A DNA stretch of 54,465 bases from an uncultured Clostridia bacterium (GTDB lineage: Bacteria > Bacillota > Clostridia > Oscillospirales > Acutalibacteraceae), in NCBI GenBank assembly GCA_947628175.1, contig CANQZA010000007.1, positions 1 through 54,465 on the forward strand, given 5' to 3'. This document shows, piece by piece, positions 1-54,465 of this stretch. The stretch's first letter is position 1. Each line of letters opens with the position of its first letter. Made by a program: the position numbers and the translations under genes. The notes under the pieces are model-generated. The model had not been told where the DNA came from, ran no database searches, and saw only the letters and a list, made by a program, of their open reading frames with translations.

Positions 1-1376
1 CCGAGCATCAGCTTCAGCAGCGCTACCCTTGCCCTTTCTCCGCCTGAGCATACCTCAAGCTTTTTAAACACTTCATCCCCCTTGAACAAAAATGCCGCAA
101 GCGCATTTCTCACCCGTGTTTCCGTCATAAACGGATAGTTTGCCCAGACCTCTTCAATGACTGTTTTTGACAAATCAAGTTTTGACTGCACCTGGTCAAA
201 ATACCCTGTCATAAGATTTGCGCCGAATTTGAATTTGCCCTCATCACAAGGCAAATCGCCTGTCAGAATTTTAAGAAGAGTCGTTTTTCCGCACCCGTTA
301 TCGCCTAACAGAAATACTCTTTCGCCTTTTCTTACATTGAATGAAACCCGTGAAAAAATCACTCTGCCGTCAAAAGATTTCTTTAACCCTTCCGCATCAA
401 GGACATCTTCACCCGAAACGCATTTCGGTGTAAAATCAAATCTTATTCTCTGCGCCGCCTTATCCGGAACAACAAGCTGTGCCTTAATTCTTTCAACAGC
501 CTTTTCCTTGCTTTCGGCAGTTTTTATGTTTTTTTCTCTGTTCCATCGGCGCTGCTGGGCAATAATTCCCTCAAGGCGTTCAATTTCTTTTATATCATTC
601 TTATATTTTTCCTCGACCGCCTTCTGCTCTGCTTGTTTTTTTACGAGAAATTGTGAATAATTGCCCTTATAGGTGCGAAACCTGTTATGTTCAAGCTCAA
701 CGGTTTTATCTGTGATACTGTCAAGAAAATATCTGTCGTGACTGATAATAAAGCAGGTTCCCGAAAAATTTTTCAAAAAATCCTCAAGCCATGCAATTGA
801 GCTTAAATCAAGATGATTTGTGGGCTCATCAAGAAGTAAAAAATCCGCCTTTGACAAAAGAAGCTTGGCAAGTATCAGCTTTGACTTCTGACCGCCTGAA
901 AGAACAGATGTCATTTTGCCGAAATCCTCCTCGCGAAATCCAAGCCCCATAAGCGCGCTGCGCGTCATTGCCTTATAGGTAAGACCACCCTCGGAATTGA
1001 ATGTATCGGTCAAAAAATCCTGCCGTTCAATGAGTTTTTGTGAAGGATTGGCTTTCAGCTTTTCGGAAATTTCATCAAGCTCTTTTTCAATCGAAATCAA
1101 ATCGTCAAAAACGCTTATGATCTCATCCCAGATTGTTCTGCTGTCTGAGCAGGTATGCTGCTGCATATATCCAAGGCGCACATTTTTTGAGATAAAACAA
1201 TTTCCGCTGTCAGGAGAGTATTCTTTTGTAATAATTTTAAAAAGTGATGTTTTTCCCACACCGTTAACACCGATAAAACCGACCTTTTCACCCTCCTTTA
1301 TACTGAATGAAGCGTTTTGAAAAAGCAGGTTTTCACCGAAAGACAAGGTTAAGTTTTGAACATCAAGCACATTCAT
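1..1376 (-). CDS. ABC-F family ATP-binding protein (3' end outside window)
   Basis: This is a soluble duplicated-ATPase protein of the ABC-F family; members act on the ribosome (translation factors or antibiotic protection) rather than as transporters. About 458 residues are visible from ATG at 1376, with no stop before the window edge. The first ATPase domain has a Walker A (GVNGVGKTS), the signature LSGGQKSKL and Walker B plus H-loop (LLLDEPTNHLD, ISHDR). A charged linker containing RRWNREKN follows, then a second Walker A (GDNGCGKTT) and second signature (CSGGERARVAL). There are no membrane segments. GGAG lies about 10 bases before the ATG. The remaining C-terminus lies off the left edge. 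It is divergent from manA. The subfamily (Uup, YdiF, resistance type) cannot be decided from what is visible. Confidence 0.9.
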   Translation of the reverse strand, partial: MNVLDVQNLTLSFGENLLFQNASFSIKEGEKVGFIGVNGVGKTSLFKIITKEYSPDSGNCFISKNVRLGYMQQHTCSDSRTIWDEIISVFDDLISIEKELDEISEKLKANPSQKLIERQDFLTDTFNSEGGLTYKAMTRSALMGLGFREEDFGKMTSVLSGGQKSKLILAKLLLSKADFLLLDEPTNHLDLSSIAWLEDFLKNFSGTCFIISHDRYFLDSITDKTVELEHNRFRTYKGNYSQFLVKKQAEQKAVEEKYKNDIKEIERLEGIIAQQRRWNREKNIKTAESKEKAVERIKAQLVVPDKAAQRIRFDFTPKCVSGEDVLDAEGLKKSFDGRVIFSRVSFNVRKGERVFLLGDNGCGKTTLLKILTGDLPCDEGKFKFGANLMTGYFDQVQSKLDLSKTVIEEVWANYPFMTETRVRNALAAFLFKGDEVFKKLEVCSGGERARVALLKLML

Positions 1377-1423
1377 AACAAAAATTCTCCGAAAAAGATG
1401 AGTATATTTTACACTATTTTTAA

Positions 1424-1452
1424 TTGAAAGTATAGTAAAAATTTGGTATCAT
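1424..1452 (+). promoter_or_regulatory. Sigma-A type promoter of manA
   Basis: A TTGAAA -35 (1424-1429), a 17-base spacer and a TATCAT -10 (1447-1452) lie 34 bases before the manA start. This is a near-consensus vegetative promoter read from sequence only. Confidence 0.65.
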
Positions 1453-1486
1453 AAAAAAAACAATACTTTTGATAAGGAATACGGAT

Positions 1487-2440
1487 ATGGATATTTTAAA
1501 ATTGAAGCCGGTTTTCAAGGATTATATATGGGGCGGCGAAAGATTAAAAGAAGATTTCGGTTTCAAAAGTGATCTTGACAAAATTGCCGAAGGCTGGATG
1601 CTGTCCTGCCACAAGGACGGGAAAAGCATTATTGACGGAGGAGCATTTGACCAAAAGACGCTTGCGGAAATAATTGAAAGCCATGGGAAGGAAAAAGTTG
1701 TCGGCACAAAAAGCCTTGACTTTGCCTATTTTCCTGTTTTAATCAAGCTGATAGACGCAAAAGACAATCTGTCTATACAGGTTCACCCCGATAATGATTA
1801 TGCTCAAAGAGTTGAGCATGAATTCGGCAAAACGGAAATATGGTATGTCCTTGACGCCGCCAAAGACGCAGAGCTTATTTACGGTTTTAAAAAGGAAATC
1901 ACATCAAATGAATTTAAAAATGCGATTGAAAACAATACGCTTCTTGATGTTTTAAACAGAGTAAAAGTGAAAAAAGGCGATCTGCTTTTCATTGAAGCAG
2001 GAACGGTGCACGCAATCGGCAAAGGAACGCTTATTGCGGAAATACAGCAGAATTCAAACTCTACATACAGAGTATATGACTATGCAAGAGTGGGTGCCGA
2101 CGGCAAACCGAGAGAGCTGCACATAAAAAAGGCGGTTGATGTGTCGGTAACAAAACCTCCAAAATACCCGGTAGGTCCGATGGGAGAATGTGTTGACATG
2201 GGTGCTTACACATCCACCCTGCTCGCAAAATGTGATTTGTTTACAGTCCATCATTATAATGTAAAAGAAAAAATTGAACTTTTCACTGACGAAAAAAGCT
2301 TTAACCATATTCTGGTTACAGACGGATCGGGTACACTCAATGCAGTGCCGTTCAAAAAGGGAAACAGCTTTTTTGTTCCGGCAAATTACGGCAAATATAC
2401 GGTTGAGGGAAAATGTGAAATAATAATTACAAATATTTAA
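1487..2440 (+). CDS. manA: Mannose-6-phosphate isomerase, class I
   Basis: Zinc-dependent cytosolic isomerase interconverting mannose 6-phosphate and fructose 6-phosphate. The 317-residue length fits the short Bacillus-type class I enzymes. Family motifs are the N-terminal KDYIWGGERL, the metal-site segment IQVHPDND, GKTEIWYVLDA, and the C-terminal signature around EAGTVHAIGKGTLIAEIQQ. ATG at 1487 is chosen over the in-frame TTG 18 bases earlier because AAGGA sits 8 bases before it. The gene has its own promoter and is followed by a strong terminator, so it appears monocistronic. Together with the phosphohexomutase (24254-25882) and the GH38 alpha-mannosidase (21063-23987) it could feed mannose into glycolysis or GDP-mannose synthesis; that link is an inference, as the loci are far apart. 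Confidence 0.93.
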   Translation: MDILKLKPVFKDYIWGGERLKEDFGFKSDLDKIAEGWMLSCHKDGKSIIDGGAFDQKTLAEIIESHGKEKVVGTKSLDFAYFPVLIKLIDAKDNLSIQVHPDNDYAQRVEHEFGKTEIWYVLDAAKDAELIYGFKKEITSNEFKNAIENNTLLDVLNRVKVKKGDLLFIEAGTVHAIGKGTLIAEIQQNSNSTYRVYDYARVGADGKPRELHIKKAVDVSVTKPPKYPVGPMGECVDMGAYTSTLLAKCDLFTVHHYNVKEKIELFTDEKSFNHILVTDGSGTLNAVPFKKGNSFFVPANYGKYTVEGKCEIIITNI

Positions 2441-2445
2441 GTATA

Positions 2446-2482
2446 AAAAGTCGTTAGCGGTGCAATACTACTAACGACTTTT
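2446..2482 (+). terminator. Rho-independent terminator after manA
   Basis: A 12-bp perfect stem (AAAAGTCGTTAG at 2446-2457 with its complement at 2471-2482) encloses a 13-base loop directly after the manA stop. The arm ends in TTTT followed by AT-rich sequence. Confidence 0.75.
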
Positions 2483-2500
2483 ATAATTGGAGTGATAAAT

Positions 2501-2707
2501 ATGAAAATCATTAATAACATAGCTTTAATTCTCGCAATCATCGGCGGAATTAACTGGGGCTTAATCGGACTTTTTCAGTTTGATTTGGTAGCATGGATCT
2601 GCGGAGGTCAGGATTCTGTATTATCAAGAATCATCTACAGCCTTGTAGGCCTTGCAGCAATCTGGTGCATAAGCCTTCTCTTCAGCCACAGAACAGCTGA
2701 GGACTAA
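2501..2707 (+). CDS. DUF378 family small membrane protein
   Basis: A 68-residue protein of the DUF378 (YuzA-like) family, predicted to span the membrane twice. The first segment carries the family hallmark GGINWGLIGLFQFDLV, and a second hydrophobic helix (RIIYSLVGLAAIWCISLLF) follows a short loop. ATG at 2501 has GGAG 8 bases upstream; the GTG three codons earlier overlaps that site and is less likely. It lies between two strong hairpins. The function of the family is unknown. Confidence 0.85.
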   Translation: MKIINNIALILAIIGGINWGLIGLFQFDLVAWICGGQDSVLSRIIYSLVGLAAIWCISLLFSHRTAED

Positions 2708-2722
2708 TTTGTTTAATCCACG

Positions 2723-2758
2723 CCAAACGCCCGAAAGCAAATGCTTTCGGGCGTTTGG
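2723..2758. terminator. Hairpin between converging genes
   Basis: A perfect 17-bp inverted repeat (arms 2723-2739 and 2742-2758, sequence CCAAACGCCCGAAAGCA and its complement) sits between the DUF378 gene and the converging phospholipase-like gene. It is strong enough to end transcription from both sides, although the following T tracts are short. Confidence 0.7.
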
Positions 2759-2777
2759 TATTACTAAGAAAAACTTT

Positions 2778-3437
2778 TCAGGCAGTTAAAGCAGCAGGAA
2801 AACGCTTTTTGATTTCATCATATATTTCTACGGCCGTACGAATGACAAATAATTCCATATCCTGAGGAAAAGTATATTTATAGGTAATATCGAGCGGTTT
2901 GATAGTTTCATAAAAAGAGACGATATTTTTCATCTGCCAAGAGATTTCGTTATTTTTATAAATATCGGGATACGGCTCATCAAATCCGTCAAAAGTTTTA
3001 AACAGCTCAAAGGACGGGCTTTTATGTTCGGCGCAGAACGCAAAATCAATATTGTGCCACTCACCTTTTATCTGCCGGGAAAATTGCCTGTTCCCCGAAA
3101 TTGGACCGAACTTATCCTGTATAGGAAAAATAATATAAGGAGCATTTTTGCAGTCGGTCATCAGATGAACCATATAGCCGATATAAAAAGACTTTTTATT
3201 GATATCGGTTTCATTTTTCACATATTGATTATAGACATATTCATAGTCGCAGTCACTTTTATTTATATAATCTTTTTTGGTAAGATGCGTCACCTGTGTC
3301 GGAGGATTATATCCGTCGCCGACGGGAACACCGCAATCAGGTGCTATATTGCCGATTAAAAAATACTCAGTATTAATATTGATAAATTTGTCTTTAAGCA
3401 GATCGGCAATCCTGAAATGTGTCATCCATGACGGCAT
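2778..3437 (-). CDS. Zinc-dependent phospholipase C-like protein
   Basis: A 219-residue protein of the bacterial zinc-dependent phospholipase C fold (Zn_dep_PLPC-like), probably a metallohydrolase of unknown substrate. Candidate metal ligands are spread as in the family: the N-terminal MPSWMTHFRIADLL, GNIAPDCG, THLTKKDY and YIGYMVHLMTDC. There is no signal peptide, so the protein is probably intracellular, unlike secreted phospholipase toxins. AAGGAG lies 7 bases upstream of ATG 3437. The start overlaps the methyltransferase end by 16 bases, indicating co-translation. The exact activity is not assigned; many such proteins in Clostridia are annotated only as hydrolases. Confidence 0.7.
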   Translation of the reverse strand: MPSWMTHFRIADLLKDKFININTEYFLIGNIAPDCGVPVGDGYNPPTQVTHLTKKDYINKSDCDYEYVYNQYVKNETDINKKSFYIGYMVHLMTDCKNAPYIIFPIQDKFGPISGNRQFSRQIKGEWHNIDFAFCAEHKSPSFELFKTFDGFDEPYPDIYKNNEISWQMKNIVSFYETIKPLDITYKYTFPQDMELFVIRTAVEIYDEIKKRFPAALTA

Positions 3438-4180
3438 AATGATTCTCCTTCTTTTTTTACGAAAGTCAAATGATTAAAAAAAGCGGCATTCTTATATTCG
3501 GCAAGATTACACACCCTCATCTCAAGCTCGAGCATATTATCATACCATTCATCCGTGAATTTGATACTGTCGTTTGAGGAGAGAGCAAAAAAGGTTCGGA
3601 TACCGAAAATACCTGTATTTTTTAAATCGCTTTTTTCTGCCCATTGTAATGCGGTTTTATTATCATAGGAATGGCGGATACCAAAAGAGGTTTTACAATT
3701 GCCGTCGCCCTGTTCAAGCAAACTGAGCGCCTGACGCGGATCGTCACCGAATACCGCATATGCAAAAACTCTGCCCGTACAATTGTGCTTTATCAAAGAA
3801 AGCATACCGCCCTTTTTTAATATGCGCGACAGTTGCTTAAAAATCCCAAATTGGTCAGATACATACTCAAGAACATTATGACAAATTACGACATCAAAAA
3901 AGCCGTCATCATACTGCTCAAGCGCCTCCAAGCCGCCATGAATAACATGATAGCTGTTATTGCGAAAGCGTCTTTCAAGCATTTGCAAATCAGGCTCCAC
4001 TGCAACAACATTATGCTTTTTTGCATAGTGATCCGATGTAACGCAGAACCCGCTGCCAAAATCAAGTATGTTGAGTCTCTCTTTGTGCTCAAGATCAAGC
4101 TGTTTCCACAGAATATCGTAAAACATTCTTCCCCACGGACTATGAACAAGATTATAATAATCGTCAATTGAGCTCGGCAT
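3422..4180 (-). CDS. Class I SAM-dependent methyltransferase
   Basis: A 252-residue methyltransferase with a Rossmann fold. Motif I is LNILDFGSGFCVTSD, the acidic end of strand 2 is VVAVEPD, motif IV is FDVVICHNVLEYV, and motif VI is RILKKGGMLSLIKHN. The C-terminal third is variable and probably determines the substrate, which is not recognisable. ATG 4180 is preferred over the TTG at 4198 because a GGGGGA element precedes it by about 11 bases. It is the upstream partner of the phospholipase-like gene, with overlapping ends. A metabolite or small-molecule methylase is as likely as a nucleic-acid one. Confidence 0.8.
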   Translation of the reverse strand: MPSSIDDYYNLVHSPWGRMFYDILWKQLDLEHKERLNILDFGSGFCVTSDHYAKKHNVVAVEPDLQMLERRFRNNSYHVIHGGLEALEQYDDGFFDVVICHNVLEYVSDQFGIFKQLSRILKKGGMLSLIKHNCTGRVFAYAVFGDDPRQALSLLEQGDGNCKTSFGIRHSYDNKTALQWAEKSDLKNTGIFGIRTFFALSSNDSIKFTDEWYDNMLELEMRVCNLAEYKNAAFFNHLTFVKKEGESLCRHG

Positions 4181-4221
4181 AGCTTGTTTTTCCCCCAAAA
4201 AAATTTTCAGTTATTTATTTT

Positions 4222-4656
4222 TTAAAGGCGCTGTATAAATCCTTTTTTCTCAATACTGTTATAGCCTGCTTTTCTGTAAAATCTCAATGTGCTTCTTTTC
4301 TTGGAACCTGTGAGGAGCATCATTTTATAACAGTTATTTTTTTCTGCAATATCCCGTGCATAAGCAAGGCATTCTGTTGCGAATCCCTGACCTCTGTACG
4401 CTTTATCGGTAACGACATTTTCAATCAAGGCATACGGGCGTACATTTTTTGTGAGATTCATAATAATGATACAGGTGCAGGAGGATACTATTTTTCCGTC
4501 TTTTTCCGCAACAATCAAATGATAGTCGGGATTTTTACATATTTCATCCCAGACAGACATCAGATGATTGTCCTTTTCAGGCTTTTTTCTCTCGTGCAGA
4601 TGCAAATACAAATCAAGCATCTGCTCTAAATCCTCGTAAACGGCCTCCCGTATCAT
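4222..4656 (-). CDS. GNAT family N-acetyltransferase
   Basis: A 144-residue single-domain GNAT acetyltransferase that uses acetyl-CoA to acetylate an unknown amine. The fold is visible from the N-terminal MIREAVYEDLEQMLDLYLHL through the central strand VAEKDGKIVSS to the acetyl-CoA pyrophosphate loop (DKAYRGQGFATECLAYA). A C-terminal FYRKAGY segment completes the family pattern. AAAGGGAG lies upstream of ATG 4656. It is followed by the methyltransferase 41 bases on, possibly in the same transcript. Confidence 0.88.
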   Translation of the reverse strand: MIREAVYEDLEQMLDLYLHLHERKKPEKDNHLMSVWDEICKNPDYHLIVAEKDGKIVSSCTCIIIMNLTKNVRPYALIENVVTDKAYRGQGFATECLAYARDIAEKNNCYKMMLLTGSKKRSTLRFYRKAGYNSIEKKGFIQRL

Positions 4657-4683
4657 AAAATCACTCCCTTTAAATATAAATCC

Positions 4684-5169
4684 TCAATCGACGAGGTCAT
4701 CGGTTTTACATCTGATTACTTTTTTAAGCTCGTCAAAGCTCATTTCAATCTGATATCCGATTGCACCCGCACTGAAAATAATGGTATCGAGACTTTGCAC
4801 CGTTTTGTGAAATACAGTGGGAAAAAACTTTTTCATTCCGATGGGAGAGCATCCCCCGTGAATATATCCCGTCAGTGAAAAAAGCTCCTTTTGCTTTATC
4901 ATTTCAATTGACTTCTCCCCTACGGATTTCGCCGCTTTTTTTAAATTCAACTGTTTTTCAACAGGTATTACAAACACATAGTGATTTAATGTTTTTGATA
5001 CTGTAACAAGAGTTTTGAACACCTGCTCGGGATTCTGGTTGAGAGCTCGCACAACCTCTATACCGCTTACGGCATCTGTATCTGCATATGAATGGACTGA
5101 GTACGCAACATTTTTGCTGTCCAGTATACGCATTGCATTTGTTTTTTTATCGTTATTCTTTTTTGACAT
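4684..5169 (-). CDS. ybaK: Cys-tRNA(Pro)/Cys-tRNA(Cys) deacylase, YbaK/EbsC type
   Basis: A 161-residue YbaK-type trans-editing enzyme, which hydrolyses Cys mischarged on tRNA-Pro by prolyl-tRNA synthetase. The domain covers nearly the whole protein: HSYADTDAVSGIEVVRAL, then VFKTLVTV with the catalytic-type Lys, FVIPVEKQLNLKKAAK, the glycine-rich loop TGYIHGGCSPIGMKK, and a C-terminal FSAGAIGYQIEM. AGGGAA precedes ATG 5169. It lies 27 bases before the GNAT gene on the same strand and after the terminator of the DUF362 gene. Specificity (Cys-tRNA versus other mischarged species) cannot be read with certainty. Confidence 0.9.
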   Translation of the reverse strand: MSKKNNDKKTNAMRILDSKNVAYSVHSYADTDAVSGIEVVRALNQNPEQVFKTLVTVSKTLNHYVFVIPVEKQLNLKKAAKSVGEKSIEMIKQKELFSLTGYIHGGCSPIGMKKFFPTVFHKTVQSLDTIIFSAGAIGYQIEMSFDELKKVIRCKTDDLVD

Positions 5170-5194
5170 ATATTATTCCCTGTTTATGTAAACC

Positions 5195-5225
5195 AAAGCC
5201 GGCGTATTCAAGATGCACCGGCTTT
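5195..5225 (-). terminator. Terminator after DUF362 gene
   Basis: An 8-bp GC-rich stem (AAAGCCGG at 5195-5202 with CCGGCTTT at 5218-5225) lies downstream of the DUF362 gene on the reverse strand. The T tract is interrupted, so strength is moderate. Confidence 0.55.
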
Positions 5226-5253
5226 TATTTCACTATAAGATAACTGTTAACAT

Positions 5254-6120
5254 CTAAAGATTAACAATATCGTATTCCCTAACACCTATACCGTGTATCG
5301 CAGCAGTTTCAACCGTGTGAATTGCGTTTCTCGAATTCATACGCTCAATAAGAGCCGCCTTTCCCGCATCGGAAGAATGGATGACGGCGTCATAGCAGGC
5401 CTGGTCAACAGCAACGGGATCGGTTGAGGCGAAAATACCTATATCAGCCATTTCCGGCTCGTGAGGATTGCTGTCACAATCACAGTCAACGGACAGTCTG
5501 TTTGCAACATTGATATACAGAAGATTCTCTTTGCCCATATATTCAACTATTGATTTATCTGCATCTGCCATACTTTCAAGAAAAGAGTCATGATCGGCGG
5601 TCCAGATGTCCTCCGGCTTGCCCGCACCGTGGATATTCGCTTTGCCGTGCGAGGATGCAACGCCGATAGACATATTCTTTAACGCTCCGCCGAAGCCGCC
5701 CATCAGATGCCCTTTAAAATGTGATAAAATGAGCATGGAATCATATTTCTTTAGATGGATTCCCACAAAATTTTCAGTCAGATGCTTTCCGCCCGTTACA
5801 GGAATTGCAAAATCACCGTCTTCGTCCATAATGTCACATTCGGCAATTTCAGTAAAGCCGTGCTCCTTTATTGCCTTCCAATGCTCCTCAGTTGTATTTC
5901 GCCTTCCCTCATACGCTGTGTTGCATTCAACAATAACACCGTTTAATTCCTCTACTAAAGGTTTAATGAGCTCAGGCTGTAAAAAATTATGACCTCCCGG
6001 TTCACCGGTAGAAATTTTAACAGCGACTCTGCCTTTCAGTTCAACTCCGAGTGCGTGATATATCTTCTGAAGTGACTGCGGTGTAATCTCACTTGTAAAA
6101 TATACCTTTGCCTTTTCCAT
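5254..6120 (-). CDS. DUF362 domain protein (no ferredoxin domain)
   Basis: A 288-residue DUF362 family protein. The diagnostic parts are VAVKISTGEPGGHNFLQPELIKPLVEEL in two pieces, VECNTAYEGRRN, the central HFKGHLMGGFGGALKNMSIG, and DPVAVDQACYDAV. Family members often carry a C-terminal 4Fe-4S ferredoxin domain; here there are no CxxCxxC clusters, although a CDCDSNPHEPE segment near residue 215 is Cys-rich. The function of the domain is unknown. ATG 6120 is preferred because GGAGG is correctly spaced before it. A TTGAAA/TATAAT promoter lies just upstream. Confidence 0.85.
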   Translation of the reverse strand: MEKAKVYFTSEITPQSLQKIYHALGVELKGRVAVKISTGEPGGHNFLQPELIKPLVEELNGVIVECNTAYEGRRNTTEEHWKAIKEHGFTEIAECDIMDEDGDFAIPVTGGKHLTENFVGIHLKKYDSMLILSHFKGHLMGGFGGALKNMSIGVASSHGKANIHGAGKPEDIWTADHDSFLESMADADKSIVEYMGKENLLYINVANRLSVDCDCDSNPHEPEMADIGIFASTDPVAVDQACYDAVIHSSDAGKAALIERMNSRNAIHTVETAAIHGIGVREYDIVNL

Positions 6121-6161
6121 ACTATCAACCTCCGAAATCATTATCTGTAAAGTACATAAAT

Positions 6162-6191
6162 ATTATAACTCATTATATACCAAATTTTCAA
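6162..6191 (-). promoter_or_regulatory. Promoter of DUF362 gene
   Basis: On the reverse strand TTGAAA (6191-6186) and TATAAT (6167-6162) are separated by 18 bases, 42 bases before the ATG at 6120. Confidence 0.6.
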
Positions 6192-6219
6192 CTGCTGCAA
6201 TCTACAGCACGGTCCATAT

Positions 6220-6450
6220 TTAACCGCTAAAGGTTTTATCAGAATATGCGTCGGTCATGATTAACCGCCTTTTGGCGGTATGCATTTTCACAATATCTCC
6301 GGCGTCGTTTTTTATACCGATTTCGGTTTGCTGTATAAGCGAACCGTCCATGCTGCTTTTCAAGATAATCTGTGTAACAACAAGATCGTCATTCTCAAAC
6401 AAATCATCCGTGCCGATAATCTCTTCAAAAGTTTCTTCAAAATCAAACAT
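6220..6450 (-). CDS. Hypothetical acidic small protein
   Basis: A 76-residue reading frame without a recognised family. The N-terminus is strongly acidic (FDFEETFEEIIGTDDLFENDD), the middle is predicted beta-rich (LVVTQIILKSS, QQTEIGIKND), and the C-terminus is basic (HTAKRRLIMTD). GGAG lies 9 bases before ATG 6450, which supports translation. It is divergent from the GH5 gene and shares the intergenic space with that promoter. No membrane segment or cysteine is present. Confidence 0.5.
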   Translation of the reverse strand: MFDFEETFEEIIGTDDLFENDDLVVTQIILKSSMDGSLIQQTEIGIKNDAGDIVKMHTAKRRLIMTDAYSDKTFSG

Positions 6451-6496
6451 TCTTCATTACTCCGAATTCAAGCTTCATTTACATTCTAAGTTATCC

Positions 6497-6525
6497 TTGA
6501 AAAAAAGTCAAATAAATGATATATT
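6497..6525 (+). promoter_or_regulatory. Promoter of GH5 gene
   Basis: TTGAAA (6497-6502), a 17-base spacer and TATATT (6520-6525) lie about 66 bases before the GH5 start. Confidence 0.6.
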
Positions 6526-6591
6526 CGTTATGGGATCAGTTGTAAAATTAATACATTCATGTATCGTTTTCAGAGAAAAAAGGAGAAAAAA

Positions 6592-8010
6592 ATGGAAAAC
6601 TTCTATTGCGACGGTCAGGTCATAAGAGATGCGCATGGCAGGCAAAGATTATTCAGAGGAATAAACATCTGTATTAAGGGCGATATTTCCGCCAAAAAAT
6701 TCAGGAAGATCATTCCATATTCCCAAATGATTGACAATCTCATAAGTATCGGAGCTAATATTGTAAGACTCGGTATAACCTGGAGCGTCATTGAGCCCCG
6801 TGAGGGAGAGTACAACGATGAAATCATTGACGCCTTAAAAGAGTTTATTGAAAAGTGCGGTGAAAACGGCATATATGTTCTCCTTGATATGCACCAGGAC
6901 TTATTTTCAAGGTATTTTTACGGCGACGGCGCTCCGAAGTGGGCAATTGACAAAAGCATAAAGAGAAAAAGACCATTTGCAATATGGGCAGAGGGCTATT
7001 TTTATATGGACGGCGTCCAACATGCTTTCAGCAACTTCTGGAACAATAAAGACGGAATTCAGGATAAATTCATAAAAGCATGGCAATACCTTGCAGACAG
7101 GCTCGACGGTTGCGGCAATATTATAGGTCTTGATTATATGAACGAACCGTATGTTGAGAAAAACGGCAGAACTATATTTCTTAATCTTATAAGAAATATT
7201 TGCAAAACAGCGTTTAACAAGACTATAGAGCCTGAAAAATATTTTCATACAGTAGGTAACAAGACGGCATTTGCGCTTACTGTATTAAAAATTGTAACTG
7301 TTATTAAAAATAAAAATAATCTGAAACACCTCATAAGAACAATGGATAACCGAGAAAATTTCGGCAATGCGGTAAAGAATCTTAACCAATACACAGATTC
7401 CTTTAATATGGAATACTACCAGCCGTTTTTTGACAAAATCAGAAGTGTTGCAAAAGTAAACAGTGCCTTCAGCTTTTTTGAACACAATTATTATTGCAAC
7501 TTGGGAATACCGTTTGAAATCAAAACAGATGAAAGTTGTATCTACTCCCCTCACGCGTACGATATTTTTATTGACTCCCCTTTATACAATAACTATTCGA
7601 GCAATGAAAGAATTCAGTTTATCCTTGACAGTATAAGAGAAAATCAGATTAAAATGAATGTACCTGTCATTTTAGGCGAATGGGGCGGCAACGCACCAAA
7701 TGGTTTCAAATGGATAGAGCATATTGATTATATTATGGCACAATTAGAAAAAAACCAATGGAGCAGCATTTACTGGTCTCTTGATTTCAATAACAGGAAA
7801 CTGCTTCGCGTTTTCAACAGACCGTATCCGGTTGCTGTGTGCGGTAAAATCAGGGAGATCAAAACTAAGTCGCAGGAGAGGATTTTCCGTCTTGTCTGGG
7901 AACAGGAGGAAATATTTGAAAAAACAAAGACACAGATTTATGTTCCCGAAAAGGGCATTGTCGAATATGACGGCAAAGCGGGGGAAAACAGTATTGAAAT
8001 CAAATATTAA
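6592..8010 (+). CDS. GH5 glycoside hydrolase, endoglycoceramidase-like
   Basis: A 472-residue TIM-barrel glycosidase of family GH5, closest in architecture to endoglycoceramidases (release of glycan from ceramide). The barrel begins with LFRGINICIKGD. YVLLDMHQDLFSRYFYGDGAPKWA is the strand-3 signature typical of that subgroup. The acid/base Glu185 is in DYMNEPY, the barrel His/Tyr are in YSPHAYD, and the nucleophile Glu363 is in LGEWGG. A C-terminal beta-rich tail follows. There is no signal peptide or anchor, so it should act inside the cell, unlike most described endoglycoceramidases. AGGAG lies 6 bases before ATG 6592. The lipid-glycan substrate is an inference; a cellulase-like specificity is not excluded. 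Confidence 0.8.
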   Translation: MENFYCDGQVIRDAHGRQRLFRGINICIKGDISAKKFRKIIPYSQMIDNLISIGANIVRLGITWSVIEPREGEYNDEIIDALKEFIEKCGENGIYVLLDMHQDLFSRYFYGDGAPKWAIDKSIKRKRPFAIWAEGYFYMDGVQHAFSNFWNNKDGIQDKFIKAWQYLADRLDGCGNIIGLDYMNEPYVEKNGRTIFLNLIRNICKTAFNKTIEPEKYFHTVGNKTAFALTVLKIVTVIKNKNNLKHLIRTMDNRENFGNAVKNLNQYTDSFNMEYYQPFFDKIRSVAKVNSAFSFFEHNYYCNLGIPFEIKTDESCIYSPHAYDIFIDSPLYNNYSSNERIQFILDSIRENQIKMNVPVILGEWGGNAPNGFKWIEHIDYIMAQLEKNQWSSIYWSLDFNNRKLLRVFNRPYPVAVCGKIREIKTKSQERIFRLVWEQEEIFEKTKTQIYVPEKGIVEYDGKAGENSIEIKY

Positions 8011-8013
8011 ACT

Positions 8014-8056
8014 AAAAAGAGGTTGTCACACAAAAAAAGTGAGACAGCCTCTTTTG
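8014..8056 (+). terminator. Terminator after GH5 gene
   Basis: The stem AAAAGAGGTTGTC pairs with GACAGCCTCTTTT (one G-U pair), extended by a CAC/GTG step, around an A-rich loop. It starts three bases after the GH5 stop and runs into TTTTGATTTTT. Confidence 0.7.
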
Positions 8057-8116
8057 ATTTTTCTGAACTTCTGCGCATATAGTATTGCAGAGCAAATAAT
8101 ATTTCGGAGTGATTTT

Positions 8117-8575
8117 ATGCCATACAATAGGGATCTTGCTGTAGATTACGCAAAAAAATGGGCACTGGGGAGAAATCCTGCCTTTTATGATTTTGAGAAA
8201 ATCGGAGGCGACTGCACGAATTTCGTATCGCAGTGCATTTATGCGGGAAAAAATGAAATGAACTATCAAAAGGATACCGGATGGTATTATATTTCCGTCA
8301 ATGACAGGTCTGGCGCCTGGACATCTGTTGAGTATTTATATGCTTTTTTAACAAATAACAAAGATACAGGCCCCAAGGGCAAGGAAATATCATTGCACGA
8401 CGCCCGAAAAGCGGATATAATACAGTTTTCATATAACGGCTCTGAATTCTCACACTCTCTTTTTATAACGCAGACACAGCCTGAAATTCTGGTATGCGCA
8501 CATACCTTTGATGTTCTGGATAAACCCCTGAGACTATATAATTACAGCAGATTCAGATGTATACAAATCTACTGA
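8117..8575 (+). CDS. Amidase_6 domain protein
   Basis: A 152-residue protein consisting of one putative amidase domain (Amidase_6, papain-like NlpC/P60 relative). The catalytic Cys33 lies in GGDCTNFVSQC and the likely catalytic His113 in EFSHSLFI; the tryptophan-rich middle (TGWYYI, GAWTSVEYLY) is typical. The domain is usually the catalytic part of secreted wall-associated proteins, yet here there is no signal peptide. ATG 8117 has GGAGTG 6 bases before it; the longer open frame upstream runs through the GH5 gene and is not credible. It follows the GH5 terminator, so its expression may be separate. The substrate is unknown. Confidence 0.82.
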   Translation: MPYNRDLAVDYAKKWALGRNPAFYDFEKIGGDCTNFVSQCIYAGKNEMNYQKDTGWYYISVNDRSGAWTSVEYLYAFLTNNKDTGPKGKEISLHDARKADIIQFSYNGSEFSHSLFITQTQPEILVCAHTFDVLDKPLRLYNYSRFRCIQIY

Positions 8576-8639
8576 TACAGAAAAGCGGCCTTCTCACGAA
8601 GATGGGCAAGACATTTCGCTTGGCCTTTTTAACAGGCTG

Positions 8640-8665
8640 AAATCCGGAGAAAATTCTCCGGATTT
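8640..8665. terminator. Bidirectional terminator between amidase and lysis cassette
   Basis: A 12-bp inverted repeat (AAATCCGGAGAA, 8640-8651, with 8654-8665) lies between the amidase stop and the converging endolysin stop. A looser GGCC...GGCC hairpin followed by TTTTT at 8585-8630 may assist on the forward strand. Confidence 0.65.
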
Positions 8666-8666
8666 C

Positions 8667-9524
8667 TTATTTTACAAAGGTTTTATCCTTATCCTTTTCC
8701 CAGATACAGATATAACCGCTTGGGATTTTTGCCCACAGATTGCCCGTATCAAGAAGCTTTGTCTCAAGTATTGTAACAGATGTCTTCGCTTTCAAGTAAG
8801 CATCATCCGTTTTCTTTTTGCTTGTGGCATGCTTTTTTCCGTCGGCAGTAAGATCCTTGACCTTTTTTCGTCCGCTCTTTGCACCGTAACCTTTGTACAC
8901 TCCCCTAACATTTGTTAGAGCATATGTGCCGTTCTTGACAGACGGCGCTTTAGCTGATGGTTTTTTATAGCTGACGAGAAAATACGCGGGACTTCTGTCG
9001 GCAGTTGCCTTGGCAAGCTCCTTAACATTTACAATACATCCGTGTTCGGTTTTCTTTTCAATTCTCTGAGGTCTGTTGTAGGCATCATACTTTCCGCTGT
9101 ACATCTGCGGATCAAGAATTTCAATACTGTCATTGTCTTTTGCCTTATAGGCAACAACAAAATGACCTGCCGTTGAAAACACATTATAGGAATCGCCCTG
9201 ATTGCAGACTGCTATTCCGCCTTTTTTAAGATGATTCACAACCTCTGCTTCACTGTTTGTTGTTTTCAGGGAAAAAGCCGTGTTTTTCTTGCAGAGTGCG
9301 GTAAACAGCGTATTGATATTGGTTCCGCTGTTATCTCTCGCTCCGTTTTTAACGCTGAATTGGGCCATTGTATTCACAGTATACAATTCCCTGCCCGCAA
9401 GGTTATTGAATACAATACATGCGGCGCATACTCCGCATCCGCTTGTTTTGACCGTTTCAACGACCGTCGTATTAGGACGGTCATATTTTATATCCGGGTA
9501 GTCATTCTGATTATAATAATACAT
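8667..9524 (-). CDS. Phage-type endolysin, C39-like cysteine peptidase/amidase
   Basis: A 285-residue lytic enzyme. The N-terminal C39-like domain has Cys30 in TSGCGVCAAC, His in TAGHFVVAYKAKD and an acidic residue in IEILDPQMY, the papain-type triad order. A linker rich in Lys/Ala/Ser (about residues 190-198) leads to a C-terminal SH3-like wall-binding domain (GTYALTNVRGVYKGYG to SGYICIWEK). There is no signal peptide, as expected for holin-released endolysins. AAAGGTGA precedes ATG 9524, two bases after the holin stop. Position after holin and coiled-coil gene identifies a lysis cassette. It would cut peptidoglycan stem or cross-bridge peptides. Confidence 0.82.
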   Translation of the reverse strand: MYYYNQNDYPDIKYDRPNTTVVETVKTSGCGVCAACIVFNNLAGRELYTVNTMAQFSVKNGARDNSGTNINTLFTALCKKNTAFSLKTTNSEAEVVNHLKKGGIAVCNQGDSYNVFSTAGHFVVAYKAKDNDSIEILDPQMYSGKYDAYNRPQRIEKKTEHGCIVNVKELAKATADRSPAYFLVSYKKPSAKAPSVKNGTYALTNVRGVYKGYGAKSGRKKVKDLTADGKKHATSKKKTDDAYLKAKTSVTILETKLLDTGNLWAKIPSGYICIWEKDKDKTFVK

Positions 9525-9526
9525 TA

Positions 9527-9766
9527 TTATTCACCTTTCTTAAGCTGCTTGAGTACTTCATCAGCCTGAACGGCTTCCTTGGTAAAGGAATTATTATGCC
9601 ACCATGATGACACCGTGCTGTAAAGCAAAAGCAACGCCGAAACAACCTGACCGATAATCTCATTATCAACAGGGATTGTCTTAACTCCGAAAATTTCGAG
9701 AATTACATTGATTAACGATATAAACAAAATTATAGTTCTTATAATTGTGATTTTACTTGTTTTCAT
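9527..9766 (-). CDS. Phage holin, SPP1 family
   Basis: A 79-residue holin of the SPP1 family that would permeabilise the membrane to release the adjacent endolysin. Two hydrophobic segments are visible: ITIIRTIILFISLINVILEIF and IIGQVVSALLLLYSTVSSWW, the second followed by the family-typical NNSFTKEAVQAD and a charged tail. ATG 9766 is chosen because AAAGGAG is 8 bases before it. It overlaps the upstream coiled-coil gene by 14 bases. Confidence 0.88.
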   Translation of the reverse strand: MKTSKITIIRTIILFISLINVILEIFGVKTIPVDNEIIGQVVSALLLLYSTVSSWWHNNSFTKEAVQADEVLKQLKKGE

Positions 9767-9986
9767 CAAAACAGCTCCTTTCCATATCATCCATTCTGTG
9801 ATTCAAAACTTTTATTTTTTCTTCAACTACAGGCATACGCTGAGCAAAGGAATTGTGCTTGTCAACCTTTTGCTCCAATTTTTCAAGGCGATACGAAGTC
9901 AGCTTTGACGAGGTAATGATTCCTCCGAATGAGCCTATCAGAGTGCCTGCCATTGCGATAAGTGCAACGAAAACCTCTTTATCCAT
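9753..9986 (-). CDS. Phage membrane-anchored coiled-coil protein of lysis cassette
   Basis: A 77-residue protein with one N-terminal membrane helix (VFVALIAMAGTLIGSFGGII) followed by a predicted coiled coil (YRLEKLEQKVDKHNSF, VEEKIKVLNHRMDDME). This layout is common just upstream of holins in Firmicutes phages and resembles XhlA-type lysis accessory proteins. AAAGGAG precedes ATG 9986. A longer in-frame start lacks such a site. The role in holin function is inferred from position and topology only. Confidence 0.75.
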   Translation of the reverse strand: MDKEVFVALIAMAGTLIGSFGGIITSSKLTSYRLEKLEQKVDKHNSFAQRMPVVEEKIKVLNHRMDDMERSCFDENK

Positions 9987-10004
9987 AAAAAATCTCCTTT
10001 CGCG

Positions 10005-10059
10005 GGGAGAACGGCTGTCAGCGATACCGTTCACCCTTTTTATCAGAGCTGAGACTCCC
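10005..10059 (-). other. Possible structured leader of lysis cassette
   Basis: In the leader before the coiled-coil gene, GAACGG (10009-10014) and CCGTTC (10027-10032) form a 6-bp stem with a 12-base loop. An outer GGGAG/CTCCC pairing (10055-10059 with 10005-10009) nests around it. The hairpin ends about 19 bases before the start codon. Whether it is regulatory is unknown. Confidence 0.35.
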
Positions 10060-10070
10060 TGCACATTTTC

Positions 10071-10098
10071 ATATTATGGAAAAATATCACTTTTGCAA
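10071..10098 (-). promoter_or_regulatory. Candidate promoter of lysis cassette
   Basis: On the reverse strand TTGCAA (10098-10093) and TAATAT (10076-10071) are spaced by 16 bases, giving a leader of roughly 78 bases before ATG 9986. The match to consensus is moderate. Confidence 0.4.
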
Positions 10099-10164
10099 TA
10101 AAGTGTACGATTAATGGAACAACAAAAAATTACATATAGCCGTTTTTATACATAAATTTTGCTC

Positions 10165-10178
10165 TGTATAATTATTCA
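10165..10178 (+). promoter_or_regulatory. ARG-box-like operator (ArgR/AhrC)
   Basis: TGTATAATTATTCA matches the ArgR/AhrC half-pair consensus TGAATwwwwATTCA except for one base in the left half. It lies about 37 bases upstream of the argC -35 element; a weaker relative (TGTATATTTATAAT) follows at about 10185. Control of the arg operon by an arginine repressor is inferred. Confidence 0.5.
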
Positions 10179-10214
10179 TATTTGTGTATATTTATAATAT
10201 TTTTCAATATTGTA

Positions 10215-10242
10215 TTGACATTGTTAGCAGCAAGTGTATAAT
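10215..10242 (+). promoter_or_regulatory. Promoter of arg operon
   Basis: Exact consensus hexamers TTGACA (10215-10220) and TATAAT (10237-10242) with a 16-base spacer lie 40 bases before argC. A second TATAAT occurs at 10251-10256. Confidence 0.8.
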
Positions 10243-10281
10243 AAGTAAGATATAATTTAGCAAATCGGAGATTGTATAAAA

Positions 10282-11223
10282 ATGAAAAAAGTATTCATTG
10301 ACGGTAAAGACGGAACGACAGGCTTAAAAATCTATTCAAGAATATCGCAAAGAGATGATATTGAACTTTTGCAGATTGATGAAAGCAAAAGAAAAGATCC
10401 TGCCGAAAGGGCAGAACTGATTAATGAAAGTGATATTACATTTCTCTGTCTGCCCGATGCAGCATCCATTGAAGCAGTATCCATGATAAAAAGCGACAGA
10501 GTTAAAATAATTGACACTTCAACTGCTCACCGCACGCTTGCGCAATGGGCATACGGCTTTGCCGAGCTCGGAAGCGATTTCAGGAAGAAAATAGAAACCT
10601 TTGACAGAATAGCCGTTCCCGGATGCTACGCAAGCGGATTCAACTCAATAGTATATCCGCTCATCAAAAACGGATTTATCAGCAGAGATTGCGACATTGT
10701 ATGCTATGCGCTGAGCGGTTATACAGGCGCAGGAAAAAAAGGAATTGCGCAATATGAAGATGATAACAGAGACAAAGAGCTTGACTCACCCCGTCTCTAT
10801 GCGCTCACACAGCAGCATAAGCATTTGAAAGAAATGAAGGTGATAAGCGGTCTCAGCAAGGAGCCTGTTTTTTCACCGATCATATGTGACTATCCTCAGG
10901 GAATGGTTGTAGCCATCGGCTTATATACTGACTCCATGAGCAAAAAATATACCATACACAACATTTATGAAATGTTTAAAATGCACTACGACGGCTCAAA
11001 AATAGTGAAAGTCCGAAAACCCGGATATACACAGGCAATGATAGGCTCCAATAACTTTGCAAACAGAGATGATATGGAAATTGAGATTAACGGAAATGAG
11101 GACAGAATCCTTATCACCTCACGCTTTGACAATCTCGGCAAGGGAGCCTGCGGTGCCGCATTGCAATGCCTGAACATAACACTTGGAATGGACGAAACAA
11201 CAGGACTGAATATAGGAGAATAA
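10282..11223 (+). CDS. argC: N-acetyl-gamma-glutamyl-phosphate reductase, type 2
   Basis: NADPH-dependent third enzyme of arginine synthesis, converting N-acetylglutamyl phosphate to the semialdehyde. At 313 residues it is the shorter type 2 ArgC. The N-terminal nucleotide site reads FIDGKDGTTGLKIYSRI, the catalytic Cys115 is in AVPGCYASGF, and SGYTGAGKKG plus the late GKGACGAALQCLN complete the family pattern. GGAG lies 11 bases before ATG 10282. First gene of a seven-gene operon ending in the carB-dapF fusion; argJ starts 6 bases after its stop. Confidence 0.93.
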   Translation: MKKVFIDGKDGTTGLKIYSRISQRDDIELLQIDESKRKDPAERAELINESDITFLCLPDAASIEAVSMIKSDRVKIIDTSTAHRTLAQWAYGFAELGSDFRKKIETFDRIAVPGCYASGFNSIVYPLIKNGFISRDCDIVCYALSGYTGAGKKGIAQYEDDNRDKELDSPRLYALTQQHKHLKEMKVISGLSKEPVFSPIICDYPQGMVVAIGLYTDSMSKKYTIHNIYEMFKMHYDGSKIVKVRKPGYTQAMIGSNNFANRDDMEIEINGNEDRILITSRFDNLGKGACGAALQCLNITLGMDETTGLNIGE

Positions 11224-11229
11224 AATACT

Positions 11230-12495
11230 GTGAAAACCGATATAGATATAAAAGTTACGGACGGGGGAATATGCGCCGCAAGGGGTTTTAAAGCAAACGG
11301 CACATACTGCGGAATAAAAACACCGTCTATCGACAATCAAAACCCCGATATAAAACACAAAAATGATATCTGCCTTTTTGTAAGCGATGTTGTATGCAAC
11401 GCCGCGGCTGTTTACACAAAAAACAAGGTTAAGGGCGCGCCAATTATCGTTACAAAAAGCAATCTTGAAAAATCCGGCAACAAGGCAATTGCAGTAATCG
11501 CTAATTCCAAAAACGCAAACACCTGCAATTCTGACGGTGTGGAAAAGGCGCAGGAAATGTGCCGTCTTGTTTCACAGGAGCTCGGAATTCCTCAGGAGCA
11601 GGTAATCGTCGCTTCAACGGGTGTTATAGGACAGGTACTCCCCATTGAGCCTATAAGAAAGGCTGTTCCCATTTTAGCCGGGGGTCTTTGCTACAAGAAA
11701 AATCTTGAGGCCGCAACCGCTATTATGACAACGGACACGGTAAAAAAGGAATATGCGGTTGAATTTGAATTGGACGGCTGTGTATGCCATATAGGCGGAA
11801 TGGCAAAGGGAAGCGGTATGATTCACCCGAATATGGCGACGACGCTCAACTTCATCACGACAGACTGTGCCATATCGTCCAATCTTCTGCAAAAGGCATT
11901 AAGCGAAATTACAGAGGTAACATATAACTGCCTTTCCATTGACGGAGACACTTCCACAAACGACATGGTGTCGCTTATGGCAAACGGACTTGCCGGAAAT
12001 GACGAAATTTCCTCAGAAGGTGAAAGTTTTGATATTTTTAAACAAGCACTTTATGAGGTTATGGCAAATCTCACAAGAATGCTTGCCAAGGACGGCGAAG
12101 GCGCAACGAAACTGCTTGAATGTATATGCAGCGGAGCGCCTAATAAAAATACTGCCATAAAAATTGCAAAAAGCGTTGTATGCTCCACCCTTTTCAAAGC
12201 TGCGATATTCGGCGAGGATGCGAACTGGGGAAGAATACTGTGTGCAATCGGCTATACCGATGCAGACTTTGATATAAGCAAAGTGAGTGTTGACATAAAA
12301 TCAAATAAAGGAATCATCAGCGTCTGCAAAAACTGCGAGGGTATCGAATTCTCAGAGGAAGAAGCAAGCACCGTACTTTCAGACGACGAAATCTACATTT
12401 TAATTCATCTTAATCAGGGCAATGAAACGGCCACCGCATGGGGCTGTGACCTGACATACGACTATGTAAAAATAAACGGTGATTACAGAACTTAG
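11230..12495 (+). CDS. argJ: Bifunctional glutamate N-acetyltransferase/amino-acid acetyltransferase
   Basis: ArgJ recycles the acetyl group from N-acetylornithine to glutamate and in many bacteria also makes N-acetylglutamate from acetyl-CoA. The 421-residue precursor carries the self-cleavage motif KGSGMIHPNMATTL; cleavage is expected between Ala203 and the nucleophile Thr204 to give alpha and beta chains. The downstream GEDANWGRILCAIGY segment and C-terminal NQGNETATAWGCDLTYDY are diagnostic. The start is GTG 11230 with GGAGAA from the end of argC upstream. No separate argA or argE is in view, consistent with the cyclic pathway. Confidence 0.94.
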   Translation: MKTDIDIKVTDGGICAARGFKANGTYCGIKTPSIDNQNPDIKHKNDICLFVSDVVCNAAAVYTKNKVKGAPIIVTKSNLEKSGNKAIAVIANSKNANTCNSDGVEKAQEMCRLVSQELGIPQEQVIVASTGVIGQVLPIEPIRKAVPILAGGLCYKKNLEAATAIMTTDTVKKEYAVEFELDGCVCHIGGMAKGSGMIHPNMATTLNFITTDCAISSNLLQKALSEITEVTYNCLSIDGDTSTNDMVSLMANGLAGNDEISSEGESFDIFKQALYEVMANLTRMLAKDGEGATKLLECICSGAPNKNTAIKIAKSVVCSTLFKAAIFGEDANWGRILCAIGYTDADFDISKVSVDIKSNKGIISVCKNCEGIEFSEEEASTVLSDDEIYILIHLNQGNETATAWGCDLTYDYVKINGDYRT

Positions 12496-12541
12496 AAAAT
12501 GCTGTCACTGTGCGATATTCCATAAAAGAAGGGGATAGAAA

Positions 12542-13402
12542 ATGAATAATATTAATAATGCTCAGAAGGCGGAAATCATTGCTCATGCACTTCCGCACAT
12601 TCAAAAGTACAGAAAAAAAATTGTTGTTGTAAAATACGGCGGAAACGCAATGATAAACGAAGAACTCAAGGAGGCTGTAATGCGCGATCTTGTTCTGCTT
12701 ACAACAGTAGGGATAAAGGTTGTGCTTGTTCACGGCGGAGGCCCCGCAATTACCGAAACGCTTGCAAAAATGAATGTTGAAAGCAGATTTAAAGACGGCC
12801 TCAGAGTGACCGACAGAGATACCATTGATGTTGTACAGATGGTACTTGCGGGAAAGGTAAACAAGGATCTTGTATGCCAGATAGGAAACATGGGAGGTCA
12901 CGCGATAGGACTTTCGGGTATGGATGCAAACATGATAAAATGCACTCCTCTTAATGATTCCCACGGTTATGTAGGCAAAATAGAGGAAATGAATATGGAT
13001 GTTGTCGAGGAAGCTCTTGAGCACAGTTTTATCCCTGTCATTTCATCAATTGGATATGATGAAAACGGCAACTGTTATAATATTAACGCCGACACGGTTG
13101 CCGCGGCCGTTGCAGGCGCACTGCGCGCAGAGGCACTTGTTTCTATGACAGATATAGCAGGTCTTCTCAGGGATAAAAATGACGACTCCACGCTTATTCA
13201 CAGAGTATATATTTCTGATACACCCGCGCTTATTGCCGAGGGAATAATCAGCGGTGGAATGATACCCAAAATTGATTCGATGACCCAAGCGATAAGAGAA
13301 GGCGTAAAAAAAGCATTTATAATTGACGGAAGAGTTCCGCATTCCATACTGATGGAACTTCTCACAGATGAAGGTATGGGTACAATGTTTAGGAGCAGGT
13401 GA
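12542..13402 (+). CDS. argB: Acetylglutamate kinase
   Basis: Phosphorylates N-acetylglutamate in the second step of arginine synthesis. The 286-residue amino-acid-kinase fold shows VVVKYGGNAM, the glycine-rich VLVHGGGPAI, a substrate loop FKDGLRVTD, NINADTVAAAVAGAL and SGGMIPKIDS. The roughly 26-residue N-terminal extension before the first strand (with the PHIQKYRKK helix) is the kind found in arginine-inhibited hexameric enzymes, so feedback inhibition is likely but inferred. AGGGGAT lies before ATG 12542. Confidence 0.95.
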   Translation: MNNINNAQKAEIIAHALPHIQKYRKKIVVVKYGGNAMINEELKEAVMRDLVLLTTVGIKVVLVHGGGPAITETLAKMNVESRFKDGLRVTDRDTIDVVQMVLAGKVNKDLVCQIGNMGGHAIGLSGMDANMIKCTPLNDSHGYVGKIEEMNMDVVEEALEHSFIPVISSIGYDENGNCYNINADTVAAAVAGALRAEALVSMTDIAGLLRDKNDDSTLIHRVYISDTPALIAEGIISGGMIPKIDSMTQAIREGVKKAFIIDGRVPHSILMELLTDEGMGTMFRSR

Positions 13403-13406
13403 TAAA

Positions 13407-14567
13407 ATGAATACAAAAAAATATGATAAAAAATATATAGCAAACACATACGGCAGATTTGATGTGACAATCGTTAAGGGCAAGGGCTCAACGCTCTACG
13501 ATGAAAACGGTAAGGAATATATTGATTTCGGTTCGGGAATCGGCGTTACTGCCTTCGGAATATGTGATGACGAATGGAAAAAGGCTGTTGAGAAACAGCT
13601 TTCAATGATACAGCATACGAGCAATCTTTATTACACGGAGCCGTGCGCAAGGCTCGCTAAAATACTGTGTGACAGAACCGGAATGAAAAAGGTCTTTTTC
13701 TGCAACAGCGGTGCTGAGGCAAACGAGGGTGCAATAAAATTTGCAAGGAAATATTCATATGACAAATACGGCGAAGGCAGAAGCACTATTCTGACTTTGA
13801 CGGACTCTTTTCACGGAAGAACGATAACCACACTCGCGGCAACGGGACAGGACTCCTTTCACACGACCTTCGGTCCGTTTACTCCCGGGTTTAAATACTG
13901 CACCGCAAATGATATGGATATGCTGAGAGAAATGGCAACAGATGATGTATGCGCTATAATGTTTGAGTGTGTGCAGGGCGAGGGCGGCGTCAACAATCTC
14001 AGCTATGAATTTATTAAAGCTATTGAAAACATTGCAAAGCAAAAGGATATTTTAATGCTTGTTGATGAAGTACAGACAGGAAACGGCAGAACGGGCAGAT
14101 ATTTTGCATATGAACATTTTGATATTATGCCGGATATCGTTTCAACCGCCAAAGGCCTTGCGGGAGGTCTTCCTATGGGGGCTGTACTGTTTGGGGAAAA
14201 AGTGCAGAACTGCCCCTCCCCTTCAAGCCACGGCTCAACCTTCGGAGGAAACCCCGTATGTGCTGCGGGCGCATGCTCAATAGTAGAGAGAATAGATGAA
14301 AAATTCCTTGAAAATGTAAGAAAAAAAAGCGCTTACATAAAAGACTTTTTATCCGTAACAGAAAAGGTCAAATCCATATCCGGAATGGGGCTTATGCTTG
14401 GGATTGAAACAGACGACGATTCAAAGGAAATTGCAGAAAAATGCCTTGAAAAAGGACTTTTGGTGCTTACTGCAAAAACCAAAATAAGACTCTTACCGGC
14501 GCTTAACATCAGCATGGAAGAACTGGAAAAAGGATTAACTATTTTGAAAGAGGTAATTGAAAAATGA
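13407..14567 (+). CDS. argD: Acetylornithine aminotransferase
   Basis: PLP-dependent class III aminotransferase giving N-acetylornithine; ArgD enzymes often also serve lysine synthesis. In 386 residues it shows FCNSGAEANEGAIK, DSFHGRT, the PLP ring-binding VDEVQTGNGRTG, Schiff-base Lys249 in STAKGLAGG, and GSTFGGNPVCAA. ATG 13407 follows argB by 4 bases, with AGGAG in the end of argB; the longer frame overlapping argB is rejected. It ends in an ATGA overlap with argF. Confidence 0.94.
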   Translation: MNTKKYDKKYIANTYGRFDVTIVKGKGSTLYDENGKEYIDFGSGIGVTAFGICDDEWKKAVEKQLSMIQHTSNLYYTEPCARLAKILCDRTGMKKVFFCNSGAEANEGAIKFARKYSYDKYGEGRSTILTLTDSFHGRTITTLAATGQDSFHTTFGPFTPGFKYCTANDMDMLREMATDDVCAIMFECVQGEGGVNNLSYEFIKAIENIAKQKDILMLVDEVQTGNGRTGRYFAYEHFDIMPDIVSTAKGLAGGLPMGAVLFGEKVQNCPSPSSHGSTFGGNPVCAAGACSIVERIDEKFLENVRKKSAYIKDFLSVTEKVKSISGMGLMLGIETDDDSKEIAEKCLEKGLLVLTAKTKIRLLPALNISMEELEKGLTILKEVIEK

Positions 14568-15466
14568 AGCATTTATTAAAATTGCAGGATCTTGAGCAGC
14601 ATGATATTCTTGATATTTTAAATCTTGCAGACCAGCTTAAATACGAGACAAAACACGGTATTGAACATCACCACCTAAAAGGAAAAACCCTCGGTATGAT
14701 TTTCCAAAAAAGCTCCACAAGAACACGGGTGAGCTTTGAAACGGGAATGTATCAGCTCGGAGGTCAGGCACTTTTTCTTTCAAACCGTGATTTGCAGATA
14801 GGAAGAGGCGAACCTGTTGAAGACACTGCAAGAGTACTCTCACGCTATCTTGACGGAATTATGATTAGAACCTTTGCGCAGAAGGAGGTTGAGGATTTGG
14901 CAAAATACGGCTCTATTCCTATTATCAACGGACTTACCGATTACTGCCATCCGTGCCAGGTTCTTGCTGATCTGATGACAATAAGAGAATATAAAAAGAG
15001 CTTTGACGGGCTTAAGTTATGCTTTATAGGCGATGGAAACAATATGGCAAACAGCCTGATTGTCGGGGCAGTTAAAATGGGAATGCGCTGCGCTGTTGCC
15101 TGCCCTGATTATTACAGACCTGATCCCGAAATAGTCAAATGGGCATATGAAAACGGTGATTTTATGTGCAGCAGCAATATAGCCGAGTGTGCCGAAAACG
15201 CCGATGTTTTATACACGGATGTTTGGGCATCAATGGGACAGGAAGAAGAAAAGGCAGAGCGGGAAAAGGTATTCAACACTTTCCAGATTAACGACAAAAT
15301 TATGGCAGTTGCCAAAAAAGACGCTATGGTGCTTCACTGTCTTCCCGCCCACCGGGAGGAAGAAATCACCGCAAAGGTCTTTGAGGAGCACGCAGGTGAA
15401 ATATTCGACGAAGCAGAAAACAGACTTCATGCGCAAAAAGCAGTACTTGTTAAACTATTAGGTTGA
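14564..15466 (+). CDS. argF: Ornithine carbamoyltransferase
   Basis: Condenses ornithine and carbamoyl phosphate to citrulline. The 300-residue protein has the carbamoyl-phosphate loop SSTRTRVSFE, the paired HPCQVLADLMT, ornithine-site DVWASMGQE and HCLPAHREEE, so the activity is anabolic OTC rather than aspartate carbamoyltransferase. The start overlaps the argD stop by 4 bases (translational coupling). Its substrate is made by the next two genes, which places supply and use in one operon. Confidence 0.95.
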   Translation: MKHLLKLQDLEQHDILDILNLADQLKYETKHGIEHHHLKGKTLGMIFQKSSTRTRVSFETGMYQLGGQALFLSNRDLQIGRGEPVEDTARVLSRYLDGIMIRTFAQKEVEDLAKYGSIPIINGLTDYCHPCQVLADLMTIREYKKSFDGLKLCFIGDGNNMANSLIVGAVKMGMRCAVACPDYYRPDPEIVKWAYENGDFMCSSNIAECAENADVLYTDVWASMGQEEEKAEREKVFNTFQINDKIMAVAKKDAMVLHCLPAHREEEITAKVFEEHAGEIFDEAENRLHAQKAVLVKLLG

Positions 15467-15471
15467 TAAAG

Positions 15472-16557
15472 ATGAAGAATGAAAAAATTTACATCTGCCT
15501 TGCAGACGGCAGTATATTTGAAGGAAAAAGCTTCGGTGCCTCAGGAGAGGTGCTCGGCGAGCTTGTATTTGCAACAGGCATGGGCGGATATATAGAAACG
15601 CTCACCGATCCGAGTTATTATGGGCAGATTGTTATGCAGACCTTTCCCCTGATCGGTAACTACGGCTTTATAAAAAGCGATATGGAAAGCAGGGGCTGCG
15701 CGGTCAGTGCATATGTTGTAAGGGAATTCTGTGAAAATCCGTCAAACTTCAGATGTGACGAAACGCTTGAAAAATTTCTGACAGACAACAATATCGTCGG
15801 TGTATATGGGGTTGACACAAGAGAAATCACAAAAAGAATCCGCGAGAACGGTGTTATAAACGCAGTGATTACTGACAATCCCGAAAATGTAGATTATGAC
15901 AGGGTAAAAGCATATAAAGTTACAGATGCCGTAAAATCAGTATCGTCAAAAAAGCCTTTCATGAGTGCTGCCGACACGCACAAATTCAATGTTGTACTCA
16001 TTGATTACGGAACAAAAAACAATATAATCAGAGAGCTCAACAAAAGAGGATGCAATGTTGCAGTTGTTCCTTATGACACAAAAGCTGAGGACATTCTTTC
16101 GCTCAATCCCGACGGAATCATGCTTTCAAACGGCCCCGGGGATCCGAGGGAGAATACACAGGCCATAGCGGAACTGAAAAAACTCGTCGGCAAAAAACCG
16201 ATTTTTGCAATTTGTCTCGGTCATCAACTTCTTGCCCTTTCACAGGGAGCAAAAACCACAAAACTCAAATACGGTCACAGAGGCATCAATCAGCCTGTTA
16301 AAAATCTTGAGACGGGAAGAACCTTTATATCTGCACAGAATCATGGATATACTGTTGTAAACGAGTCCGTGGAAGCCGCAGGAGGACGCGTAAGCTATAT
16401 CAATGCCAACGACGGCACCTGTGAAGGTATTGACTATGATGAGAAAATGGCATTTTCAGTACAGTTTCACCCTGAAGCCTGCTCAGGTCCTCATGATACA
16501 AAATTTATTTTTGACAAATTTATTGACAGGATGGGAGGTAATCATAATGCCTCTTAA
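15472..16557 (+). CDS. carA: Carbamoyl-phosphate synthase small (glutaminase) subunit
   Basis: Hydrolyses glutamine and passes ammonia to CarB. The 361-residue protein has the CarA N-terminal domain (LADGSIFEGKSFGA, YVVREFCENPSNF) and a class I glutamine amidotransferase domain with LSNGPGDPR, nucleophile Cys248 in FAICLGHQLLA and the His/Glu pair in VQFHPEACSGPHDT. ATG 15472 follows argF by 5 bases with AGGTTGAT upstream; a TTG nine bases earlier is possible but less likely. The end overlaps the carB start by 11 bases. Confidence 0.94.
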   Translation: MKNEKIYICLADGSIFEGKSFGASGEVLGELVFATGMGGYIETLTDPSYYGQIVMQTFPLIGNYGFIKSDMESRGCAVSAYVVREFCENPSNFRCDETLEKFLTDNNIVGVYGVDTREITKRIRENGVINAVITDNPENVDYDRVKAYKVTDAVKSVSSKKPFMSAADTHKFNVVLIDYGTKNNIIRELNKRGCNVAVVPYDTKAEDILSLNPDGIMLSNGPGDPRENTQAIAELKKLVGKKPIFAICLGHQLLALSQGAKTTKLKYGHRGINQPVKNLETGRTFISAQNHGYTVVNESVEAAGGRVSYINANDGTCEGIDYDEKMAFSVQFHPEACSGPHDTKFIFDKFIDRMGGNHNAS

Positions 16558-19500
16558 CAAAAATATAAAAAAAGTGCTTGTGATCGGATCCGGACCTATT
16601 GTTATAGGGCAGGCAGCAGAATTTGACTATGCGGGAGCGCAGGCGTGCCGTGTCTTAAAAGACGAGGGCATCGAAGTTGTTCTTGTCAACTCGAACCCTG
16701 CAACGATTATGACAGACAAGGCGCTCGCGGATCACATATATCTTGAACCTCTTACCGAGGAAACACTCAAGAGAATCATTGAAAAAGAAAGACCTGATTC
16801 CATTCTCTGCGGTCTTGGAGGACAGACAGGCCTTACAATAGGTATGCAGCTTGCCAAAAACGGCTATCTGGATAAAATGGGCGTCAAGCTTCTCGGTACA
16901 GACGCACAGGCAATTGACAAGGCGGAGGACAGGCAGATGTTCCGCGACACAATGGTAAAAATCGGACAACCTGTTGTCCCGAGCGATATAGCTACAACTG
17001 TTGAACAAGCCGAAAAAATTGCCCGGCAGATAGGATATCCTGTTATCATCCGGCCTGCCTTTACTCTCGGCGGTGCAGGCGGCGGCGTTGCAAACAACGA
17101 GAAAGAACTGGAAATCATATCAAAAAACGGACTGATGCTCTCTCCCATTACCCAGATACTCGTTGAAAGGTATATTGCGGGTTGGAAAGAAATTGAATTC
17201 GAGGTTATGCGTGACAGTGTGGGAAATGTAATTGCCGTATGCTCAATGGAAAATTTTGATCCTGTAGGTATTCACACAGGAGACAGCATTGTTATCGCAC
17301 CCGCTGTCACGCTTTCGGACAAGGAATACCAGATGCTGCGCTCTGCATCCCTTGACATTATAACGGAGCTCGGTATAGAAGGCGGCTGCAACTGTCAGTT
17401 TGCACTTAATCCCGAGAGCTTTGAATATTCGGTTATTGAGGTAAATCCGAGAGTCTCCCGTTCATCGGCACTTGCCTCAAAAGCAACAGGTTATCCGATT
17501 GCAAAGGTAACTACAAAAATTGCGCTCGGATATACTCTGGATGAAATCAGAAATGATATCACGGGAAAAACCTGTGCCTGCTTTGAACCAACACTTGACT
17601 ATGTTGTTGTCAAGCTGCCCAAATGGCCGTTTGACAAATTTGTCAATGCCTCAAGAAAGCTCGGTACTCAGATGAAGGCTACGGGCGAGGTTATGAGCAT
17701 TGCACCCAATTTTGAAATGGCAATTATGAAAGCCGTCAGAGGCGCGGAGATAGGTCTTGACACCCTCAACAACAAAGCGCTTGACAGCCTTGACACTGTA
17801 AGCAAACTCCACGATCAGGATGATTTAAGACTTTTCAGTGTTTTCAAAGCGCTTAAAGAAGGAATCAGTATTGAAAAAATACACGAGATTACAAGGATTG
17901 ACGAGTGGTTTTTGAGTAAGCTCAAAAATCTTGCCGACTACGAAAAAGAAATCGACGCCGTTCCTCTTTCAAAGGAATTATATAAAAAGGGAAAAAGGCT
18001 TGGCTATACGGATAAGGCGCTTGAGAGAATCAGCAAAAATTCCTTGGCATATCACCGGGACTGCGTATACAAAATGGTTGATACCTGCGGCGCTGAATTT
18101 CAAGCTCAGACTCCTTATTTTTATTCAACCTATGATGAGCACTGCGAATCAAGGACATTAAAACAAAGCGGAAAAGAAAAAATCATTGTATTGGGCTCAG
18201 GGCCTATCAGAATAGGACAAGGCATTGAATTTGACTATTCATGCGTTCACTGCGTATGGACTCTCAAAAACCTCGGATATGAAGTTATACTGATTAACAA
18301 CAATCCCGAGACGGTATCTACAGACTTTGACACAGGTGACAGACTTTATTTTGAGCCGTTGACAGAAGAAGATGTCATGAACATCATCAAGGTAGAAAAT
18401 CCGATAGGCGTTGTTGTCGCATTCGGCGGTCAGACTGCAATCAAGCTGACAAAATTTCTTGATGACAACAACATAAACATTCTCGGCACAAGCGCTGAAT
18501 CCATTGATATCGCAGAGGATCGTGAAAGATTTGATGCTCTTCTTGAAAAATTTTCCATATACAGACCAAAGGGTGAAAGCGTTATGACGCTCGAAGGTGC
18601 CCTGCGTGCCGCAAAGCGTCTTGAATACCCGGTTCTTCTGAGGCCTTCCTATGTCATAGGCGGTCAGAATATGACTATCGCATATACTGACGACGATGTT
18701 GAGCAGTATATGGAAATCATTCTCTCGCAGGGAATTGAAAATCCCGTGCTCATTGATAAATATATGATGGGAACGGAGCTTGAGGTTGACTGTATTTCAG
18801 ACGGAAAAGAAGTTCTTATCCCGGGAATTATGGAACATATTGAGAGAGCCGGCGTTCATTCAGGTGATTCGATAGCAGTATATCCGCCGTACAATCTTAA
18901 TGATATGATGCTGGAGAAGGTATGCGACATTTCACAAAAACTTGCCCTATCACTAAAAACAAAGGGACTTGTAAACATTCAGTATCTTATCTATCAAAAT
19001 GAGCTATATGTTATTGAGGTTAATCCGAGAGCTTCAAGAACAATACCTTACATCAGCAAGGTTACCGGTGTTCCCATGGTTGAGCTTGCCTCAAAAATAA
19101 TGGTCGGATCCAGTCTCAGCGAACTCGGATACGGTACAGGGCTGTACCGCACGCCGCCTTATTATGCGGTAAAAGTGCCGGTATTCAGCTTTGAAAAACT
19201 CAACGATGTGAATTCAAAGCTCGGTCCTGAAATGAAATCAACCGGTGAGGTACTCGGTGTAGGCAAGAATCTGATTGAGGCGCTCTTCAAGGGGCTTGTT
19301 TCAGCCGGCTTCAAAACAGATTTTCATAAAAAGAACGACCACGGTGTGCTTATTACTGTCACCGAGCAGGACAGATTTGAAATCGTCGGCCTTGCCAAAA
19401 AGCTTGATGATCTCGGTGCAAGAATTTGGGCAACGCCCGAAACCGCAAAAGCCATAGAAAGTCTCGGTATTCAGGTCAATGTCGTCAATAAGCTGCGTGA

Positions 19501-20578
19501 GGATAATTCAATTATGGAATTGGTTGAATCAGGTCTGCTTGATTACATCGTCTATACAGGCAAGAGTGATAAAAAATCAATCACCGATTATATAAAACTG
19601 CATAACAGAGCAAATCAGCTCGGTATAGCAACTATAACATCACTTGATACGGCAAACGCCGTTGCGGACATCATAGCGTCACACTACAAACAGACCAACA
19701 CGGAGCTTGTTGACATAAACAATATGCGCAAAGAAAAAGGCATACTCAAATTCTCCAAAATGGAGGGCACGGGCGATGATTACATTTTCTTTGATAATCA
19801 ATGCGGCATCATCACCTGTCCTGAGAGCTTTTCAATTGAATTTTCGGACAGGCACCACGGCATTGGCGGAGACGGTATCGTATTGATTGAGAAAAGCGAA
19901 GTTGCCGACGCAAAAATGAGAATATTCAACATAGACGGCTCAGAGGGAAAAATGGCAGGAAATTCAATAAGGTGTCTTGGCAAATATCTTTATGATAATC
20001 AAATGGTTGACAGCACCGAAATAACCGTTGAAACGGCATCCGGAATCAGAGAACTTTCCCTGTTCACAAGAAACGCAAAGGTATCCTCGGCCGCTGTCAA
20101 TATGGGTAAAGCTCAGCTTGCACCCGACAAAATTCCCGTAAGCATAAATTCCGAAAAGGTAATGGATTATGATACCATTATCGGAGGAAAGCCTTACAGA
20201 ATAAATTGCTGTTCAATAGGTAATCCTCACTGCGTTGTGTTTGTTGATAATGTGGATAAAATTGACATATCAAAGATAGGTCCTCAGTTTGAAACAGCCG
20301 ACATTTTCCCTGAAAGAGTCAACACCGAATTTGTAAGGGTTGTTAACCCCACAACGCTTAAAATGAGAGTATGGGAGAGAGGAAACGGCGAAACACCCGC
20401 CTGCGGCACAGGTGCATGCGCTGCGGTTATATGTGCAGTTGAAAACGGCTATTGCAGTAAAGGTGAAAATATCACCGTAAAGCTGCGCGGCGGTGATCTC
20501 ATTGTAAAATATACCGATGAAAAGGTAATCCTTACAGGCGACTGCAACCTTATATATAAAGGTGAAATTGAATATTGA
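16547..20578 (+). CDS. carB-dapF: Fusion: carbamoyl-phosphate synthase large subunit (CarB) + diaminopimelate epimerase (DapF)
   Basis: One uninterrupted 1343-residue frame. Residues 1-about 1059 are a complete CarB: first half from VLVIGSGPIVIGQAAEFDY, second ATP-grasp half from about 545 (IIVLGSGPIRIGQGIEFDY), and an MGS-like regulatory domain at about 930-1050. Without a stop it continues after INNMRKEKG into DapF (about 1066-1343): KMEGTGDDYIFFD, DRHHGIGGDGIVL, GNPHCVVFVDN, ERGNGETPACGTGAC. The second catalytic Cys (Cys1286) is present, but the first (CGNG motif) is Ala1137 in MAGNSIRC. The internal ATG at 19724 has no spaced ribosome site, favouring a true fusion. The start at 16547 has GGGAGG 8 bases upstream. 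It links arginine/pyrimidine supply to lysine/peptidoglycan synthesis; epimerase activity is uncertain. Confidence 0.9.
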   Translation: MPLNKNIKKVLVIGSGPIVIGQAAEFDYAGAQACRVLKDEGIEVVLVNSNPATIMTDKALADHIYLEPLTEETLKRIIEKERPDSILCGLGGQTGLTIGMQLAKNGYLDKMGVKLLGTDAQAIDKAEDRQMFRDTMVKIGQPVVPSDIATTVEQAEKIARQIGYPVIIRPAFTLGGAGGGVANNEKELEIISKNGLMLSPITQILVERYIAGWKEIEFEVMRDSVGNVIAVCSMENFDPVGIHTGDSIVIAPAVTLSDKEYQMLRSASLDIITELGIEGGCNCQFALNPESFEYSVIEVNPRVSRSSALASKATGYPIAKVTTKIALGYTLDEIRNDITGKTCACFEPTLDYVVVKLPKWPFDKFVNASRKLGTQMKATGEVMSIAPNFEMAIMKAVRGAEIGLDTLNNKALDSLDTVSKLHDQDDLRLFSVFKALKEGISIEKIHEITRIDEWFLSKLKNLADYEKEIDAVPLSKELYKKGKRLGYTDKALERISKNSLAYHRDCVYKMVDTCGAEFQAQTPYFYSTYDEHCESRTLKQSGKEKIIVLGSGPIRIGQGIEFDYSCVHCVWTLKNLGYEVILINNNPETVSTDFDTGDRLYFEPLTEEDVMNIIKVENPIGVVVAFGGQTAIKLTKFLDDNNINILGTSAESIDIAEDRERFDALLEKFSIYRPKGESVMTLEGALRAAKRLEYPVLLRPSYVIGGQNMTIAYTDDDVEQYMEIILSQGIENPVLIDKYMMGTELEVDCISDGKEVLIPGIMEHIERAGVHSGDSIAVYPPYNLNDMMLEKVCDISQKLALSLKTKGLVNIQYLIYQNELYVIEVNPRASRTIPYISKVTGVPMVELASKIMVGSSLSELGYGTGLYRTPPYYAVKVPVFSFEKLNDVNSKLGPEMKSTGEVLGVGKNLIEALFKGLVSAGFKTDFHKKNDHGVLITVTEQDRFEIVGLAKKLDDLGARIWATPETAKAIESLGIQVNVVNKLREDNSIMELVESGLLDYIVYTGKSDKKSITDYIKLHNRANQLGIATITSLDTANAVADIIASHYKQTNTELVDINNMRKEKGILKFSKMEGTGDDYIFFDNQCGIITCPESFSIEFSDRHHGIGGDGIVLIEKSEVADAKMRIFNIDGSEGKMAGNSIRCLGKYLYDNQMVDSTEITVETASGIRELSLFTRNAKVSSAAVNMGKAQLAPDKIPVSINSEKVMDYDTIIGGKPYRINCCSIGNPHCVVFVDNVDKIDISKIGPQFETADIFPERVNTEFVRVVNPTTLKMRVWERGNGETPACGTGACAAVICAVENGYCSKGENITVKLRGGDLIVKYTDEKVILTGDCNLIYKGEIEY

Positions 20579-20584
20579 TGCATA

Positions 20585-20617
20585 AAAAGATGAGAAGATT
20601 TTATCCTCTCATCTTTT
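20585..20617 (+). terminator. Terminator of arg-car operon
   Basis: An 11-bp stem (AAAAGATGAGA at 20585-20595 with TCTCATCTTTT at 20607-20617) begins six bases after the carB-dapF stop. Confidence 0.75.
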
Positions 20618-20630
20618 ATCAACAAAGCAA

Positions 20631-20659
20631 AATGCAGGAGAACCTTTGTCTCCTGCATT
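20631..20659 (-). terminator. Terminator for the converging reverse-strand operon
   Basis: An 11-bp perfect stem (AATGCAGGAGA, 20631-20641, with 20649-20659) and 7-base loop lie 11 bases beyond the stop of the reverse-strand membrane protein gene; on that strand it runs into TTGCTTTGTT. Confidence 0.6.
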
Positions 20660-20670
20660 TATTTGATATT

Positions 20671-21063
20671 CTATTTGAATATAAGCTTTATCGGATTTTT
20701 TTTGTTATACTTTTCAATCTCTTCAAGAAGCTGTTTTAATTCATCGCTGTTGAGCGGCTCATGTTCTGCGGGATAATCCCAGCATTTAAAGGGATCCTGC
20801 CTTGTGACAAGCATATTTCCTTGTGAAAGAACCCATGGAAACACAAGAATCTTACGCTTGTTTTTGACATAGTACAAGTTTCCGCTTGTGCCGTTTGAGA
20901 CATTTTTGAAATAGATCAGTCCTTTTGCCTCTTTCATAATAATTCTAATCTGCAGGTTAGGATCAAGCCTCCTGAACTGCCGGCGGTTGAACAGCGGAAG
21001 AACGATTATTCCTAAAACAAGTACCGCAACAGCGGTAATCAAGACTATCTGAGTTGTACTCAT
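20671..21063 (-). CDS. Hypothetical membrane-anchored protein
   Basis: A 130-residue protein with one N-terminal transmembrane helix (IVLITAVAVLVLGIIVLPLF) and a soluble basic region (NRRQFRRL) followed by about 100 residues of unassigned fold (KGLIYFKNVSNGTSGNLYYVKN, a C-terminal helix LKQLLEEIEKYNKKNP). The helix probably orients the C-terminus to the cytoplasm because of the adjacent arginines. ATG 21063 overlaps the GH38 stop in a TGATG arrangement, with GGAG 7 bases before, so it is translationally coupled to the mannosidase. No family recognised. Confidence 0.7.
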   Translation of the reverse strand: MSTTQIVLITAVAVLVLGIIVLPLFNRRQFRRLDPNLQIRIIMKEAKGLIYFKNVSNGTSGNLYYVKNKRKILVFPWVLSQGNMLVTRQDPFKCWDYPAEHEPLNSDELKQLLEEIEKYNKKNPIKLIFK

Positions 21064-23987
21064 CACTCTACTCCTATAGTTATGATTTCAAAAGGCTTAT
21101 ACGCAATAACATCCGTCTGACCTATTACTTCTTCAAGCATATTAAGAATTTTAACCTTTTTATCCAGCTTAATTCGACCGCGTCTGCCATCCTGTTCGGA
21201 AAGGCGTATGACGGTCATATCAGACTGTTCCGCCTTTTTCATAGCCTGCATATAAAGCGGAGCAAAACTGCTGCCTGTATACTCCACATCAGCTTTGATC
21301 AGAGGAATATTATATTGAAATGCAATCTTATTGATATGTGCATCAACGGCGTTTTTACCATGCGGCATAATCATATAGCAGAAATTATGCCTGCCTGTAT
21401 CACTTATAACATCGGGTCTGACTGTGGCGCGCAGCAATGAAAGTGACATCCTGTTTTTATCAAAGCCTATGCCGTATTTGCCGTTATTTATAATTGCGAT
21501 ACCACCATCTGTTTCAGACAAATCCGCCCATTTATGATGACATGTTTCAAACCTTGCCTGCTGCCATGATGTGTTTTTGTGCGTATCTCGTTCTATAAAA
21601 CCGGCGGATAGATCACACAGCGCCTTGCGGCTGAGAACATTACAGGAAAATTCTGCTTTTGCAAGCTTATGTTTTTCGTTCCAGTCCACTATATTTTCAA
21701 CCTCTATACCTCTGCTGCGCCTGAATACTCTGATAATTCTTATCCATTCGGATTTATCGGTTGATAAAATTGTTTTAAAAGAAGCGCACTCGCCGTCTGC
21801 CTCACATAATGAAAGCGGTTCTTGAACAGAAATATCAATCTGTTTATCTCTGTAATTGGGAAGAATATCCCATGCATCATAATTTCCCGGGCAATCGGTA
21901 TAAATTTTAAGCTTATTAAAATCACCGTCCGCCCATTCGCGCTCATATTCCTTATCATAAAGCGATGAAATTGAACCGTCGTCGTTGAATTTTATGGAGT
22001 AGTAGGGCGTTTCAACTCTGTCCTCCACAGTTATCCAATCGCCTTTAAATCCTGACGCTCTTATGCTGCCGGATGAAAGCGCATGAATGTTTGGTATCAC
22101 CCAATTGCCCTTGACTCCACAGCGTGTTGATGTACCCCTTTTATTGGGAACAAATGTGAGCGCATCCCTTTTAAAATTAAGCGTATTAAAATACTTTGAG
22201 CCCGTGCCTATTATGGCATCCACTTTCTTTTCAATATCGGCATAATCTGCCATTGCATCTTTATAAACAGGATTGATATGAGAGCCGGGCAGAATGTCGT
22301 GAAACTGATTAATAAGAAGCTTTTTGTAAATATCCGTAAGTTCCTTTGAACGATCCTCTCCCCTTAAGACAGAGAGCATCTCCGCATCTCTGAGTTTAAA
22401 CTCAAGACGGCGGTTCGCACTTTTCATATCTGATTTTGTGGTAAATGTACCGCGGTGCATTTCAAGGTACAGCTCCGAGTCCCATATTTCAAGGTTATCA
22501 TTGTCCGCGAGATTCTTTTCAAGAAACTCGGCACCGCCCATATGCTCGCATTTGGGCATAACGGACAATTTATCAAAGCGGTGCATAAGCTCAATCATTT
22601 CCTCTGTACAGCCTGATCCGCCGTCGCCGTAACCAAACATATTCATTGTCTGTCCGCCGCTGTCCTTATCAATATACGCCTCCCAGTTTTCCTGTATCTG
22701 TGAAGGCATATTCCATGTTATAAAATGAGTGGGCGGAACACAGGCAAGCACCTGAGAGCCGTCTATTCCCCTCCATATAAAATTATTGTGGGGGAAGCGG
22801 TTTGTATCATTCCATGTGGACATCTTGTTTGACACAAAATAATCCACGCCGCATTTTTTTAGAATCTGCGGCAAAATCCAACTGTTGCCGAAAACATCGG
22901 GTAGCCATGCGTTGTTGACCGTTTTACCAAACATTCTTTTATATACGAGCTGCCCGTAAAGACACTGCCTGATAAGAGACTCGGCAGACGGAACATTACA
23001 GTCGGGTTCAACATACATTGCCCCTACAGGCTCAAACTGACCTGCGGCAACCTTCTCTTTAAGTTCTTCAAACACCTCAGGATAATATTTTTCAAGTGTT
23101 TCATAGACATACGGCTGAGTATGCGTATATTTAAAATCAGGGTATCTGTCCATCAGACGAAGCTGAATTAAAACAGTACGCAGATTTTTCTGTACCGCGT
23201 GAATTCTGCGCCAATAATAGGCAATATCAAGGTGTGAATGCGCAATCAGCGCCACATCACCACTGCCTTTGTAAGTATCATTGGCAAAGACAACCTCTTC
23301 CAGATATTTGCGGCATTCGTCAACTCCCGAAAGGCAGTCACTTTCAAAATCAATCAGATTCATTGCATGATTAAGCTCTTTGTTGAGAAAATTCCTGTAG
23401 TCCTCATTAAAGAGCTCACTTTTTGCAATATCCAAAAGCACCTCAAAATCCCAAACAAGATCCTGCACCGCATGGTTTACCGTACATATATAAGCACCCT
23501 CAAAAATCTGGCGACAGCCGCGCACGGAGAGAGACTCGGGATTCCTTTCATCATCCGGCTTTGAACGGTTGTATCCCATCATATCAAAATGAAGTGTTTT
23601 TGTATCATCAATATAAGGTGAAAGCAGCATTCTCTCCCTGTTCGGATCAATGCCACCTATATATTTACCGTTAACCTTGACACAGATTTCAGCAGCCGTT
23701 TTGAGAGAAAACCAGAGTTCCTTTCCCTGAAGCTCGTCGGGAATATCAACATCTGCCTTTATAAACGCAGTGCCGTCCGGCGTAAAATACATATCACCCT
23801 TATTAAGCGGTCTGTATTCATCCGAATAATATTCAAACTCCATTTCGGAAATCTGGCGCGCATCACGAATCTGAAGATTTTTGATTTCCCATTTATTATC
23901 ATAAATATGTCTTTTAAGCCAGCCAAAGCGCAGATCTGTCCATTCCTCAGGACGCATTGAGCGTCTGACAACTTTGATATGTGCCAT
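21063..23987 (-). CDS. GH38 alpha-mannosidase
   Basis: A 974-residue family GH38 retaining alpha-mannosidase (cytosolic MAN2C1/Ams1-like layout, no signal peptide). An N-terminal beta-rich region (about 1-245) precedes the catalytic domain with the zinc site in ALIAHSHLDIAYYW (Asp254), nucleophile Asp364 in AWLPDVFGNSW, and FHDILPGSHI. A long C-terminal beta-sandwich half begins with NTLNFKRDALTFVPN. AGGAGG lies before ATG 23987; longer in-frame starts would overlap the NifU-like gene. It likely removes mannose from imported oligosaccharides. Grouping with the phosphohexomutase supports mannose use, as inference. Confidence 0.93.
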   Translation of the reverse strand: MAHIKVVRRSMRPEEWTDLRFGWLKRHIYDNKWEIKNLQIRDARQISEMEFEYYSDEYRPLNKGDMYFTPDGTAFIKADVDIPDELQGKELWFSLKTAAEICVKVNGKYIGGIDPNRERMLLSPYIDDTKTLHFDMMGYNRSKPDDERNPESLSVRGCRQIFEGAYICTVNHAVQDLVWDFEVLLDIAKSELFNEDYRNFLNKELNHAMNLIDFESDCLSGVDECRKYLEEVVFANDTYKGSGDVALIAHSHLDIAYYWRRIHAVQKNLRTVLIQLRLMDRYPDFKYTHTQPYVYETLEKYYPEVFEELKEKVAAGQFEPVGAMYVEPDCNVPSAESLIRQCLYGQLVYKRMFGKTVNNAWLPDVFGNSWILPQILKKCGVDYFVSNKMSTWNDTNRFPHNNFIWRGIDGSQVLACVPPTHFITWNMPSQIQENWEAYIDKDSGGQTMNMFGYGDGGSGCTEEMIELMHRFDKLSVMPKCEHMGGAEFLEKNLADNDNLEIWDSELYLEMHRGTFTTKSDMKSANRRLEFKLRDAEMLSVLRGEDRSKELTDIYKKLLINQFHDILPGSHINPVYKDAMADYADIEKKVDAIIGTGSKYFNTLNFKRDALTFVPNKRGTSTRCGVKGNWVIPNIHALSSGSIRASGFKGDWITVEDRVETPYYSIKFNDDGSISSLYDKEYEREWADGDFNKLKIYTDCPGNYDAWDILPNYRDKQIDISVQEPLSLCEADGECASFKTILSTDKSEWIRIIRVFRRSRGIEVENIVDWNEKHKLAKAEFSCNVLSRKALCDLSAGFIERDTHKNTSWQQARFETCHHKWADLSETDGGIAIINNGKYGIGFDKNRMSLSLLRATVRPDVISDTGRHNFCYMIMPHGKNAVDAHINKIAFQYNIPLIKADVEYTGSSFAPLYMQAMKKAEQSDMTVIRLSEQDGRRGRIKLDKKVKILNMLEEVIGQTDVIAYKPFEIITIGVE

Positions 23988-24001
23988 AATACCGAATCCT
24001 C

Positions 24002-24244
24002 CTATACATCCTGAAAATAGGGCTTTTTGCGAACTGCCGTCACAATAACCGTTTTGTTTAAATCGGATTTTATCTGTTGCTCTATCCAATCAACACATCT
24101 GTCTAAAATGAGACATTTTGAACATTCTCCGCGAAAAACCAAAGTAAGATTATCCCCGTCAAGCGATACAAATTCAACCCATCCGCCGTCTCCCTGAATC
24201 TTGGGCTGCAAAACATTTTCAACATAACTTTGTACTCTGTTCAT
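24002..24244 (-). CDS. NifU-like (C-terminal domain) small protein
   Basis: An 80-residue protein made only of the NifU C-terminal/NfuA-type domain. It has VLQPKIQGDGGWVEFVSL, the beta strand LTLVFRGE and a cysteine motif CSKCLILDRC (canonical CxxC, with a third Cys), followed by helix VDWIEQQI. Family members carry a 4Fe-4S cluster at the dimer interface for delivery to apoproteins. AGGGAG precedes ATG 24244. It lies 9 bases after the phosphohexomutase stop and 14 bases before the mannosidase, an unusual place for an Fe-S carrier. Confidence 0.78.
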   Translation of the reverse strand: MNRVQSYVENVLQPKIQGDGGWVEFVSLDGDNLTLVFRGECSKCLILDRCVDWIEQQIKSDLNKTVIVTAVRKKPYFQDV

Positions 24245-24253
24245 CTTTTCTCC

Positions 24254-25882
24254 CTAATTTTCAACAATGTTCCTTATAAGCATTCTGAGTTTCTCCAGTC
24301 TGTCTGAGGCGTGCTCTCTGCTTGAATCTACAATAGAATAATAAATTTTAATTTTAGGCTCGGTGCCTGACGGACGAACTGCCATCCATGAGCCGTCATG
24401 AAAAATGTATTTAAGCACATTTTCCTTGGGAAGGTCACGAATTCCCATACTGAAATCAACAATTTCTTTTACTCCGTCAAAAAGAGCCGTACCCTTTTCT
24501 CTGAAATATGACATAAGACTTTGTATCTTTTCTGCACCGTCTTTTCCTTTTAAAACAAAGGAATCGAGATAATCAAGATAATACCCGTATTCCTCGTATA
24601 TCTCATCAAGGGCATCAACAAGCGTTTTGCCCTGATTTTTATACCATGCCGCCATTTGGCAGATAAGCATGGAGGATACAACGGCATCCTTGTCTCTTGC
24701 ATGCGTTCCCACAAGATAACCGTATGACTCCTCATAACCGATGACAAATTCCTGCTCCCCGCTTGTCTCATACTTATTAATTTTATCGCCTATATATTTA
24801 AAGCCTGTCAGAGTTTCTTCGATTATAAGACCGAACTTTCTTCCTATCTGAGCGCCAAGCTCGGATGTAACAATGGTTTTAACAAGTGTTGATTTATCAT
24901 TGAGCTGCGCTTTTTTCATTGCAAGAACGAAATGGACAAGCAGCGCTCCTGTCTGATTTCCCGTAAAGAGCCTGTACTCATCTGCATTTTTTACCGCAAT
25001 ACCGACACGGTCGCAGTCAGGATCTGTTCCAAGAACAAGGTCTGCGCCGATTTCCTTTGCCTTTTCTATTGCAATTGTAAGCGCGTCCTTTTCCTCCGGA
25101 TTAGGTGAACGAACTGTAGAAAAGTTACCGTCAGGAAGCTCCTGTTCTTTTACAACAGTAACATCCATTCCCTCAAGCATTCTTCTTACAGGAATGTTAC
25201 CTGTACCATGCAGAGGTGTATAAACGATTTTAAGATCACTTTTTTCCTCATAGAGAGACTGTTTTTTAACCTCACGAAGAAAAGCGTCAAGCTCCTTATC
25301 GCCGATATAATGAATCAGTTGGGACTCCTCAAGAAATGGTATTGACGAATAATCCTCAACCGCGTTTATATATTTAATAGCGTTTTTGGCATCCTCCGTA
25401 CAGAACTGGCATCCCTTGCTGTCATACACCTTGTAGCCGTTATATTCCTTGGGGTTATGCGATGCTGTTATCATGACACCGGCAGTACAGCCGAGATAAT
25501 GCGTTGTAAAGGATAAAACAGGAACAGGGACAAGACGGTCATAGATATACACCTTAATATTTTGTGAGGCAAAAATGCCGGCTGCCGTTTTGGCAAAATA
25601 CTGTGAATTGTTTCTTGAATCGTAAGCGATTGCTACAGAAATTTCGCCATCATGTTTGCTTTTAAGATAATCAGCAAGGCCTAATGTCGCTTTGCCGACT
25701 GTATATCTGTTCATTCTGTTTGAACCCGCACCCATAATGCCGCGCAGACCGCCCGTACCGAAAGCGAGATCTTTATAAAATCGGTCCTCTATTTCTTTCT
25801 CATCTGTCAGGGCTGTAAGCTCATTTACAGTATCCTCATCCGCAAATGAAAGCCACTGATTATATTTATCTTTATAATTCAT
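24254..25882 (-). CDS. Phosphoglucomutase/phosphomannomutase
   Basis: A 542-residue alpha-D-phosphohexomutase interconverting hexose 1- and 6-phosphates. The phosphoserine is Ser141 in TASHNPKEYNGYK, the metal loop is GTDPDCDRVGI, the sugar-binding loop is GYEESYGYLVG, and the phosphate-binding loop is RPSGTEPKIKIYY. Length and N-terminus (LAFGTGGLRGIMGAG) match the PgcA/Pgm2-like group of Firmicutes, which mainly act on glucose phosphates but can take mannose phosphates. GGAGGGTG precedes ATG 25882. It is probably the first gene of the group with the NifU-like protein, mannosidase and membrane protein. Confidence 0.92.
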   Translation of the reverse strand: MNYKDKYNQWLSFADEDTVNELTALTDEKEIEDRFYKDLAFGTGGLRGIMGAGSNRMNRYTVGKATLGLADYLKSKHDGEISVAIAYDSRNNSQYFAKTAAGIFASQNIKVYIYDRLVPVPVLSFTTHYLGCTAGVMITASHNPKEYNGYKVYDSKGCQFCTEDAKNAIKYINAVEDYSSIPFLEESQLIHYIGDKELDAFLREVKKQSLYEEKSDLKIVYTPLHGTGNIPVRRMLEGMDVTVVKEQELPDGNFSTVRSPNPEEKDALTIAIEKAKEIGADLVLGTDPDCDRVGIAVKNADEYRLFTGNQTGALLVHFVLAMKKAQLNDKSTLVKTIVTSELGAQIGRKFGLIIEETLTGFKYIGDKINKYETSGEQEFVIGYEESYGYLVGTHARDKDAVVSSMLICQMAAWYKNQGKTLVDALDEIYEEYGYYLDYLDSFVLKGKDGAEKIQSLMSYFREKGTALFDGVKEIVDFSMGIRDLPKENVLKYIFHDGSWMAVRPSGTEPKIKIYYSIVDSSREHASDRLEKLRMLIRNIVEN

Positions 25883-25940
25883 AACTGCACCCTCCGAATT
25901 TTTATAGAATTATATCACCGATTCCATACAATATCAATGA

Positions 25941-27056
25941 TTATTTGAAATACATATAATAACAGCATTTTATCATACCGTTATAGAGTTTCCTTCTTTT
26001 ATCCGCTTTTCTGCCGAACCATTGTTCAAATTCCTCGTCAGGTGATATGATTCCGTATGACCAGCCTTTTTTGGAAACAAATTTCTGACCCATATGATTA
26101 TAAATCTTTTGAACCTGACGAATATCAAGCATCCTTTCCCCGTACGGAGGATTTGTAATCAGCGTTCCCTTTTGCGTTGTCGGGTTAAAATTTCTGATAT
26201 CTTTTTTATCAAGTTTTAAAAAGGTATCTACACCTGCTCTTTGGGCATTTTTTAATGTGATGTCAAGCGCATTTGAATCTATATCACTACCAAATGCAAT
26301 AAAATCCGTATCTTTTTTAACAAAATCGCGGCATCGCTCCGCTTCATTCCTCCAGACAGAGTCGGAAAAAAGATTCCACTTCTGTGCCTCAAAGCTTCTG
26401 TTTATTCCCGGGGCAATGTTATTAGCAAGCATGGCGCCTTCTATCAGTATTGTTCCGCTTCCGCAGCAGGGATCATACATTGTGTGATAATGGCGCAGTT
26501 TTGAAAGGCTGCACATTGCCGCCGCGAGTGTCTCCCTGATCGGGGCATCATTTGCCTGGGGTCTGTATCCCCTTTTATGAAGTCCTGTGCCGCTTGTATC
26601 AAGCATCACAGTTACCTCGTTTTTCATAATTGAAAACTGAATGCGGTGAATCGGCCCCGTCTCTTCAAACCATGATATCTTATATTTGCTTTTCAGAGCC
26701 TCGACAACTGCCTTTTTTATTATTTTCTGGCAGTCAACAACAGAATAAAGAACGGAATTTATGCTGTACCCTTTTACGGGAAAGGTATCGGCAGAACCGA
26801 TATAATCAGCCCAGTCAATCGCTTTTACTCCCTGAAAAAGTTCCTCGAAGCTACGAGCCTCAAACTGCCCGAGAACAAGCTGCACCCTCTCTGAAAAGCG
26901 GCTGTTGAGGTTCGCTCTCACAAGTATATTTTCATCACCCTCAAAAAACACTCTGCCGTTTTGAGCAGTTACATTCTGGGCATTCATATATTTTAACTCA
27001 TCAGCCGCCAAGCCTTCTATACCCAGAAGACACGGGGCAACCATTTTAAAATTCAT
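25941..27056 (-). CDS. THUMP-domain class I rRNA methyltransferase (RlmL N-domain/YpsC-like)
   Basis: A 371-residue RNA N2-guanine methyltransferase. The N-terminal THUMP region (FKMVAPCLLGIEGLAADEL to DTSGTGLHKRGYR) binds RNA. The catalytic domain has motif I DPCCGSGTILIEGAML, GSDIDSNALDITLKNA and the base-flipping motif IV TNPPYGERM. The family includes YpsC and the first half of RlmL, which modifies G2445 of 23S rRNA. AAGGAA precedes ATG 27056, 2 bases after the fumarase gene. The exact target guanine is inferred from the family. Confidence 0.92.
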   Translation of the reverse strand: MNFKMVAPCLLGIEGLAADELKYMNAQNVTAQNGRVFFEGDENILVRANLNSRFSERVQLVLGQFEARSFEELFQGVKAIDWADYIGSADTFPVKGYSINSVLYSVVDCQKIIKKAVVEALKSKYKISWFEETGPIHRIQFSIMKNEVTVMLDTSGTGLHKRGYRPQANDAPIRETLAAAMCSLSKLRHYHTMYDPCCGSGTILIEGAMLANNIAPGINRSFEAQKWNLFSDSVWRNEAERCRDFVKKDTDFIAFGSDIDSNALDITLKNAQRAGVDTFLKLDKKDIRNFNPTTQKGTLITNPPYGERMLDIRQVQKIYNHMGQKFVSKKGWSYGIISPDEEFEQWFGRKADKRRKLYNGMIKCCYYMYFK

Positions 27057-27058
27057 AA

Positions 27059-27904
27059 TTATATTTCCTTATCGGCGTGTCTTGTCACATGGCATCCGAC
27101 ATTCACTGCAACCGGTAGTCCGGCTATGTGGGTAGGATAAGTTTCTATATTAACGCAAAGGGCGGTAGTATCACCGCCAAAACCCTGAGGACCGATATCC
27201 AGCAAATTCATTTTTTCAAGCATTTCGCTTTCCATTTCCGCATAGAAATCATCTTCGTTTCTCTGAGAAACATTACGGCACAATGCCTTTTTGGCAAGAA
27301 TGGCGCTGTATTCAAAATCACCGCCTATACCGACTCCTATAACAACGGGAGGACATGGGTTAGAGCCGGCTGCTTTCACACATCCGACAACAAAATCAAT
27401 GATATCCTCTCTTGTTGCAGACGGTGTAAACATTTTAATCGCGCTCATATTTTCACTTCCAAAGCCTTTTGGCGCCGCTGTGATTTTGATTTTATCCCCG
27501 TCAACAATCCGGGTATGTATAATTGCAGGTGTATTATCCTTTGTGTTGACCCTCTCTTTTAAAGGGTCTTTAACGACCGATTTTCTGAGAAGTCCGTCAA
27601 TATAACCCTGCCTTACGCCTTCATGAACCGCGTTTTCGAAAGAACCGTCCGCAATATGTACATCCTGCCCTATTTCGGCAAAAATAACCGCCATACCCGT
27701 ATCCTGACAAACAGGAATATCCAACTCAATTGCCGCGTCTATATTATCCTGCAAATCCGAAAGAATGGATTTTGCTGTTTCGTTTGTCTCACATTTTTCA
27801 CAGCGGGAGATACAGGATACCAAATCACCAGGCAGAATTCTGTTTGCTTTTATGACCAGTTCCTTAACCGTCTGTGTTATTAAATCCGCTTTAACCTCTC
27901 TCAT
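27059..27904 (-). CDS. Fumarate hydratase/tartrate dehydratase alpha subunit (class I, Fe-S)
   Basis: A 281-residue protein equal to the N-terminal half of class I fumarases. Cluster-binding cysteines lie in PVCQDTGMAVIF, AAGSNPCPPVVIGVGIGG and GGDTTALCVNIE; the end AGLPVAVNVGCHVTRHAD is typical of alpha subunits. AGAGG precedes ATG 27904. The beta subunit, normally immediately downstream, is absent: the next gene is the rRNA methyltransferase. The partner must be elsewhere or the pair is broken. Fumarate and L-tartrate specificity cannot be separated from this subunit alone. Confidence 0.88.
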   Translation of the reverse strand: MREVKADLITQTVKELVIKANRILPGDLVSCISRCEKCETNETAKSILSDLQDNIDAAIELDIPVCQDTGMAVIFAEIGQDVHIADGSFENAVHEGVRQGYIDGLLRKSVVKDPLKERVNTKDNTPAIIHTRIVDGDKIKITAAPKGFGSENMSAIKMFTPSATREDIIDFVVGCVKAAGSNPCPPVVIGVGIGGDFEYSAILAKKALCRNVSQRNEDDFYAEMESEMLEKMNLLDIGPQGFGGDTTALCVNIETYPTHIAGLPVAVNVGCHVTRHADKEI

Positions 27905-27941
27905 AATCAACCTCTTGGAATTTATAATATATCAAAAAAAC

Positions 27942-27961
27942 AGACCGAGTAAACTCGGTCT
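27942..27961 (-). terminator. Terminator after divIC
   Basis: A 9-bp stem (AGACCGAGT at 27942-27950 with 27953-27961) is followed on the reverse strand by GTTTTTTTGATATA, a strong intrinsic terminator that separates the yab/div cluster from the fumarase gene. Confidence 0.85.
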
Positions 27962-27966
27962 AAAAA

Positions 27967-28299
27967 TTACTCGCCGGCAGAAATATCATAAAAAACAACC
28001 TCATCAGATTTAACATAGCCTTTTTCGCGGGCCTTTTGCTCAATATAATTGTCTTTATTTTCATTGTCCAAAACAGCCTGCAATTCCTTATTTGTCTGCT
28101 GCTGTGCCTCAAGCTTTGCACTGAGCTCGGCCTTCTGATTTTGAAGCCTGCTGATATCCGCGTCCTGATTAACCATGCTTGTTCCGAAAAAAATAAAAAG
28201 TCCGATAAGAAGAAGTGCCGCCAAAATTCCCCAAATATTTTTTTTGCCGGAAAAATACTTTTTCAAAGGGCTTGTGGTTTTTTTAACTTCCCTCGTCAT
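27967..28299 (-). CDS. divIC: Septum formation initiator DivIC/FtsB family
   Basis: A 110-residue bitopic divisome protein. A basic N-terminus (MTREVKKTTSPLKKYF) is followed by one membrane helix (WGILAALLLIGLFIFFGTSMV), an extracytoplasmic coiled coil (ISRLQNQKAELSAKLEAQQ onward) and the family end YIEQKAREKGYVKSDEVVFYD. ATG 28299 is chosen because GGAGGG lies 6 bases ahead; an ATG two codons earlier is too close to it. It overlaps yabQ by 17 bases. The order yabP-yabQ-divIC is the conserved Firmicutes arrangement. Confidence 0.9.
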   Translation of the reverse strand: MTREVKKTTSPLKKYFSGKKNIWGILAALLLIGLFIFFGTSMVNQDADISRLQNQKAELSAKLEAQQQTNKELQAVLDNENKDNYIEQKAREKGYVKSDEVVFYDISAGE

Positions 28300-28711
28300 C
28301 TTCATCCCTCCAAAATCCTTTTTTAAACGGATTTCGCTTTAATACTTTTATATTATAATATAGTGTACGAGGCAATTGCAATACTTTTTTACATTTTTTT
28401 AATCGGTTTTTAACCCTTCTGAGATATTTTCGGTACTTTTTTGCCAGCGCCTTCTGCGGTATCAGCGTCAGTCGTCCCATTGTAAGAACATATGCGCCAA
28501 ACCCAAATGCCACGGCAAACAGATACTGTGACCTTACCTCCCCGTTGTTAAAAACAAGCAAATAGGAAAAAATGACAAGTCCCGCAAGAATCCAAAATAA
28601 AAAGTCAATAAAAAAGCGGCTGTTGAAAAGCAGTCTTACAAATCTTAATACATCGTATAAAATGCCTAAGGCGGTGCCGACTGCCACCGCCCACAATAAT
28701 GCCTCAACCAC
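28283..28711 (-). CDS. yabQ: Spore cortex biosynthesis protein YabQ
   Basis: A 142-residue membrane protein of the YabQ family, needed for spore cortex formation in Bacillus. The N-terminal helices show ALGILYDVLRFVR, IDFLFWILAGLVIFSYLLVF, the conserved NNGEVRSQYLFAVAFGFGAY and a long basic cytoplasmic tail rich in Lys/Arg. The start is GTG 28709-28711 with AGAGG ahead, overlapping yabP by 8 bases. Identification rests on family pattern plus position between yabP and divIC. Confidence 0.88.
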   Translation of the reverse strand: MVEALLWAVAVGTALGILYDVLRFVRLLFNSRFFIDFLFWILAGLVIFSYLLVFNNGEVRSQYLFAVAFGFGAYVLTMGRLTLIPQKALAKKYRKYLRRVKNRLKKCKKVLQLPRTLYYNIKVLKRNPFKKGFWRDEDDEGS

Positions 28712-28970
28712 CGAAAAGCCTCTTTATAAGTGATGATGAGGTGAATTGCTCACTGTAAGTAAGAGACACAATTTTTCCGCTCACCGTCAGTATTCCGGTA
28801 TCAAGGTTAAGCTCCTCCATATGCAGCAGCTCACCTCTGATGGAAAGCTCTCCGCAGTCGCATATTGCCTGTATCTCCTGTTCGTTAAAGGAATCAACAT
28901 CTTTTATTCCTGTCAGCGTTAAGCTTTCCCTGTTTGTCAATGTAAGAACATGCTCAGTCATATTTTCCAT
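28704..28970 (-). CDS. yabP: Sporulation protein YabP
   Basis: An 88-residue YabP/YqfC-type protein, a sporulation factor for cortex assembly that recruits to the forespore surface in Bacillus. The signature is HVLTLTNRESLTLTGIKDVDSF, then GELSIRGELLHMEELNLDTG and VSGKIVSLTYSE. ATG 28970 follows AGGTGA by 5 bases, but this ribosome site lies inside one arm of a perfect 11-bp inverted repeat, suggesting control. First gene of the yabP-yabQ-divIC group. Confidence 0.9.
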   Translation of the reverse strand: MENMTEHVLTLTNRESLTLTGIKDVDSFNEQEIQAICDCGELSIRGELLHMEELNLDTGILTVSGKIVSLTYSEQFTSSSLIKRLFGG

Positions 28971-28972
28971 AA

Positions 28973-29008
28973 AAATCACCTGCTTATTAAAATCTATGCA
29001 GGTGATTT
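28973..29008 (-). promoter_or_regulatory. Ribosome-site-masking hairpin/attenuator before yabP
   Basis: AAATCACCTGC (28973-28983) and GCAGGTGATTT (28998-29008) form a perfect 11-bp stem with a 14-base loop. Read on the reverse strand, the 3' arm contains the yabP Shine-Dalgarno AGGTGA and is followed by TTTTT then ATG, so the structure could act either as an intrinsic terminator or as a translation block for transcripts arriving from HU-rqcP. Confidence 0.6.
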
Positions 29009-29019
29009 AAAAAATATAT
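28991..29019 (-). promoter_or_regulatory. Candidate sigma-E-like sporulation promoter of yabP
   Basis: On the reverse strand ATATATTT (29019-29012) and CATAGATT (28998-28991) are spaced about 13 bases, resembling the sigma-E -35 and CATACAAT -10. Initiation would be in the hairpin loop, so such a transcript lacks the 5' arm. Weak by sequence alone; yabP is sigma-E controlled in Bacillus. Confidence 0.3.
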
Positions 29020-29163
29020 CCTTAGTCAACCTCATATAAAGCATGACCGGCACATCGTTGCGCAAAACCTACAAAATTGTCGGAAATATTGATGCCCCTT
29101 CCATGCGGTCATCCACTGATACTTCCCTTCCTTTTTTTAAAGGGCTATACGCGGTGTTGTGTT

Positions 29164-29403
29164 TTATAATATTTTGTACATTTTTGAAGCGTCATCTTTT
29201 AACGCGTGCTCGTTGATTTCAAGTACCTCATATGTTTGCACTCTCGCTCCGAGAGAAATCTTTATCACATCACCCTGTTTTACATCATACGAGGCTCTGG
29301 CAATTTTGCCGTTGACCTCAACCTTGCCCGCATCGCATGCTTCATTCGCTACTGTCCTTCTTTTAATAATTCGTGAAACTTTTAAATATTTATCCAATCT
29401 CAT
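29164..29403 (-). CDS. rqcP: RqcP (YabO) S4-domain RNA-binding protein
   Basis: A 79-residue S4-domain protein of the YabO/RqcP group, which works with RqcH in alanine tailing of stalled nascent chains on 50S subunits. The S4 motif is MRLDKYLKVSRIIKRRTVANEACDAGKVEVNG, shown here as two adjoining parts, followed by KQGDVIKISLG. A weak GGTGAT precedes ATG 29403. Position between HU and yabP matches the Bacillus yabN-yabO-yabP order. Confidence 0.9.
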   Translation of the reverse strand: MRLDKYLKVSRIIKRRTVANEACDAGKVEVNGKIARASYDVKQGDVIKISLGARVQTYEVLEINEHALKDDASKMYKIL

Positions 29404-29420
29404 ATAATCACCATAAAACT

Positions 29421-29457
29421 AAAGACACTGCCAAGATCAACTCAAAGCAGTGCCTTT
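29421..29457 (-). terminator. Terminator after HU gene
   Basis: AAAGACACTGC (29421-29431) pairs with GCAGTGCCTTT (29447-29457), one G-U, between the HU stop and rqcP, followed on the reverse strand by AGTTTTATGG. It may act as a partial terminator that lowers rqcP relative to HU. Confidence 0.6.
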
Positions 29458-29474
29458 GGTATTCGCAAGGAAAA

Positions 29475-29747
29475 TTACTTTACAGCATCTTTAAGTGCTG
29501 CGCCGGCTTTGAAAGCAGGAACCTTTGCCTCAGGAATTTCAATTGTTTCCTTAGTACGAGGGTTGAGACCTGTACGAGCAGCGCGTGTCTTAACTGAAAA
29601 TGTACCAAAGCCTACAAGAGAAACCTTGTCACCATCAGCAAGAGCATCTTTAACGGCATCAAATACAGCTGTTACTGCTGCATCAGCATCTTTTTTTGTG
29701 AGTTCTGCCTTTGCAGCAACTGCTGCAACAAGTTCTGTTTTGTTCAT
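29475..29747 (-). CDS. hup: DNA-binding protein HU
   Basis: A 90-residue histone-like nucleoid protein. It opens [21 protein letters not shown], has the conserved [19 protein letters not shown] saddle strand with the RxxRxGxNP DNA-contacting arm ([11 protein letters not shown]), and ends [18 protein letters not shown] precedes ATG 29747, 24 bases after mazG. A hairpin terminator follows it, suitable for a highly expressed gene. Confidence 0.96.
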
Positions 29748-29771
29748 ATAAATTTCCTCCGTTTTTTGCTG

Positions 29772-30578
29772 TTAATCAGCTAATATTTCTTTTGCCCTGT
29801 TCCAAAGCAAATCAAGTTCTTCTATATCGGCATCCTTCATGGATATACCCTTTTCCCGTGCCATTTGCTCAACCAATTGGAAACGGGAAATAAACTTGTC
29901 CGTAGAAGAGGTCAATGCCTCTTCACTGTCAACATTAAGAAATCTTGAAATATTGACACAAGAAAAAAGTACATCACCGAATTCAGCCTCAATTTCGGAC
30001 TGATTTGAGTCGGACATGGCATTTTTTAACTCGTTAATCTCCTCATAAAGCTTATCAAAAGCACCACGACTGTCATCCCAGTCAAAGCCGGATTTTGCTG
30101 CCCGTGCCTGAATTTTCTGCGCACGCATCAGTGCAGGAAGTTCAGCGGGGACATGTAACATAGACTCACTGAAACTTTTAATCCCCTTTGTTTTTTGCTT
30201 TACCTCATCCCAACTTATCAGAGCTGAAGCGGCATCGTCAGCCTGAACATCCGAAAAAACATGCGGATGGCGGACAATCAGCTTTTTACAGATATCATCA
30301 CAGACATCGTCAAAATCAAAGCTGCCCGACTCACGCTCCATTTCTGTGTGAAGTGCAACCTGCAAAAGGATATCGCCGAGTTCCTCTCTCAAACCCTCCG
30401 TGCTGCCTTTATTAATTGCCTCTATCACTTCATATGTCTCTTCAATAAAATTTTTTTTAATAGAAGAATGAGTCTGTTCTCTGTCCCACGGACAACCACC
30501 CGGAGCTCTGAGCAGTTTAACTATTGAAATTAAATCATTGATATTATATTTTTGCTTATAGTTAAAATCAACAGCCAT
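29772..30578 (-). CDS. mazG: Nucleoside triphosphate pyrophosphohydrolase MazG
   Basis: A 268-residue tandem-domain MazG that hydrolyses (d)NTPs to monophosphates and pyrophosphate. The first domain has the metal motif KNFIEETYEVIEAI and REELGDILLQVALHTEM; the second has DKLYEEINELKNA and EAEFGDVLFSCVNI. In Bacillus the equivalent YabN carries an N-terminal methylase-like domain, which is absent here. ATG 30578 follows AAGGTG; GTG 30590 is an alternative. A clear promoter lies upstream. Confidence 0.92.
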   Translation of the reverse strand: MAVDFNYKQKYNINDLISIVKLLRAPGGCPWDREQTHSSIKKNFIEETYEVIEAINKGSTEGLREELGDILLQVALHTEMERESGSFDFDDVCDDICKKLIVRHPHVFSDVQADDAASALISWDEVKQKTKGIKSFSESMLHVPAELPALMRAQKIQARAAKSGFDWDDSRGAFDKLYEEINELKNAMSDSNQSEIEAEFGDVLFSCVNISRFLNVDSEEALTSSTDKFISRFQLVEQMAREKGISMKDADIEELDLLWNRAKEILAD

Positions 30579-30614
30579 TGTGCCGCTCACCTTCGATTAA
30601 CTTGTTCACATAAA

Positions 30615-30643
30615 ATAATACTATAAATATTGGTAATTTTCAA
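30615..30643 (-). promoter_or_regulatory. Promoter of mazG-HU-rqcP group
   Basis: On the reverse strand TTGAAA (30643-30638), 17 bases, TATTAT (30620-30615), 37 bases before mazG ATG. Confidence 0.65.
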
Positions 30644-30664
30644 GTATTTAGACGCATTTTTTAA

Positions 30665-32311
30665 TTATTTTATTCCCTTAATCTCGTTTAAGGAAATACA
30701 TTTTATCAAAAACAACAAAAACACATAAGATAATAGACAAATAAGAGCCGATAGTAGAAAAATCAGCATTTTAGGCATAGCGGTAAAAAAGGATGTTCTT
30801 ATGCAATCCGTTGCAAAATATGCCAAAACGGCGCAAAAAACAGGCTTAAGTATTATTTCAGTAATATTAAAAGATGTATTTGTTTTTTTTCTGATTATGA
30901 TAATATTCCAAACAAGTATAACCAAAAAGCCTATAAAGTCCGAAAAAGGTGCGGCAAGAATATTGATTTCACTCCTGCTTACAAAAATATAATGGATTAC
31001 CGCGCGCACAACTGCCGACACTGCGAAAGGTGCAATCGTCTGTTTTGAATAACCCAGCGCCTGTACACAGAAAACAGTGGTTGACGCAAGAGAGCACGGC
31101 AGTGCCGTTATTCCGAAGAAATACAACAGCTTTGCGCCGCCGTCAACTATATCTGCATTATTTCCGCCGTAAAACAGAGAAAGTATTTCGTTTGGAAAAA
31201 GAGAAAGAAATATTCCTCCGCCTACGGCAAGAACAGTCGTATATTTGAGTATACTTGTCAACAAGGATGAAAAGCGCTGCGAACCGCTCTCGTACGCAGA
31301 GCTTACAGCCGGTACTGCCGTAACACCCAAAGCCATTGCCATTGACGGTATCAGATTTTTAAAATCCGTTATAGCAGAATAAATGCCGAAAACATATGTA
31401 TAGATATCGTCACCACCGGCAGGATATTGCTTCAGCAGCACATTGCTATTGCAAAGGGATAGACAGTACTGAAGACTTGATGAGGAGGCAAAATTTGAAA
31501 TACTCTGAATAATTGTCGCTCCTACCAAAGGCATACTGAAGGCAACAAGCTCGCTGAAGGCGGATTTTGTATCGCTTTCTCCCGGCGGAAATGAATTATA
31601 TCTGCAGTTTACATATATGCCTACATATATCCAGCTTGCGATACTGCCGAGCGTGACACCGAACATAGCACAGGCGGAAGTAAACGGGTATATCAGAGAA
31701 AGTGCCTCGCCTTCATTCTGTACCGCAACACCAAGAACATTACCGTATTTTAAGTAAAAATCATATAGATAACCCATTGAATATTTTGCCAACAAAAGTC
31801 CGAAAACCGTTTTGAACAACGCCTCTATAATCTGACTCGCGGCAGTCGGTTTCATATCAAGATACCCCTCTGCAAACGCGCGGTGGCTTGCTGACAAACA
31901 GGAAAAGAATACAGACGGAGCAAGTGCAAGAATGGTATAAATACTTTTAGGAGAGGCGGCAATAAGCTGTGAATAAGGCTTTGCAAAAAGAAGCATTACG
32001 CAAAGACCGCAAAAGCCGACAAGAAACAGCAGTCGCTTTGAGGCTTTTCGCAGTGCTTTTATTTTTAAATAATCCATTCTTGCTTCGTATGTGCTCACAA
32101 GCTTTGTTATTGCAAGCGGGAAAGCACCCATTGTCAGTGCGTGAACAGGGAGGCATAGATTATATGCCACAGAGAAATAACCTCTTCCCGTAGCTCCTAT
32201 GTATGATGTGAGCGGAATTTTGTAAACAGCGCTTATGACTTTGATAATCATTGTTGACAACAGTAAAATAAACGCAGATGTTATATACTGCTGCTTAATA
32301 CTTTTTTTCAA
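30665..32311 (-). CDS. SpoVB/YabM-like polysaccharide flippase (MVF/MOP family)
   Basis: A 548-residue polytopic membrane protein of the MviN/MATE-like flippase superfamily, with about 14 hydrophobic segments beginning TSAFILLLSTMIIKVISAVYKIPL and conserved GYFSVAYN and FPLAITKLVS in the first repeat. SpoVB-type proteins affect spore cortex precursors; YabM occupies this same position next to mazG in Bacillus, which supports the assignment. The start is TTG 32311 with GGGTGAT upstream. Lipid-linked precursor transport is the family role; the exact substrate is unknown. Confidence 0.87.
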   Translation of the reverse strand: MKKSIKQQYITSAFILLLSTMIIKVISAVYKIPLTSYIGATGRGYFSVAYNLCLPVHALTMGAFPLAITKLVSTYEARMDYLKIKALRKASKRLLFLVGFCGLCVMLLFAKPYSQLIAASPKSIYTILALAPSVFFSCLSASHRAFAEGYLDMKPTAASQIIEALFKTVFGLLLAKYSMGYLYDFYLKYGNVLGVAVQNEGEALSLIYPFTSACAMFGVTLGSIASWIYVGIYVNCRYNSFPPGESDTKSAFSELVAFSMPLVGATIIQSISNFASSSSLQYCLSLCNSNVLLKQYPAGGDDIYTYVFGIYSAITDFKNLIPSMAMALGVTAVPAVSSAYESGSQRFSSLLTSILKYTTVLAVGGGIFLSLFPNEILSLFYGGNNADIVDGGAKLLYFFGITALPCSLASTTVFCVQALGYSKQTIAPFAVSAVVRAVIHYIFVSRSEINILAAPFSDFIGFLVILVWNIIIIRKKTNTSFNITEIILKPVFCAVLAYFATDCIRTSFFTAMPKMLIFLLSALICLLSYVFLLFLIKCISLNEIKGIK

Positions 32312-32334
32312 AACATCACCCGTAAAAAAAATCA

Positions 32335-32355
32335 GGCAGCGCCAAAAGCACTGCC
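32335..32355 (-). terminator. Terminator after the 140-residue coiled-coil gene
   Basis: GGCAGCGC (32335-32342) pairs with GCACTGCC (32348-32355) and on the reverse strand is followed by TGATTTTTTTT, just before the TTG start of the spoVB-like gene. Confidence 0.8.
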
Positions 32356-32383
32356 TTTAAAATTCTCTGTATTATTCTGTTTA

Positions 32384-32806
32384 CTATTCCTTTTTGTCAC
32401 CTTTGTCAGCGTTTTTATCAGGATTAAAAGTATTCTTTGCCTTTTTTGAAACATTGGCAACAGATTCGTTAAAAGCCGCTTTTGCGGCCTCAATCTCCTC
32501 GGTATAGGCGACAATTTTTTCACGAAGCTGAGCGATATGAAAAACAATATCATTGTACTCGTTTGAATCAATTTCATTACCGATATATGATTCATACTGA
32601 AGTCTGCCGAACTTCTCGTAATACTTTGCAAGCTTTGCCTTTGCATCGAGACATTCAACCCTTTTGCGCCCGAGCTCTATTCTCTCTGCGCTTTTTTTGC
32701 TCATCGTTTCAGCAACATCACGGGTTTTGTTGAACATCTCCTCAAGCTTTGCACTGTTAAACGCTTCATCAGCATTGTTGAATATATCGTTTAATTTTAT
32801 TGCCAT
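32384..32806 (-). CDS. Hypothetical coiled-coil protein
   Basis: A 140-residue, almost entirely alpha-helical, charged soluble protein. It starts AIKLNDIFNNADEAFNSAK, has long heptad-like helices (ERIELGRKRVECLDAKAKLAKYY cut into parts, IAQLREKIVAYTEEIEAAKAAF) and a Lys/Asp-rich tail. AAGGAG lies 7 bases before ATG 32806. It has its own promoter and terminator, so it is monocistronic. Similar short proteins are common in Clostridia, but no function is known to me. Confidence 0.75.
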   Translation of the reverse strand: MAIKLNDIFNNADEAFNSAKLEEMFNKTRDVAETMSKKSAERIELGRKRVECLDAKAKLAKYYEKFGRLQYESYIGNEIDSNEYNDIVFHIAQLREKIVAYTEEIEAAKAAFNESVANVSKKAKNTFNPDKNADKGDKKE

Positions 32807-32827
32807 AATGAACACTCCTTCTGTACT

Positions 32828-32856
32828 ATTATATTACATAAAGTAAAATAATGCAA
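32828..32856 (-). promoter_or_regulatory. Promoter of the coiled-coil gene
   Basis: On the reverse strand TTGCAT (32856-32851), 17-base spacer, TATAAT (32833-32828), 22 bases before the ATG at 32806. Confidence 0.65.
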
Positions 32857-32876
32857 TACTAAGCGTTCACTAATAT

Positions 32877-34304
32877 CTATTCACAAAAGAAATCCATTAT
32901 TCCTTTTTTTCTGCTCAGTATCCGGTCAAAATGATCTATATACTCATACGGATACTTATAATTATATATTCTTTCAATTCTGCCGGTATTCTGATTTTTC
33001 AATTTAATAACCGCGCCCGCGCCGACGGACAAAACCGTATGTGTCTCGTCCATCATAAAAACATTATAAAGACAGTCCTTATTCTTTTTGCACCAGCCCA
33101 CATTCTCAAGATTGCCCACAGATTTTGACTGACGGTACATATAATAGGGATGATAGCCGTTTTCATCAAGAACCATGTTTGCATAATTGACCATGCGGCA
33201 AGCAACGAAGCGGTTTTTAAAATCAAAGTCTTTATCACGCGTAGCCATATAAGAAGAGGATTTGAGCGCAAGGGTATGTACAGTTATTGATTCTGCACCC
33301 ATATCCATTGCAGTGGATATACTGTTTTCAAATGAGTCAGTATCATCGCCGGGAAGCCCTGCTATCAGGTCCATATTTATATTATCAAATCCGCACTTTC
33401 TGGCGAGGTCAAATGCCTCTGCTGTTTGGTGTGCAGTATGATGCCTGCCTATCGTCTCAAGCACCCTGTCATTAAACGACTGCGGATTTATGCTGATTCT
33501 GCCGACACCCGCGTTTTTCAAAACCAAAAGCTTATCCTGCGTTATGGTATCAGGGCGTCCTGCTTCAACCGTGTATTCTCTGACAGTTGACAAATCAAAA
33601 TGACTTTCAACCGCATCAAGAAGCCGTTTTAAATCATCAGCATCAAGCGAAGTGGGAGTACCTCCTCCGAAGTATACCGTTTCCAGTCTGAGTCCGAGCG
33701 CGTCCGCTATTTTTGAAGTTTCCTTGATTTCCTCTATAAGAAGGGCAATATACGGCTTGATCAGCTTTTTTGTTCTCTCTATTGAATGGGATACAAAAGA
33801 GCAGTAAGAGCATCTTGTGGGGCAAAACGGTATGGATATATACAGAGAAAAAGAATTTTTACGGGACAGAGCGATGATTTTATTTTCGTGCTTCATAACA
33901 TTTACCGCAAGGTCGGTTTTTTCTTTTGAAACAAGAAAAACCTTTTCAAAATAATCCCGCGCGCCCTGCTCACCCATTTTCTCATAAAAACGGTGCATGA
34001 GCTTTGCCGGGCGGACTCCGAAAAGAATACCCCACTCAGGATAAAAATTCGTAAGCTCCGACAGAGTTGTGTACAGCAGAACTGACATAGCTGTTGCTTC
34101 ATCCTCGCCGTTTTTTAAGATATGAACTTTTTCAACGCTCCTGCCAAAAGCTTTTGCGTAAACGGAAAATGTGTCCCCTGTCTTCTTTGTTTCAACCGAA
34201 ATTTCATCGTCTCCTGCCTGTCTGATTTTTTCAAACGGAAAAAAGACAGTGCAAAGATTTTTCATATCATACTCAAAATCGTGGTTACTTACTTTTAAAA
34301 TCAT
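32877..34304 (-). CDS. hemZ: Radical SAM coproporphyrinogen III oxidase-like protein HemZ
   Basis: A 475-residue radical SAM enzyme of the HemZ group. About 150 N-terminal residues (FGVRPAKLMHRF) precede the cluster motif CPTRCSYCSF (about residues 160-168), then YFGGGTPTSL, the SAM-contacting VEAGRPDT and NMDLIAGLPGD, with a C-terminal HemN-like part (HPYYMYRQSKSVGNLENVGWC). HemZ is named for anaerobic coproporphyrinogen decarboxylation, but activity in strict anaerobes without a full haem pathway is uncertain. AGGAA precedes ATG 34304, 8 bases after the MBL gene. Confidence 0.88.
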   Translation of the reverse strand: MILKVSNHDFEYDMKNLCTVFFPFEKIRQAGDDEISVETKKTGDTFSVYAKAFGRSVEKVHILKNGEDEATAMSVLLYTTLSELTNFYPEWGILFGVRPAKLMHRFYEKMGEQGARDYFEKVFLVSKEKTDLAVNVMKHENKIIALSRKNSFSLYISIPFCPTRCSYCSFVSHSIERTKKLIKPYIALLIEEIKETSKIADALGLRLETVYFGGGTPTSLDADDLKRLLDAVESHFDLSTVREYTVEAGRPDTITQDKLLVLKNAGVGRISINPQSFNDRVLETIGRHHTAHQTAEAFDLARKCGFDNINMDLIAGLPGDDTDSFENSISTAMDMGAESITVHTLALKSSSYMATRDKDFDFKNRFVACRMVNYANMVLDENGYHPYYMYRQSKSVGNLENVGWCKKNKDCLYNVFMMDETHTVLSVGAGAVIKLKNQNTGRIERIYNYKYPYEYIDHFDRILSRKKGIMDFFCE

Positions 34305-34312
34305 AGAAATTC

Positions 34313-34927
34313 CTATTTCATATAAGGATTGTTGGCTCTTTCAAAATCAAGTTTTGAGAATCTGTCATGGCCCGGATAAACAGTATAATCGCCATTCAAA
34401 GAGGCAATTTTTTTAAGGCTCTGGAGCATCTGCGTTTCAGATCCCCCTGGGAAATCGGTTCGACCGCAGGAACAAAAGAACAGCGTATCTCCTGTAAACA
34501 ATTTGTCATCGCACAGATAACATACGCCTCCCTTTGTATGGCCGGGAGTTTTTATCACCTTTATTATGCTTTCGCCAAGAGCGATTTCATCGCCGTCCGA
34601 TACAAGTATATCTGCCGTTACATCATTTTGCTCACTGCCGCAAAAAACGGCAAGACTGTGGCGTGAAGACGACAGCATAGGTTCGTCCTCACGGCTTATA
34701 ACGACTTTTGCGCCTGTCTCTTCCTTTATTCCCTTTACCCCGGTGATATGGTCAAAATGACCGTGTGTGAGAAAAATATACGATAAATCGGCACCTTCTA
34801 TAAATTTCTTCATTTTATCGCTGCACTCCGTACAGTCAATAAGAGCGGACAATCTGCTTGCCTCATCAGTTATAAGATAACAATTATTTTCAAGACTGCC
34901 GAAAACGGCATATTTTACAGATAACAT
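34313..34927 (-). CDS. MBL-fold metallohydrolase (glyoxalase II/YqgX-like)
   Basis: A 204-residue metallo-beta-lactamase-fold hydrolase. Zinc ligands are in THGHFDHITG, TPGHTKGG, FTGDTLF and VYPGHD. The length equals the YqgX-type proteins of Firmicutes, related to hydroxyacylglutathione hydrolase but lacking the C-terminal substrate-binding helices. ATG 34927 directly abuts the dtd stop. In the recJ-relA-dtd neighbourhood this gene is conserved, yet its physiological substrate is unknown. Confidence 0.9.
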   Translation of the reverse strand: MLSVKYAVFGSLENNCYLITDEASRLSALIDCTECSDKMKKFIEGADLSYIFLTHGHFDHITGVKGIKEETGAKVVISREDEPMLSSSRHSLAVFCGSEQNDVTADILVSDGDEIALGESIIKVIKTPGHTKGGVCYLCDDKLFTGDTLFFCSCGRTDFPGGSETQMLQSLKKIASLNGDYTVYPGHDRFSKLDFERANNPYMK

Positions 34928-35380
34928 CTATTTCAAATCCTCACTGTCAAGAATAATGGTAACAGGACCGTCATTGAGAAGACTGACTTTCATATCAGCA
35001 CCGAAGACACCTGTATCAACCTTTTTTACACCCGATTTTGTAAGCTCTGATAAAAAATACGCATAAAGCGTATTTGCCTCATCAGGAGAAGCCGACGGTG
35101 TAAAGCTCGGTCGCCGCCCGTGTGAACAGTCGGCACACAATGTAAACTGTGACACAACAAGAATTTCACCGCCTATATCCAGACAGGACAAATTCATCTT
35201 CCGGTTTTCATCCTCAAAGATACGAAGAACCGGAATTTTTTTCACGAGCTTATCTGCGTCATTTTTTGTATCTCCGCGGCAGACGCCGAGAAGAATCAGC
35301 AGTCCGTGCGATATCGAACCGACTGTTTTGCCGTCAACATCTACGGATGCGCTGCTCACTCTTTGAATGACCGCTTTCAT
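34928..35380 (-). CDS. dtd: D-aminoacyl-tRNA deacylase
   Basis: A 150-residue Dtd homodimer subunit that removes D-amino acids (and Gly from tRNA-Ala) from tRNA. It starts MKAVIQRVSSASVDVDG; the cross-subunit catalytic motifs are VVSQFTLCAD and LLNDGPVTIILDS, with GRRPSFTPSA between. The start overlaps the relA stop by 4 bases (ATGA). Confidence 0.96.
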   Translation of the reverse strand: MKAVIQRVSSASVDVDGKTVGSISHGLLILLGVCRGDTKNDADKLVKKIPVLRIFEDENRKMNLSCLDIGGEILVVSQFTLCADCSHGRRPSFTPSASPDEANTLYAYFLSELTKSGVKKVDTGVFGADMKVSLLNDGPVTIILDSEDLK

Positions 35381-37584
35381 AGATCCGCACTTCTTTCAAT
35401 ATGATATACGCCCTCAATCTTTTTAAGTGTTTTTGCAACCGAATCGAGGTGTTCTCTGGAATTAACCGAAATTGTCATCGTAGTCAGACAGTTCCCGTCA
35501 TTAATGGGGCGCGCATTGATGGAAAAAATCTTTACATGTGAATTCGCCATTTTAGCAGTTATATCAAGAACAAGTCCGTCACGGTCTACTGCATACACAT
35601 CAATGGTTGACCTTGCCTCTATCCGCACTTTATCATTCCAATGCGCTCTTACCCACCGCTCCGGCTCAGGAGAATTCTTTATATCTGACGGAACATTTAC
35701 GCAGTCGCGCCTGTGAATCGTGAGTCCTGTTCCGCGATTGATGAAACCGATTATTTTTTCACCCGGTATGGGTGAGCAGCATCTTGCCATTTTTATAAGG
35801 CAGTTATCAATACCTTCTACAATAACGCCTGTGCTGCTGCTTTTGGAGGTCTGCCTGCTTTTGGAAGCGTCAGAATGTTTTTGAACAGTCGTATCTTTCG
35901 GTCTCCAATTGCGGTTATATTCGTCCTTGATTCCCGGAATCATTCTTGTTATTTGCAGACCGCCGTAACCGACAGCGGCATAGAAGTCATCAAGGCTTGC
36001 GCAGTGCTGTTTTTCAGCAATTTTATTCAAAAACGCGTCATAGTCATCGGTCTCAAGACGGATGAAATTCCTTTTCAGTTCACGCTCCACCTCTGCTTTG
36101 CCCTGAATAATATTTTCATCCCGCTTTTCTTTTTTGAACCATGAGCGAATTTTACTTCTTGCCTCGCCCGTTGTGACAATATTAAGCCAGTCTCTGCTGG
36201 GTCCCTTCCCCTGCTGGTTAGAGGTGAGAATTTCAATGATTTCACCGGTCTTAACCTTATAATCAAGATTTACGATTTTGCCGTTGACTTTTGCGCCGAC
36301 CATTTTATTGCCAACGGCAGAATGAATTGCATATGCAAAATCTATAACGGTTGCACCCTTGGGAAGAGATTTTACATCACCCTTGGGTGTAAACACATAA
36401 ACCTCTTCAACGGATAAATCGCCTTTTATATTGGATACAAGCTCCTCCGGATTATCTGATTCATTACCCGTTTCAAGCATGCGGTGAATCCACTCAAGAC
36501 GGCTGTCAATATTATCCTTGCCGCCTTTGCCGAGCTTATATTTCCAGTGTGCGGCGATACCGTATTCAGCGGTTCTGTGCATATCCCAAGTACGAATCTG
36601 AATTTCAAACGGGATTCCCGAGTCGGAAAGAACAGTTGTATGAAGAGACTGATACATATTGGGCTTGGGCATGGAAATATAATCTTTAAACCTGCCCGGA
36701 AGAGGTTTGAACATATCATGGACAATTCCAAGTGCATTATAACAGTCAATCATCGTATTCACAATAATTCTGACGGCGTAGATGTCAAAAATTTGTTCAA
36801 AGTTCTTTCCTTTAATGTAAACCTTTCTGAAAATACCGTGAACCGATTTAACCCTGGAGGTTATCTGGACATTCTCCATTACAGGTGTGATTCTTGCGCT
36901 TATTTTTTCGGTGATGTCATTGAGAAAACGCTCTCCCTGATCCTTTTTCATTGAGAGGTTTTTTTCAATTTCCTTGTAAGCAATAGGATCAAGATAGTAA
37001 ATCGCCAGATCCTCAAGTTCTTCTTTGATCGGTCTGATACCTAATCTGTGCGCAATCGGAGCGTAAATCTCAAGCGTTTCAAGACTCTTTTCTCTCTGCT
37101 TATATTCAGGCATATGCTGCAATGTGCGCATATTGTGAAGTCTGTCGCAGAGTTTGATGATAATAACTCTGACATCTTCATTCATTGCCATAAACATCTT
37201 GCGTATGTTTTCGGCTTGAACCTCCTCTCTCGTAGAAAGAGGTATCTGACCGAGCTTTGTAACGCCGTCTACAAGAAGAGCAACATCTCCTCCGAATTCC
37301 TTTCGGATATAATCAATGGTATATTCTGTATCCTCAACAACATCGTGGAGAAGCGCGCCGATTATGCACTCATTATCCATACCGAGTTTAAACAGAATTT
37401 TGGCAACGGCAACCGGGTGCATGATATACGGCTCACCTGAACGGCGGTATTGGTTTTTATGTGCCTCGTGTGCAAGATTATATGCCTTTTCAATTTTATC
37501 TGCATCGTACTGGGAATTGTTTTTTATTTCGTTAAAAAAGGATTTAAAGCCGTCATCATATTCTTTTTCCATTGTATCATTCAA
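35377..37584 (-). CDS. relA: Bifunctional (p)ppGpp synthetase/hydrolase RelA/SpoT
   Basis: A 735-residue long RSH enzyme that makes and degrades the alarmone (p)ppGpp. The HD hydrolase domain is intact (YIMHPVAVAKIL, ALLHDVVEDT), the synthetase domain has RVKSVHGIFRKVY, KPNMYQSLHTTV and EIQIRTWDMH, followed by TGS (VFTPKGDVKSLPKGATVIDFAYA in two parts), a zinc-finger-like region (RCCSPIPGEKIIGF) and a C-terminal ACT domain. The TTG start at 37584 has AGGGAAG at good spacing; ATG 37572 has none. It overlaps recJ by 8 bases. Confidence 0.95.
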   Translation of the reverse strand: MNDTMEKEYDDGFKSFFNEIKNNSQYDADKIEKAYNLAHEAHKNQYRRSGEPYIMHPVAVAKILFKLGMDNECIIGALLHDVVEDTEYTIDYIRKEFGGDVALLVDGVTKLGQIPLSTREEVQAENIRKMFMAMNEDVRVIIIKLCDRLHNMRTLQHMPEYKQREKSLETLEIYAPIAHRLGIRPIKEELEDLAIYYLDPIAYKEIEKNLSMKKDQGERFLNDITEKISARITPVMENVQITSRVKSVHGIFRKVYIKGKNFEQIFDIYAVRIIVNTMIDCYNALGIVHDMFKPLPGRFKDYISMPKPNMYQSLHTTVLSDSGIPFEIQIRTWDMHRTAEYGIAAHWKYKLGKGGKDNIDSRLEWIHRMLETGNESDNPEELVSNIKGDLSVEEVYVFTPKGDVKSLPKGATVIDFAYAIHSAVGNKMVGAKVNGKIVNLDYKVKTGEIIEILTSNQQGKGPSRDWLNIVTTGEARSKIRSWFKKEKRDENIIQGKAEVERELKRNFIRLETDDYDAFLNKIAEKQHCASLDDFYAAVGYGGLQITRMIPGIKDEYNRNWRPKDTTVQKHSDASKSRQTSKSSSTGVIVEGIDNCLIKMARCCSPIPGEKIIGFINRGTGLTIHRRDCVNVPSDIKNSPEPERWVRAHWNDKVRIEARSTIDVYAVDRDGLVLDITAKMANSHVKIFSINARPINDGNCLTTMTISVNSREHLDSVAKTLKKIEGVYHIERSADL

Positions 37585-39604
37585 TTTCGAGTCTTCCCTT
37601 CAAGGCTTTCATGACGCCTGTATTTTCAAGATCCGCCTTTTGACTTACCGGATTGACTGTTATTTTTTTATCCGCAGATATCAATCCCGCTTCACAAAAG
37701 GCGTCAAGGGCAAAGCGCATCTGACCGTAAGTTACACCCTTAAGGCAGAAATACAAATCATCATATGAGAAATTCCAGCCGTTATTATCCCTGATAAATC
37801 TGTAAACCGCAGAGCAGGCGGCTCTGTCGGGGTACATTTTTGTTTTGTTTTTTTCTCCGGCAACAAAAAGCTGATAATCTGACTTCTCTGCAAAAAATGT
37901 ATTTTCATCCATTCCGTTTTTGCGTATGTCAACAGCGCATATTGAAATATAATATTTTCCCTTATAAAAATTCTTTGAAATTCTTACAGCAAAATCAAGA
38001 ATATCCCCTTGCCTGTACGGAAATTCATCTTCCCTCACTCCGAATTTCACTATACGAAAGATTTTTCCCTTTTTCTGCGCTTCTATGCGTATATGCTTAC
38101 CGTCACCTATAGGTGTTACAGAACAAAGCGTCATATTATACAACCCGAAGAGCGGCTTTGGATTATCTGCGCCGTAAGGCTCGAGCACAGCAAGATTATC
38201 AGCAAAATCCGTCGTGAGATAAAAGGGCGATATTCTGCAATCTATATGAAGCGTCTCAACAGGCATTACGGGATATTTATTCTTTGCATATTCATTGATA
38301 CGCTTTCTGAATAAGTCAATATCACAGCTTTTAAGACCGAAGCCCGCTGCGAGCGGATGACCTCCGAAATGAGTCGTCAGATCCGAGCAGGATGAAATGG
38401 CTTCATATATATTAAAGCCTTCCACACTTCTCGCAGACGCAATCGCATTGCCGTCGTCGTCTGTACTGATAACAATTGAAGGCTTTGAATAATTCTCCAC
38501 AATATGTGATGCGGCAATTCCGATAACGCCCTTATGATAATTTGCACCCTTAACAACAATGACTCTCTGCCCGGCAAGAGAAGGATTTTGCTCTATTTGT
38601 AATTTTATATCATCAACCATGTTTGACTCCACCTCATGGCGGTGGGCATTTTCCGTATTAAGCTGCTGAGCCATAAAACGAGCCTGCTCATAATCGTCGC
38701 ATAAGAGAAGTTCAAGCGCTTTATCGGGATTATCCATACGCCCCGCGGCATTTATCCTCGGGCAAAGCTGAAACGCGACATCACCGGCCCCCATGTAGCT
38801 GTCCTCGGAACCTGCCGCCCTTTTTAAAGCCGCAATGGAAATTCTTGAGTCTTCGTTTATAAGTTTAAGTCCCGCTTTTACAAGGCCCCTGTTTTCATCT
38901 TTAAGAGAAACAATATCGCCTATCGTTCCGATTGCGACAAGATCTGCATACTGCTCAAGCATATCCTCAACCTCTCCGCCGTAAACGGCGCAGGCAAGCT
39001 TGAAGGCGATACCGACTCCTGCAAAATCACGAAATCTAATATGATTATCTTCACGGTGAGGATTGATAACGGCACATGCTTTTGGCAGCCTGTCGCCTAT
39101 CTGATGGTGGTCGGTGACAATCAGTTCCATACCGAGCGAATAAATATATTCCGCCTCATCAAAAGAAGAAATACCGTTATCAACCGTTATAATCAAAGCT
39201 GTTCCCTGCTGCTTAATTCTGTCTATAGCATCACGGTTCATTCCGTAGCCGTCTGTCAGACGGTTCGGAATGAAATATGTAACATCAGCGCCAAGGCTTT
39301 CCATAAAAGTGAAAAGAAGGGCAGTAGAAGTAACACCATCGCAATCGTAGTCACCGTAAATGCAGATTTTTTCATTTTCATCAAGAGCCCTGTTGATTCT
39401 CTCAACAGCTTTATCCATATCCTTTAACGAAAAAGGAGACGAAAATGCACAGCCCGGTGACAAAAAGTCCGAGGCTGTCAGTTGATTGTCTATCCCCCTT
39501 GAAACAAGCAAAAAAGCTACGAGGGGATCCAGATTCAGTTTTTCGCTCAATACCGACGCTTTCTCTTTGTCCCCGTCGGCTATAACCCATTTTTTATAAG
39601 ACAT
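37577..39604 (-). CDS. recJ: Single-stranded-DNA-specific exonuclease RecJ
   Basis: A 675-residue DHH-family 5'-3' ssDNA exonuclease for recombination and repair. Motifs are YGDYDCDGVTSTAL, ITVDNGISSFDEA, VTDHHQIGD, DFAGVGIAFKLA and CPRINAAGRMDNP, with the DHHA1 motif HFGGHPLAAGF and an OB-fold C-terminus. A Bacillus-like extra C-terminal domain is present (FLKGVTYGQMRFAL region). Start ATG 39604 shares one base with the hisE stop. It continues straight into relA. Confidence 0.95.
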   Translation of the reverse strand: MSYKKWVIADGDKEKASVLSEKLNLDPLVAFLLVSRGIDNQLTASDFLSPGCAFSSPFSLKDMDKAVERINRALDENEKICIYGDYDCDGVTSTALLFTFMESLGADVTYFIPNRLTDGYGMNRDAIDRIKQQGTALIITVDNGISSFDEAEYIYSLGMELIVTDHHQIGDRLPKACAVINPHREDNHIRFRDFAGVGIAFKLACAVYGGEVEDMLEQYADLVAIGTIGDIVSLKDENRGLVKAGLKLINEDSRISIAALKRAAGSEDSYMGAGDVAFQLCPRINAAGRMDNPDKALELLLCDDYEQARFMAQQLNTENAHRHEVESNMVDDIKLQIEQNPSLAGQRVIVVKGANYHKGVIGIAASHIVENYSKPSIVISTDDDGNAIASARSVEGFNIYEAISSCSDLTTHFGGHPLAAGFGLKSCDIDLFRKRINEYAKNKYPVMPVETLHIDCRISPFYLTTDFADNLAVLEPYGADNPKPLFGLYNMTLCSVTPIGDGKHIRIEAQKKGKIFRIVKFGVREDEFPYRQGDILDFAVRISKNFYKGKYYISICAVDIRKNGMDENTFFAEKSDYQLFVAGEKNKTKMYPDRAACSAVYRFIRDNNGWNFSYDDLYFCLKGVTYGQMRFALDAFCEAGLISADKKITVNPVSQKADLENTGVMKALKGRLEIE

Positions 39605-39927
39605 TATGTGTTTTTATCCACCACATGAAATTTTTTCAGATTGCCTGATTTCTGCGCTCTTTTTCTGATTTCTTTCTCAACATCTTCAGGCGTGATACCC
39701 TGATTTGCCATCATCACAAGCGTATGATATATCAAATCGGTTATCTCGTACACCGTTTCATCTTTATCATTATTTTTGGCGGCGATGACCATTTCGGTAC
39801 ATTCCTCGCCGACTTTTTTCAAGATTTTATCGATTCCTTTCTCAAAAAGGTAGCAGGTATAAGATCCCTCCTGCTTTTGCTCTCTTCTGGAAAGAATTGT
39901 GTTGTATTCATTCTTTATTAAATCCAT
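39604..39927 (-). CDS. hisE: Phosphoribosyl-ATP pyrophosphatase
   Basis: A 107-residue all-alpha MazG-like enzyme for the second step of histidine synthesis. Key segments are GSYTCYLFEKGIDKILKKVGEE, EMVIAAKN and ITDLIYHTLVMM. AAGGAG lies before ATG 39927, which overlaps the hisI stop by one base. HisE and HisI are separate proteins here rather than the HisIE fusion. Confidence 0.94.
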   Translation of the reverse strand: MDLIKNEYNTILSRREQKQEGSYTCYLFEKGIDKILKKVGEECTEMVIAAKNNDKDETVYEITDLIYHTLVMMANQGITPEDVEKEIRKRAQKSGNLKKFHVVDKNT

Positions 39928-40265
39928 TAAAATTCTCCTTTAATTTCATTGAAAAAGCAGGAATGACTGCCCGTATGGCAGGCAGCGCCCGTCTGTATTA
40001 CTTTTATAAGAAGCGTATCGTCATCACAATCACCGTAAATGGAAACAATCTTCTGAAAATGCCCCGAGGTTGCGCCCTTGTTCCAAAGCTCCTGCCTTGA
40101 ACGCGAATAAAACCAAGTGTACCCTGTTTCGAGTGTTTTTTTCATTGATTCGCGGTTCATATATGCAAGCATAAGCACCTCACCTGTTGAGTTCTCCTGA
40201 ATGATTGCAGGTACCAGCTCCGCTTTTTTAAAATATTTTTCTATTTGAGCATCTGTTATCAACAA
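39927..40265 (-). CDS. hisI: Phosphoribosyl-AMP cyclohydrolase
   Basis: A 112-residue zinc enzyme for the third step of histidine synthesis. It has [41 protein letters not shown], the metal-binding [11 protein letters not shown] and Cys-containing [12 protein letters not shown]. The start is TTG 40265 (or the adjacent TTG), with GGAGGCGGTGAGA ahead, overlapping hisA by 7 bases. Confidence 0.94.
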
Positions 40266-40969
40266 ACTCTCACCGCCTCCATTAAATCAAGAGTGCCCTC
40301 ATATATGCTTTTTCCGCATATGGCACCGTAAAGATGCCTGTCACGCAGAGCACATATGTCCGAAATACTTGTCACTCCGCCCGATGCTGTTATATCGCAC
40401 GAAACCGCATTATTGATTTCCTCAAGCTGCTCCAGATTAGGTCCTGACAGTGTACCGTCTCTGCCTATATCCGTAAAAATGATATTTTTTACTCCCGCAT
40501 CCTCCATACGCTTTGCGAGTTCTACAAAATGAATATCACTTTTTTCAACCCAGCCTTCTGTGGCAACAAAGCCGTTTTTTGCATCGATACCGACTGCAAT
40601 AATATCACCGAATTCCCTAACGGCCTCCTTTACAAGGGATGGATTTTTAACGGCTGCCGAACCCAATATGATACGGCTGATACCGTTTTTGACATAATAA
40701 TCAATATCGCCCATTGTTCTGATACCGCCGCCGAGTTCAACCTTAAGCGAAGTTTCTTCAGCCACACGGATAAACACCTTGCTGTTTACCCTTTCCTTTT
40801 TCAGAGAGCCGTCAAGATCCACCATATGTATCCATTCACAGCCTGCATCAGCAAAGCTCAGAGCCGTTTCAAGCGCATCGCAAGCCACCTGCGTTGCTGT
40901 TGAAAAATCGCCCTTACATAATCTTACAGGCTTTCCGTCTATTATATCAATCGCGGGAAAAATAAGCAT
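40259..40969 (-). CDS. hisA: ProFAR isomerase
   Basis: A 236-residue half-barrel-duplicated TIM barrel that isomerises 5'-ProFAR to PRFAR. The catalytic aspartates are in [14 protein letters not shown] and [16 protein letters not shown]; phosphate loops are VELGGGIRT and ITASGGVTS. Residue pattern (not HisF KD start) supports HisA. AGGGGTG precedes ATG 40969, immediately after the hisB stop. Confidence 0.94.
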
Positions 40970-41548
40970 TTATAACACCCCTTTTGTTGAGAGAACACCT
41001 GCATTTTCATTTTCAGCCACTGCAATTTTCAGTGCGTGGGCAAATGCCTTAAAAATGGCCTCAATCTCGTGATGGGCATTGATTCCGTAAGGGACCTGAA
41101 TATGAATCGTCATACAGGAATTCATCGCAAAAGCTCTGAAAAATTCTTCTGTTGTACAGGTTTCATAATCACCGCACAGTTCCTGCTCAAACGAAGCTTT
41201 GAATACAAGAAAAGGTCTGTTTGAAATATCAAGCGTGCACACAGCAAGGCTTTCATCCATGGGGACCGAGAAAAAACCGTACCGCTCAATACCGCTCATA
41301 TCACCGAGCGCCTGCTTAAACGCCTTTCCTATCGCAATACCGGTATCCTCAACCGTATGATGCGTGTCAACCTCCAGATCACCTTTCACATACACCTTCA
41401 GTCCAAAACCGCCGTGAACGCCCAGCGCAGTGAGCATATGGTCAAAAAAGCCTATTCCGGTTGATATTTCAACCTCACCGCCGTCAAGATTAAGTTCAAC
41501 GCTGATCTGTGTTTCCTTTGTATTTCTTTCAATCTTTGCACTTCTCAT
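40970..41548 (-). CDS. hisB: Imidazoleglycerol-phosphate dehydratase
   Basis: A 192-residue manganese enzyme, monofunctional (no phosphatase domain). Metal ligands are in GFFDHMLTALGVHGG, VDTHHTVEDTGI, and HHEIEAIFKAFAHAL. AGGAACAG precedes ATG 41548. Between it and hisD lie two non-histidine genes. Confidence 0.95.
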   Translation of the reverse strand: MRSAKIERNTKETQISVELNLDGGEVEISTGIGFFDHMLTALGVHGGFGLKVYVKGDLEVDTHHTVEDTGIAIGKAFKQALGDMSGIERYGFFSVPMDESLAVCTLDISNRPFLVFKASFEQELCGDYETCTTEEFFRAFAMNSCMTIHIQVPYGINAHHEIEAIFKAFAHALKIAVAENENAGVLSTKGVL

Positions 41549-41557
41549 ATCTGTTCC

Positions 41558-41758
41558 TCAATCCTCAAACAGACTGTCCATCAGACTGTTGATATTTTGT
41601 TTTCTTTTATCCGTTTCCGATCGGTCAATCGTAATCGATATTACATCACCCTCAGCAGCGCCTTGCGGCATTACCGCTCTCGGTACATCCGCAAAGCTGC
41701 CTGTGTCTGTTTCACAAACGGCATAGTCGCCCTCAAATCTGTCTATAATGATTTTCAT
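41558..41758 (-). CDS. DUF3006 family protein
   Basis: A 66-residue protein of the DUF3006 family: KIIIDRFEGDYAVCETD, VPRAVMPQGAAEGDVISITID and a charged tail. The family is frequently found beside ComEC-like metallohydrolases, as here (4-base gap). Predicted small beta barrel, cytoplasmic; function unknown. AGGTGA lies 9 bases before ATG 41758. Confidence 0.85.
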   Translation of the reverse strand: MKIIIDRFEGDYAVCETDTGSFADVPRAVMPQGAAEGDVISITIDRSETDKRKQNINSLMDSLFED

Positions 41759-41762
41759 ATGA

Positions 41763-42647
41763 TTATTTCACCTCAATGCTGCTTCCGTCGCTTTCAAATG
41801 TAATATCGCCCATTTTATCGGTACGAAGTATGGATGCTCCAACATTATTCAGACGCTCAAGCGTCTCTTTATGAGGATGTCCGTATGAATTGTCGTTTGA
41901 ACACTCTATAACGACATAATCAGGACTTACCGCTTCAAGAAAAGCCTTGCTCGACGAATATCTGCTTCCGTGATGACCCGCTTTTAACACATCGGCATCC
42001 AGAGCATCATAGCTGCTTTCAAGAAGTTCATTCTCAACGAGCTTTTCCGCATCACCTGTAAACAAAAAGGATGTAGTACCATAAGTTAATTTCATCACCG
42101 CGGAATAATTATTCAGATCGTCATATTTATCGGCAGAAGGAGACAGAAACTTCATTTTCAGACCGCTGTCTGATGTATCAATCTCAACACCTGATCTGAC
42201 AGTTTTTATCTTCAGCCCTTTATCTGCAATGGTCCGCAGCAGATTCTCAAATGTTTTTGTATCGGCAGACACACGGGGCATATAAACATCGCCTACAGAA
42301 AAATTGTCTATAACCTCCGCCATTGCGCCGATATGGTCGGCATGAGGATGTGTGGCAACTACATAATCTATTTTATCATATCCGAGTGAGGTTATTTTAT
42401 CGGTTATCAAGTCTGCGTAGTCGGCCTCACCTGCATCAATAAGCATACATTTTTTATTCGGAAGTTGTATAAACGCACAGTCACCCTGACCGACATCAAT
42501 AAAATGAACAATTAAATGACCGCTGTTGTTTGCAGCAGCTTTGCTGACCGGCGATTTTTCCTCCTCGCCGCCGGTGACTAAGAATATTACTGCAAGCAGT
42601 ATAAAAATAGCAACTGCCGCAAAGGATATATTTTTCTTTTTCATCAT
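41763..42647 (-). CDS. ComEC/Rec2-like extracellular MBL-fold hydrolase
   Basis: A 294-residue metallo-beta-lactamase-fold protein like the soluble C-terminal domain of ComEC. An N-terminal anchor or signal (ISFAAVAIFILLAVIFLVTG) places the enzyme outside the membrane. The catalytic part has VHFIDVGQGDCAFIQ, zinc ligands in ATHPHADHIGA, FTGDAEK and the ComEC-type AGHHGSRYSSS, and GHPHKETLERL. No competence-channel membrane domain is present. ATG 42647 overlaps the hisD stop (ATGATGA). It is probably a nuclease or phosphoesterase; its place in the his operon is odd. Confidence 0.87.
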   Translation of the reverse strand: MMKKKNISFAAVAIFILLAVIFLVTGGEEEKSPVSKAAANNSGHLIVHFIDVGQGDCAFIQLPNKKCMLIDAGEADYADLITDKITSLGYDKIDYVVATHPHADHIGAMAEVIDNFSVGDVYMPRVSADTKTFENLLRTIADKGLKIKTVRSGVEIDTSDSGLKMKFLSPSADKYDDLNNYSAVMKLTYGTTSFLFTGDAEKLVENELLESSYDALDADVLKAGHHGSRYSSSKAFLEAVSPDYVVIECSNDNSYGHPHKETLERLNNVGASILRTDKMGDITFESDGSSIEVK

Positions 42648-43930
42648 TTATCAAATCTTACTTTTATGGAGTTGGCATGTGCCGTAAGTCCCTCTGTATC
42701 GGCAAGCTTTATGATATCGTCCTTAGCCTTTGAAAGCTCACCGGGCGTATAATAGATAAAAGAACTCTTTTTAATAAAGCTGTCTACCGAAAGAGGAGAG
42801 AAAAACTTCGCCGTGCCGCTTGTGGGTAAAACATGATTGGGACCTGCATAATAATCACCAAGCGGCTCAGGCGAAAAATTACCGAGAAAAACAGAGCCTG
42901 CATTATCAATTTTGCCGATATATTTCAAGGGTTCCTCCACACACATCTCAAGATGCTCGGGCGCAAGCTCATTTGCAAAATCAATCGCCTGACTAAGATT
43001 TTCACATACAATAATTTCGCCGAAATGATTTAACGATTCCTCAATAATCTCCTGCCTTTGAAGATATTTTATCTGGTTTTCAAGTTCTTTTACGGTGGCC
43101 TTTGCAATATCAAGTGATGTGGTAAGGAGTATGGCAGACGCCATTTTGTCATGCTCTGCCTGACTCATAAGGTCCGCCGCAAGAAAAGCGGGCTTGGCGG
43201 TTTTATCCGCAATAATCAGTATTTCTGACGGACCTGCAACCATATCAATATCAACAACGCCGTAAAGAAGCTTTTTAGCGGTGGCAACAAAAATATTGCC
43301 GGGTCCGACTATTTTATCCACCTTGGGAATTTTTTCAGTGCCGTATGCAAGAGCGGCAACAGCCTGCGCACCTCCCACAAGAAAGACTCTGTCAACTCCC
43401 GCAACCGCAGCGGCAGCCATAATATCGGGATTAGGATTCCCATCCTTCCCCGGAGGCGTAACCATAATGATTTCCTGAACTCCCGCAATTTTTGCCGGAA
43501 CAGCATTCATCAAAACGGATGACGGATATGCCGCGGTGCCGCCCGGAACATATATACCGACTCTGTTAAGCCCCCGAACTCTCTGCCCCATAATGACACC
43601 GTTTTCCCTTGTGAGCATCCATGAATTCTGCAACTGCCTGCTGTGAAAATCATAGATATTCTGCTTTGCATTGATCAGAGCAGACTTGAAATCATCGTCA
43701 ACCATATCAAGATATATTTCAAGCTCATCTTTTTCAACAACTGTTTTTTTAGGAATCGCTCCGTCAAAGCGGACAGTGAATTCCCGCACTGCGCTGTCGC
43801 CCTGTTCCTTAACGGAATTTATAATATTGGTTACGATGTTTATAATTTTAGGATCGGTTTCACCCGAGCGCTTTTTTAAATTTTCAATAAGTGCGTATTC
43901 TGCCTTACCGTTTGCTTTAGTTATATTCAT
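42644..43930 (-). CDS. hisD: Histidinol dehydrogenase
   Basis: A 428-residue zinc/NAD enzyme doing the last two oxidation steps of histidine synthesis. Motifs are GGTAAYPSSVLMNAVPAK, the NAD site GGAQAVAALAYGTE, DMVAGPSEILIIAD, SQAEHDKMASAIL and the end part NHVLPTSGTAKF. AGGTGATATAA precedes ATG 43930, 12 bases after hisZG. Confidence 0.96.
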   Translation of the reverse strand: MNITKANGKAEYALIENLKKRSGETDPKIINIVTNIINSVKEQGDSAVREFTVRFDGAIPKKTVVEKDELEIYLDMVDDDFKSALINAKQNIYDFHSRQLQNSWMLTRENGVIMGQRVRGLNRVGIYVPGGTAAYPSSVLMNAVPAKIAGVQEIIMVTPPGKDGNPNPDIMAAAAVAGVDRVFLVGGAQAVAALAYGTEKIPKVDKIVGPGNIFVATAKKLLYGVVDIDMVAGPSEILIIADKTAKPAFLAADLMSQAEHDKMASAILLTTSLDIAKATVKELENQIKYLQRQEIIEESLNHFGEIIVCENLSQAIDFANELAPEHLEMCVEEPLKYIGKIDNAGSVFLGNFSPEPLGDYYAGPNHVLPTSGTAKFFSPLSVDSFIKKSSFIYYTPGELSKAKDDIIKLADTEGLTAHANSIKVRFDK

Positions 43931-43942
43931 TTATATCACCTG

Positions 43943-45556
43943 TTAAACTTTTGACGCAAGCTCCAAATCATTGAGGAATGATTCGATTTCTCCCTTGCGC
44001 AGCTTCATAGAAGCCATATTTACAATTACTCTTGCCGAAATCGGCATGATTGTATCAACAACCTCAAGACCGTTTTCCTTCAGTGTCGAACCGGTCTCAA
44101 CAATATCTACAATACCATCTGCCAGACCGAGCAGAGGTGCAAGCTCTACACTGCCTTCAATTTTTATTATTTCCACATCCATACCCTTTGCCTTGAAATA
44201 TTCCCTTGCAACCTTTGGGTATTTGCTTGCAACGACTTTTCTTTTATAGCCTGAGAAAAAATCGGTTCCCTTGGGGCAGGCAAGAGCAAACTTGCACTTT
44301 CCAATATTAAGGTCAATCACCTCATAAAACGAATTGCCGTGCTCGACAATTGTATCCTTGCCCACAATACCAATGTCGCAGACTCCGTGCTCAACATAGG
44401 TTATTACATCAGGCGCCTTTGAAAGCACTGTCTCATATTTATCAACCGGCAGAATCAAACGCCTGCCTTTATTTTCAAGCTCAGAGGTATCCAGCCCCAT
44501 GGTTTTGAAAAGAGATACGGACGATTTTTCAAGCCTGCCCTTTGTAAGCGCAATACGGATAGGTCTGTCAATATTGATTTCCTCACGCATTACATCACAA
44601 AGCGCTGTCACATCAACACCAAACCCGACAGCAGGGGCATCCATACCGAATTCACGGATAAGGTTGTCATACCTGCCGCCTGAAAGTATTGTCATTCCGC
44701 TTCCCTGGGCATATCCTCTGAATATCACACCGGTGTAATAATTGCTTCTGTTCACAAGACCAAGGTCAATGAGAATATTATCTTTGAGGCCGAGCGCGCA
44801 AAGCCTATCATAGACTGATTTCAGGTAATCAAGCGCCTCAGTTGCCTTTGAATCGGAATAAATCTGCTTTGCCTTATCTATTACATCTGCATCGCCGAAA
44901 AGTCTCGGCAGCTTTTTGATTACATCAGATTCCTTCGACGGACCTATGCGTTCAAGCAAATCACCAAGTGCGGAATAATTCTTTTCCTCAATATAATTGC
45001 ATATATCAGCCTTGACAGTGGAACTTATATTCATCTTGTCCAGTATTGAATTAAAAAATCCCGCGTGGCACAGCTCAAGCTTGAAAGAATTTACCTCATT
45101 GCGTTTGATAGCCTCATATGCCATTGAAATGACTTCAATATCAGCATCTATACCGGACGCACCTATAAGCTCGATTCCGCTTTGCTCTATCTCATCCGCC
45201 TTGCCGGAAAGCTGTTTATTGCGTATATAAATGCTTTGATTATAGTAAAGCCTTACGGGAAAATCTTCCTTAGACAGCCTTGTTGCAACAAGACGGGCAA
45301 TCGGAGCAGTGTTATCCGGTCTGAGTACGGTCGTTCTGCCCTGGTTGTCAGACAACTTATACATTTCCTCAGACTCAATGCCGAGATGATCACGCTTAAA
45401 AACATCAAAAAATTCTATTGTAGGCGTCATTACCTTTCTGTAGGCGTTTTCCTTAAACAGGGCTGAAAGAACGGACTCAACCTTTCTTCTGTCGTCACAC
45501 TCTTCAAAAAGCAGATCCCTGCTTCCCTCAGGCGTTAATTTTGAATACCTTTTCAT
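43943..45556 (-). CDS. hisZG: Fusion: HisZ regulatory subunit + HisG catalytic ATP phosphoribosyltransferase
   Basis: A single 537-residue frame. Residues 1-about 327 are HisZ, a histidyl-tRNA synthetase-like regulator (KLTPEGSRDLLFEEC, VLRPDNTAPIARLV, GGRYDNLIREFG). Residues about 330-537 are the short-form HisG (IRIALTKGRLEKSSV, GVCDIGIVGKDTI, the PRPP loop DGIVDIVETGSTLKENGL), lacking the long-form regulatory tail. The two subunits normally form a hetero-octamer; here they are covalently joined in the order Z-G. ATG 45556 is used; GTG 45562 is better spaced from GGAG and may be the true start. Confidence 0.92.
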   Translation of the reverse strand: MKRYSKLTPEGSRDLLFEECDDRRKVESVLSALFKENAYRKVMTPTIEFFDVFKRDHLGIESEEMYKLSDNQGRTTVLRPDNTAPIARLVATRLSKEDFPVRLYYNQSIYIRNKQLSGKADEIEQSGIELIGASGIDADIEVISMAYEAIKRNEVNSFKLELCHAGFFNSILDKMNISSTVKADICNYIEEKNYSALGDLLERIGPSKESDVIKKLPRLFGDADVIDKAKQIYSDSKATEALDYLKSVYDRLCALGLKDNILIDLGLVNRSNYYTGVIFRGYAQGSGMTILSGGRYDNLIREFGMDAPAVGFGVDVTALCDVMREEINIDRPIRIALTKGRLEKSSVSLFKTMGLDTSELENKGRRLILPVDKYETVLSKAPDVITYVEHGVCDIGIVGKDTIVEHGNSFYEVIDLNIGKCKFALACPKGTDFFSGYKRKVVASKYPKVAREYFKAKGMDVEIIKIEGSVELAPLLGLADGIVDIVETGSTLKENGLEVVDTIMPISARVIVNMASMKLRKGEIESFLNDLELASKV

Positions 45557-45609
45557 ATACACATTATTCTCCGCTGTTATTTTTTGCTTTAGCATAGTAG
45601 AGCGGTAAT

Positions 45610-45638
45610 ATGCTACCATACTAATATAAAAATGTCAA
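45610..45638 (-). promoter_or_regulatory. Promoter (with dyad) of his operon
   Basis: TTGACA (45638-45633), 17-base spacer and TAGCAT (45615-45610) on the reverse strand, placed just after the polC stop. GGTAGCATATTACC, an imperfect dyad, overlaps the -10 and could be an operator; no regulator is assigned. Confidence 0.6.
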
Positions 45639-45646
45639 TATCCTGA

Positions 45647-48600
45647 TCAAAAACCGAAAAGAGAAATCTGATTTGACTCGGGAATATTGCCCAGTGCTCC
45701 TGCTTCTTTTAATAAATCGACAGTGCTTTTACCGATCGAGGCCCTTGCCATCAAATCGTCACAGGAGATGAAATCACCGTTACCGTCATCCTTTGCCGCC
45801 GCAATGGATAAAGCGGCATTTTCCCCTATACCATCAATTGCGCCGAAAGGAAGGCGGATTCTGCCATCCTCAATTTTGTAGATACGGGCATCTGATTTAT
45901 AGATATCAACAGGGAGGAATTCAATACCTCTTGCAAGCATTTCAATAACAATCTGATTTACAACATATGTTGATTCCTCTTTTTGTGTAACGGGAAGATT
46001 ATTCTTTTTCTTGGCTTTGAATTCCTCCATCTTTCTTTTGACGGCGGCCTTTCCTTCAACTGCTGCTACAGCGTCGATCGCACCGCCGCGGACAGTGAAA
46101 TACGCGGCGTAAAACTCTATCGGATAATAAATTTTATACGATGCCAAACGAAGAGCCGCTATTACATATGCGGCAGCGTGAGCCTTTGGAAACATATATT
46201 TTATTTTATAACAGGAATCAATATACCACTGCTCAACTCCGACTGTTTTCATTGCATCCTCATAAGGCGGAAGTTCTTTAGGGGCCTTACCTTTACGGGT
46301 GTATTCCATAATTTTAAAGCAATCCTTTTTTGAGAGCGGTGACTTCTTTCCCGTTTCTTTTTCATATTTCTCTGTTTTATGAATAAGATAGGTCATAATG
46401 TCGTCGCGGCAGCCGATAACCTCTGAAATGGAACAGGTGTTGTTCTTTATTAGATCCTGTGCATTTCCGAGCCATACATCTGTACCGTGTGATAAACCGG
46501 ATATCTGAAGCAGATCGGCAAAGGTTTTGGGCTTTGCCTCCTCGAGCATTCCTATAACAAACGGCGTACCCATTTCTGGGATTGCAAGAGTACCCGTTGT
46601 ACAATCTATATCCTGCGGTAAAACACCTATCGGCTCTGTTGAAGTGATGAGTTTATACAGCTTCGGATCGGACAAATCAACATCCATAACGGGCTTGCCT
46701 GTTAAATCCTCAAGATATTTATAAAGCGTAGGATTATCGTGACCGAGCTCATCAAGCTTTAAAAGTGTATCGTGAAGGGAGTTTTTGAAATCAAAATGAG
46801 TGGTATATGTACCTTTTTTCTCATCATTTGACGGAAACTGAATCGGCGTAAAATCCTCAACGGTATATTCGTCCGGAACAACTACCATACCACCGGGATG
46901 CTGACCTGTTGTCCTTTTAATGCCTGTACAACCGACTGTAAGCCTATCTATTTCAGCCTTTGAGGTGGAGGCAAGAAGATTTCTCTCCTCAAGATATTTA
47001 ACAACATAGCCGTAAGCTGTTTTATCCGCCACAGTCGCTATTGTTCCTGCCTTGAACACATAATCCTTACCGAAAAGTTCTTCGGTATATTTATGCGATT
47101 TAGATTGATATTCACCTGAAAAATTAAGGTCAATATCGGGCTCCTTATCCCCGTCAAAGCCGAGGAAGGTTTCAAACGGAATTTCATGTCCGTCACGCTT
47201 CATAGGCGTATTGCATTCGGGACAGTTTTTGGGCGGAAGGTCAAAACCCGAACCGACCTCTCCGTGTGTGAAAAATTCACTGTGCTTACATTTTTTACAG
47301 TAATAATGCGGAGCGAGAGGATTGACCTCCGATATTCCGCCCATATGAGCTGCAAAGGACGAACCTACAGAGCCTCTTGAACCCACGAGATAACCGTTTC
47401 GCTCACTTTCTTCAACAAGTCTTTTTGCGATGACATAAAGCACACCGAAACCGTGACCGATAATTGAGTCAAGCTCACGCTGAAGCCTCTGGGCAACATA
47501 TTCGGGAACAGGATCTCCGTAAAGTTCCTTTGCCCTTGACCAGCACTTTTCAGTGAGTTCTTCGTTTGCCCCGTCAATGTGCGGTTGAAAAGTTCCCGGA
47601 GGTATCGGCGGTATATTGTCCATACACATATCTGCGATTTTATTTGGATTGTCGATAACAAATTCCTTTGCTCTGTCCCCTGCCCATGCAAAATCGTCAA
47701 GCATTTCCTGAGTCGTTTTGAAATAGAGCGGCGCCTGATAATCCGAATCCTCAAAACCTTTTGATGCCATGATTATGGAGCGGAATTTCGCATCTTTCTC
47801 GTCAAGAAAATGAACATCCCCTGTTGCCACAACAGGCTTATTAAGCTTGTCTGCAAGGGCAATGATTTTTCTGTTTATATTAATCAGATCCTCCTCACCG
47901 TGAATATCCTGATGTATATCACGCTGAGAGCGTATCATAAAAGCGTTATTGCCGTTTGGCTGAATTTCCAAATAATCATAAAAGGACACAATCTTTTCAA
48001 GTTCTTCATCCGAACAGCCGTGCAGTATTGCTTGATAAAGTTCTCCCTGTTCGCAGGCAGAACCTATTATCAGTCCGTCTCTTTTTTCTCTCAAAAGGCT
48101 TTTGGGAATAAGCGGACGGGATTTAAAGTATTTAATATTTGATGCGGAGATCATCTCATACAGATTTTTTCTGCCGTATTTTCTCTCTTCTTTTGGTATT
48201 GATGCGTCGAGCGAGGTATCCTCTTTTACCAGAAAAATAATATGATTTCTGGTGAAGTCCCTGAGTTTCATATGCACAAAATCAGGATATTTCTCATCAT
48301 CGACAAGATATCCCTCCATACCGAGTATGAGTTTTATTTTTCCCTTGGCAGCATTGTATGCCTCAGGCAGTGCCTGAACAACACCGTGATCTGTTATGGC
48401 AATTGCCTTATGTCCCCATTTAACAGCTCTGTTTACAAGAGCCTTTGGAGCAGTAATACCGTCCATTTCCGAAAGAGAGGTATGGAGATGAAGCTCCACT
48501 CTTTTCTCCTGCGCATCGTCAGTTTTTTCCCACTTTTTAACAGATGAAACAGAATCGGGATGAAGAACAAACTGTTTCGTAAAGGTATCATACTGATATT

Positions 48601-49453
48601 TTCCGCTCACAATCAGCGTACTGCACTTATCCATTTTAGCCATAAGAGACTCTATAAGATTTTTATTGTCAAACATCTTGACAGTTATTGATGAAGTATA
48701 GTCGGTTATATCAAAATTTAATATCTTATTTCCGCCGCGTTTTGTGTCTTTAACATCTGTTTTTATCACATCACCCCAGACGGTAATAAAGCCGTCGTCC
48801 GTTTTAATATCTTTTATCGGCTTGGGTTTTTCGCGAAGCGTTTTGCCATAGAGCTTTTTAACTGTGTCCTTATAAATCGGTAAATTGTCCCAAAACTCAT
48901 GGGCAGCATTTTCCTCCGGTTCATCCTTTTTCTCCTCGCGCTGCTTTTCCTGAACAATTTCCTGAACAACCTTTACTATATCATACGCCCGAACCTCCAA
49001 AAACGAAACGCTAAGATCAATTCCGAAAAGGCTGTAAATGCAATCGCTGACGGCTTTATCTATTTTCTGTGCTTCAAGAATATCCTTACCTCCTTTTTTA
49101 AGGCATATCGTCAGGATATCATCTTCAAGCTCAGCCTGTGCATCGTCAAAAAAGCCGTTTACCGCGCAGTTGTCCCTTTTGGCATAACCGAGTATTTTTT
49201 CTATATAATCAAGAGAAAATTCGCTTTTTGGAAAAACGGGGTTTATCAAAACCTTGTTAAGCCCCATTGCAGAGGCTATAGCATACTCACACTTTTCAAT
49301 ATAGTGAACGGGTAAAAACGAATCCATATGAAGTCCTATTTTTAATATCCTGTTTTCTTTTGAAACGGAAAAAGAGGAAATCTCAGAATTGCCAAGAAGT
49401 GACAGGGATTCGGTATCTATGTAATTCGAAAAATAGTCTGAAAACTTATTCAT
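45647..49453 (-). CDS. polC: DNA polymerase III alpha subunit PolC, lacking the exonuclease domain
   Basis: A 1268-residue Gram-positive replicative polymerase. N-terminal domain, then an OB-fold (about 220-310), then a PHP domain starting at RVELHLHTSLSEMDG (about 317). In standard PolC (about 1430-1440 residues) a DnaQ-like 3'-5' exonuclease of about 160-170 residues splits the PHP domain. Here GMEGYLVDD is followed after some 20 residues by RNHIIFLVKED, so the exonuclease is absent. Polymerase elements remain: zinc-type CKKCKHSEFF/CPECNTP, catalytic PDIDLNFSGEYQ (Asp773, Asp775), and a late FPKAHAAAYV. Start ATG 49453 overlaps the ispG stop by one base. Confidence 0.94.
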   Translation of the reverse strand: MNKFSDYFSNYIDTESLSLLGNSEISSFSVSKENRILKIGLHMDSFLPVHYIEKCEYAIASAMGLNKVLINPVFPKSEFSLDYIEKILGYAKRDNCAVNGFFDDAQAELEDDILTICLKKGGKDILEAQKIDKAVSDCIYSLFGIDLSVSFLEVRAYDIVKVVQEIVQEKQREEKKDEPEENAAHEFWDNLPIYKDTVKKLYGKTLREKPKPIKDIKTDDGFITVWGDVIKTDVKDTKRGGNKILNFDITDYTSSITVKMFDNKNLIESLMAKMDKCSTLIVSGKYQYDTFTKQFVLHPDSVSSVKKWEKTDDAQEKRVELHLHTSLSEMDGITAPKALVNRAVKWGHKAIAITDHGVVQALPEAYNAAKGKIKLILGMEGYLVDDEKYPDFVHMKLRDFTRNHIIFLVKEDTSLDASIPKEERKYGRKNLYEMISASNIKYFKSRPLIPKSLLREKRDGLIIGSACEQGELYQAILHGCSDEELEKIVSFYDYLEIQPNGNNAFMIRSQRDIHQDIHGEEDLININRKIIALADKLNKPVVATGDVHFLDEKDAKFRSIIMASKGFEDSDYQAPLYFKTTQEMLDDFAWAGDRAKEFVIDNPNKIADMCMDNIPPIPPGTFQPHIDGANEELTEKCWSRAKELYGDPVPEYVAQRLQRELDSIIGHGFGVLYVIAKRLVEESERNGYLVGSRGSVGSSFAAHMGGISEVNPLAPHYYCKKCKHSEFFTHGEVGSGFDLPPKNCPECNTPMKRDGHEIPFETFLGFDGDKEPDIDLNFSGEYQSKSHKYTEELFGKDYVFKAGTIATVADKTAYGYVVKYLEERNLLASTSKAEIDRLTVGCTGIKRTTGQHPGGMVVVPDEYTVEDFTPIQFPSNDEKKGTYTTHFDFKNSLHDTLLKLDELGHDNPTLYKYLEDLTGKPVMDVDLSDPKLYKLITSTEPIGVLPQDIDCTTGTLAIPEMGTPFVIGMLEEAKPKTFADLLQISGLSHGTDVWLGNAQDLIKNNTCSISEVIGCRDDIMTYLIHKTEKYEKETGKKSPLSKKDCFKIMEYTRKGKAPKELPPYEDAMKTVGVEQWYIDSCYKIKYMFPKAHAAAYVIAALRLASYKIYYPIEFYAAYFTVRGGAIDAVAAVEGKAAVKRKMEEFKAKKKNNLPVTQKEESTYVVNQIVIEMLARGIEFLPVDIYKSDARIYKIEDGRIRLPFGAIDGIGENAALSIAAAKDDGNGDFISCDDLMARASIGKSTVDLLKEAGALGNIPESNQISLFGF

Positions 49454-50502
49454 TATAATTTCTCAATTTCTTTCATTAATTCTTCGAGCATATCCTGCTC
49501 GTCAACCTTGCGGAGAATTTTGCCTTTTTTAAATATCAGCCCGTTTCCGTCTCCGCCGGCTATTCCTATATCGGCCTCTTTCGCCTCACCGGGACCGTTT
49601 ACTATACAGCCCATAACAGCAACCTTGATCGGCTTTTTACAGTCTCTGAGCCTTTCCTCAACCTGCTTTGCCAAAGACACCAAGTCAATCCTTGTTCTGC
49701 CGCAGGTAGGGCAGGAAATAAGATATGGACTGTCGTTCTTGAGAGTCAACGCCTTTAAAATATCAAATGCGGCAAATACCTCCTTAACAGGCGAATCAGT
49801 AAGGCTTACCCGGATTGTATCACCGATTCCGTGCGCAAGAAGCGATCCGATTCCAACGGAGGATTTTACAAGACCCATTCTTTCGGTTCCCGCTTCTGTC
49901 ACACCGAGATGAAGCGGATAATTGCATTTCTGAGCAGCAAGCTCATACGCGTTTATCATTGTAATTACATTTGAGGATTTAATAGATATGACTATATCCT
50001 CAAAATCAAATTTTTCCAGAAGAGATGCGTGATACAATGCAGACTCCACCATCGCTTCAGGTGTGGGCGAACCGTATTGGGCAAGAATATCTTTTTCAAG
50101 GGAGCCGGAATTTACGCCTATTCTGATAGGTATGCTCCTTTTCCTGCAAGCATCGGCAACAGCCTTTACTCTTGACTGATCACCTATATTGCCCGGATTA
50201 ATTCTGATTTTATCAATTCCCCTTTCGGCTGCACCGATTGCAAGACGGTAGTCAAAATGGATATCAGCAACAAGAGGTACATCAACAGCGTTTTTAATCG
50301 GCTCTATCAGAGACAGAGCAGCCTCGTCAGGTATGGCGAAACGGATAACCTGACATCCTGCCGCCGCAAGCTCCTTTGCCTGATTGACGGAACCTTTGAT
50401 ATCGGTTGACGGAACATTGAGCATACTCTGCACCAGTATTTCGCTGTCTCCTCCGATAAAAGTATCTGCAAGTTTGATTTTTTTTGATTTTCTTCTTTCC
50501 AT
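49453..50502 (-). CDS. ispG: (E)-4-hydroxy-3-methylbut-2-enyl-diphosphate synthase
   Basis: A 349-residue 4Fe-4S enzyme (GcpE) of the MEP isoprenoid pathway. TIM-barrel motifs VQSMLNVPSTD, IRINPGNIGD, LHLGVTEAG; cluster cysteines in SCPTCGRTRID and VMGCIVNGPGEAKEA with Glu. AGGGTG is about 6 bases before ATG 50502; ATG 50505 and GTG 50511 are alternative starts. Located between rseP and polC, as in many Clostridia. Confidence 0.94.
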   Translation of the reverse strand: MERRKSKKIKLADTFIGGDSEILVQSMLNVPSTDIKGSVNQAKELAAAGCQVIRFAIPDEAALSLIEPIKNAVDVPLVADIHFDYRLAIGAAERGIDKIRINPGNIGDQSRVKAVADACRKRSIPIRIGVNSGSLEKDILAQYGSPTPEAMVESALYHASLLEKFDFEDIVISIKSSNVITMINAYELAAQKCNYPLHLGVTEAGTERMGLVKSSVGIGSLLAHGIGDTIRVSLTDSPVKEVFAAFDILKALTLKNDSPYLISCPTCGRTRIDLVSLAKQVEERLRDCKKPIKVAVMGCIVNGPGEAKEADIGIAGGDGNGLIFKKGKILRKVDEQDMLEELMKEIEKL

Positions 50503-50518
50503 CATAATCACCCTGAAA

Positions 50519-51559
50519 TTAAACCAGTTTTGTTATATCGCTGAATGTAACAATACACATTATGCCCAAAAGTAAAATGAGTCCTGCCGCATTTATTATA
50601 TATTCCGCTTTCTGCGGCAGTTTTCTTCGTGTTATTCCCTCAGCTATCAGGACAAACAGCCTCCAGCCGTCAAGAGCCGGAATGGGGAACAGATTAAAGA
50701 GTCCCACATTTATAGTCAGCAGAGCCATAATTCTGAGCATGGAGAAAACAGATGTTTTAACAGCGTCTGACACGACCGACACAGCGCCTACAGGACCGCT
50801 GAGGTCTGAAAGACCGTATCTGCCTATAATCAAATCATGGACTGAAAGAAAGACCATTCTCGCGTATGAAACAGATTCTCGGAATGTCTGCAATAAAACA
50901 TTGGCGGGTGTTTTATCAACGCCTCTGAGCCAAAAATCCATTTTAATAAACTGATTTCCCTCATACTCCTCAGTTGCAAATTCAACTGTTATTTTCTTTT
51001 CCTGCGAATTGCGTAAAACAACCATATCGACACTTCCGTCAGGACTTCGTGAAAGACCTGTGGTAACATCGTTTGTCGTATATACACGCATGCCGTCAAT
51101 ACTTTTGATTGTATCACCGACCTGCAGACCACGCGACGAGCTTAGCGCATCATCTTCAAATTTGGCAATCTGTGTGGTCCCCACAAGATTCTGAGAACTC
51201 ACAATGATAAGTACGATGATAAAGCCGAGAATGAGATTCATGATTGCACCTGCCGCGACAACAAATATCCTCTGCCATACCTTCTTGTTTACAAAAGCGT
51301 TTTCATCGTCGCTCTCAGTATCCTCGCCCTCCATTGAGCAGTAGCCGCCAAACAGAATCCATCGAAGGGTATAGTTTGTATTCTTTCCTTTAATTTGAAA
51401 AATCTTAGGTCCCATTCCGACAGAGAATTCATTGACCTTTATTTTCATCAGCTTTGCGGCAAAGAAGTGACCGCCTTCATGAATAACTATAATGAATTCA
51501 AAAAACAGTATTGCAATTATAATCGGATAAACCGAATTCCAGATTGAACTTATACTCAC
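50519..51559 (-). CDS. rseP: RseP/RasP-type intramembrane zinc protease (M50)
   Basis: A 346-residue site-2 protease that cuts anti-sigma factors and signal peptides within the membrane. The active site is His27-Glu28-xx-His31 in VIHEGGHFF, the third ligand motif is NLFPIPALDGWR, with a PDZ domain between (GLQVGDTIKSIDG). About four membrane helices. The start is GTG 51559 overlapping the dxr stop, with GAGGCGG upstream. Confidence 0.94.
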   Translation of the reverse strand: MSISSIWNSVYPIIIAILFFEFIIVIHEGGHFFAAKLMKIKVNEFSVGMGPKIFQIKGKNTNYTLRWILFGGYCSMEGEDTESDDENAFVNKKVWQRIFVVAAGAIMNLILGFIIVLIIVSSQNLVGTTQIAKFEDDALSSSRGLQVGDTIKSIDGMRVYTTNDVTTGLSRSPDGSVDMVVLRNSQEKKITVEFATEEYEGNQFIKMDFWLRGVDKTPANVLLQTFRESVSYARMVFLSVHDLIIGRYGLSDLSGPVGAVSVVSDAVKTSVFSMLRIMALLTINVGLFNLFPIPALDGWRLFVLIAEGITRRKLPQKAEYIINAAGLILLLGIMCIVTFSDITKLV

Positions 51560-52701
51560 TGAACCGCCTCAATAACATAATTTCTTGCTTTTTTATCTGC
51601 TTCAAGCACATCCTTAAGCGTAAAATCATTTTTATCACATGCTCTTATCATTGCTTCGTTATTAAGATATGCAATATCGGTAAATTTAATTTTACCTTGA
51701 AGAAAAAGTTTAACGCTTTCCTCATTCGCACCGTTTGCCGCCGCGGGGTGAAGACCGCCCAGTTTAATTGCATTTTTGCATACATCTATGCATTTAAAGG
51801 TTTCATAGTCCGGCTCATAAAAAGTAAGCTTTGCATAGTCGGTGAGAGAAAGCTCTTTCACAGGACTCGCCTCTCTTTCCGGATAAGTCAGCGCGTACTG
51901 TATCGGTATTCTCATATCGGGAACACCAAGCTGCGCAATCATTGAATTATCCTGATAAACAATGGCTGAGTGAATAACGGATTCTCTGTGAACAACAATT
52001 TCTATATCCTCGTTTTTCATATCAAAAAGCCATTTTGCCTCAATAAATTCCAGTCCCTTGTTCATCATTGTAGCGGAATCTATAGTTATTTTAGCGCCCA
52101 TATCCCAGTTGGGATGTTTAAGCGCATCAACAGCCGTTACAGTTTCAAGCTCGGCAAGCTTCTTTCCAAAGAAAGGACCTCCTGAAGCAGTGAGAATAAT
52201 TTTCTTGAGTGCCTTTTTTGACGGCATGCCCTGCATTGCCTGAAAGATTGCTGAATGCTCACTGTCAACCGGCAAAATGGAAACACCGTTTTCTTCAGCG
52301 AGATTTGTAACAAGCCGCCCGCCTGCAACAAGCGTTTCTTTATTGGCAAGAGCAATCGTTTTTTTAGCTTTTATGGCTTCAAGAGTGGGTTCTAATCCCA
52401 CCATGCCCACAACGGAATTCAAAACTGTATCGGCACCCGGATAAACAGCACATTCAATCAGCCCCTCCATGCCGCACAAAACCTTTGTGGGCAAATCTGC
52501 GATTCTGATTTTAAGCTCTGCCGCTGATTTTTCGCACATCATGCAGGCAAGCTGAGGCCTAAATTCTCTTATTTGCTTTTCCATTATATCCACTCTTGAA
52601 TTTGCAGTAAGACATATAACCGAATATCCGTGCATACGGCACACATCAAGACTTTGTGTTCCGATTGAGCCTGTTGAGCCAAGAAGAGAAATATTTTTCA
52701 T
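51556..52701 (-). CDS. dxr: 1-deoxy-D-xylulose-5-phosphate reductoisomerase
   Basis: A 381-residue NADPH enzyme, first committed MEP step. NADPH site LLGSTGSIGTQSLDV, metal/substrate motifs LPVDSEHSAIFQ, TASGGPFFGK, KITIDSATMMNKGLE, and GGLHPAAANGANEE. ATG 52701 follows AGGTGAT; GTG 52710 is a weaker choice. With ispG it places two MEP genes in one cluster. Confidence 0.95.
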   Translation of the reverse strand: MKNISLLGSTGSIGTQSLDVCRMHGYSVICLTANSRVDIMEKQIREFRPQLACMMCEKSAAELKIRIADLPTKVLCGMEGLIECAVYPGADTVLNSVVGMVGLEPTLEAIKAKKTIALANKETLVAGGRLVTNLAEENGVSILPVDSEHSAIFQAMQGMPSKKALKKIILTASGGPFFGKKLAELETVTAVDALKHPNWDMGAKITIDSATMMNKGLEFIEAKWLFDMKNEDIEIVVHRESVIHSAIVYQDNSMIAQLGVPDMRIPIQYALTYPEREASPVKELSLTDYAKLTFYEPDYETFKCIDVCKNAIKLGGLHPAAANGANEESVKLFLQGKIKFTDIAYLNNEAMIRACDKNDFTLKDVLEADKKARNYVIEAVQ

Positions 52702-52710
52702 CTGTATCAC

Positions 52711-53502
52711 CTAAAAAATATTTTTTGTAACAAGTATAATCGCATAAGTGCATGGAAGCGTAAAGAGCGTTGAGTCCATTCTGTCCATCACACCGCCATG
52801 ACCCGGGAATATTTTCCCAAAATCCTTTACGCCAAAATTTCTTTTTAAAACAGAGGCTGACAAATCACCCATCATTCCCATAAACGAAACCGGTATGCAA
52901 AGCGCAAGCAGCACTGTTGCCATATTGCTTTCAATAGGAACAATGGCAGTTTTATTATATATGGTGAGTGCAACGGAATTGAGAAGCATACTGAAAACAA
53001 GTCCGCCCACAGCGCCCTCAACTGTTTTTTTAGGTGAGATATTCGGTGACATCTTATGCTTTCCTATTGCCATACCGGTAAGCTGTGCGCCTGTATCCGT
53101 GGCAAGTGCACAGATAAGCGAATAAAAAATCAGATATATTCCGTACTGCTGATTATCAAACATATCTCTAATTTTTATAAAAAGACTAAAGCCAAACGGC
53201 ACTGCAACTGACGCAAATACCGATACGCTTACATCTTCAAAAGTTGTGTACGCGTATCCCTTGAGCATTGCAAGCAAAAACACAAGACATAAGGCAATTA
53301 CAAACACAATATTTGGAATAAAACCTGTAATGGAACCGTAGACTTCTTCGCTCACAAATGGCAGCAAAACCCTGTTACTTGCGAAAAAAGGTACTGCCGC
53401 AGAAAAAGCAGTTCCGATTATTTTTATAAAAGTATTTTGAACATTGGCACAGTTCATAATTTCCCAGCTTGCAACCGCGCAGAGAAAAGCAACCGCAATC
53501 AC
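52711..53502 (-). CDS. cdsA: Phosphatidate cytidylyltransferase CdsA, 5'-truncated
   Basis: CDP-diacylglycerol synthase, a membrane enzyme feeding phospholipid synthesis. The catalytic C-terminus is complete: ATDTGAQLTGMAIGKHKMSPNISPKKTVEGAVGG (in parts) and DLSASVLKRNFGVKDFG, FPGHGGVMDRMDS. Homology appears to begin abruptly near 53510 in LTLAVIAVAFLCAVASWE; the usual first 25-30 residues with the first membrane helix are missing, replaced by phage DNA polymerase sequence. The listed GTG 53502 has no convincing ribosome site. Either a broken gene or a contig join; see findings. Confidence 0.82.
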   Translation of the reverse strand: MIAVAFLCAVASWEIMNCANVQNTFIKIIGTAFSAAVPFFASNRVLLPFVSEEVYGSITGFIPNIVFVIALCLVFLLAMLKGYAYTTFEDVSVSVFASVAVPFGFSLFIKIRDMFDNQQYGIYLIFYSLICALATDTGAQLTGMAIGKHKMSPNISPKKTVEGAVGGLVFSMLLNSVALTIYNKTAIVPIESNMATVLLALCIPVSFMGMMGDLSASVLKRNFGVKDFGKIFPGHGGVMDRMDSTLFTLPCTYAIILVTKNIF

Positions 53503-54115
53503 CGCGAGAGTTAATTATAAGATCTGTTTCCCACTGTTTCTGTATAAAGTCCGGTACGGGGAAAGCCATTAAGATCTTATCAATTGCTCTTTCGGTTTCA
53601 ACGTCCTGTTTGCAGTATGTTTTGAAATTACTCCACTTTTCAGGGGCTGTATTCGGCATATTCCGCGTCCGATAACCGTTTGTTCGTGTAGCCTTGCACG
53701 GCACGCAAAAATAACGGATCAAAGCCCTGCCGATACTGAGTTTCTGCTTATCAGCAGGTAACCCCAATGCACTACCGGCCATTTCAAGACTTGCAGGATA
53801 ACCACAATACAAACTGTGCATCATACTACAACGCCACTGTGAGGGCGTCATACTTCCGTAATACTTAGATAAACATAAAAACTCAAAACCTGCATTGTGC
53901 GCGTGCTTTATATAGTCATCACGGAATAACGTTTCTATAAGCCACGCAGGAACGGTCTCTCCCATTGCGAGATCAATTATCTGCGAGGGACCGTCATCCA
54001 GAGCGTAACCTATCAACAGTATTTCAAAATCGTCTGACGAAACATACTTGTACATTCCCGCTTTCGCGATCGGTACGCTTGAATATGTTTCAAGATCTAT
54101 ATGAATATCGTGCAT
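53375..54115 (-). CDS. Phage family A DNA polymerase, N-terminal fragment (truncated)
   Basis: Reads as the N-terminal 3'-5' exonuclease-containing part of a phage-type family A DNA polymerase. It starts with the DxE motif in IHIDLETYSSVPI, then FEILLIGYALDDG, HAHNAGFEFLCLSKYYG, YCKQDVETERAIDKIL and QKQWETDLIINSRG. At about 53505 the homology stops; the remaining roughly 43 residues are out-of-frame cdsA sequence (Cys-rich tail). A full phage enzyme is about 600-650 residues, so roughly two thirds are missing. GAGGAGG precedes ATG 54115. Non-functional as a polymerase if the join is real. Confidence 0.8.
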   Translation of the reverse strand: MHDIHIDLETYSSVPIAKAGMYKYVSSDDFEILLIGYALDDGPSQIIDLAMGETVPAWLIETLFRDDYIKHAHNAGFEFLCLSKYYGSMTPSQWRCSMMHSLYCGYPASLEMAGSALGLPADKQKLSIGRALIRYFCVPCKATRTNGYRTRNMPNTAPEKWSNFKTYCKQDVETERAIDKILMAFPVPDFIQKQWETDLIINSRGDCGCFSLRGCKLGNYELCQCSKYFYKNNRNCFFCGSTFFRK

Positions 54116-54136
54116 TACCTAACCTCCTCAATAAAT

Positions 54137-54163
54137 AAAAACGGGGCTGTTCACCCCGTTTTT
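54137..54163 (-). terminator. Terminator between DUF2815 and phage polymerase genes
   Basis: AAAAACGGGG (54137-54146) pairs perfectly with CCCCGTTTTT (54154-54163) around a 7-base loop, two bases after the DUF2815 stop; the reverse strand continues TTTTTATTTATTG. Confidence 0.8.
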
Positions 54164-54165
54164 AT

Positions 54166-54465
54166 TTACATAGGCAATCCCGTGATAGGATTGATATTCA
54201 TTGCGGGATCAAAGTATAAATCTTTCGGCGTTGTTGGTGCAGGTATAGTCGGTATTGCAGCCCCATAGTTTGGTATTGCAGCTGCATAGTTTGGTGTAGC
54301 TACTGTCTGACCTATGCCCTCAAAATCGGATGCGGCGGATGCTCCACCGGAAAGAGGCTCTCCGTCACGCGTTTTGAGAACATTTCCTAAACCGCATCCG
54401 ATACCTTTATTGCCGTTTGTATCAAAGGCAAAAAAGTTAAGTGTCACGCGAGCATACATACCTGA
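54166..54465 (-). CDS. Phage DUF2815 protein (N-terminus outside window)
   Basis: The C-terminal 99 residues of a DUF2815 protein, a phage protein regularly placed just before the family A polymerase and likely ssDNA-binding. The visible core is YARVTLNFFAFDTNGNKGI and CGLGNVLKTRDGEPLSGG. After it lies a low-complexity tail with a 7-residue repeat (IPNYAAA/IPNYGAA, 21-bp DNA period). The start lies right of the window edge. Confirms that the right end is a phage replication module. Confidence 0.8.
   Translation of the reverse strand, partial: SGMYARVTLNFFAFDTNGNKGIGCGLGNVLKTRDGEPLSGGASAASDFEGIGQTVATPNYAAAIPNYGAAIPTIPAPTTPKDLYFDPAMNINPITGLPM
54251..54292. repeat. 21-bp tandem repeat in DUF2815 gene
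   Basis: Two near-identical 21-bp units (54251-54271 and 54272-54292) plus a partial third encode the Pro-Asn-Tyr-Ala-rich tail. Confidence 0.7.

Follow-up and report, generated by a model that had tools for sequence, protein, structure and literature searches.

Human CPS1 carries a glutaminase-like domain, a dead enzyme domain that is used for control. The gene described here, known from sequence alone, is similar in that a domain very probably inactive in catalysis is joined to a carbamoyl-phosphate synthase (CPS), but this domain differs in kind, sits at the opposite end, and is a putative regulator only. The window, i.e., the whole stretch of 54,465 nucleotides analysed, comes from an uncultured Clostridia bacterium of the gut. 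The protein has the full domain set of the CPS large subunit CarB (PRK05294/TIGR01369), and its residues 1–1038 align to residues 1–1049 of Escherichia coli CarB chains. It differs from CarB by a 284-residue C-terminal DapF-like domain and by an altered loop in the allosteric domain. With the diaminopimelate (DAP) epimerase DapF (TIGR00652; PDB 2otn, 9mro) it shares a full-length sequence match, the residues for the distal L-amino acid, and Cys217, but it has Ala for Cys73, Asp for Asn11, and the fusion to CarB.

According to an extract of PMC5296763, the changes C83A and N15A each almost abolish the activity of Corynebacterium glutamicum DapF, and the dimer is conserved among solved DapF structures. 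We take N15 of that enzyme to be the Asn11 position. Bacillus subtilis has separate arginine- and pyrimidine-linked CPS (extract of PMC6245113). The window genome likewise has two CarBs, one encoded in an arg operon and the other near pyrimidine genes, a context for an arginine-specific CPS; unlike in B. subtilis, the arg-operon CarB bears a DapF-like tail. Among the open-access PMC matches listed, as judged from titles and abstract starts, no paper on a CarB-DapF fusion was found; one candidate, PMC8225329, was set aside as 'Carb' there denotes carbenicillin.

The operon and the fused gene

The genes upstream of the fusion were assigned by profile searches as follows.

10282 to 11223, + strand: argC (TIGR01851, 339.2 bits, cut-off 229.85)
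11230 to 12495, + strand: argJ (TIGR00120 and PRK05388, above cut-off)
12542 to 13402, + strand: argB (TIGR00761, above cut-off)
13368 to 14567, + strand: argD (TIGR00707, above cut-off)
14564 to 15466, + strand: argF (TIGR00658, above cut-off)
15463 to 16557, + strand: carA (PRK12838, 464.7 bits, cut-off 221), overlapping the start of carB

For argD the start given, 13368, is the first ATG of the mechanical list, which makes the gene overlap argB; the real start may be more internal. A second, unfused carB lies on contig C58 of the same genome, beside genes for a DHODB-type Fe-S protein, DHO_dh, OMPdecase, a phosphoribosyltransferase and aspartate carbamoyltransferase. As this copy goes with the pyrimidine genes, the fused copy is assigned to argCJBDF-carA. 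The Rfam scan of the window gave nothing at gathering score.

The fused gene and its parts are:

16547 to 20578, + strand: fused carB-dapF gene, 1343 residues
16547 to 19723, + strand: CarB part, 1059 residues (Pfam CPSase_L_D1, D2, D3 and MGS)
19544 to 19579, + strand: loop of the CarB allosteric (MGS) domain, YIVYTGKSDKKS, with Y and G at the positions of E. coli N1015 and T1017
19712 to 19753, + strand: joint, DINNMRKEKGILKF, of the form TELVDIN..KM
19724 to 20578, + strand: DapF-like domain, 284 residues (TIGR00652)

The in-frame fusion put forward in the original prediction is real. The open reading frame runs over its full length without interruption (the mechanical list begins it at an upstream ATG, 16403), and both parts score above their cut-offs. 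Residues 1–1047 matched PRK05294 with 1448.8 bits (cut-off 599), and the CarB part matched TIGR01369 with 1417.7 bits (cut-off 1027); both synthetase halves and the oligomerisation and MGS domains are present, as judged from Pfam and from alignment to 1bxr. Residues 1068–1342 of the full protein matched TIGR00652 with 264.3 bits, and the DapF-like domain scored 269.3 bits (cut-off 114.65). The DapF-like domain is 42.5% identical (117/275) to the standalone DapF of its own genome.

A chimera or frameshift at the joint was ruled out, since the fusion occurs in the same frame in the congeners G021 and G149 (84% identity; G149 is cut by a contig end), in named MAGs, in Ruminococcus sp. FC2018 and in the single-contig genomes G760 and G784. 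Close relatives are thus fused as well. The joint has a single length in 171 of the 176 fusions compared.

Codon 1060 is the ATG at 19724. The SD-like run closest to it, GGAG at 19702–19705, lies 18 nt upstream, a spacing too long for a ribosome site, as had been noted beforehand. An ATG stands at the joint position in 51/65, 81/100 and 4/11 fusions of the arginine branch, the other branch and neither branch (see below), and an SD-like motif at 4–11 nt was never found before these codons; an internal start at 19724 was ruled out on this ground. With a similar motif set, 116 of the 141 carB starts scanned had an SD-like motif at 4–10 nt. The evidence supports translation of the fused gene as one predicted chain.

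Distribution of the fusion

Once open reading frames had been re-read, the fusion was counted in no fewer than 68 of the 200 genomes sampled from the family; the counts were 57/391 for the class and 19/398 for the phylum. In Clostridia the CarB-DapF architecture is widespread. In the CarB tree the window falls in an arginine branch that is distinct from the remaining fusions. This branch is a single clade both with FastTree (67 CarB rows, support 100*) and with IQ-TREE (41 rows, 100*). The 176 fusions fall into 65 of the arginine branch, 100 of the other branch and 11 of neither.

An arginine gene is near 41 of the 65 arginine-branch fusions, while 10 have no marker gene in the DNA examined. 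As the fused CarB is the only CarB match in genomes such as G138, G003, G047 and G145, the branch is not always arginine-specific. The other-branch fusions often adjoin dapL or genes for glutamine-dependent enzymes (pyrG, purF), dapL being near 44 of the 100.

Active-site residues of the DapF-like domain

Residues were called from an alignment with 45 standalone DapFs as reference, and the Cys73 column was set by counting in the 9mro alignment against Gly76, Asn77 and Cys75 of PMC12039745.

19775 to 19777, + strand: Asp at the Asn11 position (N in 45/45 standalone DapFs)
19928 to 19930, + strand: Asn64 equivalent, retained (residue alignment)
19955 to 19957, + strand: Ala (GCA) at the catalytic Cys73 position (C in 45/45 standalone DapFs)
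20402 to 20404, + strand: Cys217 equivalent, retained (residue alignment)

The Ala lines up with the Cys that precedes Gly-Asn in 2otn and 9mro. Only one of the two catalytic cysteines is thus present, and the Asn11 position also departs from the enzyme, while the residues for the distal amino acid (Asn64, Asn157, Asn190, Glu208 and Arg209) are all in place. The domain had been described as full-length DapF: this is correct for its length but not for an intact enzyme, the Ala at Cys73 having gone unremarked. Judging from these residues, the domain has very probably ceased to act as a DAP epimerase.

Throughout the arginine branch the Cys73 equivalent is absent in 64 of 65 domains (A in 56, G in 7, Y in 1). 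Cys stands at this position in a single row, G549, where most of the pocket is gone. N64, N157, N190, E208, R209 and C217 are all retained in 56 of 64 untruncated rows. In the other branch, 77 of 100 domains retain both catalytic cysteines. For the 23 without Cys73, parsimony counts 15 changes (the tree has weak nodes); all six of the above residues are kept in 22 of these 23.

For the window gene against that of G021, dN/dS was 0.071 for the DapF part and 0.039 for the CarB part; for the DapF parts of L148 and L051, neither of which has Cys73, it was 0.064. The DapF part evolves faster than CarB in nearly all pairs measured. Conservation without a key catalytic residue suggests a dead enzyme retained for another job. 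The five binding residues are barely better kept than the other invariant positions (mean conservation 0.950 versus 0.907), which falls short of proving selection on the pocket itself.

The allosteric domain next to the tail is also altered. At the UMP site the window CarB has Y for N1015 and G for T1017, with Thr977 and Lys993 retained. The N1015 position is Y in 63/67 arginine-branch CarBs and S in 101/102 of the other branch.

Proposed role of the DapF-like domain

The gene encodes the large subunit of the arginine-operon CPS, and the DapF-derived domain at its C-terminus is probably non-catalytic and ligand-binding. The dead domain would bind an amino acid, either DAP or one of the arginine pathway, and would act on the adjoining allosteric domain of the synthase; the meso-DAP of the cell would be made by the separate DapF. 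We consider this reading as a whole to be about evenly poised between right and wrong. Two genomes of one genus are contrary to a dead domain: G047 and G166 (99% and 97% complete) have dapB and dapL, and gave no match to Ddh and none to DapF besides the fusion, in which Cys73 is replaced by Ala and Asn11 by Asp. Either the fused domain is still active there, or these genomes have another epimerase or a different kind of wall that escaped notice.

The same dead domain could instead have a structural role. As DapF is a dimer, conserved among solved structures, the domain might, without binding a ligand, promote oligomerisation or stability of the synthase; the near-fixed joint length and the purifying selection despite the missing Cys73 fit this. 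The ligand pocket, however, is not relaxed, and three CarBs that nest within the fused clade (G066, G088 and G078) lack a DapF part, so that the CPS can manage without the domain. We regard a purely structural role as unlikely.

Those three losses, along with the heavily eroded domains of G133, G511 and G549, would also be expected of a slowly decaying passenger, left by an accidental fusion whose DapF a second dapF or Ddh had made redundant. Loss of Cys73 in the other branch does track redundancy: the residue is retained in 13/13 genomes where the fusion is the sole DapF and Ddh is absent, and in 10/18 with a second DapF (losses, 0/13 versus 8/18). Against decay, dN/dS of the DapF part is far below 1 in the dead branch, the pocket is whole in the 56 arginine-branch rows given above, and the frame is still open in 45 genomes and 20 named loci of that branch. 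We consider a passenger improbable.

The fusion had been proposed to tie arginine/pyrimidine precursor supply to lysine and peptidoglycan synthesis; in such a bifunctional enzyme the fused domain would epimerise LL-DAP to meso-DAP. The TIGR00652 score above cut-off, the retained pocket and Cys217, and the genomes G047 and G166 favour it. The search for a second dapF, however, found a canonical standalone gene adjoining dapL on contig C15. With Cys73 missing, this dapF-dapL pair and the second carB make the tie unlikely in the window genome; Asp at Asn11 and the nearly inactive C. glutamicum mutants also speak against it. The tie is unsupported here, and we hold a bifunctional enzyme to be quite improbable for the window. 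For much of the other branch it is probably right, given the 77 domains with Cys73, the 13 sole-DapF genomes and the frequent dapL neighbours; a true CPS/DAP-epimerase protein thus probably exists there.

That Cys217 on its own drives new chemistry on an amino acid of the arginine pathway, be it elimination or proton exchange, is scarcely credible, even with Cys217 retained in 58/64 arginine-branch rows and a Cys-to-Thr change converting hydroxyproline epimerase to a dehydratase (extract of PMC8142540), as the residue is lost in the other 6/64 and the substrate is only putative.

If the tail is indeed a dead, ligand-binding domain acting on the synthase, many genomes would carry a wrong annotation for a domain that curated models label DAP epimerase, and counting it as DapF would be an error in metabolic reconstructions and in drug-target lists. 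An amino-acid input would have been added at a central control point of arginine and pyrimidine synthesis. More tentatively, and with the balance leaning against it, a dead DAP epimerase may have become an amino-acid-sensing allosteric domain of CPS by repeated loss of Cys73 with the pocket kept, both at the root of the arginine branch and on several occasions within the other branch, where the remainder would be working CPS/DAP-epimerase fusions. The natural series from working fusion through loss of one cysteine to loss of the whole domain would then trace the change from an enzyme to a regulatory or structural part.

Origin of the fusions

The trees support, without proving it, a single main fusion event along with a second, minor one and occasional loss of the domain. 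The fusions of G032 and G055 look like the second event: their linker is 20 residues longer, and their DapF falls among standalones in the tree. Direct descent from side-by-side unfused carB and dapF pairs was rejected. The CarBs of such pairs (7 rows) belong to another clade, shared with the C58 copy of the window genome, and hence the adjacency probably arose apart. In the other branch, 25 of 100 fusions keep the old dapF start codon and a ribosome-binding motif within the fused frame, and may also yield free DapF.

Structure of the fused gene and its operon

10215–10242: match to the sigma-70 consensus (12/12; TTGACA, 16 nt, TATAAT), 40 nt upstream of argC; a consensus match only
16547–20578, + strand: carB::dapF, open throughout, 1343 residues
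19724: in-frame ATG at the joint (codon 1060)

As the original prediction had held, CarB runs into the DapF-like domain without a stop. Residues 1–1047 exceed the curated cut-offs for CarB (PRK05294 and TIGR01369; Pfam domains agree) and residues 1068–1342 that for DapF (TIGR00652). The predicted lack of a properly spaced ribosome site at the joint ATG was borne out, the nearest Shine-Dalgarno (SD)-like run, GGAG, ending 18 nt upstream. The fused gene is the last of the operon argC-argJ-argB-argD-argF-carA-carB::dapF, and its start (16547) is overlapped by the end of carA (16557).

Occurrence and phylogeny of the fusion

Of the 200 genomes sampled from the family, at least 68 held a full fusion once their ORFs had been re-read, and one more (G113) was cut by a contig end. 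At least 57 of 391 genomes of the class sample carried the fusion (E ≤ 1e-60); 55 of these were re-read and fall, by a count of the table, into 27 family codes besides that of the window. According to the match table, the phylum sample gave 19 of 398 (E ≤ 1e-85), with 17 lying beyond the class; G760 and G784, both single-contig genomes, are among the carriers. A fused ORF was also present in 53 of 80 named loci, including Ruminococcus sp. FC2018. Among the matches listed in the open-access literature, no paper was on a CarB-DapF fusion by its title or abstract start; automatic database names may already flag it.

When 176 fusions (123 from sampled genomes and the 53 named loci) were compared at the joint, the stretch TELVDIN..KM was exactly 21 residues long in 171, the exceptions being G032 and G055 (+20 residues), G493 and G441 (+7) and L089 (−1). 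The named loci with a fusion include some from metagenome-assembled genomes labelled Treponema or Spirochaetaceae (L084:9001-10242, L086:9001-10215, L076:4331-5509), which may reflect transfer or misbinning. The open frames around the fusion were unusually long (1463–1578 codons, stop to stop) in L250 (G573), L228 (G256) and L189 (G096).

In a FastTree phylogeny of CarB (209 rows; roots not inferred), the main fusions formed a single clade of 172 rows (support 100). Within it lay an arginine branch, which holds the window (67 rows, support 100), while a further 102 rows made up a second branch, here called the other branch (support 85). In an IQ-TREE phylogeny of 100 rows, the arginine branch was again split off from all remaining rows (41 rows, support 100), but the other branch required two changes and is hence not firmly a single clade. 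The arginine cluster was weak in the DapF tree (64 rows, support 64). Three unfused CarBs were nested in the main clade; we read them as probable losses of the domain. Those of G066 and G088 are of the arginine type and end in VDINH before an ornithine-carbamoyltransferase-like frame, and that of G078 is of the other type and precedes a dapL-like frame (neighbours named by eye). G032 and G055 (loci L125 and L198) probably represent a second, independent fusion, because their CarBs lie outside the main clade, their DapF parts group with standalone DapFs (support 97) and their linker is 20 residues longer. Unfused carB, dapF and dapL also occur side by side, with glmS, guaA, pyrG, purF or nadE close by; the CarBs of these loci fall in a separate clade (support 98), so that carB and dapF probably became neighbours on more than one occasion. 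Transfer of the fusion between lineages is possible.

Active site and constraint of the DapF-like domain

The catalytic cysteine before Gly-Asn is Cys75 in Anabaena, Cys83 in Corynebacterium glutamicum and Cys73 in Haemophilus influenzae (available parts of PMC12039745 and PMC5296763). The residues found in the fusions are compared below; among 11 fusions in neither branch, the Cys73 position held C in 5, A in 5 and G in 1.

Conserved positions in the two branches of fusions and in unfused proteins
Position	Arginine branch	Other branch	Unfused
Cys73 (DapF)	A 56, G 7, Y 1, C 1 (n = 65)	C 77, G 12, S 8, A 2, F 1 (n = 100)	C in 45/45 standalone DapFs aligned
Asn11 (DapF) replaced	22/65 (D 20, S 2; window among them)	2/100	
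N64, N157, N190, E208, R209, C217 (DapF) all retained, untruncated rows	56/64	99/100	
[NS]T[ST] loop (CarB)	1/67	101/102	1/35 outside CarBs
Thr1042 (CarB) kept	67/67	102/102	33/35 outside CarBs
Lys993 (CarB) kept	21/67	101/102	33/35 outside CarBs

The C83A, C221A, N15A and tested pocket mutants of C. glutamicum DapF lost activity almost completely (PMC5296763, available part), and Cys-to-Ser hinders catalysis (PMC12039745, available part). As Cys73 and Asn11 are both replaced in the window (by Ala and Asp) and mutants at the corresponding positions (N15 being taken as that of Asn11) are near-inactive, its domain is very probably not a DAP epimerase. In L252 (G549), L191 (G133) and L248 (G511), the frame of the fused DapF domain is open though most active-site residues are changed.

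By the Nei-Gojobori method, dN/dS of the DapF part lay between 0.019 and 0.144 over 24 pairs; four pairs yielded no DapF value (synonymous sites saturated), and many others were near saturation. Against the window it was 0.071 (G021), 0.102 (L041), 0.104 (L042) and 0.133 (G071), with the CarB part at 0.039–0.047 where defined. Mean retention of five distal-site residues in the arginine branch was 0.950, compared to 0.907 for 47 other positions invariant in working DapFs; for the 23 rows of the other branch that lack Cys73, the values were 0.991 and 0.952. Hence the pocket residues are not relaxed, though the margin is small. The fewest changes at Cys73 were 15 in the other branch and 1 in the arginine branch (FastTree topology, with weak nodes).

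As judged from its sequence, the fused protein is one chain, in which a constrained domain without one catalytic residue, its pocket kept, adjoins the allosteric domain. An amino acid may bind the DapF-like domain and thereby affect the carbamoyl-phosphate synthase.

Other carB, dapF and DAP genes

The genome of the window has a second, unfused carB (1063-aa frame, contig C58), with genes for a DHODB-type Fe-S protein, DHO_dh, OMPdecase, a phosphoribosyltransferase and aspartate carbamoyltransferase as neighbours. A second dapF, for which a search had been proposed, is present on contig C15 as a standalone gene followed by dapL (TIGR03542). An ANTAR-domain protein gene (L121:7208-7723) lies directly upstream of this pair; antitermination control of the DAP genes is possible. 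dapB is present, and no Ddh match was found in this genome. Of the original prediction, the fusion itself stands, but the tie between arginine/pyrimidine and lysine/peptidoglycan synthesis is not supported for this gene: with the second carB among pyrimidine genes and a standalone dapF-dapL, neither pyrimidine nor DAP synthesis here has to depend on the fused gene.

The fusion was the only TIGR00652 match (E ≤ 1e-10) in 39/70 and 36/56 genomes of two sets, both including a few unfused genomes. Ddh was searched for in 57 genomes, namely that of the window and 56 in which the fusion is the sole DapF; 38 had a match above cut-off and 41 any match at E ≤ 0.001. In the other branch, Cys73 was kept in 13/13 rows with a sole DapF and no real Ddh, 25/30 with a sole DapF and Ddh, 8/11 with a sole DapF and Ddh unsearched or partial, 10/18 with a second DapF, and 21/28 named loci. 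Fisher's test, uncorrected for kinship, gave p = 0.0096 for the first class against the second-DapF class, and p = 0.052 against rows with a second DapF and rows with Ddh together.

Only three arginine-branch rows had a sole DapF and no Ddh. In one (G549) the domain is eroded. The other two, G047 and G166 (L137 and L152), have Ala at Cys73 and Asp at Asn11, yet dapB and dapL are present, with no match to Ddh or to another DapF. This is the strongest result against our reading of the DapF-derived domain as non-catalytic and probably ligand-binding.

Allosteric domain of CarB

The [NS]T[ST] loop aligns with N1015–T1017 of Escherichia coli CarB, a region with a role in UMP binding; most outside unfused CarBs keep N1015 and differ after it. 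Thr1042 contacts ornithine. Lys993 is needed for UMP binding (PMC6245113, available part), and the window CarB retains it together with Thr977. A single CarB match (E ≤ 1e-100) was found in 46/70 genomes, including G138, G003, G047 and G145 of the arginine branch, which is therefore not always arginine-specific.

Internal start and gene neighbourhoods

An ATG four codons before F.KM, the start of free DapF, was present in 36/100 other-branch genes. An SD-like motif lay 4–11 nt from 25 of these 36, compared to 158 of 992 other in-frame ATGs in the same CarB parts. For the Arg codon contributing to the motif, AGG was used in 20/36 genes with that ATG (3.5 expected from the same genes) and in 6/58 without it (6.0 expected). 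After reduction to a single row for each cluster at 80% identity, 15 had the ATG, 11 an SD and 7 AGG (1.5 expected). The ATG occurred in 2/65 arginine-branch genes, one with an SD, and is missing in the window. These patterns suggest that some other-branch members may make free DapF besides the fusion, and that the window gene most likely yields only the fusion.

Neighbourhood counts are limited by often short contigs; within this limit, argC, argB, argD or argF lay just upstream of 41/65 arginine-branch fusions, dapL or pyrG near 2 and no marker gene near 10. In the other branch (n = 100), dapL was near 44, pyrG 34, purF 10 (at least one of these three near 56), type III glutamine synthetase (Pfam) 15, an arginine gene 2 and no marker 4. 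With such neighbours, a nitrogen-linked operon is a plausible birthplace of the fusion. In L124, L126, L129 and L134, genes of glutamine-dependent enzymes (glmS or guaA, pyrG, purF, carA, carB, in varying sets; also nadE in L124) stand in operon-like runs that close with dapF-dapL, so that the DAP genes are grouped with glutamine users. In two genomes the fusion has a standalone dapF just downstream in the same orientation, 134 bp away in G135 (L135:6900-12012) and about 2 kb away in G125 (L136:5721-12786), with pyrG and dapL beyond.
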